A stretch of DNA of 46,988 nt. It comes from Bacillota bacterium (GTDB lineage: Bacteria > Bacillota > JADQBR01). Shown in pieces: positions 1 through 46,988 of this stretch. The notes beneath the pieces were generated by a model. The model ran no database searches and was not told the DNA's origin. It saw nothing but the letters and a program-made list of their open reading frames with translations. The position numbers and the translations under genes were made by a program. How positions within the stretch are numbered: position 1 is the first letter of the stretch; each line of letters starts with the position of its first letter. The DNA lies in the NCBI GenBank assembly GCA_016278515.1, contig JADQBR010000078.1:1-46988 (forward strand). The letters run 5' to 3'.

Positions 1-8
1 TTGGGTGC

Positions 9-50
9 AAAAGCATTACCGCTTCAAGCCGAAAGGCATGAAATGCTTTT
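9..50. terminator. Stem-loop at left edge, possible terminator
   Basis: AAAAGCATT at 9-17 pairs with AATGCTTTT at 42-50, and a small GCC-GAAA-GGC hairpin lies inside. It sits just beyond the stop codon of the minus-strand iron-sulfur subunit gene, so it may end that operon or a gene to the left. The T-tract is poor on both strands, so this is a weak call. Confidence 0.3.
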
Positions 51-68
51 GTTCTAGTAAGGCATTAT

Positions 69-1361
69 TCAACTTATTTTACCCGTTTGTTCAGCGGCTT
101 TGTATGCAGCTGCCAATAGCTCTACAGGATGTTTCACTTGGGAATTCATATGGTGTTTGCTTAGTCCATGGCCCAATTGCATGGAACAGGCAGGACAAGC
201 GGTGGTAACAAAATCAGTATTGGTATCTTTAATTGCCGATATTTTTCGTTCAAGTATCTTGCTGGATAAGTCGTAATGACTTATTCCAAAAGTACCTGCA
301 CCGCCGCAGCACTGATCTGCACCTTCCATTTCAACCAGCTCCACGCCGGGAACGAGATTTAATATTTTCCTGGGTTGGTCCTTGATACCCTGACTATTAA
401 TTAGGTGACAGGGATCGTGATAAGTCACCGTTGTTTTGGGTATCGCTGCCAAGTCTTCATTTAAATCTATTACATCAGTTAGAAATTTATTTAAATCAAA
501 TATCTTATCTTTAAAGTGCTTAACCTCTTCAGGTAACCCTTGCTCAAAAAGCTGATCGTAGTAATCGCCCTGCAGCATGCTGCTGCACGAGGCGCAATCA
601 CTAATAATAACATCTACACCTGCTTGATAAAATAAGTTAAAGTTATGAGTAGTCTTAGATGCAGCGGCAGCAGTTTCACCACTGGCGATGTGAGGCAGGC
701 CGCAGCATTGCAGGTCTTTTGGCGTAACCACCTCGCAGCCGTTTTTCGTTAATACTTCTATAGTCGCCAAGGCTCTTTCCGGATAGAAGATGTTGGTGGC
801 ACAGCCAAGGAAATAACCAACTTTTATTTGGCGTTTGCCTGCCGCCGGTGTTTTTTCAGTGATCTGCTTGCTAGCGATCGGTCCAGAGACTGGGGCAAGT
901 AATCTGTTTGCTGTTTCTAAATCTTTGGAGATTAAACCTAAGACACCGGTTTTGTTGACAATATGCTTTAAACCCGTCGCTTGGTAGCCTTGCAGTAACA
1001 TATGGGCTCTCTTAAGACTTTTTCGGTCGTTAAACATGGTAGAAACGAGCCTGCGTTTTGTGGTGTTATTATCATAATCCTTTAAATAACTGCGCATTGC
1101 TACAACCATTTGGTCTACAGGGATCCCTGATGGACATTCGGCAGTACAGGATTTGCAGAGCAGGCATTTATTTGCACGGTCCGCTACGGCAGAATCTGGC
1201 TCTAATTCTTTATCGCGTAGCAATTGGGTCAGGAATACCCGGGACCTTGGTGCTGCACTTTCAGTTTTTATTTCCTTGAATATTGGGCAGACGGATCTGC
1301 ACTTTCCGCAGCGCACACATTTACGCAACAGATCCTTAACTGCTGGCACTTGTTGAAACAT
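69..1361 (-). CDS. glcF: Glycolate/lactate oxidase iron-sulfur subunit (GlcF-like)
   Basis: A 430-residue protein that should pass electrons from the FAD subunit encoded just upstream to the respiratory chain or another acceptor at the inner face of the membrane. Two ferredoxin-type cluster motifs are visible near the N-terminus (CVRCGKCRSVCP and CLLCKSCTAECP). Two CCG-type cysteine motifs follow (DLQCCGLPH and DQCCGGAG). This order is that of GlcF and heterodisulfide-reductase-D-like proteins. The start has AAGGAG nine bases upstream and overlaps the end of the FAD subunit gene by 26 bp, so the two are probably translated together. The substrate (glycolate, D-lactate or another 2-hydroxyacid) cannot be read from the sequence. 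The neighbouring lactate racemase favours lactate. Confidence 0.85.
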   Translation of the reverse strand: MFQQVPAVKDLLRKCVRCGKCRSVCPIFKEIKTESAAPRSRVFLTQLLRDKELEPDSAVADRANKCLLCKSCTAECPSGIPVDQMVVAMRSYLKDYDNNTTKRRLVSTMFNDRKSLKRAHMLLQGYQATGLKHIVNKTGVLGLISKDLETANRLLAPVSGPIASKQITEKTPAAGKRQIKVGYFLGCATNIFYPERALATIEVLTKNGCEVVTPKDLQCCGLPHIASGETAAAASKTTHNFNLFYQAGVDVIISDCASCSSMLQGDYYDQLFEQGLPEEVKHFKDKIFDLNKFLTDVIDLNEDLAAIPKTTVTYHDPCHLINSQGIKDQPRKILNLVPGVELVEMEGADQCCGGAGTFGISHYDLSSKILERKISAIKDTNTDFVTTACPACSMQLGHGLSKHHMNSQVKHPVELLAAAYKAAEQTGKIS

Positions 1362-2781
1362 CTTTATTGTCTCCTTCCTTTGGCAGCAGCTTGCCAGGAT
1401 TCATAATTCCTTTGGGATCAATAGCCTTTTTAACTGCATACATGACATCTAAGGCCGCGCCGTGTTCTTGGCGGGCATATTGGGAACGGACTGCACCTAT
1501 CCCGTGTTCACCCGTGGTGGTACCTCCTAGTTCAATAGCTGTTAGATGTATTTCATCCACGAGTTTATTGGCCAACTCAACTTCCTTGGGGTCTTCGGGA
1601 TTGATTACAGGTGCCGTGTGCACGTTTCCATCGCCGATATGGCCGTAATTTACTACCCCAATACCATATTTGGCACCGAGAGCTCTAATTCGTTTTATTG
1701 ATTCAGTTACTTGGTTAAGAGGGATACTGATATCTTCACCGGCAAAAATACGACTGCCGTCGGCCCGCAACCGAGCAGCAGCAGTAGCAGTTACTGCTCG
1801 GCCCTGCCAAAGCTTGGCCATACGCTCCGGATCAGTGGACCATTCAGCGTTGGCAGCCCTTGTATTAACAATACGAGTTACTTCATTACCTTCCCATTCC
1901 ACACTAGCGGGATTTCCGTCCAATTCAAAAAGTAAAATTGCCTCTGCATTTGGCAACGCTATTTCCGGTTTGTATTCATTAACCGCTTTAATGGCCGAAG
2001 CATCCAGTATTTCTATACCGGAAGGTAGAATACCAGCTTTATAAACTTCCAAGACGGTTTTCGGTGCTTCTTCTAAGTCATCGTAGACTGCCATTAAAAT
2101 TCCTCTGGATTTTGGTTTGGGCCATAAGCGCAAACGAATTTTTGTAACTATTCCAAGGGTTCCTTCGGAACCGATAAAAAGCTTTGTCAAATTAAGACCG
2201 GACACATTTTTAATGGCCCGAGAATTTACTCCACCCGTTGTGATTATCTGGCCGTCTGGAAGAACTATCTCAAGGCCTAAAACATATTGTTCAGTGGTGC
2301 CGTATTTTACGGCTCTGAGGCCGCTGCTGTTATTAGCAACCATGCCGCCTACGGTGCACATTTGAGAACTGCCCGGGTCAGGCGGAAAAAATAAACCATA
2401 GGCCTCTAAATATTTATTAAGATCTGCATGAATTACACCGGGTCGTAGTTGAACCTGCATGTTTTCTGCATCTACTTCTTCAATAACATCCCAACCGCCC
2501 AAGTCAATCACTATACCACCTTCGATGGCTAAGGCACCGCAAGTTTCACCGGTGCCTGCTCCCCTAGGAGTAACCGGAACGTTATGCTCATAGGCAAACT
2601 TCATAACCTTACTTACCTCATCGGTACTAGTTAGAGTTACCACAACGTCGGGAATGTAGCGGTTATTACGTGCCTTAAATGAACTATCGTATGAATAACT
2701 AAGCATATCTAGTTTATCGTCTAGTACTTTATCTGCTCCCAATATTGTCTGCAGGCCTTTAATTAATTGACTTCTTTCCAT
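1336..2781 (-). CDS. glcD: FAD-linked 2-hydroxyacid (lactate/glycolate) dehydrogenase, GlcD-like
   Basis: A 481-residue flavoprotein of the VAO/PCMH fold that oxidises a 2-hydroxyacid to a 2-oxoacid. The N-terminal FAD-binding part contains TPRGAGTGETCGA and the DPGS-x-CTVGGMVANNSSG segment. The C-terminal substrate domain has the GlcD/LldD family motif NYGHIGDGNVHTAP. Length and order are normal for GlcD. The start follows AGAGGTGG by about seven bases. It is the first gene of a two-gene minus-strand operon and is divergent from the lactate racemase gene, which suggests growth on both lactate isomers. Regulation is not evident, since no LldR-type regulator gene is nearby. D-lactate dehydrogenase is the most likely activity and glycolate oxidase the alternative. 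Confidence 0.85.
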   Translation of the reverse strand: MERSQLIKGLQTILGADKVLDDKLDMLSYSYDSSFKARNNRYIPDVVVTLTSTDEVSKVMKFAYEHNVPVTPRGAGTGETCGALAIEGGIVIDLGGWDVIEEVDAENMQVQLRPGVIHADLNKYLEAYGLFFPPDPGSSQMCTVGGMVANNSSGLRAVKYGTTEQYVLGLEIVLPDGQIITTGGVNSRAIKNVSGLNLTKLFIGSEGTLGIVTKIRLRLWPKPKSRGILMAVYDDLEEAPKTVLEVYKAGILPSGIEILDASAIKAVNEYKPEIALPNAEAILLFELDGNPASVEWEGNEVTRIVNTRAANAEWSTDPERMAKLWQGRAVTATAAARLRADGSRIFAGEDISIPLNQVTESIKRIRALGAKYGIGVVNYGHIGDGNVHTAPVINPEDPKEVELANKLVDEIHLTAIELGGTTTGEHGIGAVRSQYARQEHGAALDVMYAVKKAIDPKGIMNPGKLLPKEGDNKDVSTSASS

Positions 2782-2994
2782 AATAAACCACCTCTTTTAG
2801 TAAGCATGATAAACTAAACATCATTATACAGTAATATTTAAAATTTGTAATTGGTTCTGGGCAAGAATTTTGTATACTTCTCCTAATAGTCTTTTAAAAT
2901 TGCAGTTTTTTGCTTACAATATTATATCAGGTTTAAGAGATACTATATATAAGAAAAAAAGACTGCAGAGACAAAAAAGGGGGCCTTTAAAAAG
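2782..2994. promoter_or_regulatory. Divergent promoter region between glcD and larA
   Basis: This AT-rich 213-bp gap must hold the promoters of both divergent units. For the rightward gene, TTGCAG (around 2900) followed about 17 bases later by TATATC is a possible sigma-A promoter. No clear operator palindrome or riboswitch was seen. Confidence 0.35.
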
Positions 2995-4251
2995 GTGAAA
3001 ATTGAACTAAACTTTGGAGAAGGAGTAGTTACCGGACATATTAACAAAGAGAATATCCTAATGGAAGTAGGGCCCAAGACGGCAGAGGGATTGGAGAATC
3101 CTTTGGAGACGGTGGAGAAAGCACTTGAAAACCCCATTGGGACAGGTGCCATATATGAAATAGTGAAAAAAAAGAAACCGCAAAAAGTAGTTGTGGTTGT
3201 TAATGATGTTACCAGACCTACACCGTATAAGTTTATGCTGCCGCCATTAATGAAGGAACTGGAAGGTGTAGGACTTAAAGATGACCAAATAACTTTGGTG
3301 GTGGCTACTGGGATTCACAGAGCAAACACAGACGAGGAGAACAGACAAACGTTTACTTCGGAAATAGTAGATAGATATAGGGTGGTAAGCCATAATCCGG
3401 ATGAAAACTTGGTATCACTAGGCAAAATGTCTGACGGAACGGAGCTATCCATCAATCGTGAAGTTGCGGAGGCAGACATGGTAATTACAACCGGATTGAT
3501 AGGATTGCATTATTTCGCTGGGTACTCAGGCGGGCGCAAGTCTATTTTACCTGGGGTGGCAGCCAGGGAATTGATTACTGCAAATCATGCAATGATGACT
3601 GACCCTCGGGCGGCAACGGGTAGTTATAAAGAAAACCCAGTGCATTGGATTATGCTGGAGGCTGCACGGATGGCCGGTGTGGATTTTATCCTTAACGTTG
3701 TAACTAATGTGGATAAAGAAATTGTTTCTGCAGTTGCCGGGGATGTGGAGGCGGCTTGGTTGGAAGGGGTTAGATTTTGTGAGGAAACAAGTGTTGTTAA
3801 ACTGACGCAGCAAGCAGATGTAGTCATTGCCAGTGCAGGCGGACATCCAAAAGACCTTAACCTTTACCAGGCACAAAAAGCTTTGGAAAATGCAGCTTCT
3901 GCTGTCAGGCCCGGGGGCACCATCATACTTGTATCCAAGTGCGGGGAAGGTTACGGCGAAGACGTTTTTGAAAAATGGATTAAACAGGCCAATGTACTCC
4001 AGGATATCTTTGATAGATTTGACAGGCATTTTATTTTAGGCGGCCACAAAGCCTTTGCGATTGCAAGAGTACTTAAGGAAAAAGACGTTATACTAGTATC
4101 GGATATGTCTAGAGATGACGTAGAAAAACTATTTTTCTCTTATGCCGGCAGCCTGCAAGAGGCCTTAGATAGGGTGAAGGAGAAATACAAAGGGGACTTT
4201 ACGGCATTCATAATGCCACAGGCTAGTTTGGTATTGCCTGAAGTTGAGTAA
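2995..4251 (+). CDS. larA: Nickel-dependent lactate racemase family protein (LarA-like)
   Basis: A 418-residue protein of the LarA family, which interconverts D- and L-lactate (or related 2-hydroxyacids) using a nickel-pincer nucleotide cofactor. The DUF2088-type N-domain contains the conserved ATGIHRAN segment. The block TGLIGLHYFAGYSGGRKS carries the His and Lys expected in the LarA active site. The GTG start is chosen because AAAAAGGGGG lies about 12 bases upstream and there is no better ATG. The cofactor genes larB, larC and larE are not in this window. Divergent placement next to the lactate/glycolate oxidase fits a lactate-use locus. The family is now known to contain racemases and epimerases with other substrates, so lactate is inferred from context. 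Confidence 0.8.
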   Translation: MKIELNFGEGVVTGHINKENILMEVGPKTAEGLENPLETVEKALENPIGTGAIYEIVKKKKPQKVVVVVNDVTRPTPYKFMLPPLMKELEGVGLKDDQITLVVATGIHRANTDEENRQTFTSEIVDRYRVVSHNPDENLVSLGKMSDGTELSINREVAEADMVITTGLIGLHYFAGYSGGRKSILPGVAARELITANHAMMTDPRAATGSYKENPVHWIMLEAARMAGVDFILNVVTNVDKEIVSAVAGDVEAAWLEGVRFCEETSVVKLTQQADVVIASAGGHPKDLNLYQAQKALENAASAVRPGGTIILVSKCGEGYGEDVFEKWIKQANVLQDIFDRFDRHFILGGHKAFAIARVLKEKDVILVSDMSRDDVEKLFFSYAGSLQEALDRVKEKYKGDFTAFIMPQASLVLPEVE

Positions 4252-4258
4252 TAAATAA

Positions 4259-4291
4259 GGCTGTTGACATTAATTTGTCAGCAGCCTTTTT
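4259..4291 (+). terminator. Intrinsic terminator after larA
   Basis: GGCTGTTGACA pairs with TGTCAGCAGCC across a TTAATT loop, with one G-T pair, and is followed by TTTTT. It lies seven bases after the larA stop codon. Confidence 0.9.
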
Positions 4292-4307
4292 AAATTGCTA
4301 AGGAAAG

Positions 4308-4425
4308 GGGACACACCTGCTGAAGTCAGAGTATATTCTTTGGGGACAGGAATGTCCCCGAAATTTGGTTGTTTGTTTTTGAACTTTTCCAACTAACCAA
4401 CTGTCCAACTGTCCAACCAACCACT
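4308..4425. repeat. REP-like hairpin and CCAAC short tandem repeats
   Basis: Within the 330-bp gap before the ABC operon, GGGGACA at 4342-4348 pairs perfectly with TGTCCCC at 4353-4359, and a second GGGGACA occurs at about 4308. This resembles the REP palindromes associated with RAYT-type transposases in many genomes. From about 4388 to 4425 the pentamer CCAAC recurs every 7-9 bases. Similar CCAAC repeats occur at 41541-41590. No gene was seen in 4292-4614, and any promoter for the ABC operon must lie at its right end. Confidence 0.5.
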
Positions 4426-4623
4426 ATTGCACTTTATTTTTAAATTTATTACCTTATCTTTTGGAGGAATCTGTCATGCGGTTTACGAATCTTTAATATG
4501 GTAAGACTTTCGAGGCAGAAAATATTAAGATATGTTTCATGCAATTTCCTGAAAAGGGAACTTTTTGATGTCATATTTAGTCTAACAAATGATGAATTGT
4601 GAATAGGGAGGGGGGTGAACCGG

Positions 4624-5346
4624 ATGCCCTTAGTTAAAATTGAGGGTGTTTCAAGGCAGTATAAGTCAGGACAGGTGAAGGTGGATGCATTAAAAGAGAT
4701 AGACCTGACCGTAGAAACGGGTGATTTTGTTTCTATTATGGGGCCGTCTGGTTCTGGAAAATCTACTTTACTTAATATCATTGGCGGATTGGATCGACCC
4801 AGTGCCGGTGTCTACGAACTTGCGGGGAAACGGGTGGAGAAACTAAGTGATGGTAAACTTGCTGATATTAGAAACCAATTTATTGGTTTTGTTTTTCAAG
4901 GATTCCACCTGCTGCCTAACTTGGATGCACAGGCTAACGTGGAGCTGCCCTTGATTTATCGTGGAATCGGTCGGGCAGAGCGGAGAAGGAGATCTACTGC
5001 GGCGTTAGAGGCAGTTGGGCTGGGTGACAGGCGGCATCATACGCCTTCGCAGTTATCCGGGGGGGAACAGCAAAGGGTCGCTATTGCACGTTCATTGGTT
5101 GGCGAACCTAAAATGATTTTGGCTGATGAACCGACCGGAGCCTTGGATTCCCGTACCGGGGAAAAAATTATGAATATTTTCCATAAGCTAAATACGGAAC
5201 AGGGGTTGACAATTGTTCAAGTAACCCATGAAGAGGCTATTGCCCAGCATGGCCAGCGAATTGTGAGAGTATTGGATGGAAGGATAGAAAACGAAGAAAT
5301 ATTGGAAAAAGGAATTAACGGTGAAATGTTGGAGGTGAACGGATAA
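4624..5346 (+). CDS. ABC transporter ATP-binding protein, MacB/LolD family
   Basis: A 240-residue ATPase that powers a MacB-type exporter with the adaptor and permease encoded next. Walker A is GPSGSGKST (near residue 40), the ABC signature is LSGGEQQR and Walker B is MILADEPTG, with an H-loop TH near the end. This is the usual arrangement for the short MacB/LolD/FtsE-like group. The ATG at 4624 is chosen because the ribosome binding site AGGGAGGGGG ends eight bases before it. A GTG at 4615 would lie inside that site. The stop codon overlaps the adaptor start in a TAATG arrangement, so the genes are translationally coupled. The substrate (peptide, lipid, antibiotic or cell envelope component) is unknown. 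Confidence 0.9.
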   Translation: MPLVKIEGVSRQYKSGQVKVDALKEIDLTVETGDFVSIMGPSGSGKSTLLNIIGGLDRPSAGVYELAGKRVEKLSDGKLADIRNQFIGFVFQGFHLLPNLDAQANVELPLIYRGIGRAERRRRSTAALEAVGLGDRRHHTPSQLSGGEQQRVAIARSLVGEPKMILADEPTGALDSRTGEKIMNIFHKLNTEQGLTIVQVTHEEAIAQHGQRIVRVLDGRIENEEILEKGINGEMLEVNG

Positions 5347-7118
5347 TGTTACAACGCATATTTATGATTACTGTCATAGTCAGTCTTGTTCTTGGGGGTG
5401 GATACTATTCTTATCGCCAATTAATGCCGCCACCGGCAGAAGAAGTACAGGGCCCGGTTTACGCGACTGAAGAGGTTGTTAAGGGAGATATAGCGGTAGG
5501 GGTTGAGGCATCAGGGCCTCTTAATCCAGCAGATCATGGAGCTATTCGAGTACCCGGTGGATATGGCCCTCGACAGGCAGGGGCGGTTAATAGTTACATA
5601 ATTGATGAGGTGTTAGCAGAAGAAGGGGACGAAGTCAAAAAAGGGCAGGTCCTGGTGCGGTTAACAGCACCGGATTTGGATACCAACATCGAAGCTAAGC
5701 AAGAACAGTTGGAAGCGGATAGAGAATATTTGGCTGATTTGATGGGCATTCCAATGGGAGAATTGGATAATATCAACCCGTCCCAGGGGATTACTTTGAG
5801 AGCACCTATTACCGGTCGTGTTCAGGGGTTGATTGTTATTGAAGGGACTGACGTAAAACAAGGAACAATTGTAGCTAGGGTGGTGGACGATTCAAGTTTT
5901 AAACTAACAGCAAAGTTAACGCCTACGGAGTGGCAAAGAGGTGCTAATGTGGGTGGAAGAGCTGTGCTGCGTTTTGAAGAGTTCGGTAACCTGGTAAATG
6001 CAAAAGTTACAAGTGTTAATCCCAGCCCCATACCGGTGGCTAGTTCAGAGCTCTTTGATGCACAATATGCCGGTGGAAACTATGATGAAGATCAATACCA
6101 ATTAACCTATTGGGTTACTATTGAAGGAGAAAATCCCGGGTTAATTAGGCCAGGAATGAGGGCGCAAATCGGGCTGGTAAAGGATGACGGCAGTTCGTCC
6201 GAAAAAATCTCACCTACCAGCATCAACTGGTTGCGGTACTATTCTAAAGTAGAAAGCTATGTGAATGAGGAGACCGTATTGAGTAAGGCAGAGGCTATCG
6301 CTACCAAGGTTTTTGTTCATGAAATGGAAACAGTGGAGAAGGGTGATGCCATTGTTTCCCTGGCGGGTGAAGATGCACGGGATAAAATTGAGGAGAAACT
6401 TGATGAAATCAGAGATGCGGAAACTGAACTGAGGCAGATGAGGTCTCAGATGGATCAGTTGGAGGTCACCGCTTCGATAGACGGTATAGTTGCGGATATT
6501 GGTGCTCAACCAGGGGAAACAGTTGAAGCCGGGCGCTATTTTGGCAGCGTCTATACTACTTCAAACATGCGCATGTGGGTGGAAATAGACGATGTTGACG
6601 TCTTATTGGTTCGGCAGGGAGCACCTGTGGATGTAACAGTAGATGCACTGCCTGGGAAAACCTTTGAAGGGGAAGTAATGCATGTTTCCCAAATGGGTAG
6701 AGACCAGAACGGTATCGCGCGGTTTCAGGTAAACATTCAAGTAACCGGTGGTCCTGAATTAAGGCCGGGGATGCAGGCTAAGGCGCATATAGACGCCGGC
6801 AGTGCAGAAGGTGTATTGTTGGTGCCTCTGGAAGCAATATTTGAGGAGGAGGGCCAACCCAAGGTTGAAATTCTGCAGGAAGATGGGACAGCAAAAGTAA
6901 TACCTGTAGAGTTGGGTTTAATGAACGACCGAGTGGCAGAAGTTAAAAGCGGTCTTGAAGAAGGACAAAAAGTAATTACAGGTAGTACGGAGGACTTATT
7001 GCCTAGTCAGCACATTGGTTCTAAAGATTCCATATTGCCAAGTAATGACGATGATGGCGAAGGAGAAACGGGCGACCAATCTACTAATGGCGTGGAAAGA
7101 TCAGTCCCGGCAAAATAA
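5346..7118 (+). CDS. HlyD/MacA-like efflux adaptor, unusually long
   Basis: A membrane-anchored adaptor of 590 residues, encoded between the ATPase and permease of a MacB-type exporter. An N-terminal transmembrane segment (about residues 5-22) is followed by barrel-sandwich (lipoyl-like) strands, including ITLRAPITGRVQGL. A second lipoyl-like half, VTASIDGIVADIGAQPGETV, comes after a short coiled coil (about residues 335-370), and beta-barrel domains complete the C-terminal part. Typical adaptors are 350-420 residues, so this one seems to hold two hybrid-motif units or an extra domain. The last 30 residues are acidic and disordered-looking. In a Gram-positive cell it would act outside the membrane with no outer-membrane partner. 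It is coupled to the ATPase gene by a one-base overlap. Confidence 0.85.
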   Translation: MLQRIFMITVIVSLVLGGGYYSYRQLMPPPAEEVQGPVYATEEVVKGDIAVGVEASGPLNPADHGAIRVPGGYGPRQAGAVNSYIIDEVLAEEGDEVKKGQVLVRLTAPDLDTNIEAKQEQLEADREYLADLMGIPMGELDNINPSQGITLRAPITGRVQGLIVIEGTDVKQGTIVARVVDDSSFKLTAKLTPTEWQRGANVGGRAVLRFEEFGNLVNAKVTSVNPSPIPVASSELFDAQYAGGNYDEDQYQLTYWVTIEGENPGLIRPGMRAQIGLVKDDGSSSEKISPTSINWLRYYSKVESYVNEETVLSKAEAIATKVFVHEMETVEKGDAIVSLAGEDARDKIEEKLDEIRDAETELRQMRSQMDQLEVTASIDGIVADIGAQPGETVEAGRYFGSVYTTSNMRMWVEIDDVDVLLVRQGAPVDVTVDALPGKTFEGEVMHVSQMGRDQNGIARFQVNIQVTGGPELRPGMQAKAHIDAGSAEGVLLVPLEAIFEEEGQPKVEILQEDGTAKVIPVELGLMNDRVAEVKSGLEEGQKVITGSTEDLLPSQHIGSKDSILPSNDDDGEGETGDQSTNGVERSVPAK

Positions 7119-7132
7119 GGGGAGGGATAGGA

Positions 7133-8446
7133 ATGCGTTTTTTACGTGGGTTATTGATACGGTTTTGGTTTAGTGTTCAAATGGCCGGGCACGGTATCCT
7201 GTCCAACCCCCTGCGCTCGGCTTTAACAGTGCTGGGCGTTGCCATCGGTGTTGCTTCCGTAGTTAGTTTGATGGGTATAGGTGAAGGGGCCCGTCAAGCA
7301 GTGGTGGAGCAGTTTAAAAGCTTGGGCTCTAATGTGATAGTTATTACTGCCAAGGATGAATCGGTGGAGTTTGAACCTGAGGAAGCAGAGGAATTAGTCG
7401 AGCGGGTACAGGGTTTGAAAATGATTACTCCGGTTGTGCATACCAAGGGGCTTATGCGGTGGCGCAGGGCCAGGGGAAATATAGATTTAATTGGTGTAAA
7501 CGAATTATTCCCTAAAATACGTGATCACGATTTGCTTGCGGGCCATTTTTTTACTAAGTGGCATGTGGCACAGCGTTCTCCGGTAGCAGTACTTGGTTAT
7601 AACGTTGGGACAGGGCTGATGAGGGGACGTAGCCCGGTAGGGCAGTCCTTCACTTTGGAAGGACAGACGTATACGATTATCGGGGTCTTGGCTGAAAAAG
7701 GTAAAGGCAACGGGGAAGGCATCGATGATAAAATCCTGATACCTTATACGACAGCTATGCGTATCGCTGAGAAGAAGACGGCCGAGGAAATCTGGGCCAA
7801 GGCTAGTTCCCCTGAAGAGGCGGATTTGGCTGTGGTACAGATGGGAAGGATTTTTCGACGCAAACTAGGGATTGATCAGACTGCACCAAGTCCGGCACCG
7901 AACCAGGGCAACCCGGAAGCACCGGGAGGCGTGCCTGCGGAAGTGATGATGAAATCCGGTATGGAAGCACCAGATAAGTCTCTACCCATTATGTCATCCA
8001 GTGAGGACTTGATAACAATCACCAACTTAAATCAATTAGTGGATGAAGCCAACCAAGCTAATAGGGTAATGACGCTGCTTTTGGGTGGGATTGCTGCAGT
8101 GTCGTTGTTGGTAGGCGGTTTGGGTATTATGAATATAATGCTTGTGGCTGTGACTGAAAGAACCGGAGAGATTGGCGTTCGCAGGGCCATAGGGGCTAAG
8201 CAAAGCGATTTGTTAATACAGTTTTTATTGGAGGCGCTTTATCTTAGCGGCATTGGTTCCATAGCAGGAGTTGCTTCCGGTATCTGGGGAATCAACATCT
8301 TTGGACAGTATGGATTCGAAACAGCAGTTAGTTTACAAGCCATCGAAATTGCTGTTGGTGTGGCCTTGGGTTCCGGGTTACTGTTTGGTGTTTACCCGGC
8401 AATTTCAGCATCATCGGTTCCGCCGGTGGAGGCTTTGAGACGTTAA
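7133..8446 (+). CDS. MacB-like ABC transporter permease
   Basis: A 437-residue permease. It has one N-terminal membrane helix (SALTVLGVAIGVASVVSL), a large extracellular MacB-PCD domain, and three C-terminal helices of the FtsX fold beginning near residue 315 with VMTLLLGGIAAVSLLVGG and containing the family motif ERTGEIGVRRAIGA. The start has GGGGAGGG a few bases upstream and lies 14 bases after the adaptor stop, so it completes the three-gene operon. A Pro/Gly-rich stretch (about residues 255-280) and a Met-rich stretch in the extracellular domain look like insertions. The substrate is unknown. The unit probably uses the mechanotransmission mechanism known for MacAB rather than classical transport through the membrane. 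Confidence 0.9.
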   Translation: MRFLRGLLIRFWFSVQMAGHGILSNPLRSALTVLGVAIGVASVVSLMGIGEGARQAVVEQFKSLGSNVIVITAKDESVEFEPEEAEELVERVQGLKMITPVVHTKGLMRWRRARGNIDLIGVNELFPKIRDHDLLAGHFFTKWHVAQRSPVAVLGYNVGTGLMRGRSPVGQSFTLEGQTYTIIGVLAEKGKGNGEGIDDKILIPYTTAMRIAEKKTAEEIWAKASSPEEADLAVVQMGRIFRRKLGIDQTAPSPAPNQGNPEAPGGVPAEVMMKSGMEAPDKSLPIMSSSEDLITITNLNQLVDEANQANRVMTLLLGGIAAVSLLVGGLGIMNIMLVAVTERTGEIGVRRAIGAKQSDLLIQFLLEALYLSGIGSIAGVASGIWGINIFGQYGFETAVSLQAIEIAVGVALGSGLLFGVYPAISASSVPPVEALRR

Positions 8447-8448
8447 GT

Positions 8449-8480
8449 AAATTACCCGGTTACAGCCGGGTAATTTTTTT
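8449..8480 (+). terminator. Intrinsic terminator after ABC operon
   Basis: AATTACCCGG pairs perfectly with CCGGGTAATT around a six-base loop and is followed by a run of T, directly downstream of the permease stop codon. Confidence 0.92.
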
Positions 8481-8607
8481 GCTCGAAATCCCAAGTTATA
8501 ATCTATTTAATGCTTTATTAGTATATATACCGTGCTATAATAAGCAGGTATCTATTGCATTTGCGTATAAATAAATACATGGCCTATTGGCCGAGGGGGT
8601 AAAACGT

Positions 8608-9732
8608 ATGACTGTTGGTCCGCGAATATGGAAGACTGGGCTGGCGGTGGTGTTAAGCATTTGGCTAAGTGATTTGTTAGGGTTCCCATCTATTATGGCA
8701 GTAGTTGCTACAGTATTAAGTATGCAGCCTACTATTGCCAGATCCTTTACCCAAGGTAGGGATAGGGCTATTGCTACTGCTATTGGGGGCATCATCGGCT
8801 TCTCTATTATCTATTTCGTAAATACTGATCCTATACTTGTGGGATTGGCTGTGGTAATAACCATCTTAGTTTGTCTTAAGATGAAACTGCAAAACGTGAT
8901 ACCATTAACGGTGATAACAACTGCTTCCGTGATGATAAACGTTACTGACCCCAGCTATATTTATGTTGCAGAAAGACTTGCGGCAACTTTTATCGGTATT
9001 GCTGTCGCTGTGTTGGTAAATATTTTATTTGCACCACCTAAAATGGATCAGGAACTTTTTGTTAAGATTCAGCAACTTAACTATCAGCTAAAGGCATTTT
9101 ATGTCAAGGTATTGTCCGCTTTTATTGCAGGAAAAGGTTATGACGAACAGGCCATGGACCAAAAAATCGTTGAAATTAGAGACTCGTTTGAAGAGGCAAG
9201 GAAATGTTTGTTTGATTGCAAAGAAGGCTTGGGCTTTCGTTGGAATAAGTCCAATGATAGGGTGAAAATGTATGAGAACATTTTCACCAGCTTAAACTTG
9301 GTATTTGAACGAATTTGCGGCATTTATAATACGGAACGAAACAGAGCCAAGAGAAATCTGGACTTAACTGAGACAACAGCCGAGTATCAGGAAATTATCA
9401 AGATTATCAAACAGCTGTTGACAACTACGGTCAGCATTCAGGATAATTTAATAGCATTTTTGACCACTCGTGATAATGACCTGCAAAATTTTATACTGAC
9501 TAAGTTTAAGGAGACGAAAGAAATGGCCTTAGACTTGAAAGAAAAAATTGGACAGTGGTATCTAGTAACCGCAGATCAAGGTGATTGTGATGTGTCTTCA
9601 TTGGTGGAAATCGCTAATATAGGGTACGAAATAACGGAAATTATAAATTTCTTGGAGAGAATCGTCACGCTTTATAAGGAAAACAAAACGGAGTTTGAGA
9701 TGCTGCCGCCTCAACGAAATATAGGTGTATAA
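8608..9732 (+). CDS. Aromatic acid exporter family (ArAE_1/FUSC-like) membrane protein
   Basis: A 374-residue protein with four or five hydrophobic segments in its first 145 residues, starting with the WLSDLLGFPSIMAVVATVLSMQPT region. A cytoplasmic alpha-helical domain makes up the rest. This is the layout of the Bacillus DUF939/aromatic acid exporter family 1 proteins, which are thought to export organic acids, although few have been tested. The ATG at 8608 is chosen because GAGGGGGT lies eight bases upstream. A longer reading from a TTG at 8587 would start ahead of that site. It appears to be a single-gene unit between two terminators. The transported substrate is not known. Confidence 0.75.
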   Translation: MTVGPRIWKTGLAVVLSIWLSDLLGFPSIMAVVATVLSMQPTIARSFTQGRDRAIATAIGGIIGFSIIYFVNTDPILVGLAVVITILVCLKMKLQNVIPLTVITTASVMINVTDPSYIYVAERLAATFIGIAVAVLVNILFAPPKMDQELFVKIQQLNYQLKAFYVKVLSAFIAGKGYDEQAMDQKIVEIRDSFEEARKCLFDCKEGLGFRWNKSNDRVKMYENIFTSLNLVFERICGIYNTERNRAKRNLDLTETTAEYQEIIKIIKQLLTTTVSIQDNLIAFLTTRDNDLQNFILTKFKETKEMALDLKEKIGQWYLVTADQGDCDVSSLVEIANIGYEITEIINFLERIVTLYKENKTEFEMLPPQRNIGV

Positions 9733-9736
9733 AGCA

Positions 9737-9778
9737 AGAAAACGGGCTTTGGCAAAATGCTACGCCCGTTTTTTCTTG
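9737..9778. terminator. Bidirectional terminator between convergent genes
   Basis: AAGAAAACGGGC pairs with GCCCGTTTTTTCTT, giving a GC core flanked by A and T runs. It can end both the rightward exporter gene and the leftward lipM operon. It overlaps the last codons of lipM. Confidence 0.85.
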
Positions 9779-10590
9779 TTTCGAAGTTTAACGTTCCATT
9801 CCTGGGAGGAATATTTATTAATAAGTTCTGCTGTGGATTCTATTTCTAATTTGGTTAGGCTGTCAGGTATTAGGTCTATTTTAAGTTCCTGTTCAAAACC
9901 TTTAACTAATGCAGAAACCGTCTGATTGAAATCCAGCCTTTCCGGCATAAACTGGTTTATGGCGCATGCTTTGGCTGGAAAAGTGCTCCTGAAACGGTCT
10001 TTGATTTTATCGTTTTTGAATTTGATGGTATCTGCTAGTTCATCAACATCTAAATCCAGAAGTGTAGAACCATGCTGAAGTAAAACGCCTTTTTTTCTAG
10101 TTTGTGCACTTCCTACCAGCTTTTTCCCGTTAAGTACAACTTCATGCCAGGATGGCGCTTCAAAACAAGCTGCTGTGCTGTCAGCCTCCGGCTTCTTTCC
10201 GTGAGGAGCTAAATCTACCGGAATATCCAATGACCTCAGGCCCGCAACTAATCCGCGGCTGATTTTTAAGTAGGATTGGATAATGGTTCCCGACACTCTT
10301 TCATCTAATTCAGGTGCGATTAGGCTGTAGGTGACTTCGTAGTGATGCAGTACCGCCCTGCCGCCGGTAAGCCTTCTGACGATGTCAATACCTCTTTGTC
10401 TGCACCCTGGAACGTCAATTTCTTTGTCTAAGTCTTGGAAATAACCTAAGGTGATACATGCGGGCTGCCAGCCATAAAACCTGATAACTGGTTTGCTGGA
10501 ACCGTCAATAACCTGTCTCATAAGGGCTTCGTCCAAAGCCATGTTATAAGGGCCGGAATTGTAGCCCGTATTAAGTAGACGCCACTGCAT
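9760..10590 (-). CDS. lipM: Octanoyltransferase LipM (lipoate ligase A superfamily)
   Basis: Transfers an octanoyl group from acyl carrier protein to a lysine of GcvH, the first step of lipoate assembly. The 276-residue sequence follows the Bacillus LipM pattern closely. The opening WRLLNTGYNSGPYNMALDEAL is followed by IRFYGWQPACITLGYFQ, RRLTGGRAVLHHYEVTYS, the catalytic cysteine in ACFEAPSW, and the lysine of GKKLVGSAQTRKKG. The cysteine separates octanoyltransferases from true lipoate ligases. The start at 10590 has AGGAG nine bases upstream. An ATG at 10599 is too close to it. It is the last gene of the glycine riboswitch operon and overlaps the preceding radical SAM gene by 20 bp. Confidence 0.88.
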   Translation of the reverse strand: MQWRLLNTGYNSGPYNMALDEALMRQVIDGSSKPVIRFYGWQPACITLGYFQDLDKEIDVPGCRQRGIDIVRRLTGGRAVLHHYEVTYSLIAPELDERVSGTIIQSYLKISRGLVAGLRSLDIPVDLAPHGKKPEADSTAACFEAPSWHEVVLNGKKLVGSAQTRKKGVLLQHGSTLLDLDVDELADTIKFKNDKIKDRFRSTFPAKACAINQFMPERLDFNQTVSALVKGFEQELKIDLIPDSLTKLEIESTAELINKYSSQEWNVKLRNKKKRA

Positions 10591-11551
10591 GTTTTTCATC
10601 TCCTGATAAACCTAATTGATTCAAGACTAGAGATATTTCTTCGGTAGTAAGAGACCTTGGATAATTATAAATTGTACCGCCGGGTTTTTCATTATAGTAC
10701 GGGCGATTACAATCCGGGCAACCGGTGGTTCGGAAGGGTATGCCCGTTCGGGCAAGACTTTGCACCTGTTCTTGGGGCAAACCAAAATCGGTTAATATTC
10801 CGCCTTCAAATGTAAAGTCCTCAAGGTCAGTTATCTTTTGCTCAAGCAAATATTGGGCCATCTGGATACGTCGGTAATGGGCTATAGCAGGCTGTTTCCT
10901 ATTTTCAAAACGAGTGCCCTTAACGGGTGTAAAAGCAAAAAGTCCGATAGTGACACCCAAAGTTATCAAATGGCTCATAATGCTGGCCATTTCCTCTTCA
11001 GTTTCGCCAAGCCCTACAATTAAATGGGTGCTAATCCGACCAGGTGCTAACTCAGCCGCCTCTTCAATCAGCCTTAACTTCTTTTGCCAAGAGCCGCCTT
11101 TAGCATCAGCATATACTCTCTCACAAGCTGCATCCAATGCAATGCCCACTCTATCAACACCTAGATCCATTAGCTTTAATGCATCTTCTGGCTTTGCTAG
11201 GTTGCATGAGACACAGACAGGAATGTCCGAATCTTTCTTGATACCTTTTAACAGATGCCGTGTCTCTTCTAAAGCATCCCGTTTATTAACAACTTGAAAA
11301 CAGGCTCGTTTCAAAGTTCGAGTATCATAGGCTGTGCACAGCTTTTGCGATACCTCTTCTTTGGGGAAACTGGGCCAAATTACTCGGGACAGCATATCAG
11401 CCCGGCCGCTGCTGCTGCGGGCTTGGGGACAAAAGGCACAATCCTGCTGGCATTTGTCTCCTGCCAGCAAATAAGCTGTAGTAGGAGGGGCATCTGTCGT
11501 TAATTTTTTAAGCCCTAGTACATCAGCTGTACCAACCGAAAGCTTAATCAT
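10571..11551 (-). CDS. Radical SAM protein, probable LipS-type lipoyl synthase subunit (first of pair)
   Basis: A 326-residue radical SAM enzyme with a CX3CX2C cluster motif (KCQQDCAFCPQ) near residue 36 and further cysteines in VCVSCN and in TGCPDCNRPYYNEKPGG near the C-terminus. These could hold an auxiliary cluster. Such proteins are often annotated as biotin-synthase-like. Its neighbours are a second radical SAM protein, LipM and all glycine cleavage genes. This matches the LipS1/LipS2 split lipoyl synthase known from Thermococcus and various bacteria, where two radical SAM proteins add the sulfurs at C6 and C8 of the octanoyl chain. I cannot tell which of the two is LipS1. The ATG overlaps the stop of the upstream gene as ATGA, and a longer GTG start at 11563 is less likely. 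The function is inferred from family and context. Confidence 0.75.
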   Translation of the reverse strand: MIKLSVGTADVLGLKKLTTDAPPTTAYLLAGDKCQQDCAFCPQARSSSGRADMLSRVIWPSFPKEEVSQKLCTAYDTRTLKRACFQVVNKRDALEETRHLLKGIKKDSDIPVCVSCNLAKPEDALKLMDLGVDRVGIALDAACERVYADAKGGSWQKKLRLIEEAAELAPGRISTHLIVGLGETEEEMASIMSHLITLGVTIGLFAFTPVKGTRFENRKQPAIAHYRRIQMAQYLLEQKITDLEDFTFEGGILTDFGLPQEQVQSLARTGIPFRTTGCPDCNRPYYNEKPGGTIYNYPRSLTTEEISLVLNQLGLSGDEKHAVAST

Positions 11552-12432
11552 AGTACACAGCACTCCTCTCCACTGGTTATCTCCAGGCCTAATTTGGCTG
11601 CAGTATCATAGGCAGCCTTTGTGGGAACGACGATTTTATTAACACCGCATGCCACTGCTGCTTCGTCCAATTCGGCGCGGTAACGACCTTTAGGACGCAT
11701 GCAGCCCAAGTGAATCGGTGTACTGGGAAACATGGTGCGTGCCGTCGCGATTATTTCACATACTTCTTTCACTGACGGAGGTGCATTATCAGCGAATTTA
11801 GTATTTTTGGTAGGACTAAAAACGATAAAAACCAGTGCGTCAGCACCTTCCCGACTTAATAGTTCCAGGGCCTTATATTCGCCGCTAATTTCACCGCCCC
11901 TTAAACCGATACAGATGTGGGGGAGGGTTTTGACATGCTTTCTCAAAGCTCTGTAGCTGGCTAAATAGTCGTCCACTGTTTTATTAAGCCCATAAACCTC
12001 TTGGATGGTTTCATTATCGCCGGCGAAGTCGAAGGATACTACATCACAAATTTCCGGCAGTTGGGCTGCTTCCTCTTCCGATACTAAGCCGACGTGAAAG
12101 TTCATTTTTTTCTGCTGTTTAAGCTGAAGCAGCATCTCTTTACTATCACTAAAAGGGACTTTACCCTCCGAGTCGCAGCCGCCGCTAATCAGGCAACTGC
12201 TGAATTGCTGTTTTTTGTCACTTGTACATTCGGTGACATATTCCTCAACAGGAGTCATCTGTTTTAAATAATGTCCGCCGCAATGAGCACAGTTTAAGGA
12301 ACAGTTGTTTCCGGTCAATGATACTACTTTTGTGCTTTTGGGGAAGTCAAACTGGATGCTGGCGGGAAAGTTTCTTTCCCGCAGCATCCAGGCTCCCTTT
12401 TGAAGGTCTAAAAACTCTTGATTAAAAGTCAT
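11548..12432 (-). CDS. Radical SAM protein, probable LipS-type lipoyl synthase subunit (second of pair)
   Basis: A 294-residue radical SAM protein with the cluster motif NCSLNCAHC near residue 48, preceded by KVVSLTGNN. Extra cysteines occur in FSSCLISGGCDSEG, LGCMRPKGRYR and the terminal EECCVL. The downstream gene starts inside its stop codon (ATGA), so the two proteins are probably made in equal amounts and work together. By context it is the partner subunit of a LipS1/LipS2-type lipoyl synthase acting on octanoyl-GcvH. A role in modifying another cofactor is possible but less consistent with the operon. The ATG at 12432 follows AGGTGA. The GTG at 12441 lies within that site. It starts 38 bp after gcvPB. 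Confidence 0.75.
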   Translation of the reverse strand: MTFNQEFLDLQKGAWMLRERNFPASIQFDFPKSTKVVSLTGNNCSLNCAHCGGHYLKQMTPVEEYVTECTSDKKQQFSSCLISGGCDSEGKVPFSDSKEMLLQLKQQKKMNFHVGLVSEEEAAQLPEICDVVSFDFAGDNETIQEVYGLNKTVDDYLASYRALRKHVKTLPHICIGLRGGEISGEYKALELLSREGADALVFIVFSPTKNTKFADNAPPSVKEVCEIIATARTMFPSTPIHLGCMRPKGRYRAELDEAAVACGVNKIVVPTKAAYDTAAKLGLEITSGEECCVL

Positions 12433-12470
12433 TATAATCACCTGTCGATGTCAATATATTTGCGCCGCAA

Positions 12471-13931
12471 TTAATTGGAAGGTTTCCATTTCAAATCGGG
12501 TTTTCTGGCGGCGGTTACTTCATCCAGCCTGCCGACCGGCGTCGTGTGGGGCGCGGAGGTAACTACTTCGGGGTTTTCCGCGCATTCCTTGGCTATGTCT
12601 GACATGCATTGAATAAAGTCATCCAATGTTTCTTTGGACTCGGTCTCTGTTGGCTCAAACATCATAGCTTCCTCCACAATTAGCGGGAAGTAGATGGTTG
12701 GGGGATGATAACCGAAGTCCAGCATTCTTTTAGCGATATCTAGAGTGTGTACGCCCTGATCTTTATAAGGTTTCGGTGTAACAATGAATTCATGCATACA
12801 AGTCTGGTCATAGGGCAGGTAATAGTCCTTACTCAATGCTCGCATTAAATAGTTTGCATTGAGCACTGCATTTTCCGAGGCGTGTTTTAATCCTTCACCG
12901 CCTACTCCTTTGATGTAGCAATAAGCTTTAACTGCCACCCCGAAATTGCCGTAATAACCCTTTACTTTCCCAATAGATTTGGGACGGTCATAATCTAAGA
13001 AATATTGATTATTTTCCTCATGCAGCTCTACCAAAGGCTTAGGCAGAAAAGGAACTAAGAAATCCTTTACTCCTACGGGACCTGAACCAGGTCCGCCGCC
13101 GCCGTGGGGAGTGGCAAAGGTTTTATGCAGGTTTAAGTGTACTACATCAAACCCCATGTCTCCGGGACGGGCAATACCCATGATAGCATTCATATTGGCA
13201 CCATCATAATAAACTAATCCGCCGGCATCATGAACTATTTTGGCAATTTCTTCAATGTTTTCGTCAAAAAGGCCAAGTGTATTTGGATTTGTCAGCATTA
13301 AAGCGGCAGTTTCATCATTGACAGCGTCCTTTAAGGCATCAATGTCTACTCCACCATACTGGTTGGACTTAACCTCTACCGCATCGTAGCCGCATACTGC
13401 TGCAGTGGCGGGGTTAGTGCCGTGAGCAGAGTCAGGGACAATAACTTTAGTTCGTTTGTGATCGCCCCGATCAGCATGATATTTTTTTACAATCATCAAC
13501 CCGGTTAATTCACCGTGAGCGCCTGCTGCCGGCTGCAGAGTTACTCTGCTCATGCCTGTTATTTCGCTGAGGTATTTATCCGATTCGTACATTAACTCCA
13601 AAGCGCCTTGAATGGTTTCTTCCCGTTGATACGGGTGAAGATGTGCAAATCCAGGTAACCGGGCCATATCCTCGTTCACTTTTGGGTTATACTTCATGGT
13701 GCAGGACCCTAACGGGTAGAAACCTGTATCCACACCATGGTTGAGCTGAGATAGGCGGGTAAAATGTCTGACGATATCCACTTCACTTACCTCTGGAAAT
13801 TGAGCGGGTTTCTCTCTTATCTCCTCCGACGGAAGCATTTCATCCAGACTTTTCTCCGGGACATCCATGGGGGGCAGTGTAGATCCTCTTCGGCCGGCCT
13901 TACTTAATTCAAAAATCAAAGGTTCTGTCAT
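12471..13931 (-). CDS. gcvPB: Glycine dehydrogenase (decarboxylating) subunit 2
   Basis: The catalytic half of the split P-protein of the glycine cleavage system. It decarboxylates glycine with pyridoxal phosphate and transfers the aminomethyl group to lipoyl-GcvH. It is 486 residues long, which is normal for the family. The PLP lysine is in [18 protein letters not shown] near residue 270. Other conserved family blocks are [27 protein letters not shown] and [10 protein letters not shown]. The ATG at 13931 has GGGAGGG seven bases upstream and overlaps the gcvPA stop by four bases, so the two subunits are translationally coupled. In-frame starts further upstream lie before the ribosome binding site and are rejected. 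Confidence 0.97.
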
Positions 13932-15268
13932 GCTAATCCCTCCCATGCATTAACCATGTCGTCTAACTGTTGTTTGGTTTTTACTTCGGTTACACACAGC
14001 AATGAACTGTTTTTCAATTCCGGATAATATTCTTCCAATGGAAAACCACCAAATATGTTTTCGTTTAATAAGCCGCTATTAACGATTTCAATATCTTTTT
14101 CAGATTGTACCACGAATTCTTTGAAGAAAGGGGCATTGAATTTTCCGGTTACGCCCTTAATTTGGGTCAGTTGTTCATAAGTATAATGGGCTTTATTGAT
14201 GCATTGGGTTGCCATTTCCTTTAAGCCTTCTTTTCCTAGCGTAACCATTGTAATTGTTGCAGCCAACGCAGCTAACGCCTGATTGGAACAAATATTTGAA
14301 GTGGCTTTTTCCCTTCTGATATGCTGTTCTCTAGCCTGTAGCGTAAGAACAAATCCGCGCCTGCCATTATCATCTACAGTTGCACCAACAATCCTACCAG
14401 GCATTTTGCGCATAAGTTTTTTGGTTGTAGCAAAGAAACCTACATGAGGGCCGCCAAAACTAATGGGGTTACCAAAGCTTTGGGCGTCTCCAACGACAAT
14501 GTCAGCGCCATAGGCGGCTGGTGAACGTAGTACACCTAATGATACAGGGTCAACTGCGGTGACGTAGAGGGCTTTGTTCTTTTTAGCTATTTCGCTAATT
14601 TTTTCTACCTGTTCTATGCAGCCGAAGAAATTAGGCTGCTGTACTACAACAGCCGCGATGTCGCTTGAAACTTTCTCCTCCAGTTCAGCAAGGTCCGTCA
14701 TGCCGTTTGAGTAGCCTATCTCTATTATTTCCAGACCTTGGGCCTCTGCGTAAGTTTGCATCACTTGGCGATATTCGGGATGAACCGTACTAGAAACTAA
14801 TATTTTATTTTTTCTTGTTTGACCACTGGCTAACGAAGCTGCTTCTGCTAGGGCTGTTGCAACATCATACATGGAAGCGTTAGCAACCTCCATACCGGTC
14901 AGTTCACAAATGAGGCTTTGAAACTCATAAATTGCCTGCAATGTTCCCTGGCTTATTTCTGGTTGATATGGGGTGTAGGCAGTATAAAACTCTGAACGCA
15001 GCAGCATGTGGTTAACCAAGCTGGGAATGAAGTGCTCATAACTACCTGCGCCTAAGAAGGAACTAAATTCTTCTAGATTGCTATTTTGCTTGCTTAGGTT
15101 CTGAGTATGGCGCACTAACTCTAATTCAGACAGGCTATGGGGCAGTTTAAGGGCTCTTCCCAGTTTGACATTGTCAGGAATATGAGCAAAGAGGTCATCC
15201 ATGGAACTCATCCCGATAGTTGTTAGCATTTCTTGACGGTCCTTATCCGTGTTGGGAACGTAGTTCAT
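13928..15268 (-). CDS. gcvPA: Glycine dehydrogenase (decarboxylating) subunit 1
   Basis: The 446-residue partner of gcvPB in the two-subunit P-protein, a PLP-fold type I domain that has lost the PLP lysine. It starts with the typical [13 protein letters not shown] and contains [29 protein letters not shown] and QEDIRR-type C-terminal blocks (here [18 protein letters not shown]). The split form is common in Firmicutes, archaea and Thermotogae. It lies two bases downstream of gcvH and has a strong GAGGAGG site. It acts in the cytoplasm with gcvPB, GcvH, GcvT and dihydrolipoyl dehydrogenase. Confidence 0.97.
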
Positions 15269-15270
15269 TT

Positions 15271-15654
15271 TTACTCCTCCTCTTTAAGAAATTCTTCATA
15301 CTCCTCTGCATTCATTAAATCTTCTAACTGAGCGGCATCATTTAACTCAATTTCAACCAGCCAGCCCTTCCCATAAGGGTCTTCATTAATCAACTCCGGT
15401 GCGTCAAGCAGATCTTCATTAGCGGCAACGATTTCTCCTGAAACAGGTGTGTAAACATCGGAGACAGCCTTGACGGATTCAATTACGCCAATGCCTTCGT
15501 GTGCCCCAAAGGAAGTGCCTTCCTCCGGCAGTTCAACGAAAACAACATCTCCCAGAGCGTCTTGGGCGTAATGAGTAATACCAATTTTTGCTTTGCCACC
15601 ATCAACTTTCATCCATTCGTGGTCTTTGGAATACTTAAGGTCTTTTGGATACAT
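15271..15654 (-). CDS. gcvH: Glycine cleavage system H protein
   Basis: A 127-residue lipoyl carrier protein that shuttles the aminomethyl intermediate between the P, T and L proteins. The lipoylated lysine is K62 in IESVKAVSDVYTPVSG, and HEWMK near the start and the NEDPYGKGWL block are typical. The gene starts inside the gcvT stop codon as TAATG. It is the most likely acceptor for LipM and the LipS-like pair in the same operon. It is also a possible acceptor for other lipoyl enzymes if none is encoded elsewhere. Confidence 0.97.
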   Translation of the reverse strand: MYPKDLKYSKDHEWMKVDGGKAKIGITHYAQDALGDVVFVELPEEGTSFGAHEGIGVIESVKAVSDVYTPVSGEIVAANEDLLDAPELINEDPYGKGWLVEIELNDAAQLEDLMNAEEYEEFLKEEE

Positions 15655-16754
15655 TATTTAGCCTCCCTTTTGTAGAATGGTGTTTTTATAATTTGGGCCT
15701 TTAAGCTCCTAGTCCTAACCTGAATTTCAATATTGTTGCCAGCTTGTGCAAATTCTGATTTAACAAGAGCTAAGCCAATATTTTTCCCCAAGGTGGGAGC
15801 AAAGGAACCCGATGTTACAAAACCAATTTCCTGACCATCTTTCAGCACTTTGTAGTGGGAACGGGGTATTCCCCTTTCCAGCATTTCAAAACCGATGGTT
15901 TTTCGTTTCAAACCTTCCGCTTTATGTTTTGCTAAGGCTGCTTTGCCAATAAAATCTTTTTTATCCAATTTGACAAAGATGCCTAATCCAGCTTCTAAGG
16001 GGCTAATGTCCTCTGACAGCTCATTTCCATAGAGAGGAAGACGGGCTTCAAACCTTAATGTGTCCCGGGCACCTAGGCCGATTGGTGTAACGCCTTCTTC
16101 TTCACCTGCTTTAAGAATAGCAGTCCAGACCTTATGACTATCTTCAGACGGGAGATATATTTCGAAGCCGTCCTCTCCGGTATAGCCAGTACGGGATACT
16201 AGGCAGTCTTCACCATCTACAGTGACATTATCAAACCAGTAATATTTTATTTGAGATAGATCTTTGTCACAAAGTTTTTGCAATACTTCTTCTGCCAGTG
16301 GACCTTGAAGGGCAATTTGAGCAATTTCCGGCGATATGTTTTGAATTTCTACTCCATCAATTGCGTTATCAAGAATCCACTGAAAATCTTTTTCGGTATT
16401 TGATGCATTTACAACAAGCAAGAAGTGTTCCTTGCCCTTACGGTAAATTAGTAAGTCATCGACGATGCCGCCGTCAGGGAAGCACATGGGAGAGTACAAC
16501 GCTTGTTTGATAGATAGTTTACTGGCGTCGTTAGTGACCAGTTTTTGAATTAAGTCCAGTGCATTGGGCCCCTGAAGGTCAATTTCTCCCATATGAGAGA
16601 CATCAAATAGACCGGCTTTGGTCCTAACAGTGTTATGTTCTTCCAGAATCCCTGCGTACTGCACCGGCATGTGCCAGCCGCCAAAATCAACCATTTTAGC
16701 TTTAGCATCCAGATGCGCCCGATGAAGCGGGGTCTTTTTTAGAGAGTCATTCAT
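15654..16754 (-). CDS. gcvT: Glycine cleavage system T protein (aminomethyltransferase)
   Basis: A 366-residue folate enzyme that moves the methylene group of aminomethyl-GcvH to tetrahydrofolate and releases ammonia. Conserved blocks seen are KMVDFGGWHMPVQY, GLFDVSHMGE, RTGYTGEDGFEIY and GARDTLRFEARLPLYG. It is the first gene of the operon and lies directly downstream of the glycine riboswitch. The ATG at 16754 has GAGGTGA about nine bases upstream, and an upstream in-frame GTG falls inside that site. Length and domain order are normal. Confidence 0.97.
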   Translation of the reverse strand: MNDSLKKTPLHRAHLDAKAKMVDFGGWHMPVQYAGILEEHNTVRTKAGLFDVSHMGEIDLQGPNALDLIQKLVTNDASKLSIKQALYSPMCFPDGGIVDDLLIYRKGKEHFLLVVNASNTEKDFQWILDNAIDGVEIQNISPEIAQIALQGPLAEEVLQKLCDKDLSQIKYYWFDNVTVDGEDCLVSRTGYTGEDGFEIYLPSEDSHKVWTAILKAGEEEGVTPIGLGARDTLRFEARLPLYGNELSEDISPLEAGLGIFVKLDKKDFIGKAALAKHKAEGLKRKTIGFEMLERGIPRSHYKVLKDGQEIGFVTSGSFAPTLGKNIGLALVKSEFAQAGNNIEIQVRTRSLKAQIIKTPFYKREAK

Positions 16755-16819
16755 TTTGCAAATCACCTCATCATTATTATTTTAAAAAATCCATTAATTA
16801 ATGCTTAAAACGTTGACAA

Positions 16820-16862
16820 GCGCAAAAAAGGACAAAAGAGACCAGCGCTTATCGCTGTCTCC
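16820..16862 (-). terminator. Riboswitch expression-platform terminator
   Basis: Reading the minus strand, GAGACAGCG pairs with CGCTGGTCTC (one bulged base) and is followed by TTTTG, a few bases and then six T. It sits between the second glycine aptamer and the gcvT ribosome binding site. The 5' arm also adjoins the P1 strand of aptamer 2, so an either/or switch between aptamer and terminator is plausible. This predicts that glycine turns the operon on by preventing termination. Confidence 0.8.
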
Positions 16863-17064
16863 TCTGTCCTCGATACCTGAGAGATTATTTCACGCGGCCT
16901 AAACCTTGTAGAGTGCCGCAATGAAGTACCCCTTTGGTGTCCTTTGAAATATTAAAGGAACTCTCCAGAGGTTCGTCCTGTTCCGGTACTTGTGCCTGAG
17001 AGTTTCCCTAACAGCCAGCATGCTGCTCAGTTGCTCCTTCGGCGCCTCGTTTGAGGACTCTCCC
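16856..17064 (-). ncRNA. Tandem glycine riboswitch (gcvT RNA)
   Basis: On the minus strand, aptamer 1 (about 17064-16960) starts GGGAGAGTCCTC and contains GCGCCGAAGGAGCAA, CTCTCAGGCAC and ACAGGACG, ending at CTGGAGAG. Aptamer 2 (about 16958-16856) contains CACCAAAGGGGTA, CTCTCAGGTA and GAGGACAGAGG. These are the hallmark segments of the gcvT class. It lies upstream of gcvT and therefore controls gcvT-gcvH-gcvPA-gcvPB, the two radical SAM genes and lipM if no internal promoter exists. Tandem aptamers with a downstream terminator are the known arrangement in Bacillus. Confidence 0.95.
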
Positions 17065-17081
17065 GAAACGATCATCCGCAT

Positions 17082-17349
17082 TTTAAATTATCTTAACAAT
17101 TTTCTAACTATTTGCATTACACATTATTTCTATGATTAGTTTCACAATTCCTGCAAGGATTTTAAAAATAATTAAATGTCTTTTGAAATTTAATTATTAC
17201 TTCATTAATATGTTTAAAAAAATTATTCGTGAAGTATTTTTAACTTTATCTGAAAACCTTTTTAGTTAGGTGTTCTTTTATTAAAAGGAATTTATTAGTT
17301 TAGGCAGAAGTTTACTAATACTAATAGCCTATGACGGAGGGTTAGTATT
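17082..17349. promoter_or_regulatory. AT-rich divergent control region
   Basis: This 268-bp gap separates the glycine riboswitch from the sigma-54 activator gene. It must contain the leftward gcv promoter and the rightward regulator promoter. It is very AT-rich and I could not single out a convincing -35/-10 pair or a -24/-12 element. The right end carries GGAGGG, the ribosome binding site of the regulator gene. Confidence 0.4.
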
Positions 17350-18909
17350 ATGAGGGTTCTTAAGTTCAAAGTGATAAATAAAGATCGTGTGGGGTTATTG
17401 CAAGATATCTTTCAATTGCTTACTAATAGAAACATTAACATAACGAATCTGGAAGTTATACCCGATATTACTCACATGGAGGTAGAATTGAGCGGGGAAC
17501 TGGATAAACAAGCTCTTTTTAAAGAATTGGAACAGATTAATGCGGTGATTAAATGTGTGGAAATTGAATTAATGCCTTGGGAAGAGACAAATCAAAGGAT
17601 GCAGGCGGTGTTGGATGCGATCAGTGAAGGTGTTCTGGCCATCAACTCTCAGGAAGAGATTACTACAGTCAATCCTATCGGAGAACAAGTTTTTAATGCT
17701 GGTAGGGATGAATTAATTGGCCAAAAGATTAGCTCCGTTCTGTCCAAAGATGTGCCTATGCTGGAATGCCTAAGAACCGGGCAGACATATAATCATCGAG
17801 AGATAAATTTTACAAAAGGGAATAAAAAATATCATTATGTTACTAGTGGAAGACCTATTAGAGATAAGCAGAATAATGTGGTAGGCGTGGTTGCTACTAT
17901 TAAAGATATGACGGAAGTGCGTAGGCTGGTCTATTCTGTGACTAAGCCGACCATGGTGACCTTTGAAGATATAATTGGCGAAAGTGAAAAACTGCAAAGT
18001 GTGATAGAAATGGGTAAAAGGGTTGCAGAAGGGACATCGACAGTTTTGTTAAGAGGGGAAAGCGGCACGGGAAAAGAGTTGTTCTCTCGGTCTATTCATA
18101 TGGCTAGTCCCAGGCGAGACCAACCTTTTGTGCCGGTTAATTGTGCGGCACTGCCGGATTCTCTCTTGGAGAGTGAGCTGTTTGGCTACAACGGAGGGGC
18201 TTTTACAGGATCACTTAAAAGTGGAAAACAAGGATTATTTGAATTTGCCAACGGGGGAACCTTATTTCTAGATGAAATCGGTGAGGTTTCGCCTCATTTA
18301 CAAGCCAAACTATTACGTGTTCTTCAGGAAGGAAAGGTGAGAAGGGTAGGGGGGCAGGAGGAAATACCTATTGATGTGCGGGTAGTCGCAGCAACCAACA
18401 AGGATTTAGAAGAAATGGTAGAGATGAATGACTTTCGCAAGGATCTTTACTACCGGCTCAACGTCATCCCGATTTATTTACCGCCCCTAAGAGAAAGGCA
18501 GGAAGATATCCCTTTGCTGGTTAATTATTTTCTTGAGAAAATGAACCTAAGATTTAATAAACAAGTTGAATTTGTAAGTAAGGAAGCCTTAGAAAAACTT
18601 TACTATCATGATTGGCCTGGAAATGTAAGGGAACTGGAGAATGTCATTGAAAGGGCCGTGAATTTAGTGACTGGTAAATGGCTGGTGCCCAAGTATATTG
18701 TGATTAATCCGAGTCTAGGCATTGCCGAGGAAGATGGTGCAGGAAGAACACTGGAAGATATGGTAGGACGTATCGAACGCCAGGTAATTACCCAAGCATT
18801 AAAGAATTGGGGTTCCATTAGACAAACTGCTAAAGCTTTGGGGGTTTCTCATACCACCATTATGAATAAGATGAAGAAGCATCACATCGAGCATGGCAAG
18901 GATTATTGA
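17350..18909 (+). CDS. Sigma-54-dependent activator with ACT and PAS domains (TyrR-like)
   Basis: A 519-residue activator that probably senses an amino acid and opens sigma-54 promoters. An N-terminal ACT domain (about 1-75) is followed by a PAS domain (about 80-190) and an AAA+ sigma-54 interaction domain (about 205-440). The AAA+ domain has Walker A GESGTGKE, the sigma-54 contact loop GAFTG and Walker [14 protein letters not shown]-terminal helix-turn-helix ([20 protein letters not shown]) closes the protein. The ATG follows GACGGAGGG by eight bases. The order ACT-PAS-AAA-HTH is that of TyrR. Unlike E. coli TyrR it keeps an intact GAFTG, so it should be a true activator. A sigma-54 promoter lies right downstream before alanine dehydrogenase, making that gene the likely target. 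The ligand, perhaps alanine or glycine, is inferred. Confidence 0.9.
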
Positions 18910-18912
18910 CAG

Positions 18913-18930
18913 TGGCACGTTTTCTTTCCG
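18913..18930. promoter_or_regulatory. Distal activator-binding half-palindrome
   Basis: TGGCAC-GTTTTC-TTTCCG matches the perfect palindrome at 18996 in 13 of 18 positions, including the spacer core TTTTC. The two lie 83 bp apart, close to eight helical turns. It resembles an upstream activating site for the TyrR-like regulator. Confidence 0.4.
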
Positions 18931-18995
18931 AAGCATGGTAATGACGCTGTTTAATCGGTAGTTAGAAGCTTTCTTTAGACAGATTTCTTCTTAAG

Positions 18996-19013
18996 TGGCA
19001 AATTTTCTTGCCA
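18996..19013. promoter_or_regulatory. TyrR-box-like palindrome upstream of ald
   Basis: TGGCAA-N6-TTGCCA is a perfect inverted repeat with the 6-6-6 architecture of the E. coli TyrR box (TGTAAA-N6-TTTACA). It lies about 110 bp upstream of the predicted transcription start of the sigma-54 promoter, a normal distance for an activator of this class. The adjacent gene encodes a TyrR-like protein. I infer it to be that regulator's binding site. Confidence 0.6.
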
Positions 19014-19087
19014 TGTTGCAGATTGGATTAACATCTGAAAGGCTCTTAAAAGCAATGGGTAATGGATTTCTAGCAACTCATGAAATA

Positions 19088-19103
19088 TGGCATGAATATT
19101 GCT
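19088..19103 (+). promoter_or_regulatory. Sigma-54 (-24/-12) promoter of ald
   Basis: TGGCATG-AATA-TTGCT matches the consensus TGGCACG-N4-TTGCW at all but one base, with GG at 19089-19090 and GC at 19101-19102 in exact spacing. Transcription would start near 19114, which places the ald ATG (19152) 38 bases into the message. The sigma-54 activator gene is immediately upstream. Confidence 0.85.
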
Positions 19104-19151
19104 ACTAATATCCTATTGGTTAATATATTGCTTTTAAAGGAGTGTTTTTAT

Positions 19152-20267
19152 ATGTTAATAGGTGTGCCTAAGGAAATAAAGAATAACGAGAACAGGATTG
19201 CCATTACGCCGGCGGGCGTTACTTCGTTCATTAATGCTGGGCATGAGGTTATGGTGCAGACAGAGGCTGGTTTAGGAAGCGGCTTCACTGATGAGGAATT
19301 TGTTCAAGCAGGAGCGAAAATTGGTACTGATGCTAATACAGTTTTTCAACAGTCAGATATGATAATGAAAGTAAAAGAACCGCAGCCGGAAGAATATGAT
19401 TTATTTAAAGAAGGACAAATATTGTTTACCTACCTGCATGCTGCTGCCGGTCCGGAGTTAATTAAGGCTCTATTAGAGAAAAAAGTGACAGGCATTTCTT
19501 ATGATACGGTACAGCTTCCTAACGGTTCGTTACCGCTGCTCGCTCCTATGAGTGAAGTGGCCGGCCGGATGAGTGTGCAGATAGGTGCCCAGTTTTTAGA
19601 AAAACCTAAAGGCGGCAGAGGGGTATTGCTTGGTGGGGTTCCCGGAGTTGCAGCAGCTAATGTAGTGATTGTCGGCGGCGGCATGGTCGGTACTAATGCG
19701 GCCAAAATAGCAGTTGGCATGGGGGCTAGAGTTACTATCTTAGATATCAATGCCGAGAGATTAGTTTATCTGGATGATTTATTCGGGAACAAGGCTCAGA
19801 CAATGATGTCTAATAGTTACAATATTGAACAAGCTGTAAAAGAAGCAGATTTGTTAATTGGTGCAGTACTGTTACCCGGAGCCAAGGCGCCGTGCCTGGT
19901 AACTGAAAGCATGGTTAAACAAATGCAGCCTGGTTCAGTAATTGTGGATGTTGCCATTGACCAGGGTGGTTGTATTGAAACAATTGATCGAGTGACCACC
20001 CATGATGATCCTACTTACATTAAGCATGGTGTGTTACACTATGCGGTGGCTAATATGCCTGGGGCGGTGGCCAGAACATCTACCTTCGCATTGACTAATG
20101 TCACTTTGCCATATGCACTAAAAATCGCCAACAAAGGTTGTTTGAAGGCGGTTAAGGAAGATGCGGCTTTAGCTAAGGGTCTTAACGTTTACAATGGAGA
20201 TATTACTCATTCTGTGATTGCTGATGCCTTAGGGTATAAATATATATCGTTGACACAGATTGGGTAA
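19152..20267 (+). CDS. ald: Alanine dehydrogenase
   Basis: Oxidatively deaminates L-alanine to pyruvate and ammonia with NAD+, or runs the reverse amination. From the ATG at 19152 it has 371 residues, the standard length. The opening [17 protein letters not shown], the HAAAGPELI substrate segment and the NAD-binding [17 protein letters not shown] are clear. AAAGGAG lies nine bases upstream of this ATG. A longer in-frame reading from 19080 would include the sigma-54 promoter as coding sequence and is rejected. It is followed by its own terminator and then by a sodium:alanine symporter gene. Regulation by the adjacent ACT-domain activator is strongly suggested. Confidence 0.96.
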
Positions 20268-20299
20268 TTAGGTATAGTCTAATTATGCAAAATAGTGGA

Positions 20300-20322
20300 A
20301 AAGCCCTTAATTGGGCTTTCTC
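20300..20322 (+). terminator. Terminator after ald
   Basis: AAAGCCC pairs with GGGCTTT around TTAATT, followed by a short T/C tract. It is only moderately strong, so some read-through into the symporter gene is possible. Confidence 0.65.
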
Positions 20323-20387
20323 TTAACATTGGCAATTCAGAAAATTGTAAATGTTACAGCTAGCACAAGTAGCTGAAGGAGGTGACA

Positions 20388-20462
20388 TTGGTTGGAAGTA
20401 ACTTGTGGATAAAGTATTTATACTTCACAAATAATATTTTAGAGGAGTGTGTGCTATTATGA
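20388..20462 (+). CDS. Possible 24-residue leader peptide coupled to the symporter gene
   Basis: An AAGGAGGTGA sequence, a near-perfect Shine-Dalgarno match, lies five bases before a TTG at 20388. That frame runs 24 codons and stops with a TGA that overlaps the symporter ATG as ATGA. The encoded peptide would be [20 protein letters not shown] followed by CVLL. The position and coupling resemble a translational leader. No other use of such a strong ribosome binding site 70 bp before the real start is evident. The TTG start and short length make this tentative. Confidence 0.4.
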
Positions 20463-21814
20463 TGGATTTTCTCGGTGCAGTTAGTGGTTTTGTCTGGGGT
20501 CCGCCCATGTTGATATTATTGGTCGGAACCGGTATTCTGCTAACGATACGCTTGCGCGGGCTACAGTTTACCAAATTAATCTATGCCCACAAGCAGATTT
20601 TTTCCAAAGATGATAATGATAATAAAAGCGAGGGTGATATTTCTCAGTACCAGGCATTGGCTACGGCGCTAGCTGCGACTATTGGTACCGGTAATATTGC
20701 CGGTGTTGCTACTGCAATTTTCTTAGGTGGTCCCGGAGCGGTATTTTGGATGTGGATGACCGGCTTGGTGGGGATGGCGACAAAGTATTCTGAGGCAATT
20801 TTAGCCGTTAAGTACAGAGTTAAGGATAAGAACGGTGAAATGGCCGGTGGTCCCATGTACTATATTGAAAAAGGTTTGGGGCTTAAGTGGTTAGGTGTTG
20901 TGTTTGCGATTTTTGGGGCCATAGCTGCATTTGGTATTGGCAACATGGTGCAGTCCAACTCGGTGGCTGATGCTGTTAACACCAGCTTTGGAATTAGCCC
21001 CTGGATTACTGGTCTCGTTCTTGTTGTTTTTACTGCTTTAGTAATTCTTGGCGGGATTAAGAGTATCGGCCGTGTTACTGCATATATTGTGCCTATCATG
21101 GCTGCAATTTACGTTGCTGGCGGTCTTGTGATACTCTTTATTAATGCTGCACAGATTCCGGCTGCATTTGGTACTATCTTCAGTGCCGCATTTACCGGTG
21201 AAGCTGCTGCTGGCGGCGCAGTCGGTGCTGCAATTAAATTCGGTGTTGCTCGGGGAGTATTTTCTAACGAAGCAGGTTTAGGTAGTGCGCCTATCGCTGC
21301 GGCTGCTGCCAAGACGGATTATCCTGCGCGGCAGGCTTTCGTCAGTATGACTCAGACTTTTATTGATACAATCGTTGTTTGTAGTATTACTGCATTAGCA
21401 ATTATCACTTCCGGTGCTTTGGCAACAGGCGAGACGGGCGCTTCATTAACCACTACTGCTTTTAATATGGGTTTGCCCGGTTCAGGCGGTATGCTGGTAG
21501 CTATTAGTATTATTTTCTTCGCTTACTCTACCATCTTGGGTTGGAGCTACTATGGTGAAAAGTGCTTGGAATATCTGGTAGGTGAAAGTTCTGTAATTTA
21601 TTACCGCTATGCATTCGTAGGTGTGGTTTTTGTGGGTGCTATCGCTAAGTTGGATTTTGTTTGGGCTGTTGCCGATATTATGAACGGCTTGATGGCTGTG
21701 CCCAACTTGATTGGTCTTATCGGTCTCAGTGGAGTTGTAGTGGCTGAAACCAATAGGTTCTTGACAGAAAGAGCAAGTGAGTTTGATAAAACTAAAGCAG
21801 CAATGGAAGAATAA
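20459..21814 (+). CDS. agcS: Sodium:alanine/glycine symporter (AGCS family)
   Basis: A 451-residue, multi-helix membrane carrier that imports alanine or glycine with sodium. Family signatures are visible: the segment [36 protein letters not shown], and the region [23 protein letters not shown]. Membrane helices run through nearly the whole length, as expected for about ten or eleven segments. The ATG at 20459 follows GAGGAG by 11 bases, and another ATG comes immediately after. It lies between alanine dehydrogenase and dihydrolipoyl dehydrogenase, so it supplies substrate to the catabolic genes on either side. No -24/-12 promoter was found in front of it. Expression may come from ald read-through or an unseen promoter. 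Confidence 0.95.
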
Positions 21815-21826
21815 AAAGAAGATAAC

Positions 21827-21858
21827 AAAACCTGAAGGGTATCCTTCAGGTTTTTGTT
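21827..21858 (+). terminator. Intrinsic terminator after the symporter gene
   Basis: CCTGAAGG pairs with CCTTCAGG around a GTAT loop, extended by AAAA/TTTTT on either side. Confidence 0.92.
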
Positions 21859-21922
21859 AACTTTGCTTCTGTAAGAGAAATATAAATTCCAATAACATAA
21901 GATGTAATAAGAGGTGATTATA

Positions 21923-23317
21923 GTGACAGAAAAATTCGATGTAACGGTGGTAGGCGGCGGCCCAGGTGGTTATGTAGCTGCAATTAAGGCATCTCAGCTA
22001 GGAGCGAAGATTGCAATTGTTGATAAAAGCAGTTTAGGAGGAACTTGCCTTAATCGAGGCTGTATACCGACAAAGGCCATGGTAAAAAGTGCGTCTTTAT
22101 GGAGAGAATTGCAGGAGGCTGGGGAGTTTGGTATTGAAGTAGAAAACCTTAGGATTAATTATGACAAGGTACTGGCACGCCAAGAAAAGGTAGTAAAGAC
22201 ACTTGTTGCTGGAACTGAAACCTTGATGAAAAAGAACAAGATTGAAGTTTTTTCCGGTACAGCAGGTGTTGAACAGCCTGGCAAGGTTACTGTGTCAATG
22301 GAAGACGATAGTAAGCTTGTACTAGAAACCGATAAGATAATTATTGCTACCGGTTCTACTACCGCTAGAATTCCTGTTCCCGGCTTGGATATGCCTGGGA
22401 TATTGACCAGTGATTCGATTTTGCAAATGCCTCAAATACCTGATAGTTTAACTATTATTGGCGGTGGCGTCATAGGAATGGAATTTGCCAGTATTTTTAG
22501 CGCCTTCGGGTCCCATGTAACTGTAGTAGAAATGCTGCCCAACATTCTTCCTATGGTAGATGACGAGATAACTAAAAGGCTGCGGCCTGTCTTTAAAAAA
22601 GCCGGCATCAATGTTCTTACTAAATCAAAAGTAAAAGAAGTTAGAAGTGACGGTAATTCTTACGAAACTGTTGTAGAAACAAAAAAAGGGGAAGAAATTA
22701 TTACTTCAAGTCAGGTGCTCTTAGCGGCTGGGAGGGTACCGGTAATGGAAGGTATTGATACGGAAAAATTAAACTTGAAACTTGACGGAAGAGCCATTTG
22801 GACTAACGATAAGATGGAAACAAATGTGGAGGGTATTTATGCAGTAGGTGATGTTGTTGGCGGCACCATGTTGGCTCATGCAGCTTCTTTTGAGGGACTT
22901 ATAGCGGCGGAAAACGCCATGGGTAAGGATATGACAATGGACTATTCAGCTGTTCCCAGCTGTATATTTTGTTACCCTGAAATTGCCAGTGTGGGGCTGA
23001 CTGAAAGCGAAGCAAAAGAAAAGGGAATAGATATTATTAAGAGCAAATTCCCATTTACTGCCAACGGCAAGGCTTTGACAATGGGCGAAACAGTTGGCAC
23101 GGTGAAGTTAATTGCTGATAAAAAAAGTGGAGTGATTATTGGTGGTCACATTATGGGGCCCCATGCAACTGACTTGATTGCTGAGGTAACTTTAGCAGTT
23201 AAAGCTAAGTTAACTGGAAAAGAAGTTGCAGAAACTATTCATGCACATCCGACATTAGCTGAAACAGTAATGGAAGCCGCTCATGGTCTGGTAGATAAGC
23301 CGCTGCATTTGGCTTGA
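21923..23317 (+). CDS. lpdA: Dihydrolipoyl dehydrogenase (L-protein)
   Basis: A 464-residue flavoprotein that reoxidises dihydrolipoyl groups and reduces NAD+. The FAD-binding VVGGGPGGYVAAIKA, the redox disulfide in GGTCLNRGCIPTK, the NAD-binding IIGGGVIGMEFASIF and the C-terminal active-site HAHPTLAETV are all present. The GTG at 21923 has GAGGTGA five bases upstream. An upstream in-frame GTG at 21914 lies within that site. It is encoded away from the gcv operon but close by. It supplies the L-protein that the gcvT-H-PA-PB operon lacks, though it could also serve 2-oxoacid dehydrogenases elsewhere. A terminator separates it from the symporter. Confidence 0.95.
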   Translation: MTEKFDVTVVGGGPGGYVAAIKASQLGAKIAIVDKSSLGGTCLNRGCIPTKAMVKSASLWRELQEAGEFGIEVENLRINYDKVLARQEKVVKTLVAGTETLMKKNKIEVFSGTAGVEQPGKVTVSMEDDSKLVLETDKIIIATGSTTARIPVPGLDMPGILTSDSILQMPQIPDSLTIIGGGVIGMEFASIFSAFGSHVTVVEMLPNILPMVDDEITKRLRPVFKKAGINVLTKSKVKEVRSDGNSYETVVETKKGEEIITSSQVLLAAGRVPVMEGIDTEKLNLKLDGRAIWTNDKMETNVEGIYAVGDVVGGTMLAHAASFEGLIAAENAMGKDMTMDYSAVPSCIFCYPEIASVGLTESEAKEKGIDIIKSKFPFTANGKALTMGETVGTVKLIADKKSGVIIGGHIMGPHATDLIAEVTLAVKAKLTGKEVAETIHAHPTLAETVMEAAHGLVDKPLHLA

Positions 23318-23363
23318 TCATTGTAATTTACTTAAAACACTAAATAAGATCACCGGGATGTTT

Positions 23364-23774
23364 TTAATTGGCGGTATCAGTGTTTTTATTCTTTTTAGAT
23401 AATGCTAAAAAAAAACTGACTAGGTAGTGTCCGCTGGCCACGGCGGCCAGGCCAAATAGAATACTTAGCAGTAAGTATGCCAAGCCGTTGCGCAGATTAC
23501 CTGATTGCAGCAGAACTATTATTTCACTACTGAATGTGGAAAAGGTGGTGAAGGCACCCAATAAACCGACCGTAATTAAGCCCTTTAGATTGTTATCCAA
23601 TGGTGCATGGATATTAATGGCATATATAATGCCCAGAAAGAAACTACCAATTATATTTACGGCTAAAGTACCGGTAGGAATTGCGGACCCTAACCGCATC
23701 AGTGCCCAATTGGAAACTAAATAGCGCAAAATGGCACCGGCGGCACCGCCTAAACCAATATATACGAAAAGCAT
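23364..23774 (-). CDS. crcB: Fluoride channel CrcB/Fluc
   Basis: A 136-residue, four-helix membrane protein that lets fluoride leave the cell. It begins LFVYIGLGGAAGAILRYLVS, the usual CrcB opening, and has the GLLGAFTTFSTFSSE block whose Thr/Ser/Phe residues line the fluoride pore. The start is preceded by AAGGAG. Many Firmicutes carry two adjacent crcB genes forming heterodimers. Only one is present here, so it would act as a dual-topology homodimer. No fluoride riboswitch was recognised upstream. It converges with the lpdA gene with 46 bp between stops. Confidence 0.93.
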   Translation of the reverse strand: MLFVYIGLGGAAGAILRYLVSNWALMRLGSAIPTGTLAVNIIGSFFLGIIYAINIHAPLDNNLKGLITVGLLGAFTTFSTFSSEIIVLLQSGNLRNGLAYLLLSILFGLAAVASGHYLVSFFLALSKKNKNTDTAN

Positions 23775-23949
23775 AACACTATCTCCTTAAAAAGCAGTAT
23801 GGGAGTTATTGGGGTAGTTGTTATTAATATTCATCATATAAGAAGTTGGTTTCCTTTGTCAATTTTTTGCGCATGCATAGCTATTTGTCACAAGGGAAAA
23901 ATCTTTTAATAGAACCCAAGTCTAAAAATTAGTTGAAAGGGGTTATTCG

Positions 23950-25155
23950 ATGTCTGAATTATTGGATGCTAAACAACAACAGCGTGATATGTTAAAGGAC
24001 ATAATTAGGCAGCTCCATGCCGGGCAAGAGCCAGAACATTTGAAAGAAAAATTTGCTGATCTACTGCGGAGCGTTACGCCTACACAAATCTCTAAAATGG
24101 AAGAAGAATTAATAGCAGAGGGTATTCCTGAGACGGAGATCAAAAGGCTTTGTGATGTCCATGTGGCGGTATTAAAAGATTCCTTAGACGCCCAAGACAA
24201 GCTCAGCGAATTAGCGGGTCACCCAATACATACGTTTAAAATGGAGAATGAAGCAATTGGCAAGGTGGTTACTTCTATCCGCGAGATGCTAAAACAAGTA
24301 CAGCTTGAAGGGTTAGATGGTTATGCAAAACCACTGCGGAGCCAAGTTGATTTGTTGGGGGCTGTGGAAAAACATTATCTACGAAAAGAAAACCAGTTAT
24401 TCCCTATGTTAGAAAAACATGATGTGACCGGTCCAACCAAAGTGATGTGGGATTTTCACGATGATGTTCGCAGGATACTAAAGACCGTACGAAAGGCGCT
24501 AGAGGACAAAGACCAGGAGACCGTGATGAGTGAAATGGAAGAACTACTTAAAACTGTGGAGGATATGTTCTATAAAGAGGAGAACATTCTCTTCCCCACT
24601 GCCTTAAAAGTTTTGACTGAAAGGGAATGGGCTCAGGTTCGTTTTGGTGAAGAAGAAATTGGTTATGCTTTAGTGACGCCCGGGACCGATTGGCAGCCCA
24701 AGGAGATGCTAAAACAGACAGACTTTGGAACTACAGGAGCAGGCAGCAACATTTCTCTCAGCATGGGTGAATTAACTGCTGAACAGATTAATTTAATCTT
24801 AACTCACCTGCCGGTAGATGTTACCTATGTAGATGAAAATGATAAGGTTAGATATTATTCTCAAGGTAAGGAAAGGATTTTTCCCAGAAGTCCTGGTATT
24901 ATCGGACGAGAGGTACAAAATTGCCATCCCAGCGACAGCGTGCATGTTGTAAATAAAATCGTAACTGCTTTTAAAGAAGGCAGAAAGGACAGCGCTGATT
25001 TTTGGCTTGAGATGAACGACCGGTTTATCCATATTCGTTATTTCGTTATCAGGGATAAAGAAGGAAATTATCGAGGCGTGGTTGAGGTCTCTCAAGATGT
25101 TACGGAGATCAGAAAGTTGGAAGGCGAAAGTAGAATATTATCATGGAAAGAATAA
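23950..25155 (+). CDS. DUF438-hemerythrin-PAS protein
   Basis: A 401-residue cytoplasmic protein with three parts. An N-terminal DUF438 helical domain (about 1-75) is followed by a hemerythrin-like HHE domain (about 85-225). The HHE domain has candidate iron ligands in HTFKMENE, HYLRKENQLFP, FHDDVRR and FYKEENILFP. A C-terminal PAS domain (about 260-395) contains VTYVDENDKVRYYSQGKERIF. This architecture is widespread in anaerobes and is thought to sense oxygen, nitric oxide or redox state, but few members have been tested. The ATG follows GAAAGGGG. It seems to be a single gene ending at its own terminator. Confidence 0.85.
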   Translation: MSELLDAKQQQRDMLKDIIRQLHAGQEPEHLKEKFADLLRSVTPTQISKMEEELIAEGIPETEIKRLCDVHVAVLKDSLDAQDKLSELAGHPIHTFKMENEAIGKVVTSIREMLKQVQLEGLDGYAKPLRSQVDLLGAVEKHYLRKENQLFPMLEKHDVTGPTKVMWDFHDDVRRILKTVRKALEDKDQETVMSEMEELLKTVEDMFYKEENILFPTALKVLTEREWAQVRFGEEEIGYALVTPGTDWQPKEMLKQTDFGTTGAGSNISLSMGELTAEQINLILTHLPVDVTYVDENDKVRYYSQGKERIFPRSPGIIGREVQNCHPSDSVHVVNKIVTAFKEGRKDSADFWLEMNDRFIHIRYFVIRDKEGNYRGVVEVSQDVTEIRKLEGESRILSWKE

Positions 25156-25176
25156 GCTCCGTTAGACGGAGCTTTT
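25154..25176 (+). terminator. Terminator after the DUF438 gene
   Basis: AAGCTCCGT pairs with ACGGAGCTT around a TAG loop and is followed by TT. It overlaps the stop codon. Confidence 0.75.
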
Positions 25177-25198
25177 CATATCAAGTAGAGCAGAAATA

Positions 25199-25234
25199 TA
25201 TATAGACGCCGGGGGCCTCCCGGGCGTCTATATA
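25199..25234. repeat. Long intergenic inverted repeat
   Basis: TATATAGACGC at 25199-25209 pairs perfectly with GCGTCTATATA at 25224-25234, and the GC-rich interior extends the stem by about four more pairs with one bulge. It lies between convergent genes. It has no T-tract on the minus strand, so it is not a classic terminator for mrp. Confidence 0.7.
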
Positions 25235-25264
25235 CAATATACAATGGCGTAAACCAACACCTAA

Positions 25265-26329
25265 TCAGACTTTTTTAGTATGTTTGATAACTTTGTCAGC
25301 CAAGTCATGATAATAAGCAGCAGATGGGTCGTCGCCTTTTAATGCTATTGGCGTTCCGGTGTCGCTGTTTTCTCTGATATCTATGGAGAGAGGAATTTGA
25401 GCAAAAAGTTCCACATTAAGTTCTTCCGCAATTTTTTCTGATTGTCCTTGACCAAAGATATAATACTTATGTTCACACTCGGGACATTGGAAGTAAGACA
25501 TATTTTCCACTACGCCCATAATACTGATATCCATCTGTTGGGCCATCTTTGCTAATCGGGCGGATACTTGCGCGGCAGCACTTTGTGGGGTAGTAACCAA
25601 TAGCAATTGTGCTTTAGGAAGCTGCTGCATAATAGTTAAAGGGACATCTCCGGTGCCGGGTGGTAGATCAATTACTAAATAATCCAAATCGCCCCAGCGT
25701 ACACTGTAGAAAAATTGGTCCAATACTCCCCGTATAACAGGAGCCCGCCAAATTAACGCTTTGTCCGATGTAATTAAATTACCCATGGATAGTGCTTTTA
25801 GATTGTTTACTTGTATAGGCATTATTGTTTCATTGTCAAGGGCTACGGGCTTTTTACCCTGAATACCCAAAAGGGTGGATACACTGAAACCCAATACGTC
25901 TGCATCCAGAATACCAGTATTCATACCTTTCTGCTGTAGTGCTACTGCCAGGTTAACAGCAACAGTTGATTTTCCTACACCGCCCTTACCGCTGCCCACG
26001 GCAATTACGTTAACGTTATTAAAAACGTCGGCTTTGTCATTGTCGCCCTGTTTTAAAGATGCAGTTAATTGCTGCTTTTCTTCTGGAGACATTTCACCAA
26101 AGCTTATGTTTACGGATTTAACACATTCCAAGTTACCCACCGCAGCCTTGATATCATCTTCAATGGTTCTTTTCATAGGGCAGCCTTTTATGGTTAGCTT
26201 GATATTAATGGCTACGCTGCCTTCCCTAACGGCAATATCTCCAATCATGTTTAGGGTGACCAGGTCTCTGCCGATTTCAGGGTCTTTAACGGTTTTCAGT
26301 GCATCAACTATTTGTTCTTTTGTAATCAT
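25265..26329 (-). CDS. mrp: Mrp/ApbC/NBP35-type iron-sulfur carrier ATPase
   Basis: A 354-residue P-loop protein that assembles or delivers [4Fe-4S] clusters to target enzymes. An N-terminal MIP18/DUF59 domain (about 1-90) is followed by the deviant Walker A GSGKGGVGKST, a D-x-D-V-LG segment and the LPPGTGDVPLT block. A CXXC pair in FQCPECEH binds the bridging cluster. Length and order are typical of bacterial Mrp. The ATG has GGAGG eight bases upstream. It appears monocistronic. The several iron-sulfur enzymes in this window, including the radical SAM pair, are plausible clients, but that link is only inference. Confidence 0.92.
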   Translation of the reverse strand: MITKEQIVDALKTVKDPEIGRDLVTLNMIGDIAVREGSVAINIKLTIKGCPMKRTIEDDIKAAVGNLECVKSVNISFGEMSPEEKQQLTASLKQGDNDKADVFNNVNVIAVGSGKGGVGKSTVAVNLAVALQQKGMNTGILDADVLGFSVSTLLGIQGKKPVALDNETIMPIQVNNLKALSMGNLITSDKALIWRAPVIRGVLDQFFYSVRWGDLDYLVIDLPPGTGDVPLTIMQQLPKAQLLLVTTPQSAAAQVSARLAKMAQQMDISIMGVVENMSYFQCPECEHKYYIFGQGQSEKIAEELNVELFAQIPLSIDIRENSDTGTPIALKGDDPSAAYYHDLADKVIKHTKKV

Positions 26330-26627
26330 ATTTTATTCCTCCACCATTATAGTTATTGTATTGTTTAGTGTTTTCTATTTATGTCTTAATATCCCTCCCG
26401 TTATAAAGCGAAACATGAATTCAGGTGGTTTTTTTACCCCCTCTGATGTTTAGTTAAGCATATCGGACAAAGGGAAAAGGCTGTTGATAATGGGGTAGAA
26501 CAAGCAGGAAAAGAACAGACAAAGCACGAATTCATAATAAACAATATAAGACATTTGTTACCGGTTCTAGCCTGATCAACGGAATAATGTAGTTAGTTAA
26601 AAGTAGAGATTAGGGGGGATGATAAAA
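26330..26627. other. Intergenic region without recognised gene
   Basis: This 298-bp gap separates divergent mrp and the aminotransferase gene. It must contain both promoters. I looked for a T-box (AGGGTGGNACCGCG) and an amino-acid riboswitch and did not find one. The right end holds AGGGGGG, which is the ribosome binding site for the aminotransferase. Confidence 0.5.
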
Positions 26628-27470
26628 ATGTACGTTTACTTAAACGGAAAAGTAATGCCGAAAAATCAGGTGACCCTGTCCATAGACGACAGGGGGTTTA
26701 CATTCGGTGAAGGTATTTACGAAGTTGTCAGGGTGTACGGAGGGAAAAAGTTTTTGCTGCATGAGCATATGGAAAGGCTAAGGCGCAGTGCAGTTGAGAT
26801 GGACATCACGCTGCCGGAATACTTTAGTTCTTCGCATGTGGAGGAAGCCATCGATTCTCTAATAGAGAAAAATGGCCTGGAGGAAAGTTACCTTTACTTG
26901 CAGGTGACAAGGGGTGTTCAGTTTCGCAGCCACGTTTATCCAGAAAATATGGAACCAACAATTGTTATGTACTTAATCGGCGCTAAGGATTGGTCCTTGG
27001 AGCGACAAGGTGTGCCGGCCGCCATAGAACAGGATATTCGTTGGCAGCGTAGTGATGTGAAGTCTACTATGCTGATGCCCGGTACGTTATTAAAGTCCAG
27101 AGCTGCAAGAGAAGGGTGCTTTGAGGTGATTCTGGAGCGGGATGGTATCATTACTGAAGGAACTTCCAACAATGTTTTTTGCGTCAAAGATAATGTGCTT
27201 ATTACCCCGCCGTTATCCAATTTTATCTTACCTGGTATTACCAGGGAATTTGTCTTAAGGTTGGCCAAACAATTAGGAATTAGTGTTGATGAGCGCCCGA
27301 TACATGTCAGTGAATTATCGGAGATGCAGGAGGTTTTCATCACGGCCACTGGCTCAGAAATAATTCCTTTAAGTAGAATTGGTGAATATAAATTTGATGC
27401 TCCCGGTAAATTGACAGCAAAAATAATTTCTGCCTTTGATGATGCCATAAAAGATTTAAGAGAAACTTAA
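26628..27470 (+). CDS. Class IV aminotransferase (D-amino-acid or branched-chain type)
   Basis: A 280-residue PLP enzyme of fold type IV. It starts VYLNGKVMPKNQVTLSIDDRGFTFGEGIYEVVRVYGGKKFLLHEHMERL, the opening shared by D-alanine aminotransferases and branched-chain aminotransferases. The PLP lysine is expected in the TLLKSRAAREGCFEVIL segment, and the EGTSNNVFCVKD cofactor-phosphate loop is clear. The ATG at 26628 is chosen because AGGGGGG ends nine bases before it, while an ATG at 26619 would be adjacent to that site. The overall look, including short length and FTFGEGIYE, is closer to D-amino-acid aminotransferase, which would supply D-Glu or D-Ala for the cell wall. A branched-chain role cannot be excluded. 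Confidence 0.85.
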   Translation: MYVYLNGKVMPKNQVTLSIDDRGFTFGEGIYEVVRVYGGKKFLLHEHMERLRRSAVEMDITLPEYFSSSHVEEAIDSLIEKNGLEESYLYLQVTRGVQFRSHVYPENMEPTIVMYLIGAKDWSLERQGVPAAIEQDIRWQRSDVKSTMLMPGTLLKSRAAREGCFEVILERDGIITEGTSNNVFCVKDNVLITPPLSNFILPGITREFVLRLAKQLGISVDERPIHVSELSEMQEVFITATGSEIIPLSRIGEYKFDAPGKLTAKIISAFDDAIKDLRET

Positions 27471-27499
27471 AAAGAAGCCAAATAATTTGGCTTCTTTTT
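27471..27499. terminator. Bidirectional terminator
   Basis: AAAAAGAAGCCAAA pairs with TTTGGCTTCTTTTT around a three-base loop, between the convergent aminotransferase and DUF4363 genes. Confidence 0.9.
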
Positions 27500-27502
27500 A
27501 AT

Positions 27503-27883
27503 TCAGAGGATATTCTGCAGGTTAAAACGTTCTTTTGTGGGAATGTGTAGTAAGAAATGCTTTATTGTGCTTATTTCGGCTAAAGTCAAATCTAAATTTC
27601 GCACAACCAAATACTTCTTAAGTTTGGCAACCGCCTCATCAATAGTATCCATCTCATGGTGTTCTATTACCAAGTCCCAGTGGTTTTGTATTCTATCCCA
27701 TTTTTTTTCAAACCTAACAAGTTCGTTTTCGGCCCTCAGCCAGTTCTCATTCTTTGCTTCATTTTCAATAGTATTTACATAAACAACCAGATTATTTGAT
27801 TGGGTAGTTAGCCGGGCTTGTGAATAAAAGCCAAAACCTATTAGGGTTATTAAAAAAATGGTTGTTCCAATAAGCACTCGCAT
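27503..27883 (-). CDS. DUF4363 family membrane-anchored protein
   Basis: A 126-residue protein with an N-terminal hydrophobic anchor (about residues 3-20) and a helical extracellular part. The NWLRAENELVRFEKKWDRIQNHW segment is typical of the DUF4363 family. In Clostridia such genes often follow a DUF421/YetF gene, exactly as here, with two bases between them. A joint role in the membrane, possibly in sporulation or stress, has been suggested only from this genomic link. No catalytic residues are evident. Confidence 0.8.
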   Translation of the reverse strand: MRVLIGTTIFLITLIGFGFYSQARLTTQSNNLVVYVNTIENEAKNENWLRAENELVRFEKKWDRIQNHWDLVIEHHEMDTIDEAVAKLKKYLVVRNLDLTLAEISTIKHFLLHIPTKERFNLQNIL

Positions 27884-27885
27884 TT

Positions 27886-28605
27886 TTAGGTATCCTCTCC
27901 TCTGCTAATGCCAGTTTCTATAATAAACGGCGGCCCGCTTTTCGGTTGAATATATAGCTGCCCGTTGGTGTCTAGACTAAACAATAAAACGTCCTTTAAT
28001 TTGGGTATGTTATTGCTTGCTAAGGTGTTTCGTAACCAATCTTCTGTCAGATTGGCTTTATCCAAGTTGCTTCTGCTGATGTCCCCGTCTATTACTAAAT
28101 CTAGTGGTAATCCTTCATAGTAAGTGGACCTATTAACGTCATTAGGTGTTAGAGGACGCCTTTGGGAACGAGGGATCACTGTCAGTTCGCCGGTTGTCTC
28201 TAAAATAGCGTATTCTACATCAGCAATGTTGGGTATGTTTTTCACTCTTAGCTGTTCGAGCAGATCGTTGACGTTGTAGCGTTGGTAGCGCAGTTCTTTT
28301 TCAATTATTTTTCCGTTTTCAATGAGAATACTGGGTGTGCCGCAGATAATAGCTCTGGCTTTCTGGCTTTTAAGGGTAATGTAAGACAAAATAACGTGCA
28401 AAGCAAATAAAGTAAAGATAGGAATGAGGCCGTTTAGTAAAGGTATTTCCTTATCTCCCATGGGTATGGAAGCTAGCTCCGCTATCATAAGTGAGATTAC
28501 CAACTCATAGGGGTGTAGTTGACTAAACTGTCGCTTTCCCATTAATCGCATTACTAAAACCACTACTGCAAATAGGATTACAGCTCTGCTAAAAACTATT
28601 AACAT
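27886..28605 (-). CDS. DUF421 (YetF/YkjA-like) membrane protein
   Basis: A 239-residue protein with three N-terminal membrane helices (about 1-85) and two DUF421 cytoplasmic domains. The family blocks MRLMGKRQFSQLHPYELVISLMIAELASIPM, GTPSILIENGKI and LRVKNIPNIADVEYAILETTGELTVIPR are present. The ATG has GGAGGGG upstream. It is the first gene of a pair with DUF4363. Homologues include Bacillus YetF, YrbG and YkjA. The molecular role is unknown, with no enzyme motif seen. Confidence 0.88.
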   Translation of the reverse strand: MLIVFSRAVILFAVVVLVMRLMGKRQFSQLHPYELVISLMIAELASIPMGDKEIPLLNGLIPIFTLFALHVILSYITLKSQKARAIICGTPSILIENGKIIEKELRYQRYNVNDLLEQLRVKNIPNIADVEYAILETTGELTVIPRSQRRPLTPNDVNRSTYYEGLPLDLVIDGDISRSNLDKANLTEDWLRNTLASNNIPKLKDVLLFSLDTNGQLYIQPKSGPPFIIETGISRGEDT

Positions 28606-28750
28606 TATTTCCCCTCCACAAGTAGTTGTGCATAGTTGTCCATAAATTAGTATGTCCAGAAATCTTTTTAGTATTTAGATTTAGCCAATAATTGGCGTGG
28701 CAATATGTCGATATTTAATGTAAAATGTAAAAAAGGGGGGAGGTTGCCTA

Positions 28751-30469
28751 ATGAACACAAGTCCTAACGTACCTGAGTTTAAAGTACGTACGAGACATCA
28801 AAAGACCAGGCCTGTAAGGCTTTTTTTATTTGCCCTATTATTAACTGTTATCATTGCAACTGCGGCAATAATATATTTTTACCCTGGCTTTATGCACATA
28901 GAACCTGATTCAGAAGTCCATCTAATTTTGGGCGATAGCGACTTAGGCATCAATAAAGCAGAGTTTGTTCGGGGCGAAATATTCTTACCGATAGATGTAA
29001 TAAAGCGTTATATTGACCCGGATATTTTTTGGGAACAGGAAACGGGGAAGGTAATAGTTACTACGAAGAACAAAGTTATTAGAATGGCCACAGAAGCAGT
29101 AACGGCTAGGGTAAACGCCAATGAAATTTCCCTTCAAACGCCTGTTGTTCAAAAAAACGGCAGGCCTTGGATTCCGATAAATTTTTTAGCAGATTTATAC
29201 AATATTAATATCTCTTATTTTGATAGTTCCAAACGAATAGTTGTGACGAAAACTGATCAGGAGCATGTGGAAGGACGGCTGCTTACTAATAGTAAATTAA
29301 GGGTAGGACCCGGGTTTCGTAATCCGTGGCTGGTCGATCTGGGTAAAGGGGAGCGAGTTGAGGTATATGAAGAGACTAATGATTATTCCTTCATCCGCAC
29401 TGAAGATGGGTTGCTTGGTTACCTTAAAACATCAGACCTGGCTAGTCAGGTTATTCCTGTAGAACCAAAAAAAGAGGAGAAGAAACCAGTCATTTGGGAA
29501 CCTGCTGCCGGAGAAAAAATTAACTTGACCTGGGAATTTGTTTATAGTAGAAACCCTGATACCAAAACTATCCCGAAAATACCAGGGCTAAACGTTATAT
29601 CCCCAACTTGGTTTGCACTAAGCGACAGTGAAGGTGGAATTAGCAATAAGGCTAGCAGCAGTTATGTTTCATGGGCCCATCAGCGAGGGTACCAAGTTTG
29701 GGCCTTATTCAGCAATAGTTTCGATAAAGAACTTACTCATGCTGCCCTATCTTCAGCGGATAAACGGGAAAAGATAATCGACCAGATGTTGATTTATGCC
29801 GAATTATATGATTTGGATGGGATAAACATTGACTTTGAAAATGTTTATCTGCAGGATAAAAATCTGGTGGTTCAGTTTATACGCGAGTTGGTTCCGGTGG
29901 CACATCAGCAGGGGTTGGTGGTGTCTATGGATGTAACTATCAAGGGAGGCAGTGCTACCTACTCCCTGTTTTATGACCGGGCTGCTTTAGGTGCTGTTGT
30001 AGACTATATGATTTTGATGACTTATGATGAGCATTGGTCATCCAGTCCCATTGCCGGGTCTGTAGCTTCTCTACCTTGGGTGGAGAGGGGCGTATTAGGT
30101 CTTTTAGAAGATGTCCCAAAGGAAAAATTAGTGCTGGGTGTTCCGTTTTATACTAGATTATGGATCGAAACAGAAAATGAAGATGGTTCGATTAATGTCA
30201 ATTCTAAAGCGCTATCGATGGAAAGTGCCGAGAACTTAATAGAAAAGAACAAAGCAAAAGTCACCTATGATGAAGCGGCAGGCCAACGTTACGCTTATTG
30301 GGAGGACGGTGATACTACTAAGGAAATTTGGCTCGAAAATGAGGAGTCTATGCGTCAACGAGCACAGTTGGTAGATAAGTATAAACTAGCGGGAATTGCT
30401 TCTTGGAGGCGCGGTTTTGAAAAGGATGGAATATGGCAAGTAATTGCTGAAGAAATAAACAAAAAATAG
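28751..30469 (+). CDS. Membrane-anchored GH18 glycosidase with stalk and SH3 domains
   Basis: A 572-residue extracellular protein. An N-terminal membrane anchor (about 24-45) is followed by a copper-amine-oxidase-N-like stalk domain (about 55-170), a bacterial SH3 domain (about 178-235) and a glycoside hydrolase 18 domain (about 255-572). The catalytic motif is DGINIDFE, giving E363 as the likely proton donor. Related Firmicute proteins (YdhD/YaaH/SleL type) cleave N-acetylglucosamine bonds in spore cortex or cell wall peptidoglycan. The start follows a GGGGGGAGG site. It is transcribed alone and ends at a strong terminator. A role in sporulation or germination is plausible but cannot be shown here. 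Confidence 0.85.
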   Translation: MNTSPNVPEFKVRTRHQKTRPVRLFLFALLLTVIIATAAIIYFYPGFMHIEPDSEVHLILGDSDLGINKAEFVRGEIFLPIDVIKRYIDPDIFWEQETGKVIVTTKNKVIRMATEAVTARVNANEISLQTPVVQKNGRPWIPINFLADLYNINISYFDSSKRIVVTKTDQEHVEGRLLTNSKLRVGPGFRNPWLVDLGKGERVEVYEETNDYSFIRTEDGLLGYLKTSDLASQVIPVEPKKEEKKPVIWEPAAGEKINLTWEFVYSRNPDTKTIPKIPGLNVISPTWFALSDSEGGISNKASSSYVSWAHQRGYQVWALFSNSFDKELTHAALSSADKREKIIDQMLIYAELYDLDGINIDFENVYLQDKNLVVQFIRELVPVAHQQGLVVSMDVTIKGGSATYSLFYDRAALGAVVDYMILMTYDEHWSSSPIAGSVASLPWVERGVLGLLEDVPKEKLVLGVPFYTRLWIETENEDGSINVNSKALSMESAENLIEKNKAKVTYDEAAGQRYAYWEDGDTTKEIWLENEESMRQRAQLVDKYKLAGIASWRRGFEKDGIWQVIAEEINKK

Positions 30470-30500
30470 ACTAGGGGTTTCTAAATCCCTAGTCTATTTT
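30464..30500. terminator. Bidirectional terminator after GH18 gene
   Basis: AAATAGACTAGGG pairs with CCCTAGTCTATTT and is flanked by A and T runs, between convergent genes. Confidence 0.92.
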
Positions 30501-30506
30501 TATTCG

Positions 30507-32585
30507 CTATATCATTTTAACATTTCGGTTATTACGTTCAAGAGCAGATATAAGAGCTTTTACTATCTGAGGATCAAATTGGCTGCCGCAGAATGCTTTT
30601 AGTTCCTCGGTTGCTGTTTTATGGTGTTTGGCTTTTTTATATGGTCTTTCGGTAGTCATTGCATCAAAACTATCTGCGACTGAGCCGATACGTGCAGCCA
30701 GCGGTATATTATTCCCTTTTAAGCCGTAAGGATAGCCGGTGCCGTCATAACGCTCGTGATGATAAAGGACAAATGGTACTGCAGCTTTTAGCGGGGCCAA
30801 GGATTTTATAATTTCAGCACCCAGCACCGGGTGTTGTTTAATTAATGCAAATTCTTCATCTGCTAAGATACCTGGTTTATTTAGTAGCGGACCGGGGATC
30901 TCTATTTTCCCAATATCGTGAAGGAAGGCTCCGTATCTAATATGACGGATAGTTTCTTTATCTAAGCCTAACTCCTTTGCAATCATCAACGAGTAATTCA
31001 TAACTCGTTCGGAATGCCCGTAGGTGTATCGGTCTTTAGCATGAATAACAGTGTTGAGGGTCTTAATCGTATTAATCAAACTTTTTTCCGAACGTGTTAA
31101 GTCTTCTTTCAATTCGTCTAAGACAGAATGATACACTTCCACTATATTCTTCATAGACGCAAACTTAGCTTTATAGAGTGCCTGATCTGCTGCACGAATT
31201 AGGTCTTTCTTAGTTTTCCCATGGGTGGGGTAACATGCTAAGCCTATTGAAATAGTTATTTCACCCATCGGTTGTTCTGCTTCACCATCGAACCGGTGGG
31301 CCTCGACAGATGTTCTGATTTTCTCTGCTTTTTGATAAGCATCAGCCTCATTGGTACAAGGCAAAATGATTACAAATTCCTCCCCGCCGTAACGAGCGGC
31401 GATATCCATCTTACTGCAGTTACTTTGAATAATTGACGCTATTGTCTTAAGTACTGTATCGCCTGCCTGGTGGCCAAAGGCATCGTTATAATGTTTAAAA
31501 GAATCTACATCCATAAGTAACAGAGAAAGAGGATCATCATCGAGATTTTCTTTAAGGTGTTTTTCGAGCGTTTCTTGAAAGAACCTATGATTATAAAGGC
31601 CTGTTAATCCGTCAGTAACTGCGAGCTTCTCTAGTGTTCTATTGTTTTCTACCAGCTCGTTTTGCTTTTTCGCTAATGTTATGGAAAATTTAAGAAGCAA
31701 AAAGAATATTGGGCTGGAAACGAGTAGGAATAAAACAAAGGGCCAGGTTAAGTTGTTTATCATGAATGTTACTGCGGTGCTACGCGGCACACTTACTAGC
31801 ACCATCCAATTGGTATTTGGGATGATATCATATGCCATAATTCTTGCCTTGGTTGCTTCCCTGTTAACAATATGGATTCCTTGACCATTATGGTTTTCTC
31901 TTAGTTCCGAATAAGTGCGCAGAGGCTTCTGGCTTTTAACCAATTGTTGGTTTGGGTGAATTAAGGGGACATCCATGCTATCTAATAAAAAGATTGTTTC
32001 TTGATTTTCTAATCTAATACTGGAAACCAAGTGAGTTAAATTTTTTAGAGGAATTAATGCATAAATTACCCCTTTGAATTGATGTTTTTCATCATACAAT
32101 GGCTTGGAAACAGCAATAATAATGGTATCATCAAGTTTGTCCGGAATGCTGTCGGAAACGACCACTTTTCCCTGTTCAAGGGCTTCAGTAAAAAAAGGGC
32201 GGTCTGCCACATTAAAACTGGGCATTACATTAGAAGTAGCGAAAATATGTCCATCCTCATCTGCTGCAGCTATTGCTTTTATATATGAAAAGTTACTTGC
32301 CAATTGCTTTAGATACTTATTAGCTTGTTCTGGATGTTGGTCGATTATTGGGGAGGCCTCTTCGGCACTGATTATAATGGAAGCAGTCTGGTCAATCATG
32401 CCCTGAGTAAACATAGCGGCGGTCCCGGCTTTTTGCAATAAGGAAGTTTCAAGTTCCTGCTGCGAGGCATTAAAAAGGTAGCCTAGCACGGAAAATGAAA
32501 TCACCAGCATAGAAAGGCCGGCCACTAAAATATATATAGAGTTAGGTTTTAAGATATACTTGAAGTAGTCTCTCATGGTAGTCAT
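30507..32585 (-). CDS. Cache-GGDEF-HD-GYP signalling protein
   Basis: A 692-residue membrane protein for cyclic-di-GMP signalling. A first membrane helix (about 15-35) leads to an extracellular dCache sensor domain (about 40-280), with a second helix near 285-305. The GGDEF domain (about 325-490) carries the active-site motif RYGGEEF. The HD-GYP phosphodiesterase domain (about 505-690) has FLHDIGKIEIP and HHERYDGTGYP. Both a synthase and a hydrolase motif look intact, so the external signal may set the balance between making and breaking cyclic-di-GMP. The start is uncertain between ATGs at 32585 and 32576. It is a single-gene unit. Confidence 0.93.
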   Translation of the reverse strand: MTTMRDYFKYILKPNSIYILVAGLSMLVISFSVLGYLFNASQQELETSLLQKAGTAAMFTQGMIDQTASIIISAEEASPIIDQHPEQANKYLKQLASNFSYIKAIAAADEDGHIFATSNVMPSFNVADRPFFTEALEQGKVVVSDSIPDKLDDTIIIAVSKPLYDEKHQFKGVIYALIPLKNLTHLVSSIRLENQETIFLLDSMDVPLIHPNQQLVKSQKPLRTYSELRENHNGQGIHIVNREATKARIMAYDIIPNTNWMVLVSVPRSTAVTFMINNLTWPFVLFLLVSSPIFFLLLKFSITLAKKQNELVENNRTLEKLAVTDGLTGLYNHRFFQETLEKHLKENLDDDPLSLLLMDVDSFKHYNDAFGHQAGDTVLKTIASIIQSNCSKMDIAARYGGEEFVIILPCTNEADAYQKAEKIRTSVEAHRFDGEAEQPMGEITISIGLACYPTHGKTKKDLIRAADQALYKAKFASMKNIVEVYHSVLDELKEDLTRSEKSLINTIKTLNTVIHAKDRYTYGHSERVMNYSLMIAKELGLDKETIRHIRYGAFLHDIGKIEIPGPLLNKPGILADEEFALIKQHPVLGAEIIKSLAPLKAAVPFVLYHHERYDGTGYPYGLKGNNIPLAARIGSVADSFDAMTTERPYKKAKHHKTATEELKAFCGSQFDPQIVKALISALERNNRNVKMI

Positions 32586-32622
32586 ATTGCCCCTGTTGAT
32601 TAATTTAATTAGCTATAGAGGA

Positions 32623-32820
32623 TGTTCAAAAAGTCCACCGCAGGTGAGCAGCGATTTTCTGCGTTGCTCAGTCTTTGAGAATGCTCACGTACGCACCAGT
32701 ACGCTCCGCGTCACTTAAAGAAGACTTGCCAACTTGTTGGCTTAGTCGCACTTAATGCCCTTGGGTGAAAGCCTTCGCGCCTTGAACTTCTTGCTCCTGC
32801 TACGATGAACTTTCTGAACA
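32623..32820. mobile_element. MITE-like repeat with terminal inverted repeats
   Basis: TGTTCAAAAAGTCC at 32623-32636 is an imperfect inverted copy of GAACTTTCTGAACA at 32807-32820 (12 of 14 match). The 198-bp interior is more GC-rich than the flanks, lacks a plausible gene and contains several short palindromes. This is the form of a non-autonomous miniature element. It fills the gap between the signalling gene and a small gene. No target-site duplication was obvious. Confidence 0.55.
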
Positions 32821-32872
32821 CGTATCTTATAGACTATTTTCACGTTGAGGGGCCAAATTCCTGCAAAAATTA

Positions 32873-32895
32873 ATAACACCCTGTGTCAGGGTGTT
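32873..32895 (-). terminator. Terminator of the 94-residue protein gene
   Basis: TAACACCCTG pairs with CAGGGTGTTA around a three-base loop. On the minus strand it is followed by TTAATTTTT. Confidence 0.8.
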
Positions 32896-32912
32896 ATAAA
32901 ACTACAAAATAT

Positions 32913-33194
32913 TTATACGCCTCTAGGAAATTTGCGGATAATTCTACCGTTTTCGTATTTTGTTTCGTCAGCACCGTCTAGGTTTGTTTCTGTTAGCTTG
33001 AGATCCTTTTCGGCATCCCAGCCCAGCTCTTCACAGACAGGAACTAATTCATTAATCGCCGCTTCAACAGTACCTTCTTTGCTAAAACTGTAATCCTTGG
33101 AAAATTCATAACCGAGAGGTACCAGCTGCTTTCGCAGCTTTCTGAAACGTTCGGATTTAACACCTCGAAGACTGCCATTTACCTGATGAAACAT
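32913..33194 (-). CDS. Small conserved-looking protein of unknown function
   Basis: A charged, soluble protein of 94 residues with no membrane segment and no motif I recognise. The gene looks real because AAGGAGG lies upstream and a good terminator follows. Codon use is normal for the window. The start is uncertain: the ATG at 33194 is ten bases from the ribosome binding site and a TTG at 33200 is four bases away. It stands alone between a MITE-like repeat and the DUF2680 gene. No function can be given. Confidence 0.65.
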   Translation of the reverse strand: MFHQVNGSLRGVKSERFRKLRKQLVPLGYEFSKDYSFSKEGTVEAAINELVPVCEELGWDAEKDLKLTETNLDGADETKYENGRIIRKFPRGV

Positions 33195-33303
33195 TTCCAA
33201 GCTTCCTCCTTACCTTGATGGCCTTTAATTAATAATATGTGCCATATCAGAGAAAACATGTGCTGTTAGTAGAAGATTTACTTGGGTAGGAGACAAGAAA
33301 AAA

Positions 33304-33323
33304 AGCCTACCCTTTGGTAGGCT
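33304..33323 (-). terminator. Terminator of the DUF2680 gene
   Basis: AGCCTACC pairs perfectly with GGTAGGCT around CTTT. On the minus strand a run of six or more T follows. Confidence 0.88.
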
Positions 33324-33358
33324 ATCTATGTCAATTGAAAAATGGGGAGGGGTTGGTT

Positions 33359-33721
33359 CTACAATGTTTGACTGCTGGTTCCTTGGGGTGCAAAGTTTCC
33401 GCCGGGACCGTATCCCTGGCCGTAGCCACCCATCATTTGGCCGCCGCCGCAACCAGTTCCTGGGCCCATCATGCCATACCCTGGGGCGTAACCATTTTCT
33501 TCATGATACTTTTCCATTTCATCAAAATTGTCTATCATGTAGTCTGCTTGTTCGTCTGTTATTTGTCCCGTTTCTGCGTATTCCTCAACGATTTGTTTTC
33601 TGATTTCAAACATTTGCTTAAAGAGATTAGATAACTTACTATTATCAGAATCGCTTGCAATTGCCGGTGCAGCCATGGCAATTACAAATATAACAACTAT
33701 TGCTATAGTTAGCTTTTTCAT
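33359..33721 (-). CDS. Secreted DUF2680-type protein with Gly/Met-rich tail
   Basis: A 120-residue exported protein. The signal peptide is clear (KK, hydrophobic residues 5-18, cleavage near AIASD). The mature part begins with a helical segment, FKQMFEIRKQIVEEYAETGQITDEQADYMID, characteristic of DUF2680/YckD-like proteins. The tail (about 80-115) is rich in Gly, Met and Tyr, with GYGMMGPGTGCGGGQMMGG. Such Met-rich, low-complexity tails can bind metal ions, but that is only a guess here. The ATG follows AAAGGAGGTGA. It is a single-gene unit with its own terminator. Confidence 0.75.
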   Translation of the reverse strand: MKKLTIAIVVIFVIAMAAPAIASDSDNSKLSNLFKQMFEIRKQIVEEYAETGQITDEQADYMIDNFDEMEKYHEENGYAPGYGMMGPGTGCGGGQMMGGYGQGYGPGGNFAPQGTSSQTL

Positions 33722-33846
33722 CCTTAGTCACCTCCTTTAGTAGTATTAACTAGTTTGTTCAATGATAAGTATAATAGATAGTTGTGTATTTCTTATGATA
33801 AAAATATAAAGATTTTGTGAAGATTATACTTTGGAGGTTTTTGATT

Positions 33847-35652
33847 ATGCTGTTAACAAGACCGCCTCGGCTTATAGCCACAGATTATTGGCTGCTTACA
33901 GGTAACGACTATGTTAGTGTGCCCTTTATCAATAAGGAGGGGACCATCAGACAAGTTGGGCTAATTCACCAACTAACTAACAGTCTAATACAATTTGAGG
34001 GAGGAGAGGAGGGGCTCATAAAGCCTTACGTAGAAGTCGATGGCCGTGTCTTAAAAACAGAGTTTCAGTGGAGTATGATGGAACATTGGCTTCCCAGGGG
34101 TAAAATCCGTCTTGCAGGCTTGGAGATAGTGGCAGAAGTTTTGGCGCCGGTCAACACGAAAGGTTTCCTCTATCGGCTGGCGATAATAAATCGGGGTGAC
34201 AAGCGGCATCAATTGCGTTTGGGTTTTTCCGGCTGCTTTCGATGTGTAAGTAGAAGCATTTTTAATTCCTTTCCGTTAAAAGACAAACAGGTGGTATTTG
34301 ACGACTGGACAAAAACGCTAGTATTAAGTACGGGTTCCTATGGATTAATCCCTTCTTTGGCTCTAGGTGGTGATATTGACTGGCTCGAGAGTCGGGTCAG
34401 TGCTGAAGGGTATCAGCTTCAGAAGAGTTGTTCATTAGACTGCGGTGAAAGGGCTTCCTTCACTCTCTATGCAGCAGTAAACAAAGAACCAGACGGTGCT
34501 GCTACCAGTGTTATTCATCTGCGACGGCAGGGCTGGTATTTTTTATACAAGGAAACAGTAAGCTGGCTTAACAAACATAAAACTAGTTTTCCCCGTAACC
34601 GCTTTAGGACACTTTTTTACCGTAATTATTGGTTTAATTACTTTTACGCAGTAGGTAAAGCAGTTGATACGGGTGAGATTGTACCGGTGACATCCCGCAG
34701 CACACGTTACTATGTCAGCAGTGCTTTTTGGGCAAGGGACTCCTTGCTGTGGTCTTTTCCAGCAATTTTGCTAGTTTCCCAAGCTAGGGCAAAAGAAATA
34801 TTATTGGCGGTTTTCAGCCGCCATACGGAACATGCCGGAGAGCATGCTCATTATATTGATGGAAGTGTCCTATATCCCGGTTTTGAACTTGATCAGGCTG
34901 CTGCATATATTATTGCCTTAGCAAGTTATCTAAAATGGACCAAAGATTGCTCAATACTAAGAGATGATAGCCTTAGACAGGGTTTAGATAAAGTAATGCA
35001 GAAGATACTTTCTAATAAGACTAAGCTAGGACTTTATCGTACTTTTCTAGATCCTTCCGACGACCCGGTTTCCTTTCCCTACCTAACTTACGATAACGTT
35101 ATTTGTTGGAGGGCTTTTAAGGAAATTGCTCGGATTTATTTGCTAATGGGCAGTAAAGGTGGGTACCAACGCTTTAATAACGAGGCAGAGCAGTTAAAAA
35201 AGAATATTTACAGATACTGTCTAATAAAGGGTCCAACCGGCCAGATGTTCGCATGGGCAACCGATGGACGAGGAAACTTTGAGTTATACGACGCACCACC
35301 GGGAAGTTTGCAGCTCCTCTCTTGGTATGGATTTTGCCGACAGAATGACCTCCGGTACAAAAATACAGTTACCTGGATTTTTTCAGATAATAATCCGTAT
35401 TACTGCCGGGGTTTGTATGCAGGAGTAGGTTCAAAACACGCACCCCATCCATGGGTATTTAGCCTTTGCAACAGTCTCCTTAGTCATAAGGCCGACGAGG
35501 CTTTGGATGTTCTAGGTCGAATTTCCATGGATAACGGTTTTGCTTCAGAGACCTATTCCAGTCAGACGGGAAAAGCGTTAACCGGTGCTGCGTTTGCAAC
35601 CTGCGCAGGATTTTTGTCCTACAGTTTATGGGAATATTTCTGTAATAATTAA
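33847..35652 (+). CDS. Six-hairpin (alpha/alpha)6 glycosidase-like protein
   Basis: A 601-residue cytoplasmic protein. The N-terminal 240 residues look like a beta-sandwich domain, and the rest contains repeated helical pairs typical of six-hairpin glycosidases such as debranching enzymes and GH15, GH63 or GH125 members. Candidate active-site blocks are YYVSSAFWARDSLLWSFPA, YPGFELDQAAAYI and LTYDNVICWRAF, with acidic residues in each. I cannot place it in a specific family, and its sugar substrate is unknown. The ATG at 33847 has TGGAGG nine bases before it, and a longer reading from 33817 starts ahead of that site. It heads a likely operon with two nitrilase-fold genes (spacing 16 bp or less) and a UPF0180 gene. 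Confidence 0.7.
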   Translation: MLLTRPPRLIATDYWLLTGNDYVSVPFINKEGTIRQVGLIHQLTNSLIQFEGGEEGLIKPYVEVDGRVLKTEFQWSMMEHWLPRGKIRLAGLEIVAEVLAPVNTKGFLYRLAIINRGDKRHQLRLGFSGCFRCVSRSIFNSFPLKDKQVVFDDWTKTLVLSTGSYGLIPSLALGGDIDWLESRVSAEGYQLQKSCSLDCGERASFTLYAAVNKEPDGAATSVIHLRRQGWYFLYKETVSWLNKHKTSFPRNRFRTLFYRNYWFNYFYAVGKAVDTGEIVPVTSRSTRYYVSSAFWARDSLLWSFPAILLVSQARAKEILLAVFSRHTEHAGEHAHYIDGSVLYPGFELDQAAAYIIALASYLKWTKDCSILRDDSLRQGLDKVMQKILSNKTKLGLYRTFLDPSDDPVSFPYLTYDNVICWRAFKEIARIYLLMGSKGGYQRFNNEAEQLKKNIYRYCLIKGPTGQMFAWATDGRGNFELYDAPPGSLQLLSWYGFCRQNDLRYKNTVTWIFSDNNPYYCRGLYAGVGSKHAPHPWVFSLCNSLLSHKADEALDVLGRISMDNGFASETYSSQTGKALTGAAFATCAGFLSYSLWEYFCNN

Positions 35653-35668
35653 GATTCGGGTGATTAAA

Positions 35669-36460
35669 GTGATAAATAGAATTAAGACGATAATAGCGTT
35701 AAATCCTAACATTCACTACGAAATGGAACTAGAAAAACTAATTGATGGAATAAAGAAGGATTCAAATGAACAGGTGGACTTACTAGTATTGCCTTCTATG
35801 GCTGTAGCAGACTATTTAGGGCAGAAGATTCTGGCTGAACGGTTAGGAAGGTATTCGCTGATAGCTAAAACTAACAATCTCTATCTGGCTCTCCACGCCT
35901 ACCTTAAGGATGGCAACAAAAGATATTCACGCTGTTGGTTGATAGATAATTGCGGGGAAATACTATTAATTCAAGACCAAACCCATGATAAAAATAATAT
36001 TGGTATTTCCATTTCCAATGAACTTAAAGTAGCTAAGACCCCTATCGGCAGCATCGGGCTTTTAATAGGCGATGACGTTTTTATACCTGAAATCGGCAGG
36101 ATTTTACGCCTGCAGGGTGCAAATCTTTTCATAGCATATTCCTTTTTACCTAAGCCTTACAATCCATGGCGTCAGTGGTCGGGTATTTGGCAGCAGGTAC
36201 AACAAAATCAAGTTTTTGCGCTAGAATCTGGTTTCACCGGCAGTATTAACGGCCATGCAACCGAAGGGAAATCCATCATTCACGGTCCCTGTGAACTAAC
36301 GGAAGGGGAAACGGGTTTTATTAGCGAAGAGCAGGATGCTGCTCCCTACATTGCTGCATCCTTGGATTATCACAAATTGGCCGAAGTAATAAAAAATTAC
36401 CCTATTCATAACTTTTATAATAAACACTTATACAAAGAGCTTTTTTCTGAACTGTTATAA
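35669..36460 (+). CDS. Nitrilase-fold protein lacking the catalytic triad (pseudoenzyme)
   Basis: A 263-residue protein of the carbon-nitrogen hydrolase superfamily. The fold is recognisable from DLLVLPSMA, the DNCGEILLIQDQTH segment and IGLLIGDDVFIPEIGRILRLQGANLF, which align with the three active-site regions. The usual Glu is Ser43, the Lys is Gln104 and the nucleophilic Cys is Gly134, so hydrolysis is not expected. The GTG at 35669 follows GGGTGA. A reading from further upstream would overlap the preceding gene by 68 bp. An intact nitrilase lies 14 bp downstream, which suggests a regulatory or structural partner subunit. The protein could also bind a ligand on its own. Confidence 0.8.
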   Translation: MINRIKTIIALNPNIHYEMELEKLIDGIKKDSNEQVDLLVLPSMAVADYLGQKILAERLGRYSLIAKTNNLYLALHAYLKDGNKRYSRCWLIDNCGEILLIQDQTHDKNNIGISISNELKVAKTPIGSIGLLIGDDVFIPEIGRILRLQGANLFIAYSFLPKPYNPWRQWSGIWQQVQQNQVFALESGFTGSINGHATEGKSIIHGPCELTEGETGFISEEQDAAPYIAASLDYHKLAEVIKNYPIHNFYNKHLYKELFSELL

Positions 36461-36474
36461 AGAGGTGGCAGACA

Positions 36475-37515
36475 TTGGGTAAAATTCAAAGTTTTCAAGA
36501 ACAAATGCTGCTTAGATATTTATTATTTAAGAGCCGGCCAGGGCGGATAAAGTCTTTCTTAGACTCTAAATCATATTGCCACGCTGAGCCTCCTCAATCT
36601 AATCAGGTAAGAGTAGCTGCTGTTCAAGGTAAATTGAGTCTAGTTAAGAATCCCATTGAATATGCGGATATTATGTATCATTATGTTGAAGAAGCCGTCA
36701 GGCAGGGAGCTCAATTGGTTGTTTTCCCGGAAGATAATGCTGCTCATTTAGTTGGCATGCTTCCGGGAATATCAGAAAACGCAGATATGTCTCAAACTAT
36801 GGCGGATTTAGGAAGTGAGGTAAAAGTAGCGGATATTTTTAATTACCTATCTCCGGTGACAAGACAAGTTTTTGAGACTGTCTTTAGTTACCTTGCTTCA
36901 AATTTCAAAGTACATATAATGGCAGGAAGTATCTTGGTTTCCAATGGCTATAATAAAACCATTAACCAAGGCTACTTGTTTGGTCCCGATGGAGTCATAA
37001 TAGGTACACAGCAAAAGCTTCATTTACTACCGCTGGAGCTAGAATGGGGATTAAGCTGTGGTGAGGAACTATCTGTTTTCCCCACTCCCGTTGGTAAACT
37101 AGCTTTCCCAATTTGCATGGATGCTACATATTTTGAAACTTTTCGTTCTTCGGTACTCAAGGGGGCTGAAACCGTAATTATTCCTGCGGCAAATCCTGAC
37201 GAGTATAACTTCTGGAAGGAACTGAGGGGGATTTGGCCAAGGGTGCAAGAAAGTACAGTATTTGGCATTAGATCCAGCATGGTGGGGCAGCTTCTAGGTA
37301 TCACTTTAACAGGCAGATCAGGCATTTATGCCCCATTAGAGCTTACTCAAAAGAAGGACGGAATTTTGGCCGAGGCCAAAACCTACAACGAAGATGAAAT
37401 AATCGTGGCCGAACTTGACTATAACCTTCTGAGAGAATATAGAAGGAATGAAGGGTTTATGAACTATTTAAATATCGACCTCTGTAAAAGATATCTGCCT
37501 CATTTATATAAATGA
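36475..37515 (+). CDS. Nitrilase/carbon-nitrogen hydrolase family protein
   Basis: A 346-residue hydrolase with a complete triad: Glu86 in VVFPEDN, Lys181 in GTQQKLHLL and Cys214 in FPICMDATYFE. Such enzymes cleave amides, nitriles or N-carbamoyl compounds. The substrate here cannot be read from the sequence. An N-terminal extension of about 40 residues precedes the domain. The TTG start at 36475 is accepted because AGAGGTGG lies seven bases before it and no ATG is close. It follows its degenerate paralogue by 14 bp, so the two are probably co-expressed and may pair. Confidence 0.85.
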   Translation: MGKIQSFQEQMLLRYLLFKSRPGRIKSFLDSKSYCHAEPPQSNQVRVAAVQGKLSLVKNPIEYADIMYHYVEEAVRQGAQLVVFPEDNAAHLVGMLPGISENADMSQTMADLGSEVKVADIFNYLSPVTRQVFETVFSYLASNFKVHIMAGSILVSNGYNKTINQGYLFGPDGVIIGTQQKLHLLPLELEWGLSCGEELSVFPTPVGKLAFPICMDATYFETFRSSVLKGAETVIIPAANPDEYNFWKELRGIWPRVQESTVFGIRSSMVGQLLGITLTGRSGIYAPLELTQKKDGILAEAKTYNEDEIIVAELDYNLLREYRRNEGFMNYLNIDLCKRYLPHLYK

Positions 37516-37568
37516 CCATTGGATAGAGAATGGAGAGAATGAGCATAATATTACAGGAGGTGGATGTC

Positions 37569-37961
37569 ATGAAAAAACGAGTTGCTGTAGAACAGACTTT
37601 AAAAAACATTGGTACATTTTTGCAAGAGAAGGGTTACGAAATTGCATCACTGGATCCGTTAAGCGAGAGTAAGGCCGAATTACATAATGTTTCTGCGGTT
37701 ATCATCAGTGGGCAGGACGAAAATGTGATGGGCATGCAGGATATGGTGACCCAATCCCTGGTGATTGACGCTAGTGGCATGACTAAAGAACAAGTCTATG
37801 AACGGCTACAAGATTCAGAACAAAACCAAAACCAGAGCCAGAACCAAAACCAAACTCAAAACTTAACTGCAGCCCAGACGCAAACATCAAACCTCAGCAG
37901 CCAGAGCACAAGCGAGCAGGAAGAAACTGCATACAAGGGCTTAACAAAAACAGAAGTGTAA
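37569..37961 (+). CDS. UPF0180/YkuS-like protein with Gln/Asn-rich tail
   Basis: A 130-residue protein. Its first 75 residues match the small Bacillus YkuS (UPF0180) pattern, KRVAVEQTLKNIGTFLQEKGYEI, ending in VIDASGMTKEQV. The last 55 residues are unusual: repeated QNQ, QSQ and QTQ units followed by Ser/Thr-rich sequence, predicted to be disordered. YkuS alone is about 80 residues, so the tail is an addition. The ATG at 37569 has AGGAGGT eight bases upstream. It lies after the nitrilase gene (54 bp) and before a terminator. The function of YkuS is unknown. Confidence 0.75.
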   Translation: MKKRVAVEQTLKNIGTFLQEKGYEIASLDPLSESKAELHNVSAVIISGQDENVMGMQDMVTQSLVIDASGMTKEQVYERLQDSEQNQNQSQNQNQTQNLTAAQTQTSNLSSQSTSEQEETAYKGLTKTEV

Positions 37962-37993
37962 ATAAAGATTAACTTTCTGAAGCATATTAAAAG

Positions 37994-38018
37994 AAACTGC
38001 CTTAGCGGGCAGTTTTCT
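37994..38018 (+). terminator. Terminator after the UPF0180 gene
   Basis: AAACTGCC pairs with GGCAGTTT around a six-base loop and is followed by TCTAT. It is of modest strength. Confidence 0.7.
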
Positions 38019-38123
38019 ATCTGTAAAAGTTTGTACTGCAACTAATTTTCTTTATGGTAAACAAGGAAACCGGTATCTATTGCAGAATATTCTTAATAGA
38101 ATAGTACTAAGGAGTTGATATCG

Positions 38124-38771
38124 GTGCTTATAGAAGAAGTTATGCGAAAAGAAGTAATAACTATTCATCCGGAAAAATCAGTGTTGGATGCCTTACAAAT
38201 AATCAGGGCTAATCGAATAAGGCACCTTCCTGTGACAGAGGCAAACGACTTGGTGGGAATAGTATCAGACCGTGACTTGAGGGATGTTAGCCCTTCAGTG
38301 CTTAGTAATGAGGATACTCAACTGCTTCAACGAACCAAAATTAAACAGATTATGATAGAGGATGTAATTAGCGTTCACCCTTTGGATTATTTAGAAGATG
38401 CCGCAATGTTAATGTATCAACATACAATAGGCTGCTTGCCTGTTATTCGGCAAAAGCGGATGATAGGGATTGTGACGGAAACGGATTTGTTACGGGCATT
38501 AGTAGAGCTGACTGGAGCCATCGACCCCGGTTCAACACTGGAGATTAGGGTTCCCGAGCGCTATGGGCCTCTGGCAGAGATTACTAATATTGTCAAAGAT
38601 CATAAAGTCAGTATCGCCAGCTGCTTTATCAGACCTGACTCATCATCAAAGCATAGACTGATAACCTTACGGCTCAGAACCATTGATCCGACAGACATCA
38701 TTTCTCAGATAGCAAATGCCGGTTATAAGATGATCAGGCCCTTTGCTAAAGGAGAGGATAAGGATGAGTAG
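38124..38771 (+). CDS. acuB: AcuB-like CBS/ACT domain protein
   Basis: A 215-residue protein with two CBS domains (about 1-60 and 75-135) that bind adenine nucleotides, and a C-terminal ACT-like domain (about 140-210). Characteristic blocks are VMRKEVITIHPEKSVLDALQIIR and VSDRDLRDVSPS. The order and length match Bacillus AcuB, named for acetoin utilisation. The GTG at 38124 has AAGGAG nine bases before it. The acuC gene starts inside its last codons (8-bp overlap). With AcuC and AcuA it probably helps set acetyl-CoA synthetase activity, though the role of AcuB itself is not settled. Confidence 0.9.
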   Translation: MLIEEVMRKEVITIHPEKSVLDALQIIRANRIRHLPVTEANDLVGIVSDRDLRDVSPSVLSNEDTQLLQRTKIKQIMIEDVISVHPLDYLEDAAMLMYQHTIGCLPVIRQKRMIGIVTETDLLRALVELTGAIDPGSTLEIRVPERYGPLAEITNIVKDHKVSIASCFIRPDSSSKHRLITLRLRTIDPTDIISQIANAGYKMIRPFAKGEDKDE

Positions 38772-39951
38772 AAGTCCATATTTGGTTTATTCACCTGAAC
38801 TGTTGTCATATAACTTTGGGCCACAACATCCGTTCAATCCCTTACGGATTAAACTTACTATTGATTTAATGCAGGATATTGGGCTATTCAAACCTGGTTG
38901 CGTTATGCCGCCTAGTGATGCTCAACTGGAAGACCTACTGTTGGTACATGAAAACCATTACATCGATGCTGTAAAAAGAACAGGTGGTAATGGTGCAGCA
39001 GATGAACAGGACACACAATATTACGAACTGGGCACTGAAGACAATCCTATTTTCGCTAAGATGCATGAGGCCGCTTGTTTGCTGGTAGGAAGTACTCTTA
39101 GTGGTGCCAAACGTATTCTTTCCGGTCAGGCTGATCATGCTTTAAACTTGTCCGGAGGCCTGCACCATGCCCAACGGGCCAAGGCTTCAGGTTTTTGTAT
39201 CTACAATGATCTAGCAGTTGCCATAGCGTTTTTTAGAAAACAGGGAATGAAAGTGGTGTACGTGGACATTGATGCACATCACGGTGATGGCGTCCAATGG
39301 ATGTTTTATGATGACCCTAATGTGCTGACGGTTTCCCTGCATGAATCAGGCAGATATCTATTTCCCGGAACAGGCACCATCTATGAACGAGGAAGTAGAG
39401 CAGGTTTTGGATATGCAGTAAATATTCCTTTGGAACCATTTACTGAAGACTGCTCATTTGTGGAGGTTTTTGATAAGGTAGTGCCAAAGGTTATAGCCCA
39501 GTTTAAGCCGGATATTATTGTTAGCCAACATGGCTGCGATAGTCATGAATTTGATCCGCTGGCTCACCTTTCACTTACTACTAATTCCTTTGCGCATGCA
39601 GCGAATGGTCTGCATAGGTTAGCCCATAAATATTGCAGCGGTAGGTGGTTGGCTGCTGGCGGCGGGGGTTATGACTTTTGGCGAGTGGTTCCACGTGTTT
39701 GGAGTGCATTATGGGCGGAAATGTTAGAAGAAAGTGTTCCGGAGCGTGTGCCTCAACACTGGCTAGATAAATATAAAAAGTTTGTCAAGGTTTCATTGCC
39801 CGAAACAATGAAAGACGATCCGGCTGCGTTTCCTCCTAAGCCAAGGCGGGATGAAATCTCCGAAAAAAATATTCTTTCCGTAGAGAAAACTATGGACCCA
39901 AAATTTCTTATGAAAGGGGACCCGGAGCAGGCTACAATTGTGTGCCGATAA
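38764..39951 (+). CDS. acuC: AcuC-like protein deacetylase (histone deacetylase family)
   Basis: A 395-residue zinc-dependent deacetylase. Zinc ligands and active-site residues are visible in VYVDIDAHHGDGVQWMFYDDPNVLTVSLHE, LSGGLHHAQRAKASGFCIYNDLAVAIA and QHGCDSHEFDPLAH. In Bacillus AcuC removes the acetyl group that AcuA puts on acetyl-CoA synthetase and so reactivates the enzyme. The ATG at 38764 follows GGAGAGGATAAGG and overlaps acuB. A longer in-frame reading from 38743 precedes that site. It is co-transcribed with acuB. The acetyl-CoA synthetase gene is not in this window. Confidence 0.92.
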   Translation: MSRSPYLVYSPELLSYNFGPQHPFNPLRIKLTIDLMQDIGLFKPGCVMPPSDAQLEDLLLVHENHYIDAVKRTGGNGAADEQDTQYYELGTEDNPIFAKMHEAACLLVGSTLSGAKRILSGQADHALNLSGGLHHAQRAKASGFCIYNDLAVAIAFFRKQGMKVVYVDIDAHHGDGVQWMFYDDPNVLTVSLHESGRYLFPGTGTIYERGSRAGFGYAVNIPLEPFTEDCSFVEVFDKVVPKVIAQFKPDIIVSQHGCDSHEFDPLAHLSLTTNSFAHAANGLHRLAHKYCSGRWLAAGGGGYDFWRVVPRVWSALWAEMLEESVPERVPQHWLDKYKKFVKVSLPETMKDDPAAFPPKPRRDEISEKNILSVEKTMDPKFLMKGDPEQATIVCR

Positions 39952-40006
39952 CAGATTTATCTAATAATTTAAAACTATTTTAACATTGGAACTTTAGTTG
40001 AAGTTA

Positions 40007-40036
40007 TTGAATATACGGGCCTTTTCCAGGTATAAT
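40007..40036 (+). promoter_or_regulatory. Sigma-A promoter of acuA
   Basis: TTGAAT and TATAAT are separated by 18 bases, 58 bp before the acuA start. It suggests that acuA has its own transcript, separate from acuB-acuC. Confidence 0.6.
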
Positions 40037-40093
40037 GCAGTCAAGCTGGGAACAGTAAATTGTATCCAGTTAATAATTTGGGGGTGAGTCTTT

Positions 40094-40759
40094 GTGACTC
40101 AAAAGACGATTATGGCAGGAAATCTGGATACTGGCAAATTAGAGACGCGATTAGTGGCCCGTCACACCGATAAGGGTCAGATATTCGTTACTGGTCCGGT
40201 TAGCGAGGAAGAACTAACTGCTTGGAAAATGGAAGGCGGCTTGCGTGCTTTTAGACCTCCTGAACAGCAGAAGGAAGCACTAATTACTATAACCGGCATG
40301 AAACATGGACAGGTTTTTGTAGCTAGATATGAAGATACAATCATTGGTTACGTTACTTTTCATGCACCCGAGGAATTTGAACGGTGGAGTGAGAGTTCAC
40401 TAAATAATATTGTCGAATTGGGTGCCATAGAAATAAGCCCTGCATGGAGGAATTACGGGCTGGGCAAATCGTTGTTAGCAGTTGCTTTTGCGGAAGTGTT
40501 ATTTGAAGAGTACATAGTGCTCGCAACGGAATATTATTGGCATTGGGATTTAAAAGGTACGGGTTTAAATGAGTGGAAGTACAGAGACCTAATGAGCAGA
40601 CTGATGGGTACAGTGGACATGATTCCCATGGGCACTGATGACCCGGAAATTATATCACACCCCGCTAACATGCTAATGGTTAGAATAGGTTCCAAGGTAA
40701 CAGAAGACGATATCTTTGAATTTAACAACTTACGCTATAAATATAAAAGAATGCTGTAG
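40094..40759 (+). CDS. acuA: AcuA-like GNAT protein acetyltransferase
   Basis: A 221-residue acetyltransferase of the GNAT fold. The acetyl-CoA-binding region is EISPAWRNYGLGKSLLAVA, following ALITITGMKHGQVFVARYEDTIIGYVTFHAP. Context with acuB and acuC and the overall match to Bacillus AcuA indicate that it acetylates and inactivates acetyl-CoA synthetase. In Bacillus the order is acuA-acuB-acuC, while here acuA comes last with its own promoter. The GTG start has GGGGTGA six bases before it. It ends at a strong terminator. Confidence 0.85.
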   Translation: MTQKTIMAGNLDTGKLETRLVARHTDKGQIFVTGPVSEEELTAWKMEGGLRAFRPPEQQKEALITITGMKHGQVFVARYEDTIIGYVTFHAPEEFERWSESSLNNIVELGAIEISPAWRNYGLGKSLLAVAFAEVLFEEYIVLATEYYWHWDLKGTGLNEWKYRDLMSRLMGTVDMIPMGTDDPEIISHPANMLMVRIGSKVTEDDIFEFNNLRYKYKRML

Positions 40760-40787
40760 AAAGAGCCAAATATGGGCTCTTTTTTTA
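40760..40787 (+). terminator. Terminator after acuA
   Basis: AAAGAGCC pairs with GGCTCTTT and is followed by a long T run. Confidence 0.92.
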
Positions 40788-40854
40788 TGTATATTTATGG
40801 CTGGTAACTAATTCTAGAATATGTCGTCGAAAAGTTGACGGAATTTGTTTTGAA

Positions 40855-41526
40855 TTGCCCCTTTTGTTGCGACAAATATTGAAGAGGCTTATTGATATAA
40901 TAAGTTATAAAAATATGGCAAATATTGGAGGGTTACTACTTCTTAGTTGGGCTTGGATTGCAAGGAACTTGATAACCGGTCAAATACAAGATGCTTTTCC
41001 ATGGGGGTTTTTCATGAGGCGCATATTATCTATTTTATTAATACTATTTTTGGTTTTTTGCGGAATTAGTATTGCTACACAAGGTACCTTCCTTGGCTAT
41101 AAACTTTTGGTTGTTATCAGCGGCAGTATGGAGCCGAAGGTGCCGGTCGGGGCAATTATCGGAGTTAAAACCGTACCCTCGGATACGATAGAACTTGGTG
41201 ATGTGATTACTTACAAAGAGACTTCAACCAGTGCTTTAGTGACCCATAGAGTTGTTTTAATTGACAAAGATAATAACTACATTACTAAAGGCGATGCTAA
41301 TGAAAAATCAGACCCCGATTTAGTGTATTCAAATACCGTAATAGGGAAAACTTTCTTTGTATTACCCTATTTTGGCTACCTTGTTATTATTTTTCGTAAT
41401 CAATATCTACTGCTTGTCCCAATAATGCTAATTGCCATTTTGCTTGTAAAAGAAATAATTGCTTATCGCAGGAAAATCTTTAAGCAAAAAATGGAAGAAC
41501 CATTTAAGTGGCTGGACATCCGATAA
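40855..41526 (+). CDS. sipW: SipW-type (archaeal/eukaryotic-like) signal peptidase I
   Basis: A membrane signal peptidase of the S26B group. The catalytic serine is in VVISGSMEPKVPVGAIIGVK, and THRVVLID with DVITYK gives the expected His in place of the Lys of ordinary bacterial enzymes. KGDANEKSDP carries the conserved acidic residue. Membrane helices flank the domain at both ends. The start is unclear: the TTG at 40855 gives 223 residues but has no good ribosome binding site. The ATGs at 40915 and 41014 give 203 and 170 residues. Bacillus SipW (about 190) processes TasA and TapA. No such substrates are nearby, so its clients are elsewhere. Confidence 0.85.
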   Translation: MPLLLRQILKRLIDIISYKNMANIGGLLLLSWAWIARNLITGQIQDAFPWGFFMRRILSILLILFLVFCGISIATQGTFLGYKLLVVISGSMEPKVPVGAIIGVKTVPSDTIELGDVITYKETSTSALVTHRVVLIDKDNNYITKGDANEKSDPDLVYSNTVIGKTFFVLPYFGYLVIIFRNQYLLLVPIMLIAILLVKEIIAYRRKIFKQKMEEPFKWLDIR

Positions 41527-41540
41527 ACTAGACAGTAATT

Positions 41541-41590
41541 TGTTGGTTAGGATTTTAAACCTGTCCAACTTTTAACTTACCAACTTACCA
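41541..41590. repeat. CCAAC-type short repeats before a ribosome binding site
   Basis: After GTTGGTTAG at 41542, the strings CTGTCCAAC, TTACCAAC and TTACCAAC occur in tandem up to about 41592. They resemble the CCAAC repeats at 4388-4425, which also precede a gene start. Confidence 0.45.
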
Positions 41591-41610
41591 ACTGAATTGG
41601 AGGGGTCATA

Positions 41611-41811
41611 GTGCCGTATAAAGCTTGCCCGCATTGTCAAGGTAGATCTTATTCCGCCAGCAGTACAGGTAAATGGGTTTGCCCGTATTGCAGGAGGGAC
41701 ATTACCGGTAGCAAAGAATTTTTCCATAAGTGGACTGTTGTGAGAGGTAATGTTTATTTGATGCCGTGGGTTCAAGAATGGGAAGTTGAGCAAAAGAAGG
41801 TACTGAGTTAA
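41611..41811 (+). CDS. Small zinc-ribbon protein
   Basis: A 66-residue protein with two CXXC knuckles, ACPHCQ and VCPYCR, spaced 16 residues apart, the form of a zinc ribbon. The remaining half is basic and aromatic-rich (KWTVVRGNVYLMPWVQEW). The GTG start has GGAGGGG five bases upstream. It stands between the SipW gene and an acetyltransferase gene, from which it is separated by a promoter. Its role is unknown; nucleic acid or protein binding is possible. Confidence 0.65.
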   Translation: MPYKACPHCQGRSYSASSTGKWVCPYCRRDITGSKEFFHKWTVVRGNVYLMPWVQEWEVEQKKVLS

Positions 41812-41813
41812 AT

Positions 41814-41843
41814 TTGACATTTTTATATACAATTTGTTATGAT
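41814..41843 (+). promoter_or_regulatory. Sigma-A promoter of the GNAT gene
   Basis: A consensus TTGACA and a TATGAT are 18 bases apart, placing the transcript start near 41850. This rules out a start for the downstream gene at 41814. Confidence 0.75.
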
Positions 41844-41933
41844 GTTTTTGTTACAATTAAACGGCTGCAGACATTTGGCGGCTGTTTTTATTTAGCTGAA
41901 CCAAAAGCTTATTTAATCCGAAAGGGTGGTTGG

Positions 41934-42449
41934 ATGAGTGAAAAAGATGTTACGCTCAGGAGAGAGGTCTTCCGTGAAGATTTGGAGCAGTTGTTGAAGT
42001 GGGTAGAGGATTCGGATGTAAATAGATATCTTAATGAACAGCAAGGCGTTGGTGAAAACCTAAGAAATGCCATAATTAAAAGCCCGAATAGTCTCTTTAC
42101 CCACCGGTTAAACCAAGAAGGTCGATTTTTTTTAGTTGAAGATGCTGATGATGAACAGCCTATTGGCTATTTGCGGCTTGTTAATAAAGCGACTGAAGGT
42201 GAAATAGTTGTAGCCATTGGCGAAAAAGATAAATGGGGTCAAGGATTGGGTAAAAGCTCGCTTTGGGAAGGCTTGAAGGTCGCGTTTTTTAATATGCGTC
42301 TGGATGGGTTGTATGCCAAAATCCACCGTAAAAACAAGCGCTCAATGAACTTATTCAAGAAACTAGGTTTTCAACCTCTGGGCGAAACTGAAAAAGAGAA
42401 GATATTCTACTTATCCCAGGATAAGTTTTTAGAATTGGCAGTATCGTAA
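41934..42449 (+). CDS. GNAT family N-acetyltransferase (RimJ/RimL-like)
   Basis: A 171-residue acetyltransferase. The opening VTLRREVFREDLEQLLKWVEDSDVNRYL is typical of RimJ/RimL and spermidine-acetyltransferase relatives. The acetyl-CoA loop is KDKWGQGLGKSSLWEGLKVAFF, and the C-terminal block IHRKNKRSMNLFKKLGFQPLGE is characteristic. The ATG at 41934 follows GGGTGG. A reading from 41814 would run through a promoter. The acceptor molecule is unknown. The gene is probably transcribed alone and ends just before the tRNA-Ala promoter. Confidence 0.88.
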   Translation: MSEKDVTLRREVFREDLEQLLKWVEDSDVNRYLNEQQGVGENLRNAIIKSPNSLFTHRLNQEGRFFLVEDADDEQPIGYLRLVNKATEGEIVVAIGEKDKWGQGLGKSSLWEGLKVAFFNMRLDGLYAKIHRKNKRSMNLFKKLGFQPLGETEKEKIFYLSQDKFLELAVS

Positions 42450-42470
42450 AATATTACTAGCCGAGTTTGC

Positions 42471-42499
42471 TTGCAAAATTGCTCTTTTTATGGCATAAT
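42471..42499 (+). promoter_or_regulatory. Promoter of the tRNA-Ala transcript
   Basis: TTGCAA and CATAAT are separated by 17 bases, with the tRNA 24 bases further on. This promoter would also transcribe the tRNA-like element that follows. Confidence 0.6.
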
Positions 42500-42523
42500 A
42501 TTTCTTGCACTAAAAATAAATGT

Positions 42524-42599
42524 GGGGGCGTAGCTCAGCTGGGAGAGTGCTAGACTGGCAGTCTAGAGGTCAGGGGTTCGAACCCCCTCGTCTCCACCA
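42524..42599 (+). tRNA. tRNA-Ala (anticodon GGC)
   Basis: A complete 76-nt cloverleaf with encoded CCA. The acceptor stem GGGGGCG pairs with CGTCTCC (two G-T pairs), the anticodon arm is CTAGA-CTGGCAG-TCTAG with anticodon GGC, and the T arm GGGGTTCGAACCCC is canonical. The discriminator is A73, as expected for alanine. Confidence 0.97.
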
Positions 42600-42607
42600 C
42601 ATTTCAT

Positions 42608-42676
42608 GCGGGATCCACTAGGTGGACCATCGCCGTCCAGGCCTTGGTTCGGGTGCGATTCCTGAGTCCCGCTCCA
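42608..42676 (+). ncRNA. tRNA-Gly-like RNA element, copy 1
   Basis: A 69-nt element beginning eight bases after tRNA-Ala. GCGGGAT and GTCCCGC form a seven-pair acceptor-like stem, followed by T73 and CCA, the end structure of tRNA-Gly. TCGGG-TGCGATT-CCTGA forms a T arm whose loop differs from TTCGATT by one base (G for U55). TGGAC-CATCGCC-GTCCA can form an anticodon-like arm, but position 33 is A, not U. Only eight bases stand where a D arm should be. An alternative fold is a three-way junction with hairpins GGATCCA/TGGACC and ATCGC/GCGAT. It is probably co-transcribed with tRNA-Ala and has its own terminator. A near-identical copy lies at 46741. Function unknown. Confidence 0.6.
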
Positions 42677-42683
42677 GTACATA

Positions 42684-42710
42684 AGAGTAGCCGATGAGGT
42701 TGCTCTTTTT
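42684..42710 (+). terminator. Terminator of the tRNA-Ala/tRNA-like transcript
   Basis: AGAGTAGCC pairs with GGTTGCTCT (two wobble pairs) around GATGA and is followed by TTTTT. Confidence 0.85.
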
Positions 42711-42846
42711 ATGTTTGCAATGCTGCAAAGGCGTTATTACTGAATCCCTCACTTTTTTCCAAAAATTATGATATAATTATTATATCCAAGGCAGGTGTGG
42801 TAATAACGAAACTATTCGGGAATGCTTGATAAATGGAGGTGCCGAG

Positions 42847-43212
42847 GTGGAAAAAGAAATCCAGGATGAATTGAACATTCTCAAAGATATCATTGTGAAC
42901 ACCGTCCCTGTGGAGCAAATAATCCTGTTCGGCTCCTATGCGAACGGTACGCCGCATGCTGAGTCCGATCTGGACATTTACGTGGTGATGCCGGAGAACG
43001 CGGATATTCGAGAAATTGATGCCATGAGGCTAATTCACAGAGCAATCCGAGACAAAAAAACAATGCCTGTGGATGTAATAGTCAGCAAAACAAATAAGTT
43101 TAACCAACGCAAATCCACCCCCACCATCGAGCGACAAATAGCCCGAGAGGGGATGGTGCTGTATGGAGGATCCTCAGGAAATTCGTCGGCTAATTTCGTA
43201 CCTGCTGTTTAA
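42847..43212 (+). CDS. MNT-type nucleotidyltransferase domain protein
   Basis: A 121-residue protein of the minimal nucleotidyltransferase group. The active-site motif ILFGSYANGTPHAESDLDIYVV holds the Gly-Ser and two aspartates that bind metal. The C-terminal half VDVIVSKTNKFNQRKSTPTIERQIAREGMVLY is typical. Such proteins usually act as antitoxins that modify a HEPN toxin encoded immediately downstream. The GTG at 42847 follows GGAGG by seven bases. An earlier TTG lies ahead of this site. No intact HEPN gene follows, only a possible short remnant, so this seems to be an orphan. The last 12 residues may be read-through sequence created by the loss of the partner. Confidence 0.85.
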   Translation: MEKEIQDELNILKDIIVNTVPVEQIILFGSYANGTPHAESDLDIYVVMPENADIREIDAMRLIHRAIRDKKTMPVDVIVSKTNKFNQRKSTPTIERQIAREGMVLYGGSSGNSSANFVPAV

Positions 43213-43237
43213 TTCAATCCGCCCGGGATTAGTCTAG
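43163..43237 (+). pseudogene. Possible remnant of a HEPN partner gene
   Basis: In another frame than the MNT gene, and overlapping its end, an ATG at 43163 opens a 24-codon frame encoding MEDPQEIRRLISYLLFNSIR and four more residues. The first residues resemble the start of HEPN proteins, and the place is where the HEPN gene normally begins. It ends abruptly at the converging amidohydrolase gene. This is a tentative reading of a very short sequence. Confidence 0.3.
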
Positions 43238-44131
43238 ACCCAATAACCTAGATGCATTTCCATAGAAAATCAAGTCCATTTCTTGTTGATTTATTGCCAG
43301 CTCGGTACAAACACCAACTTGGCTATCGAAATAGCTTTTAGCCCAACCGCGGGGAAACCAGCTGGAATCACTTCCGAAAACTATCCTCTCTGGCCCCACG
43401 GTATCCAGTGCTTTGGCAAAGAGGTCTTTTAGGGTAAGCGGATACGGACACCATTGCATCCAGTCATTACACCCTGAAGTGTCAATATAAATATTGGGGC
43501 TTGACCAGGCTAAATGCAGAAGTTCCTGATAATATCCCGCTCCAAAATGGGGAATTACAAAGGGAATATCAGTAAAAGTCTGGGCCACTGGGGCAAGAGT
43601 AAGCGGGTTAATCCGGGGATGGTAAACCACACCGCCAGGGCCACCAAGGACACCAAAATGAATAAGCACGGGAACCTTTCTCTCGGCTAATAGGGTCCAA
43701 AAAGGCTTTAGCTCAGGACTCTCAAACGGTAAGGTTGTGAGGGGGCCAAACCATTTGTAACCGACAAGGTGGAGTTCATCTAAGGCGTATTTGAGTTTAT
43801 TCACGGCATCCGGTGCACACAGATCATGGTGAGCAAAGCCTAAAAATTTGTCAGGATGCTCGTTAACAAACTGAGCAAGAGTTTCGTTACCGCCCCCGGT
43901 TAAAAACACAACTTTCTTTAAACCATACTTATCAACTTCCGATGCCCAGCGTTCGATCTGCACACGGTTTCCCGGATGCTCCAGCTGGGGTTCGGGAAAG
44001 TCATATTCTTGACGCCAGCGCTTGCGAAATTTTTGGGAGTATTCCTTCACAAGAGGGTGAATCCCTCTTTTGATCATGGTGTGATGTGCAGGGAAGTGAG
44101 CGTGAAAGTCAATTACTTGAAAAGGCATCAT
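43229..44131 (-). CDS. Amidohydrolase family protein (amidohydrolase_2 type)
   Basis: A 300-residue TIM-barrel metal-dependent hydrolase or decarboxylase. Metal-binding HAH is in VIDFHAHFPAHH at the N-terminus. A conserved histidine follows in IPFVIPHFGAGYY, and the terminal aspartate is in ERIVFGSDSSWFPRGW. The family includes ACMS decarboxylase, gamma-resorcylate decarboxylase and 4-oxalomesaconate hydratase, and I cannot choose a substrate. The ATG follows AAGGAG by eight bases, with a second ATG right after. It is the only minus-strand gene between the two tRNA-like copies and is not part of an operon. Confidence 0.85.
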   Translation of the reverse strand: MMPFQVIDFHAHFPAHHTMIKRGIHPLVKEYSQKFRKRWRQEYDFPEPQLEHPGNRVQIERWASEVDKYGLKKVVFLTGGGNETLAQFVNEHPDKFLGFAHHDLCAPDAVNKLKYALDELHLVGYKWFGPLTTLPFESPELKPFWTLLAERKVPVLIHFGVLGGPGGVVYHPRINPLTLAPVAQTFTDIPFVIPHFGAGYYQELLHLAWSSPNIYIDTSGCNDWMQWCPYPLTLKDLFAKALDTVGPERIVFGSDSSWFPRGWAKSYFDSQVGVCTELAINQQEMDLIFYGNASRLLGLD

Positions 44132-44361
44132 ATCATAAACTCCTTCTTATTAAGCTCATAGCTCATTAGATTTAGTTTGGCTGTTGAAGCGTTGGAAAAA
44201 ACAGACCTATAATCGTTATAGTACATTATTTCTTCTTAATTTTTGGTGATTCCTGCTGTGGTTGGCTTCTTTGTATTTATGTGGTAAAATCCACATGTAT
44301 TATTTATAGAAGGTGAAAAATAGCACAATCTACATTTTAGTAGATAAAGGAGGCGGCTATT

Positions 44362-44874
44362 ATGATTGAACCATCAAAAGTATCCGAGGCATTTAATAGA
44401 GTTGAAGAAGAAAATTATGCTTTCCGTGCATTTTTAAAAGATCATGCAGATGAGGATAAATTGGACAAGCAGTTTTTAGAATTACATAATGAATTATTTT
44501 CAGATTACGATTGTAATAAATGCAGGAATTGCTGCAAGGAATATTCCGCAAGTTTCGAGGAGTACGAATTAAAGTCAGTTTCGGCTTTTCTCAAGATGAC
44601 GGAAAAAGGGTTTAAAGATAAATATATTAAAGAAGACCTGGGCGAATCTCTACTTAATGTGAAGCCTTGCTGTTTCCTTATGGAAGATGGTGGTTGTGCA
44701 ATTAAACCCTGCAAACCTTTGAACTGCAAAGACTACCCATTTACAAACAAACCTGAGAGACTGTGGAGTTTACTGAGTATTTTGACATCGGCAAGCATTT
44801 GCCCGGTTGTGTTTGAAATGCTCGAAAGATTAAAAAAAGAATATGGTTTCACCAAAAGAAGAAGGAGATATTAA
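44362..44874 (+). CDS. YkgJ-type cysteine-cluster protein
   Basis: A 170-residue protein with the YkgJ/UPF0153 zinc- or iron-binding pattern: CNKCRNCCKEY near residue 51, then PCCFLMEDGGCAIKPCKPLNCKDYPF near residue 110. Flanking regions are helical and charged. The start has AAGGAGGCGG upstream. The next gene begins five bases after its stop, so the two are an operon. The role of the family is unknown. A short decayed copy of its first codons is found at 46550. Confidence 0.85.
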   Translation: MIEPSKVSEAFNRVEEENYAFRAFLKDHADEDKLDKQFLELHNELFSDYDCNKCRNCCKEYSASFEEYELKSVSAFLKMTEKGFKDKYIKEDLGESLLNVKPCCFLMEDGGCAIKPCKPLNCKDYPFTNKPERLWSLLSILTSASICPVVFEMLERLKKEYGFTKRRRRY

Positions 44875-44879
44875 AAAAA

Positions 44880-46544
44880 GTGAATTACAATGAATTTTTG
44901 AAAGCAGTGGATGAAAAGCTGTCCATTATGACTGAAACAGAAAAAAATCAATGGATACATAATATGGCCAGAACCACAAAAGAACATAAAAGAACTGCAT
45001 TTTTAGAATCTTTGCTGGAAGAACAAGCTTGTTGTCCCGACAATTATATAAAAAAAGAAATAGAGGACTGGTGCAGAAAAATTGAAGAACAGGAAATATA
45101 TTTTGAGTGCAGTGGTTATGAGGAATATGGAGAAAGCTATTGGGACAGCGATTATTCGTATGAATATTCTGATGCTTTTGGAATAGGAAAAGAACTTTCA
45201 AGAGCATTTCAAGCAACTGAAGATTTATTGTTCCAAAAAGAATACAAGCAGGCCTCAGAACTATATGAAAAGCTTTGTAACATGTCATTTGCGGCAATAG
45301 ATTGCGATACTGGGGAGAGTCAGGAACTGGAACTGAAGGAACTTGTGGATGAAAAGCTGGCAAGCTTGGATTTGAAGAAGATTGTCTTGAATTTGATGTA
45401 TGCAAAATATCAGGCTGCTGAAGGTGAGGAAAGAGCAGCTGCACTATACCGGTATTTTTCATGGGGTATGTGCAAGGACACAAAAGTAGAAGAAATTTTT
45501 ATTGTAGGCCCAGAAGAGCTTAAAGGGATAGATGTTTTTATAGAGGAATGGATTTCTTTTCTGAAAAATACAGATGGAGACATGGCAGGAGACTTGCTGT
45601 CGGGTGCATGCATATATCAGGGGGGCATCGGCCGTTTATGTGAAATAGCAAAAGAAGTATCGGCGAAACATCCAGTTTTATATGAATATGCTTGTCAGCA
45701 GCTACTGAATGAACAAAAAGAGATTGAATGTGAAAAGCTAGGGTTGGAATCTATTGGCATGCTGCCTGAAAATCTAGTTGTCAGGGGAAAAATCGCTGAT
45801 TTAACAGCGAAGGCTGCTAAACAGTTAGGGCATGCGGATATAATTAAAGAATGTTATGAAGCGGCTTTTCGTGCCGAATCAACGCTAAATCACTATTTGC
45901 GGTTATTTGAACTTCCGGACTATAAAGACATTGTAGACAGAGTGGCGAAGTATGCAAATGCATTACCGGAAAATCCTGTGTGGGAAGGGAATCATAATAA
46001 ACAGCTGCTGGTGAATTATCTTTCAAAGGACCATAAAAAAGTAATTAGGTTTTTAAATGGTGAGTTTGATTGCATTTTTGAATATTGTAATAAAGATAAA
46101 ACCCAATTGGGTTGGAGCAGCCAGTTTAAAGGGATTGCTGTTCCACTATTTATTTTGCTGCTGAATCAAAATGAAAAGCTTACAAAAGCCGGACAACGGT
46201 TGATAGATGGGATAGAATACAGGTTAGGATATAAGGAAGACGATATTAAGAACTTTACAGACCGTTTTTTTACATGGAAGGAAAAAGTAGCTTTAACGAA
46301 TGAACAATATGAGAAGTATACAAAATGGCTGAAAAAAGAAGTTGATAGAAGGACAGAGGCCGTTGTAGGAGGAAGTCATCGGAAAAGTTACTATAAGGTA
46401 GCTGTACTGATAGCAGCATTAGGTGAAGCATTGGAGTCAAATGGAAAGCCGCATGGAAGAATGGCTGTAATAGATCATTATAAAAAAATGTATTCCCGGA
46501 AAAGGGCGTTTAGAGCAGAATTTGAAATGCTAAATGAGAAATGA
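44880..46544 (+). CDS. Large helical protein, possibly SWIM-associated type
   Basis: A 554-residue soluble protein with no signal peptide, no membrane helix and no catalytic motif I recognise. Most of it looks like helical repeats, perhaps TPR-like: FQKEYKQASELYEKLCNMSFAA, LYRYFSWGMC and YRAESTLNHYLRLF-type units. The C-terminal 65 residues (RTEAVVGGSHRKSYYKVAVLIAALGEAL through MYSRKRAFRAEFEML) resemble the ends of SWIM zinc-finger proteins, but the SWIM finger itself is absent. The GTG start is 12 bases from AAGGAG, so its start is uncertain. It is co-transcribed with the YkgJ-type gene, and the two may act together. Homologues should be sought before a role is proposed. Confidence 0.6.
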   Translation: MNYNEFLKAVDEKLSIMTETEKNQWIHNMARTTKEHKRTAFLESLLEEQACCPDNYIKKEIEDWCRKIEEQEIYFECSGYEEYGESYWDSDYSYEYSDAFGIGKELSRAFQATEDLLFQKEYKQASELYEKLCNMSFAAIDCDTGESQELELKELVDEKLASLDLKKIVLNLMYAKYQAAEGEERAAALYRYFSWGMCKDTKVEEIFIVGPEELKGIDVFIEEWISFLKNTDGDMAGDLLSGACIYQGGIGRLCEIAKEVSAKHPVLYEYACQQLLNEQKEIECEKLGLESIGMLPENLVVRGKIADLTAKAAKQLGHADIIKECYEAAFRAESTLNHYLRLFELPDYKDIVDRVAKYANALPENPVWEGNHNKQLLVNYLSKDHKKVIRFLNGEFDCIFEYCNKDKTQLGWSSQFKGIAVPLFILLLNQNEKLTKAGQRLIDGIEYRLGYKEDDIKNFTDRFFTWKEKVALTNEQYEKYTKWLKKEVDRRTEAVVGGSHRKSYYKVAVLIAALGEALESNGKPHGRMAVIDHYKKMYSRKRAFRAEFEMLNEK

Positions 46545-46549
46545 GTAAT

Positions 46550-46588
46550 GTGATAGAACCATTAAAAGTCAAAGAAACTTTTAAGTGA
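46550..46588 (+). pseudogene. Decayed copy of the YkgJ-type gene start
   Basis: A GTG-started frame encoding MIEPLKVKETFK then a stop. The intact gene at 44362 begins MIEPSKVSEAFN, and the DNA also matches over about 40 bases. It looks like the leftover of a second paralogue, following directly after the 554-residue protein gene. Confidence 0.4.
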
Positions 46589-46636
46589 GTAGGAAATTTT
46601 CTGATCAGAATGTTGTAATAAGGAATGAGAATAGTA

Positions 46637-46798
46637 ATGGAAAAGAATATTTTTGGAAGTACTTCATTAAAAGTAAATTGGAAAGGTGAAATTGTATCTA
46701 TTCAACCTAGAACGAGAGTGTGGAGATATCCACATTTCATGCGGGATCCACTTTTTGGACCATCGCCGTCCAGGCCTTGGTTCGGGTGCGATTCCTGA
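46637..46798 (+). pseudogene. Reading frame truncated by the tRNA-like copy 2
   Basis: An ATG at 46637 opens a 53-codon frame: residues 1-31 (ending SIQPRTRVWRY) look like a genuine protein start, with a ribosome binding site AAGGAATGAG upstream. From codon 32 the frame runs into the repeated tRNA-like element and continues as nonsense to a stop. The junction falls where similarity to the copy at 42597 begins. This suggests that the element or the recombination that placed it here cut the gene. The parent protein family is not certain. Confidence 0.45.
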
Positions 46799-46809
46799 GT
46801 CCCGCTCCA
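46741..46809 (+). ncRNA. tRNA-Gly-like RNA element, copy 2
   Basis: Identical to the element at 42608 at 66 of 69 positions. The three differences (AGG changed to TTT) all fall in the short segment replacing the D arm. The acceptor-like stem GCGGGAT/GTCCCGC, T73-CCA and the TGCGATT loop are unchanged. The preceding CCACATTTCAT is also shared with copy 1, where its first three bases are the tRNA-Ala CCA end. No tRNA gene precedes this copy and no clear promoter was seen, but a hairpin TGTGGA-GATA-TCCACA lies just upstream. Confidence 0.6.
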
Positions 46810-46815
46810 ATTACT

Positions 46816-46842
46816 AGAGTAACCGATGAGGTTGCTCTTTTT
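46816..46842 (+). terminator. Terminator of tRNA-like copy 2
   Basis: AGAGTAACC pairs with GGTTGCTCT around GATGA, followed by TTTTT. It is nearly the same as the terminator of copy 1, so the element and its terminator were duplicated together. Confidence 0.8.
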
Positions 46843-46988
46843 ATATTGGCGTTGCGTGGTTTGAGCAGATTGAACATCAATCTTTTAAGTTTCGGTAATG
46901 CTGAAAAGAGTATTATGCGCAAGTTTTGCTAGGTTTTCACCATAGATTGATAAATTAGCATAATTATGATATTATTATGCTAAAAGAG
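46843..46988. other. Right-edge region with no recognised gene
   Basis: The last 146 bases contain no plausible gene. The final 40 are AT-rich with repeats of TTATGATATTATTATGC-like sequence, as would be expected for a promoter of a gene beyond the window. Confidence 0.4.

Follow-up and report, generated by a model that had tools for sequence, protein, structure and literature searches.

The two near-identical repeats in the window (the whole 46,988-nucleotide stretch of Bacillota DNA analysed here) are genes for a real tRNA-Gly derivative of ~69 nt and not a product of chance. Their RNA, descended from or mimicking tRNA-Gly, folds into a conserved cloverleaf whose D arm has shrunk. Judged from its sequence, it has kept the bases read by GlyRS and lost what decoding and strong EF-Tu binding require. 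Because the loading features are retained and the ribosome features are gone, the RNA probably delivers glycine to cell-wall synthesis. We propose, giving this explanation about an even chance, a dedicated non-ribosomal tRNA-Gly that would be charged by GlyRS and act as the glycine donor for peptidoglycan through a putative partnership with FemABX.

Gene copies and fold of the RNA

Copy 1 lies at 42608-42676 (+) and copy 2 at 46741-46809 (+), 4133 nt apart. They agree at 66 of 69 positions, whereas their flanks are unrelated (~51-53% identity); the three changes in copy 2 (AGG to TTT, UUU in the RNA, in the D-hairpin loop) all fall in the D segment. Both copies have a 7-bp acceptor-type stem, U73-CCA, a T loop UGCGAUU with G55, and G33 in place of U33, with an intrinsic terminator downstream of each (42683..42707 and 46816..46838, both +). 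A sequence-only reading of this DNA had described the two copies (with a spacing of 4.1 kb), their few differences, the acceptor-type stem, T73-CCA, the altered T loop, the missing U33 and the terminators, and all of these were borne out by computation. Absent from it were the tRNA-Ala(GGC) gene that ends 8 nt 5' of copy 1 and a third gene copy on another contig.

This tRNA-Ala(GGC), the upstream partner of copy 1, occupies 42524..42599 (+; ARAGORN and Rfam). It is preceded by a promoter-like site, TTGCAA-17-CATAAT with a TG extension (42471..42499, +; a consensus match only), and by a GNAT-fold N-acetyltransferase gene (41814..42449, +), which is also found 5' of tRNA-Ala and the element in a related genome, G001 (64% DNA identity). 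Upstream of copy 2, just the short stretch CCACATTTCAT is shared with the tRNA-Ala 3' region. The third copy in this genome (G000) lies on contig C96 (C96:2563-2663, minus strand), downstream of a degenerate tRNA-Ala; it is more diverged, with U1-G72 as its acceptor end pair. An MntA-like nucleotidyltransferase gene (42826-43212) lies 3' of copy 1, and an MNT-HEPN type gene pair adjoins the C96 copy (L007:2771-3660, -).

The supported fold comprises an acceptor stem of 7 bp, an 11-nt mini D-hairpin, an anticodon stem of 8-9 bp closing on the pentaloop G-UCC-A with the glycine anticodon UCC, a T stem of 5 bp and U73-CCA. In copy 1 (all on the plus strand), the 5' acceptor strand GCGGGAU (42608..42614) pairs with GUCCCGC (42666-42672). 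It is followed by the mini D-hairpin CCAC-UAG-GUGG (42615..42625), which lacks the 8-9 linker, and by the anticodon arm ACCAUCGCC-GUCCA-GGCCUUGGU (42626..42648), in which the pentaloop G33 U34 C35 C36 A37 is closed by pair 32-38 and the anticodon lies at 42636-42638. The T arm UCGGG-UGCGAUU-CCUGA (42649..42665) carries G55, U-A at 49-65 and G.U at 51-63, and the discriminator U73 with an encoded CCA completes the RNA (42673..42676).

Covariation among 12 aligned sequences supports this fold. RNAalifold, unaided, recovered all 20 pairs of the acceptor, anticodon and T stems; 95% of cells were paired, double compensatory changes occurred in 15 of the 20 pairs, and none of 500 shuffles matched either the paired fraction or the two-sided changes. 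The compensatory changes include those in the acceptor and T stems, which the sequence-only reading had named as a check on homologues. Its other possibility, a three-way-junction RNA with accidental similarity, is excluded by the covariation and RNAalifold. The anticodon stem it had drawn (UGGAC/GUCCA with a 7-nt loop) failed, with 65% pairing over the 12 homologues, not clearly above shuffles, and the D arm it took to be replaced by eight bases is really reduced to the 11-nt mini-hairpin. With exact ends, which are needed because shifted ends mislead, the cloverleaf is the minimum-energy fold of all five copies in this family; it is not that of a more distant relative in genome G368.

Of the features of tRNA family RF00005, the 7-bp acceptor stem, the 5-bp T stem and CCA are all present, and the 7-nt anticodon loop with U33, the G18G19 D arm and the U55 T loop are all absent. 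The element resembles canonical tRNA-Gly in its acceptor GCGGG...CCCGC, U73-CCA, NCC anticodon and 5-bp T stem, and differs from it in length (~69 instead of 74-75 nt), in G55, in the pentaloop, in the missing 8-9 linker and in going undetected by Rfam and ARAGORN. Indeed, ARAGORN called no tRNA at either window copy, and Rfam returned nothing tRNA-like (RF00005) in 42600-42720 even at E<=10; over the whole window at gathering score it reported only the tRNA-Ala and a pair of glycine riboswitches. These tandem aptamers lie at 16861-17075 (-; 66.7 and 37.7 bits). The sole relative called by ARAGORN is the G368 copy, as tRNA-Gly(CCC). Since the element is invisible to the standard tRNA finders used, more of its kind may have been overlooked.

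Relatives in Bacillota and in marine phages

A DNA search found two copies in G001, a complete genome of the same family but a different genus. A covariance model built from six sequences (R1) and run on 398 genomes of the phylum gave matches of 67-69 nt in G002, a third genus of the family with one copy, and in G111, G076 and G368, which belong to two further Bacillota families. R1 also matched ordinary tRNA-Gly (74 nt, up to ~43 bits); a second model, R2, separated the two cleanly and identified exactly six genomes at E<=3e-7. The element is therefore present in 6 of 398 genomes, in three families. A repeat R2 scan of the orders to which G368 and G111 belong gave no new carriers, only two weak matches of ordinary tRNA length (74 nt). 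Searches of plasmids and phage records gave no match to the window element, and a pattern scan of genome contigs gave five matches, none of them tRNA-like.

The order tRNA-Ala(GGC), element, terminator is common to G000, G001, G111 and G076, while in G002 the element lies 3' of tRNA-Asp within a tRNA cluster. Between G000 and G001 the element is 95.6% identical and tRNA-Ala 97.4%, whereas the adjacent gene reaches 64% and a spacer 62%; the element is as conserved between genera as a tRNA gene, unlike the neighbouring DNA. Second copies carry all or traces of the tRNA-Ala 3' end, from which it follows that this end was duplicated together with the element. The cargo between copies varies: in the window (42599-46741) it consists of MNT, a hydrolase-like gene and two unknown ORFs, and in G001 (L006:6389-7545) of a QueG-like Fe-S protein. 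A cysteine-cluster protein (44362-44874, +) and a 554-aa ORF (44880-46544, +) are without NCBIfam match. Differing cargo and tRNA-Ala 3' remnants before the second copy are as at an insertion hot spot.

The pentaloops read G-UCC-A in the window, G-ACC-A in G002, C-UCC-A in G111, C-ACC-A in G076 and G-CCC-A in G368. Position 33 is G or C and never U; position 34 drifts (U, A or C) and C35, C36 and A37 are fixed, so that all are glycine anticodons.

Pattern scans of IMG/VR revealed a strongly diverged version in L013 and, with a second pattern, more phage versions. Reduced tRNA-Gly occur in the marine T4-like contigs L013:47-115 (-), L060:2270-2335 (+) and L063:381-447 (-), in which ARAGORN called no other tRNA. 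The bacterial relatives were found by model, the phage sequences with patterns that fixed the T loop together with some of the anticodon-loop letters, and for this reason the phage letters in those loops are not independent evidence. Plasmids and phage records gave no match to L063 or L013, and for L071 only a 32-nt match (E 0.07). Next to the L060 element lies a vWA/peptidase gene with relatives in cyanophages and Pelagibacter phages; in L013 a similar gene is found at a greater distance.

Many phages also encode tRNA-Gly(UCC) of full length that has G55 in the T loop and A18G19 in the D loop (IMG/VR contigs L050, L051, L052, L054, L056, L057, L058, L059, L068, L073 and L077), several with anticodon loops of 5 or 6 nt. 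Among full-length phage tRNA-Gly with G55, A18G19 replaces G18G19 in seven of eight distinct forms, which suggests, from few sequences, that an A18-G55 contact took the place of the G18-Psi55 elbow contact. Most reduced forms keep AG in the mini D-loop: it is UAG in window copy 1, where it may supply A18-G19, and is lost in copy 2. The full-length G55 set may show this exchange of elbow contacts and also a series of glycine tRNAs that do not decode. More tentatively, and with somewhat less than an even chance, bacterial and phage forms would make up an undescribed Bacillota/marine-phage class of tRNAs that cannot decode and act solely as glycine carriers, with a reduced A18-G55 elbow and an N-NCC-A pentaloop, through which phages would feed or hijack the host glycine pathway.

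Charging features and the proposed FemABX connection

C35, C36, C2-G71, G3-C70 and U73 are invariant in all 12 aligned elements; together they are the established bacterial GlyRS identity set. Among the tRNAs of G000 and G001, the best match to acceptor plus T arm is tRNA-Gly for four of five elements, with that of G002 tied with a Leu. The features linked to decoding have gone the other way: U33 is missing, the loop has five bases and G stands at the Psi55 position. The pairs G49-U65 and G51-C63 are found in 9/9 canonical tRNA-Gly of G000, G001 and G002 but neither occurs in any of 14 elements, where pair 51-63 is A-U, U-A or G.U. This loss runs in the same direction as in the non-proteinogenic tRNA-Gly of S. 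aureus, which according to a review replace both strong EF-Tu pairs as well as positions 18-19 (PMC4052509). G001 and G002 possess canonical tRNA-Gly with UCC, GCC and CCC anticodons, a complete set that makes the element dispensable for decoding.

On the enzyme side, FemAB (PF02388) is encoded in 6/6 carrier genomes versus 168 of 398 (42%) in the phylum sample; counted by family, three of three at a 42% base rate gives ~0.07, weak statistics that are suggestive only. In the five carriers of families f1 and f34, femABX is flanked by pyrG on one side and by an alanine racemase-like gene on the other (gene names by sequence reading). The FemABX proteins tested (G000, G111 and G368) all have as best PDB match 6snr, the S. 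aureus lipid II:glycine glycyltransferase, with 2e-59 and 1e-58 for G000 and G111, far above the alanyl-transferring FemX of W. viridescens. The G368 element stops 33 nt short of the start of a femABX gene and a second femABX follows, both matching 6snr best; a rough count puts the probability that a tRNA gene falls by chance into the 100 nt 5' of any of some five genes on its strand, in 2.7 Mb of DNA, at ~1e-4.

In the proposed mechanism, GlyRS would charge the element with glycine, EF-Tu and the ribosome would largely ignore the product, and the Gly-tRNA would be handed to FemABX, an FmhB-type lipid II:glycine glycyltransferase, which would add the glycine to the peptidoglycan stem peptide. 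Covariation, tRNA-like constraint, the GlyRS bases, the lost EF-Tu pairs, the femABX adjacency in G368 and the presence of FemAB in carriers support this donor role. Against it, only 6 of 398 genomes carry the element and 42% have FemAB, so FemABX does not generally depend on it. G400, the sister of G368, speaks for both sides: 5' of its orthologous femABX, where G368 has the element, there is DNA that can be aligned to the element's anticodon arm and 3' end, but this version looks decayed because its T arm is shortened, while femABX persists. Also against the donor role, femABX in G000 lies on contig C71 and not near the element, and a search of the phage carrier contigs found no FemAB-like ORF. 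As for the mimic of tRNA-Gly proposed by the sequence-only reading, its aminoacylatable, non-ribosomal core is strengthened by covariation, the GlyRS bases, the loss of EF-Tu pairs and U33, and the FemABX linkage; its assignment of the arms had to be given up.

Alternative readings and known tRNA systems

The charging and EF-Tu evidence would also fit if glycine were passed to another aminoacyl-tRNA-dependent enzyme, such as an aminoacyltransferase acting on natural products, lipids or proteins. Of the FemABX pair in G368, one protein has a further match to 9wqw, an 'aminoacyl-tRNA-dependent peptide synthase', and the phage carriers lack a detected FemAB; yet no other shared enzyme was found beside the element in carriers and, among tRNA-dependent enzymes, only FemABX was seen next to it, and we regard this variant as unlikely. 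It is distinctly unlikely that the RNA is a regulatory decoy that binds a glycine T-box leader or other tRNA sensor instead of tRNA-Gly and so tunes glycine genes. All six carriers have T-box matches (12-18 each), the element retains the NCC anticodon and the CCA end on which T-box pairing relies, and the mini D-hairpin may preserve part of the elbow. T-boxes, however, are known to read a normal anticodon loop and elbow, whereas the element has a 5-nt loop and a rebuilt D arm; the T-box loci examined have no glyQS beside them and no glycine T-box next to GlyRS, and C2-G71 and G3-C70 are conserved though no T-box requires them.

Glycine anticodons in all elements, CCA in nearly all and the ARAGORN call in G368 would suit an atypical tRNA-Gly that still translates, tolerated like mitochondrial D-armless tRNAs. 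The complete canonical set, the pentaloop without U33, the loss of EF-Tu-strong pairs in 14/14 elements and the drift of N34, A34 included, make this very improbable. We give equally little credence to a phage-moved decoy for tRNA-attacking toxins in defence or counter-defence: marine T4-like phages carry relatives, the sole tRNA-like gene in L013, L060 and L063, and MNT or HEPN toxin-antitoxin genes adjoin copy 1 and the C96 copy, but no MNT/HEPN pair was noticed next to the G001, G002 or G368 elements, and the position of the element after tRNA genes with a terminator resembles a housekeeping operon. Least credible is a tRNA-Gly pseudogene or duplication debris; repeated duplication with tRNA-Ala 3' remnants, U1-G72 in the third copy and the degenerate G400 version point that way, and compensation in 15 of 20 pairs and 95.6% identity between genera contradict it for the main copies. 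Mom-type DNA glycylation was also considered and dropped, with no sequence support and no paper found.

Returning to the glycine donor, the closest known system is the staphylococcal non-proteinogenic tRNA-Gly with FemXAB (PMC4052509). In both, glycine tRNAs occur in addition to a complete canonical set; the GlyRS identity bases are kept, positions 18-19 are altered, the EF-Tu-strong T-stem pairs are replaced (A51-U63 in G002, G111, G076 and G368), and the genome encodes an FmhB-like FemAB protein. The staphylococcal changes mentioned concern only positions 18-19 and T-stem pairs, not arm loss (PMC4052509), unlike the mini-hairpin D arm, 5-nt loop without U33 and G at Psi55 seen here. A lost or reduced D arm recalls mitochondrial D-armless tRNAs, which decode in organelles; passages of a review describe arm loss for mitochondria only (PMC7609411). 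The present element comes from free-living bacteria and from phages and is without the features for decoding. No bacterial D-armless tRNA-Gly was found in the open-licence literature. The element is best read as a more reduced analogue of the staphylococcal type.

For most organisms, the way in which aminoacyl-tRNAs are diverted from EF-Tu towards the cell wall has been called unclear (PMC4052509). If the donor reading is right, the element would provide a natural test case for this diversion and would be a tRNA of free-living bacteria and phages whose D arm is reduced; tRNAs committed to non-ribosomal delivery and stripped of their decoding parts would then evolve outside staphylococci too.
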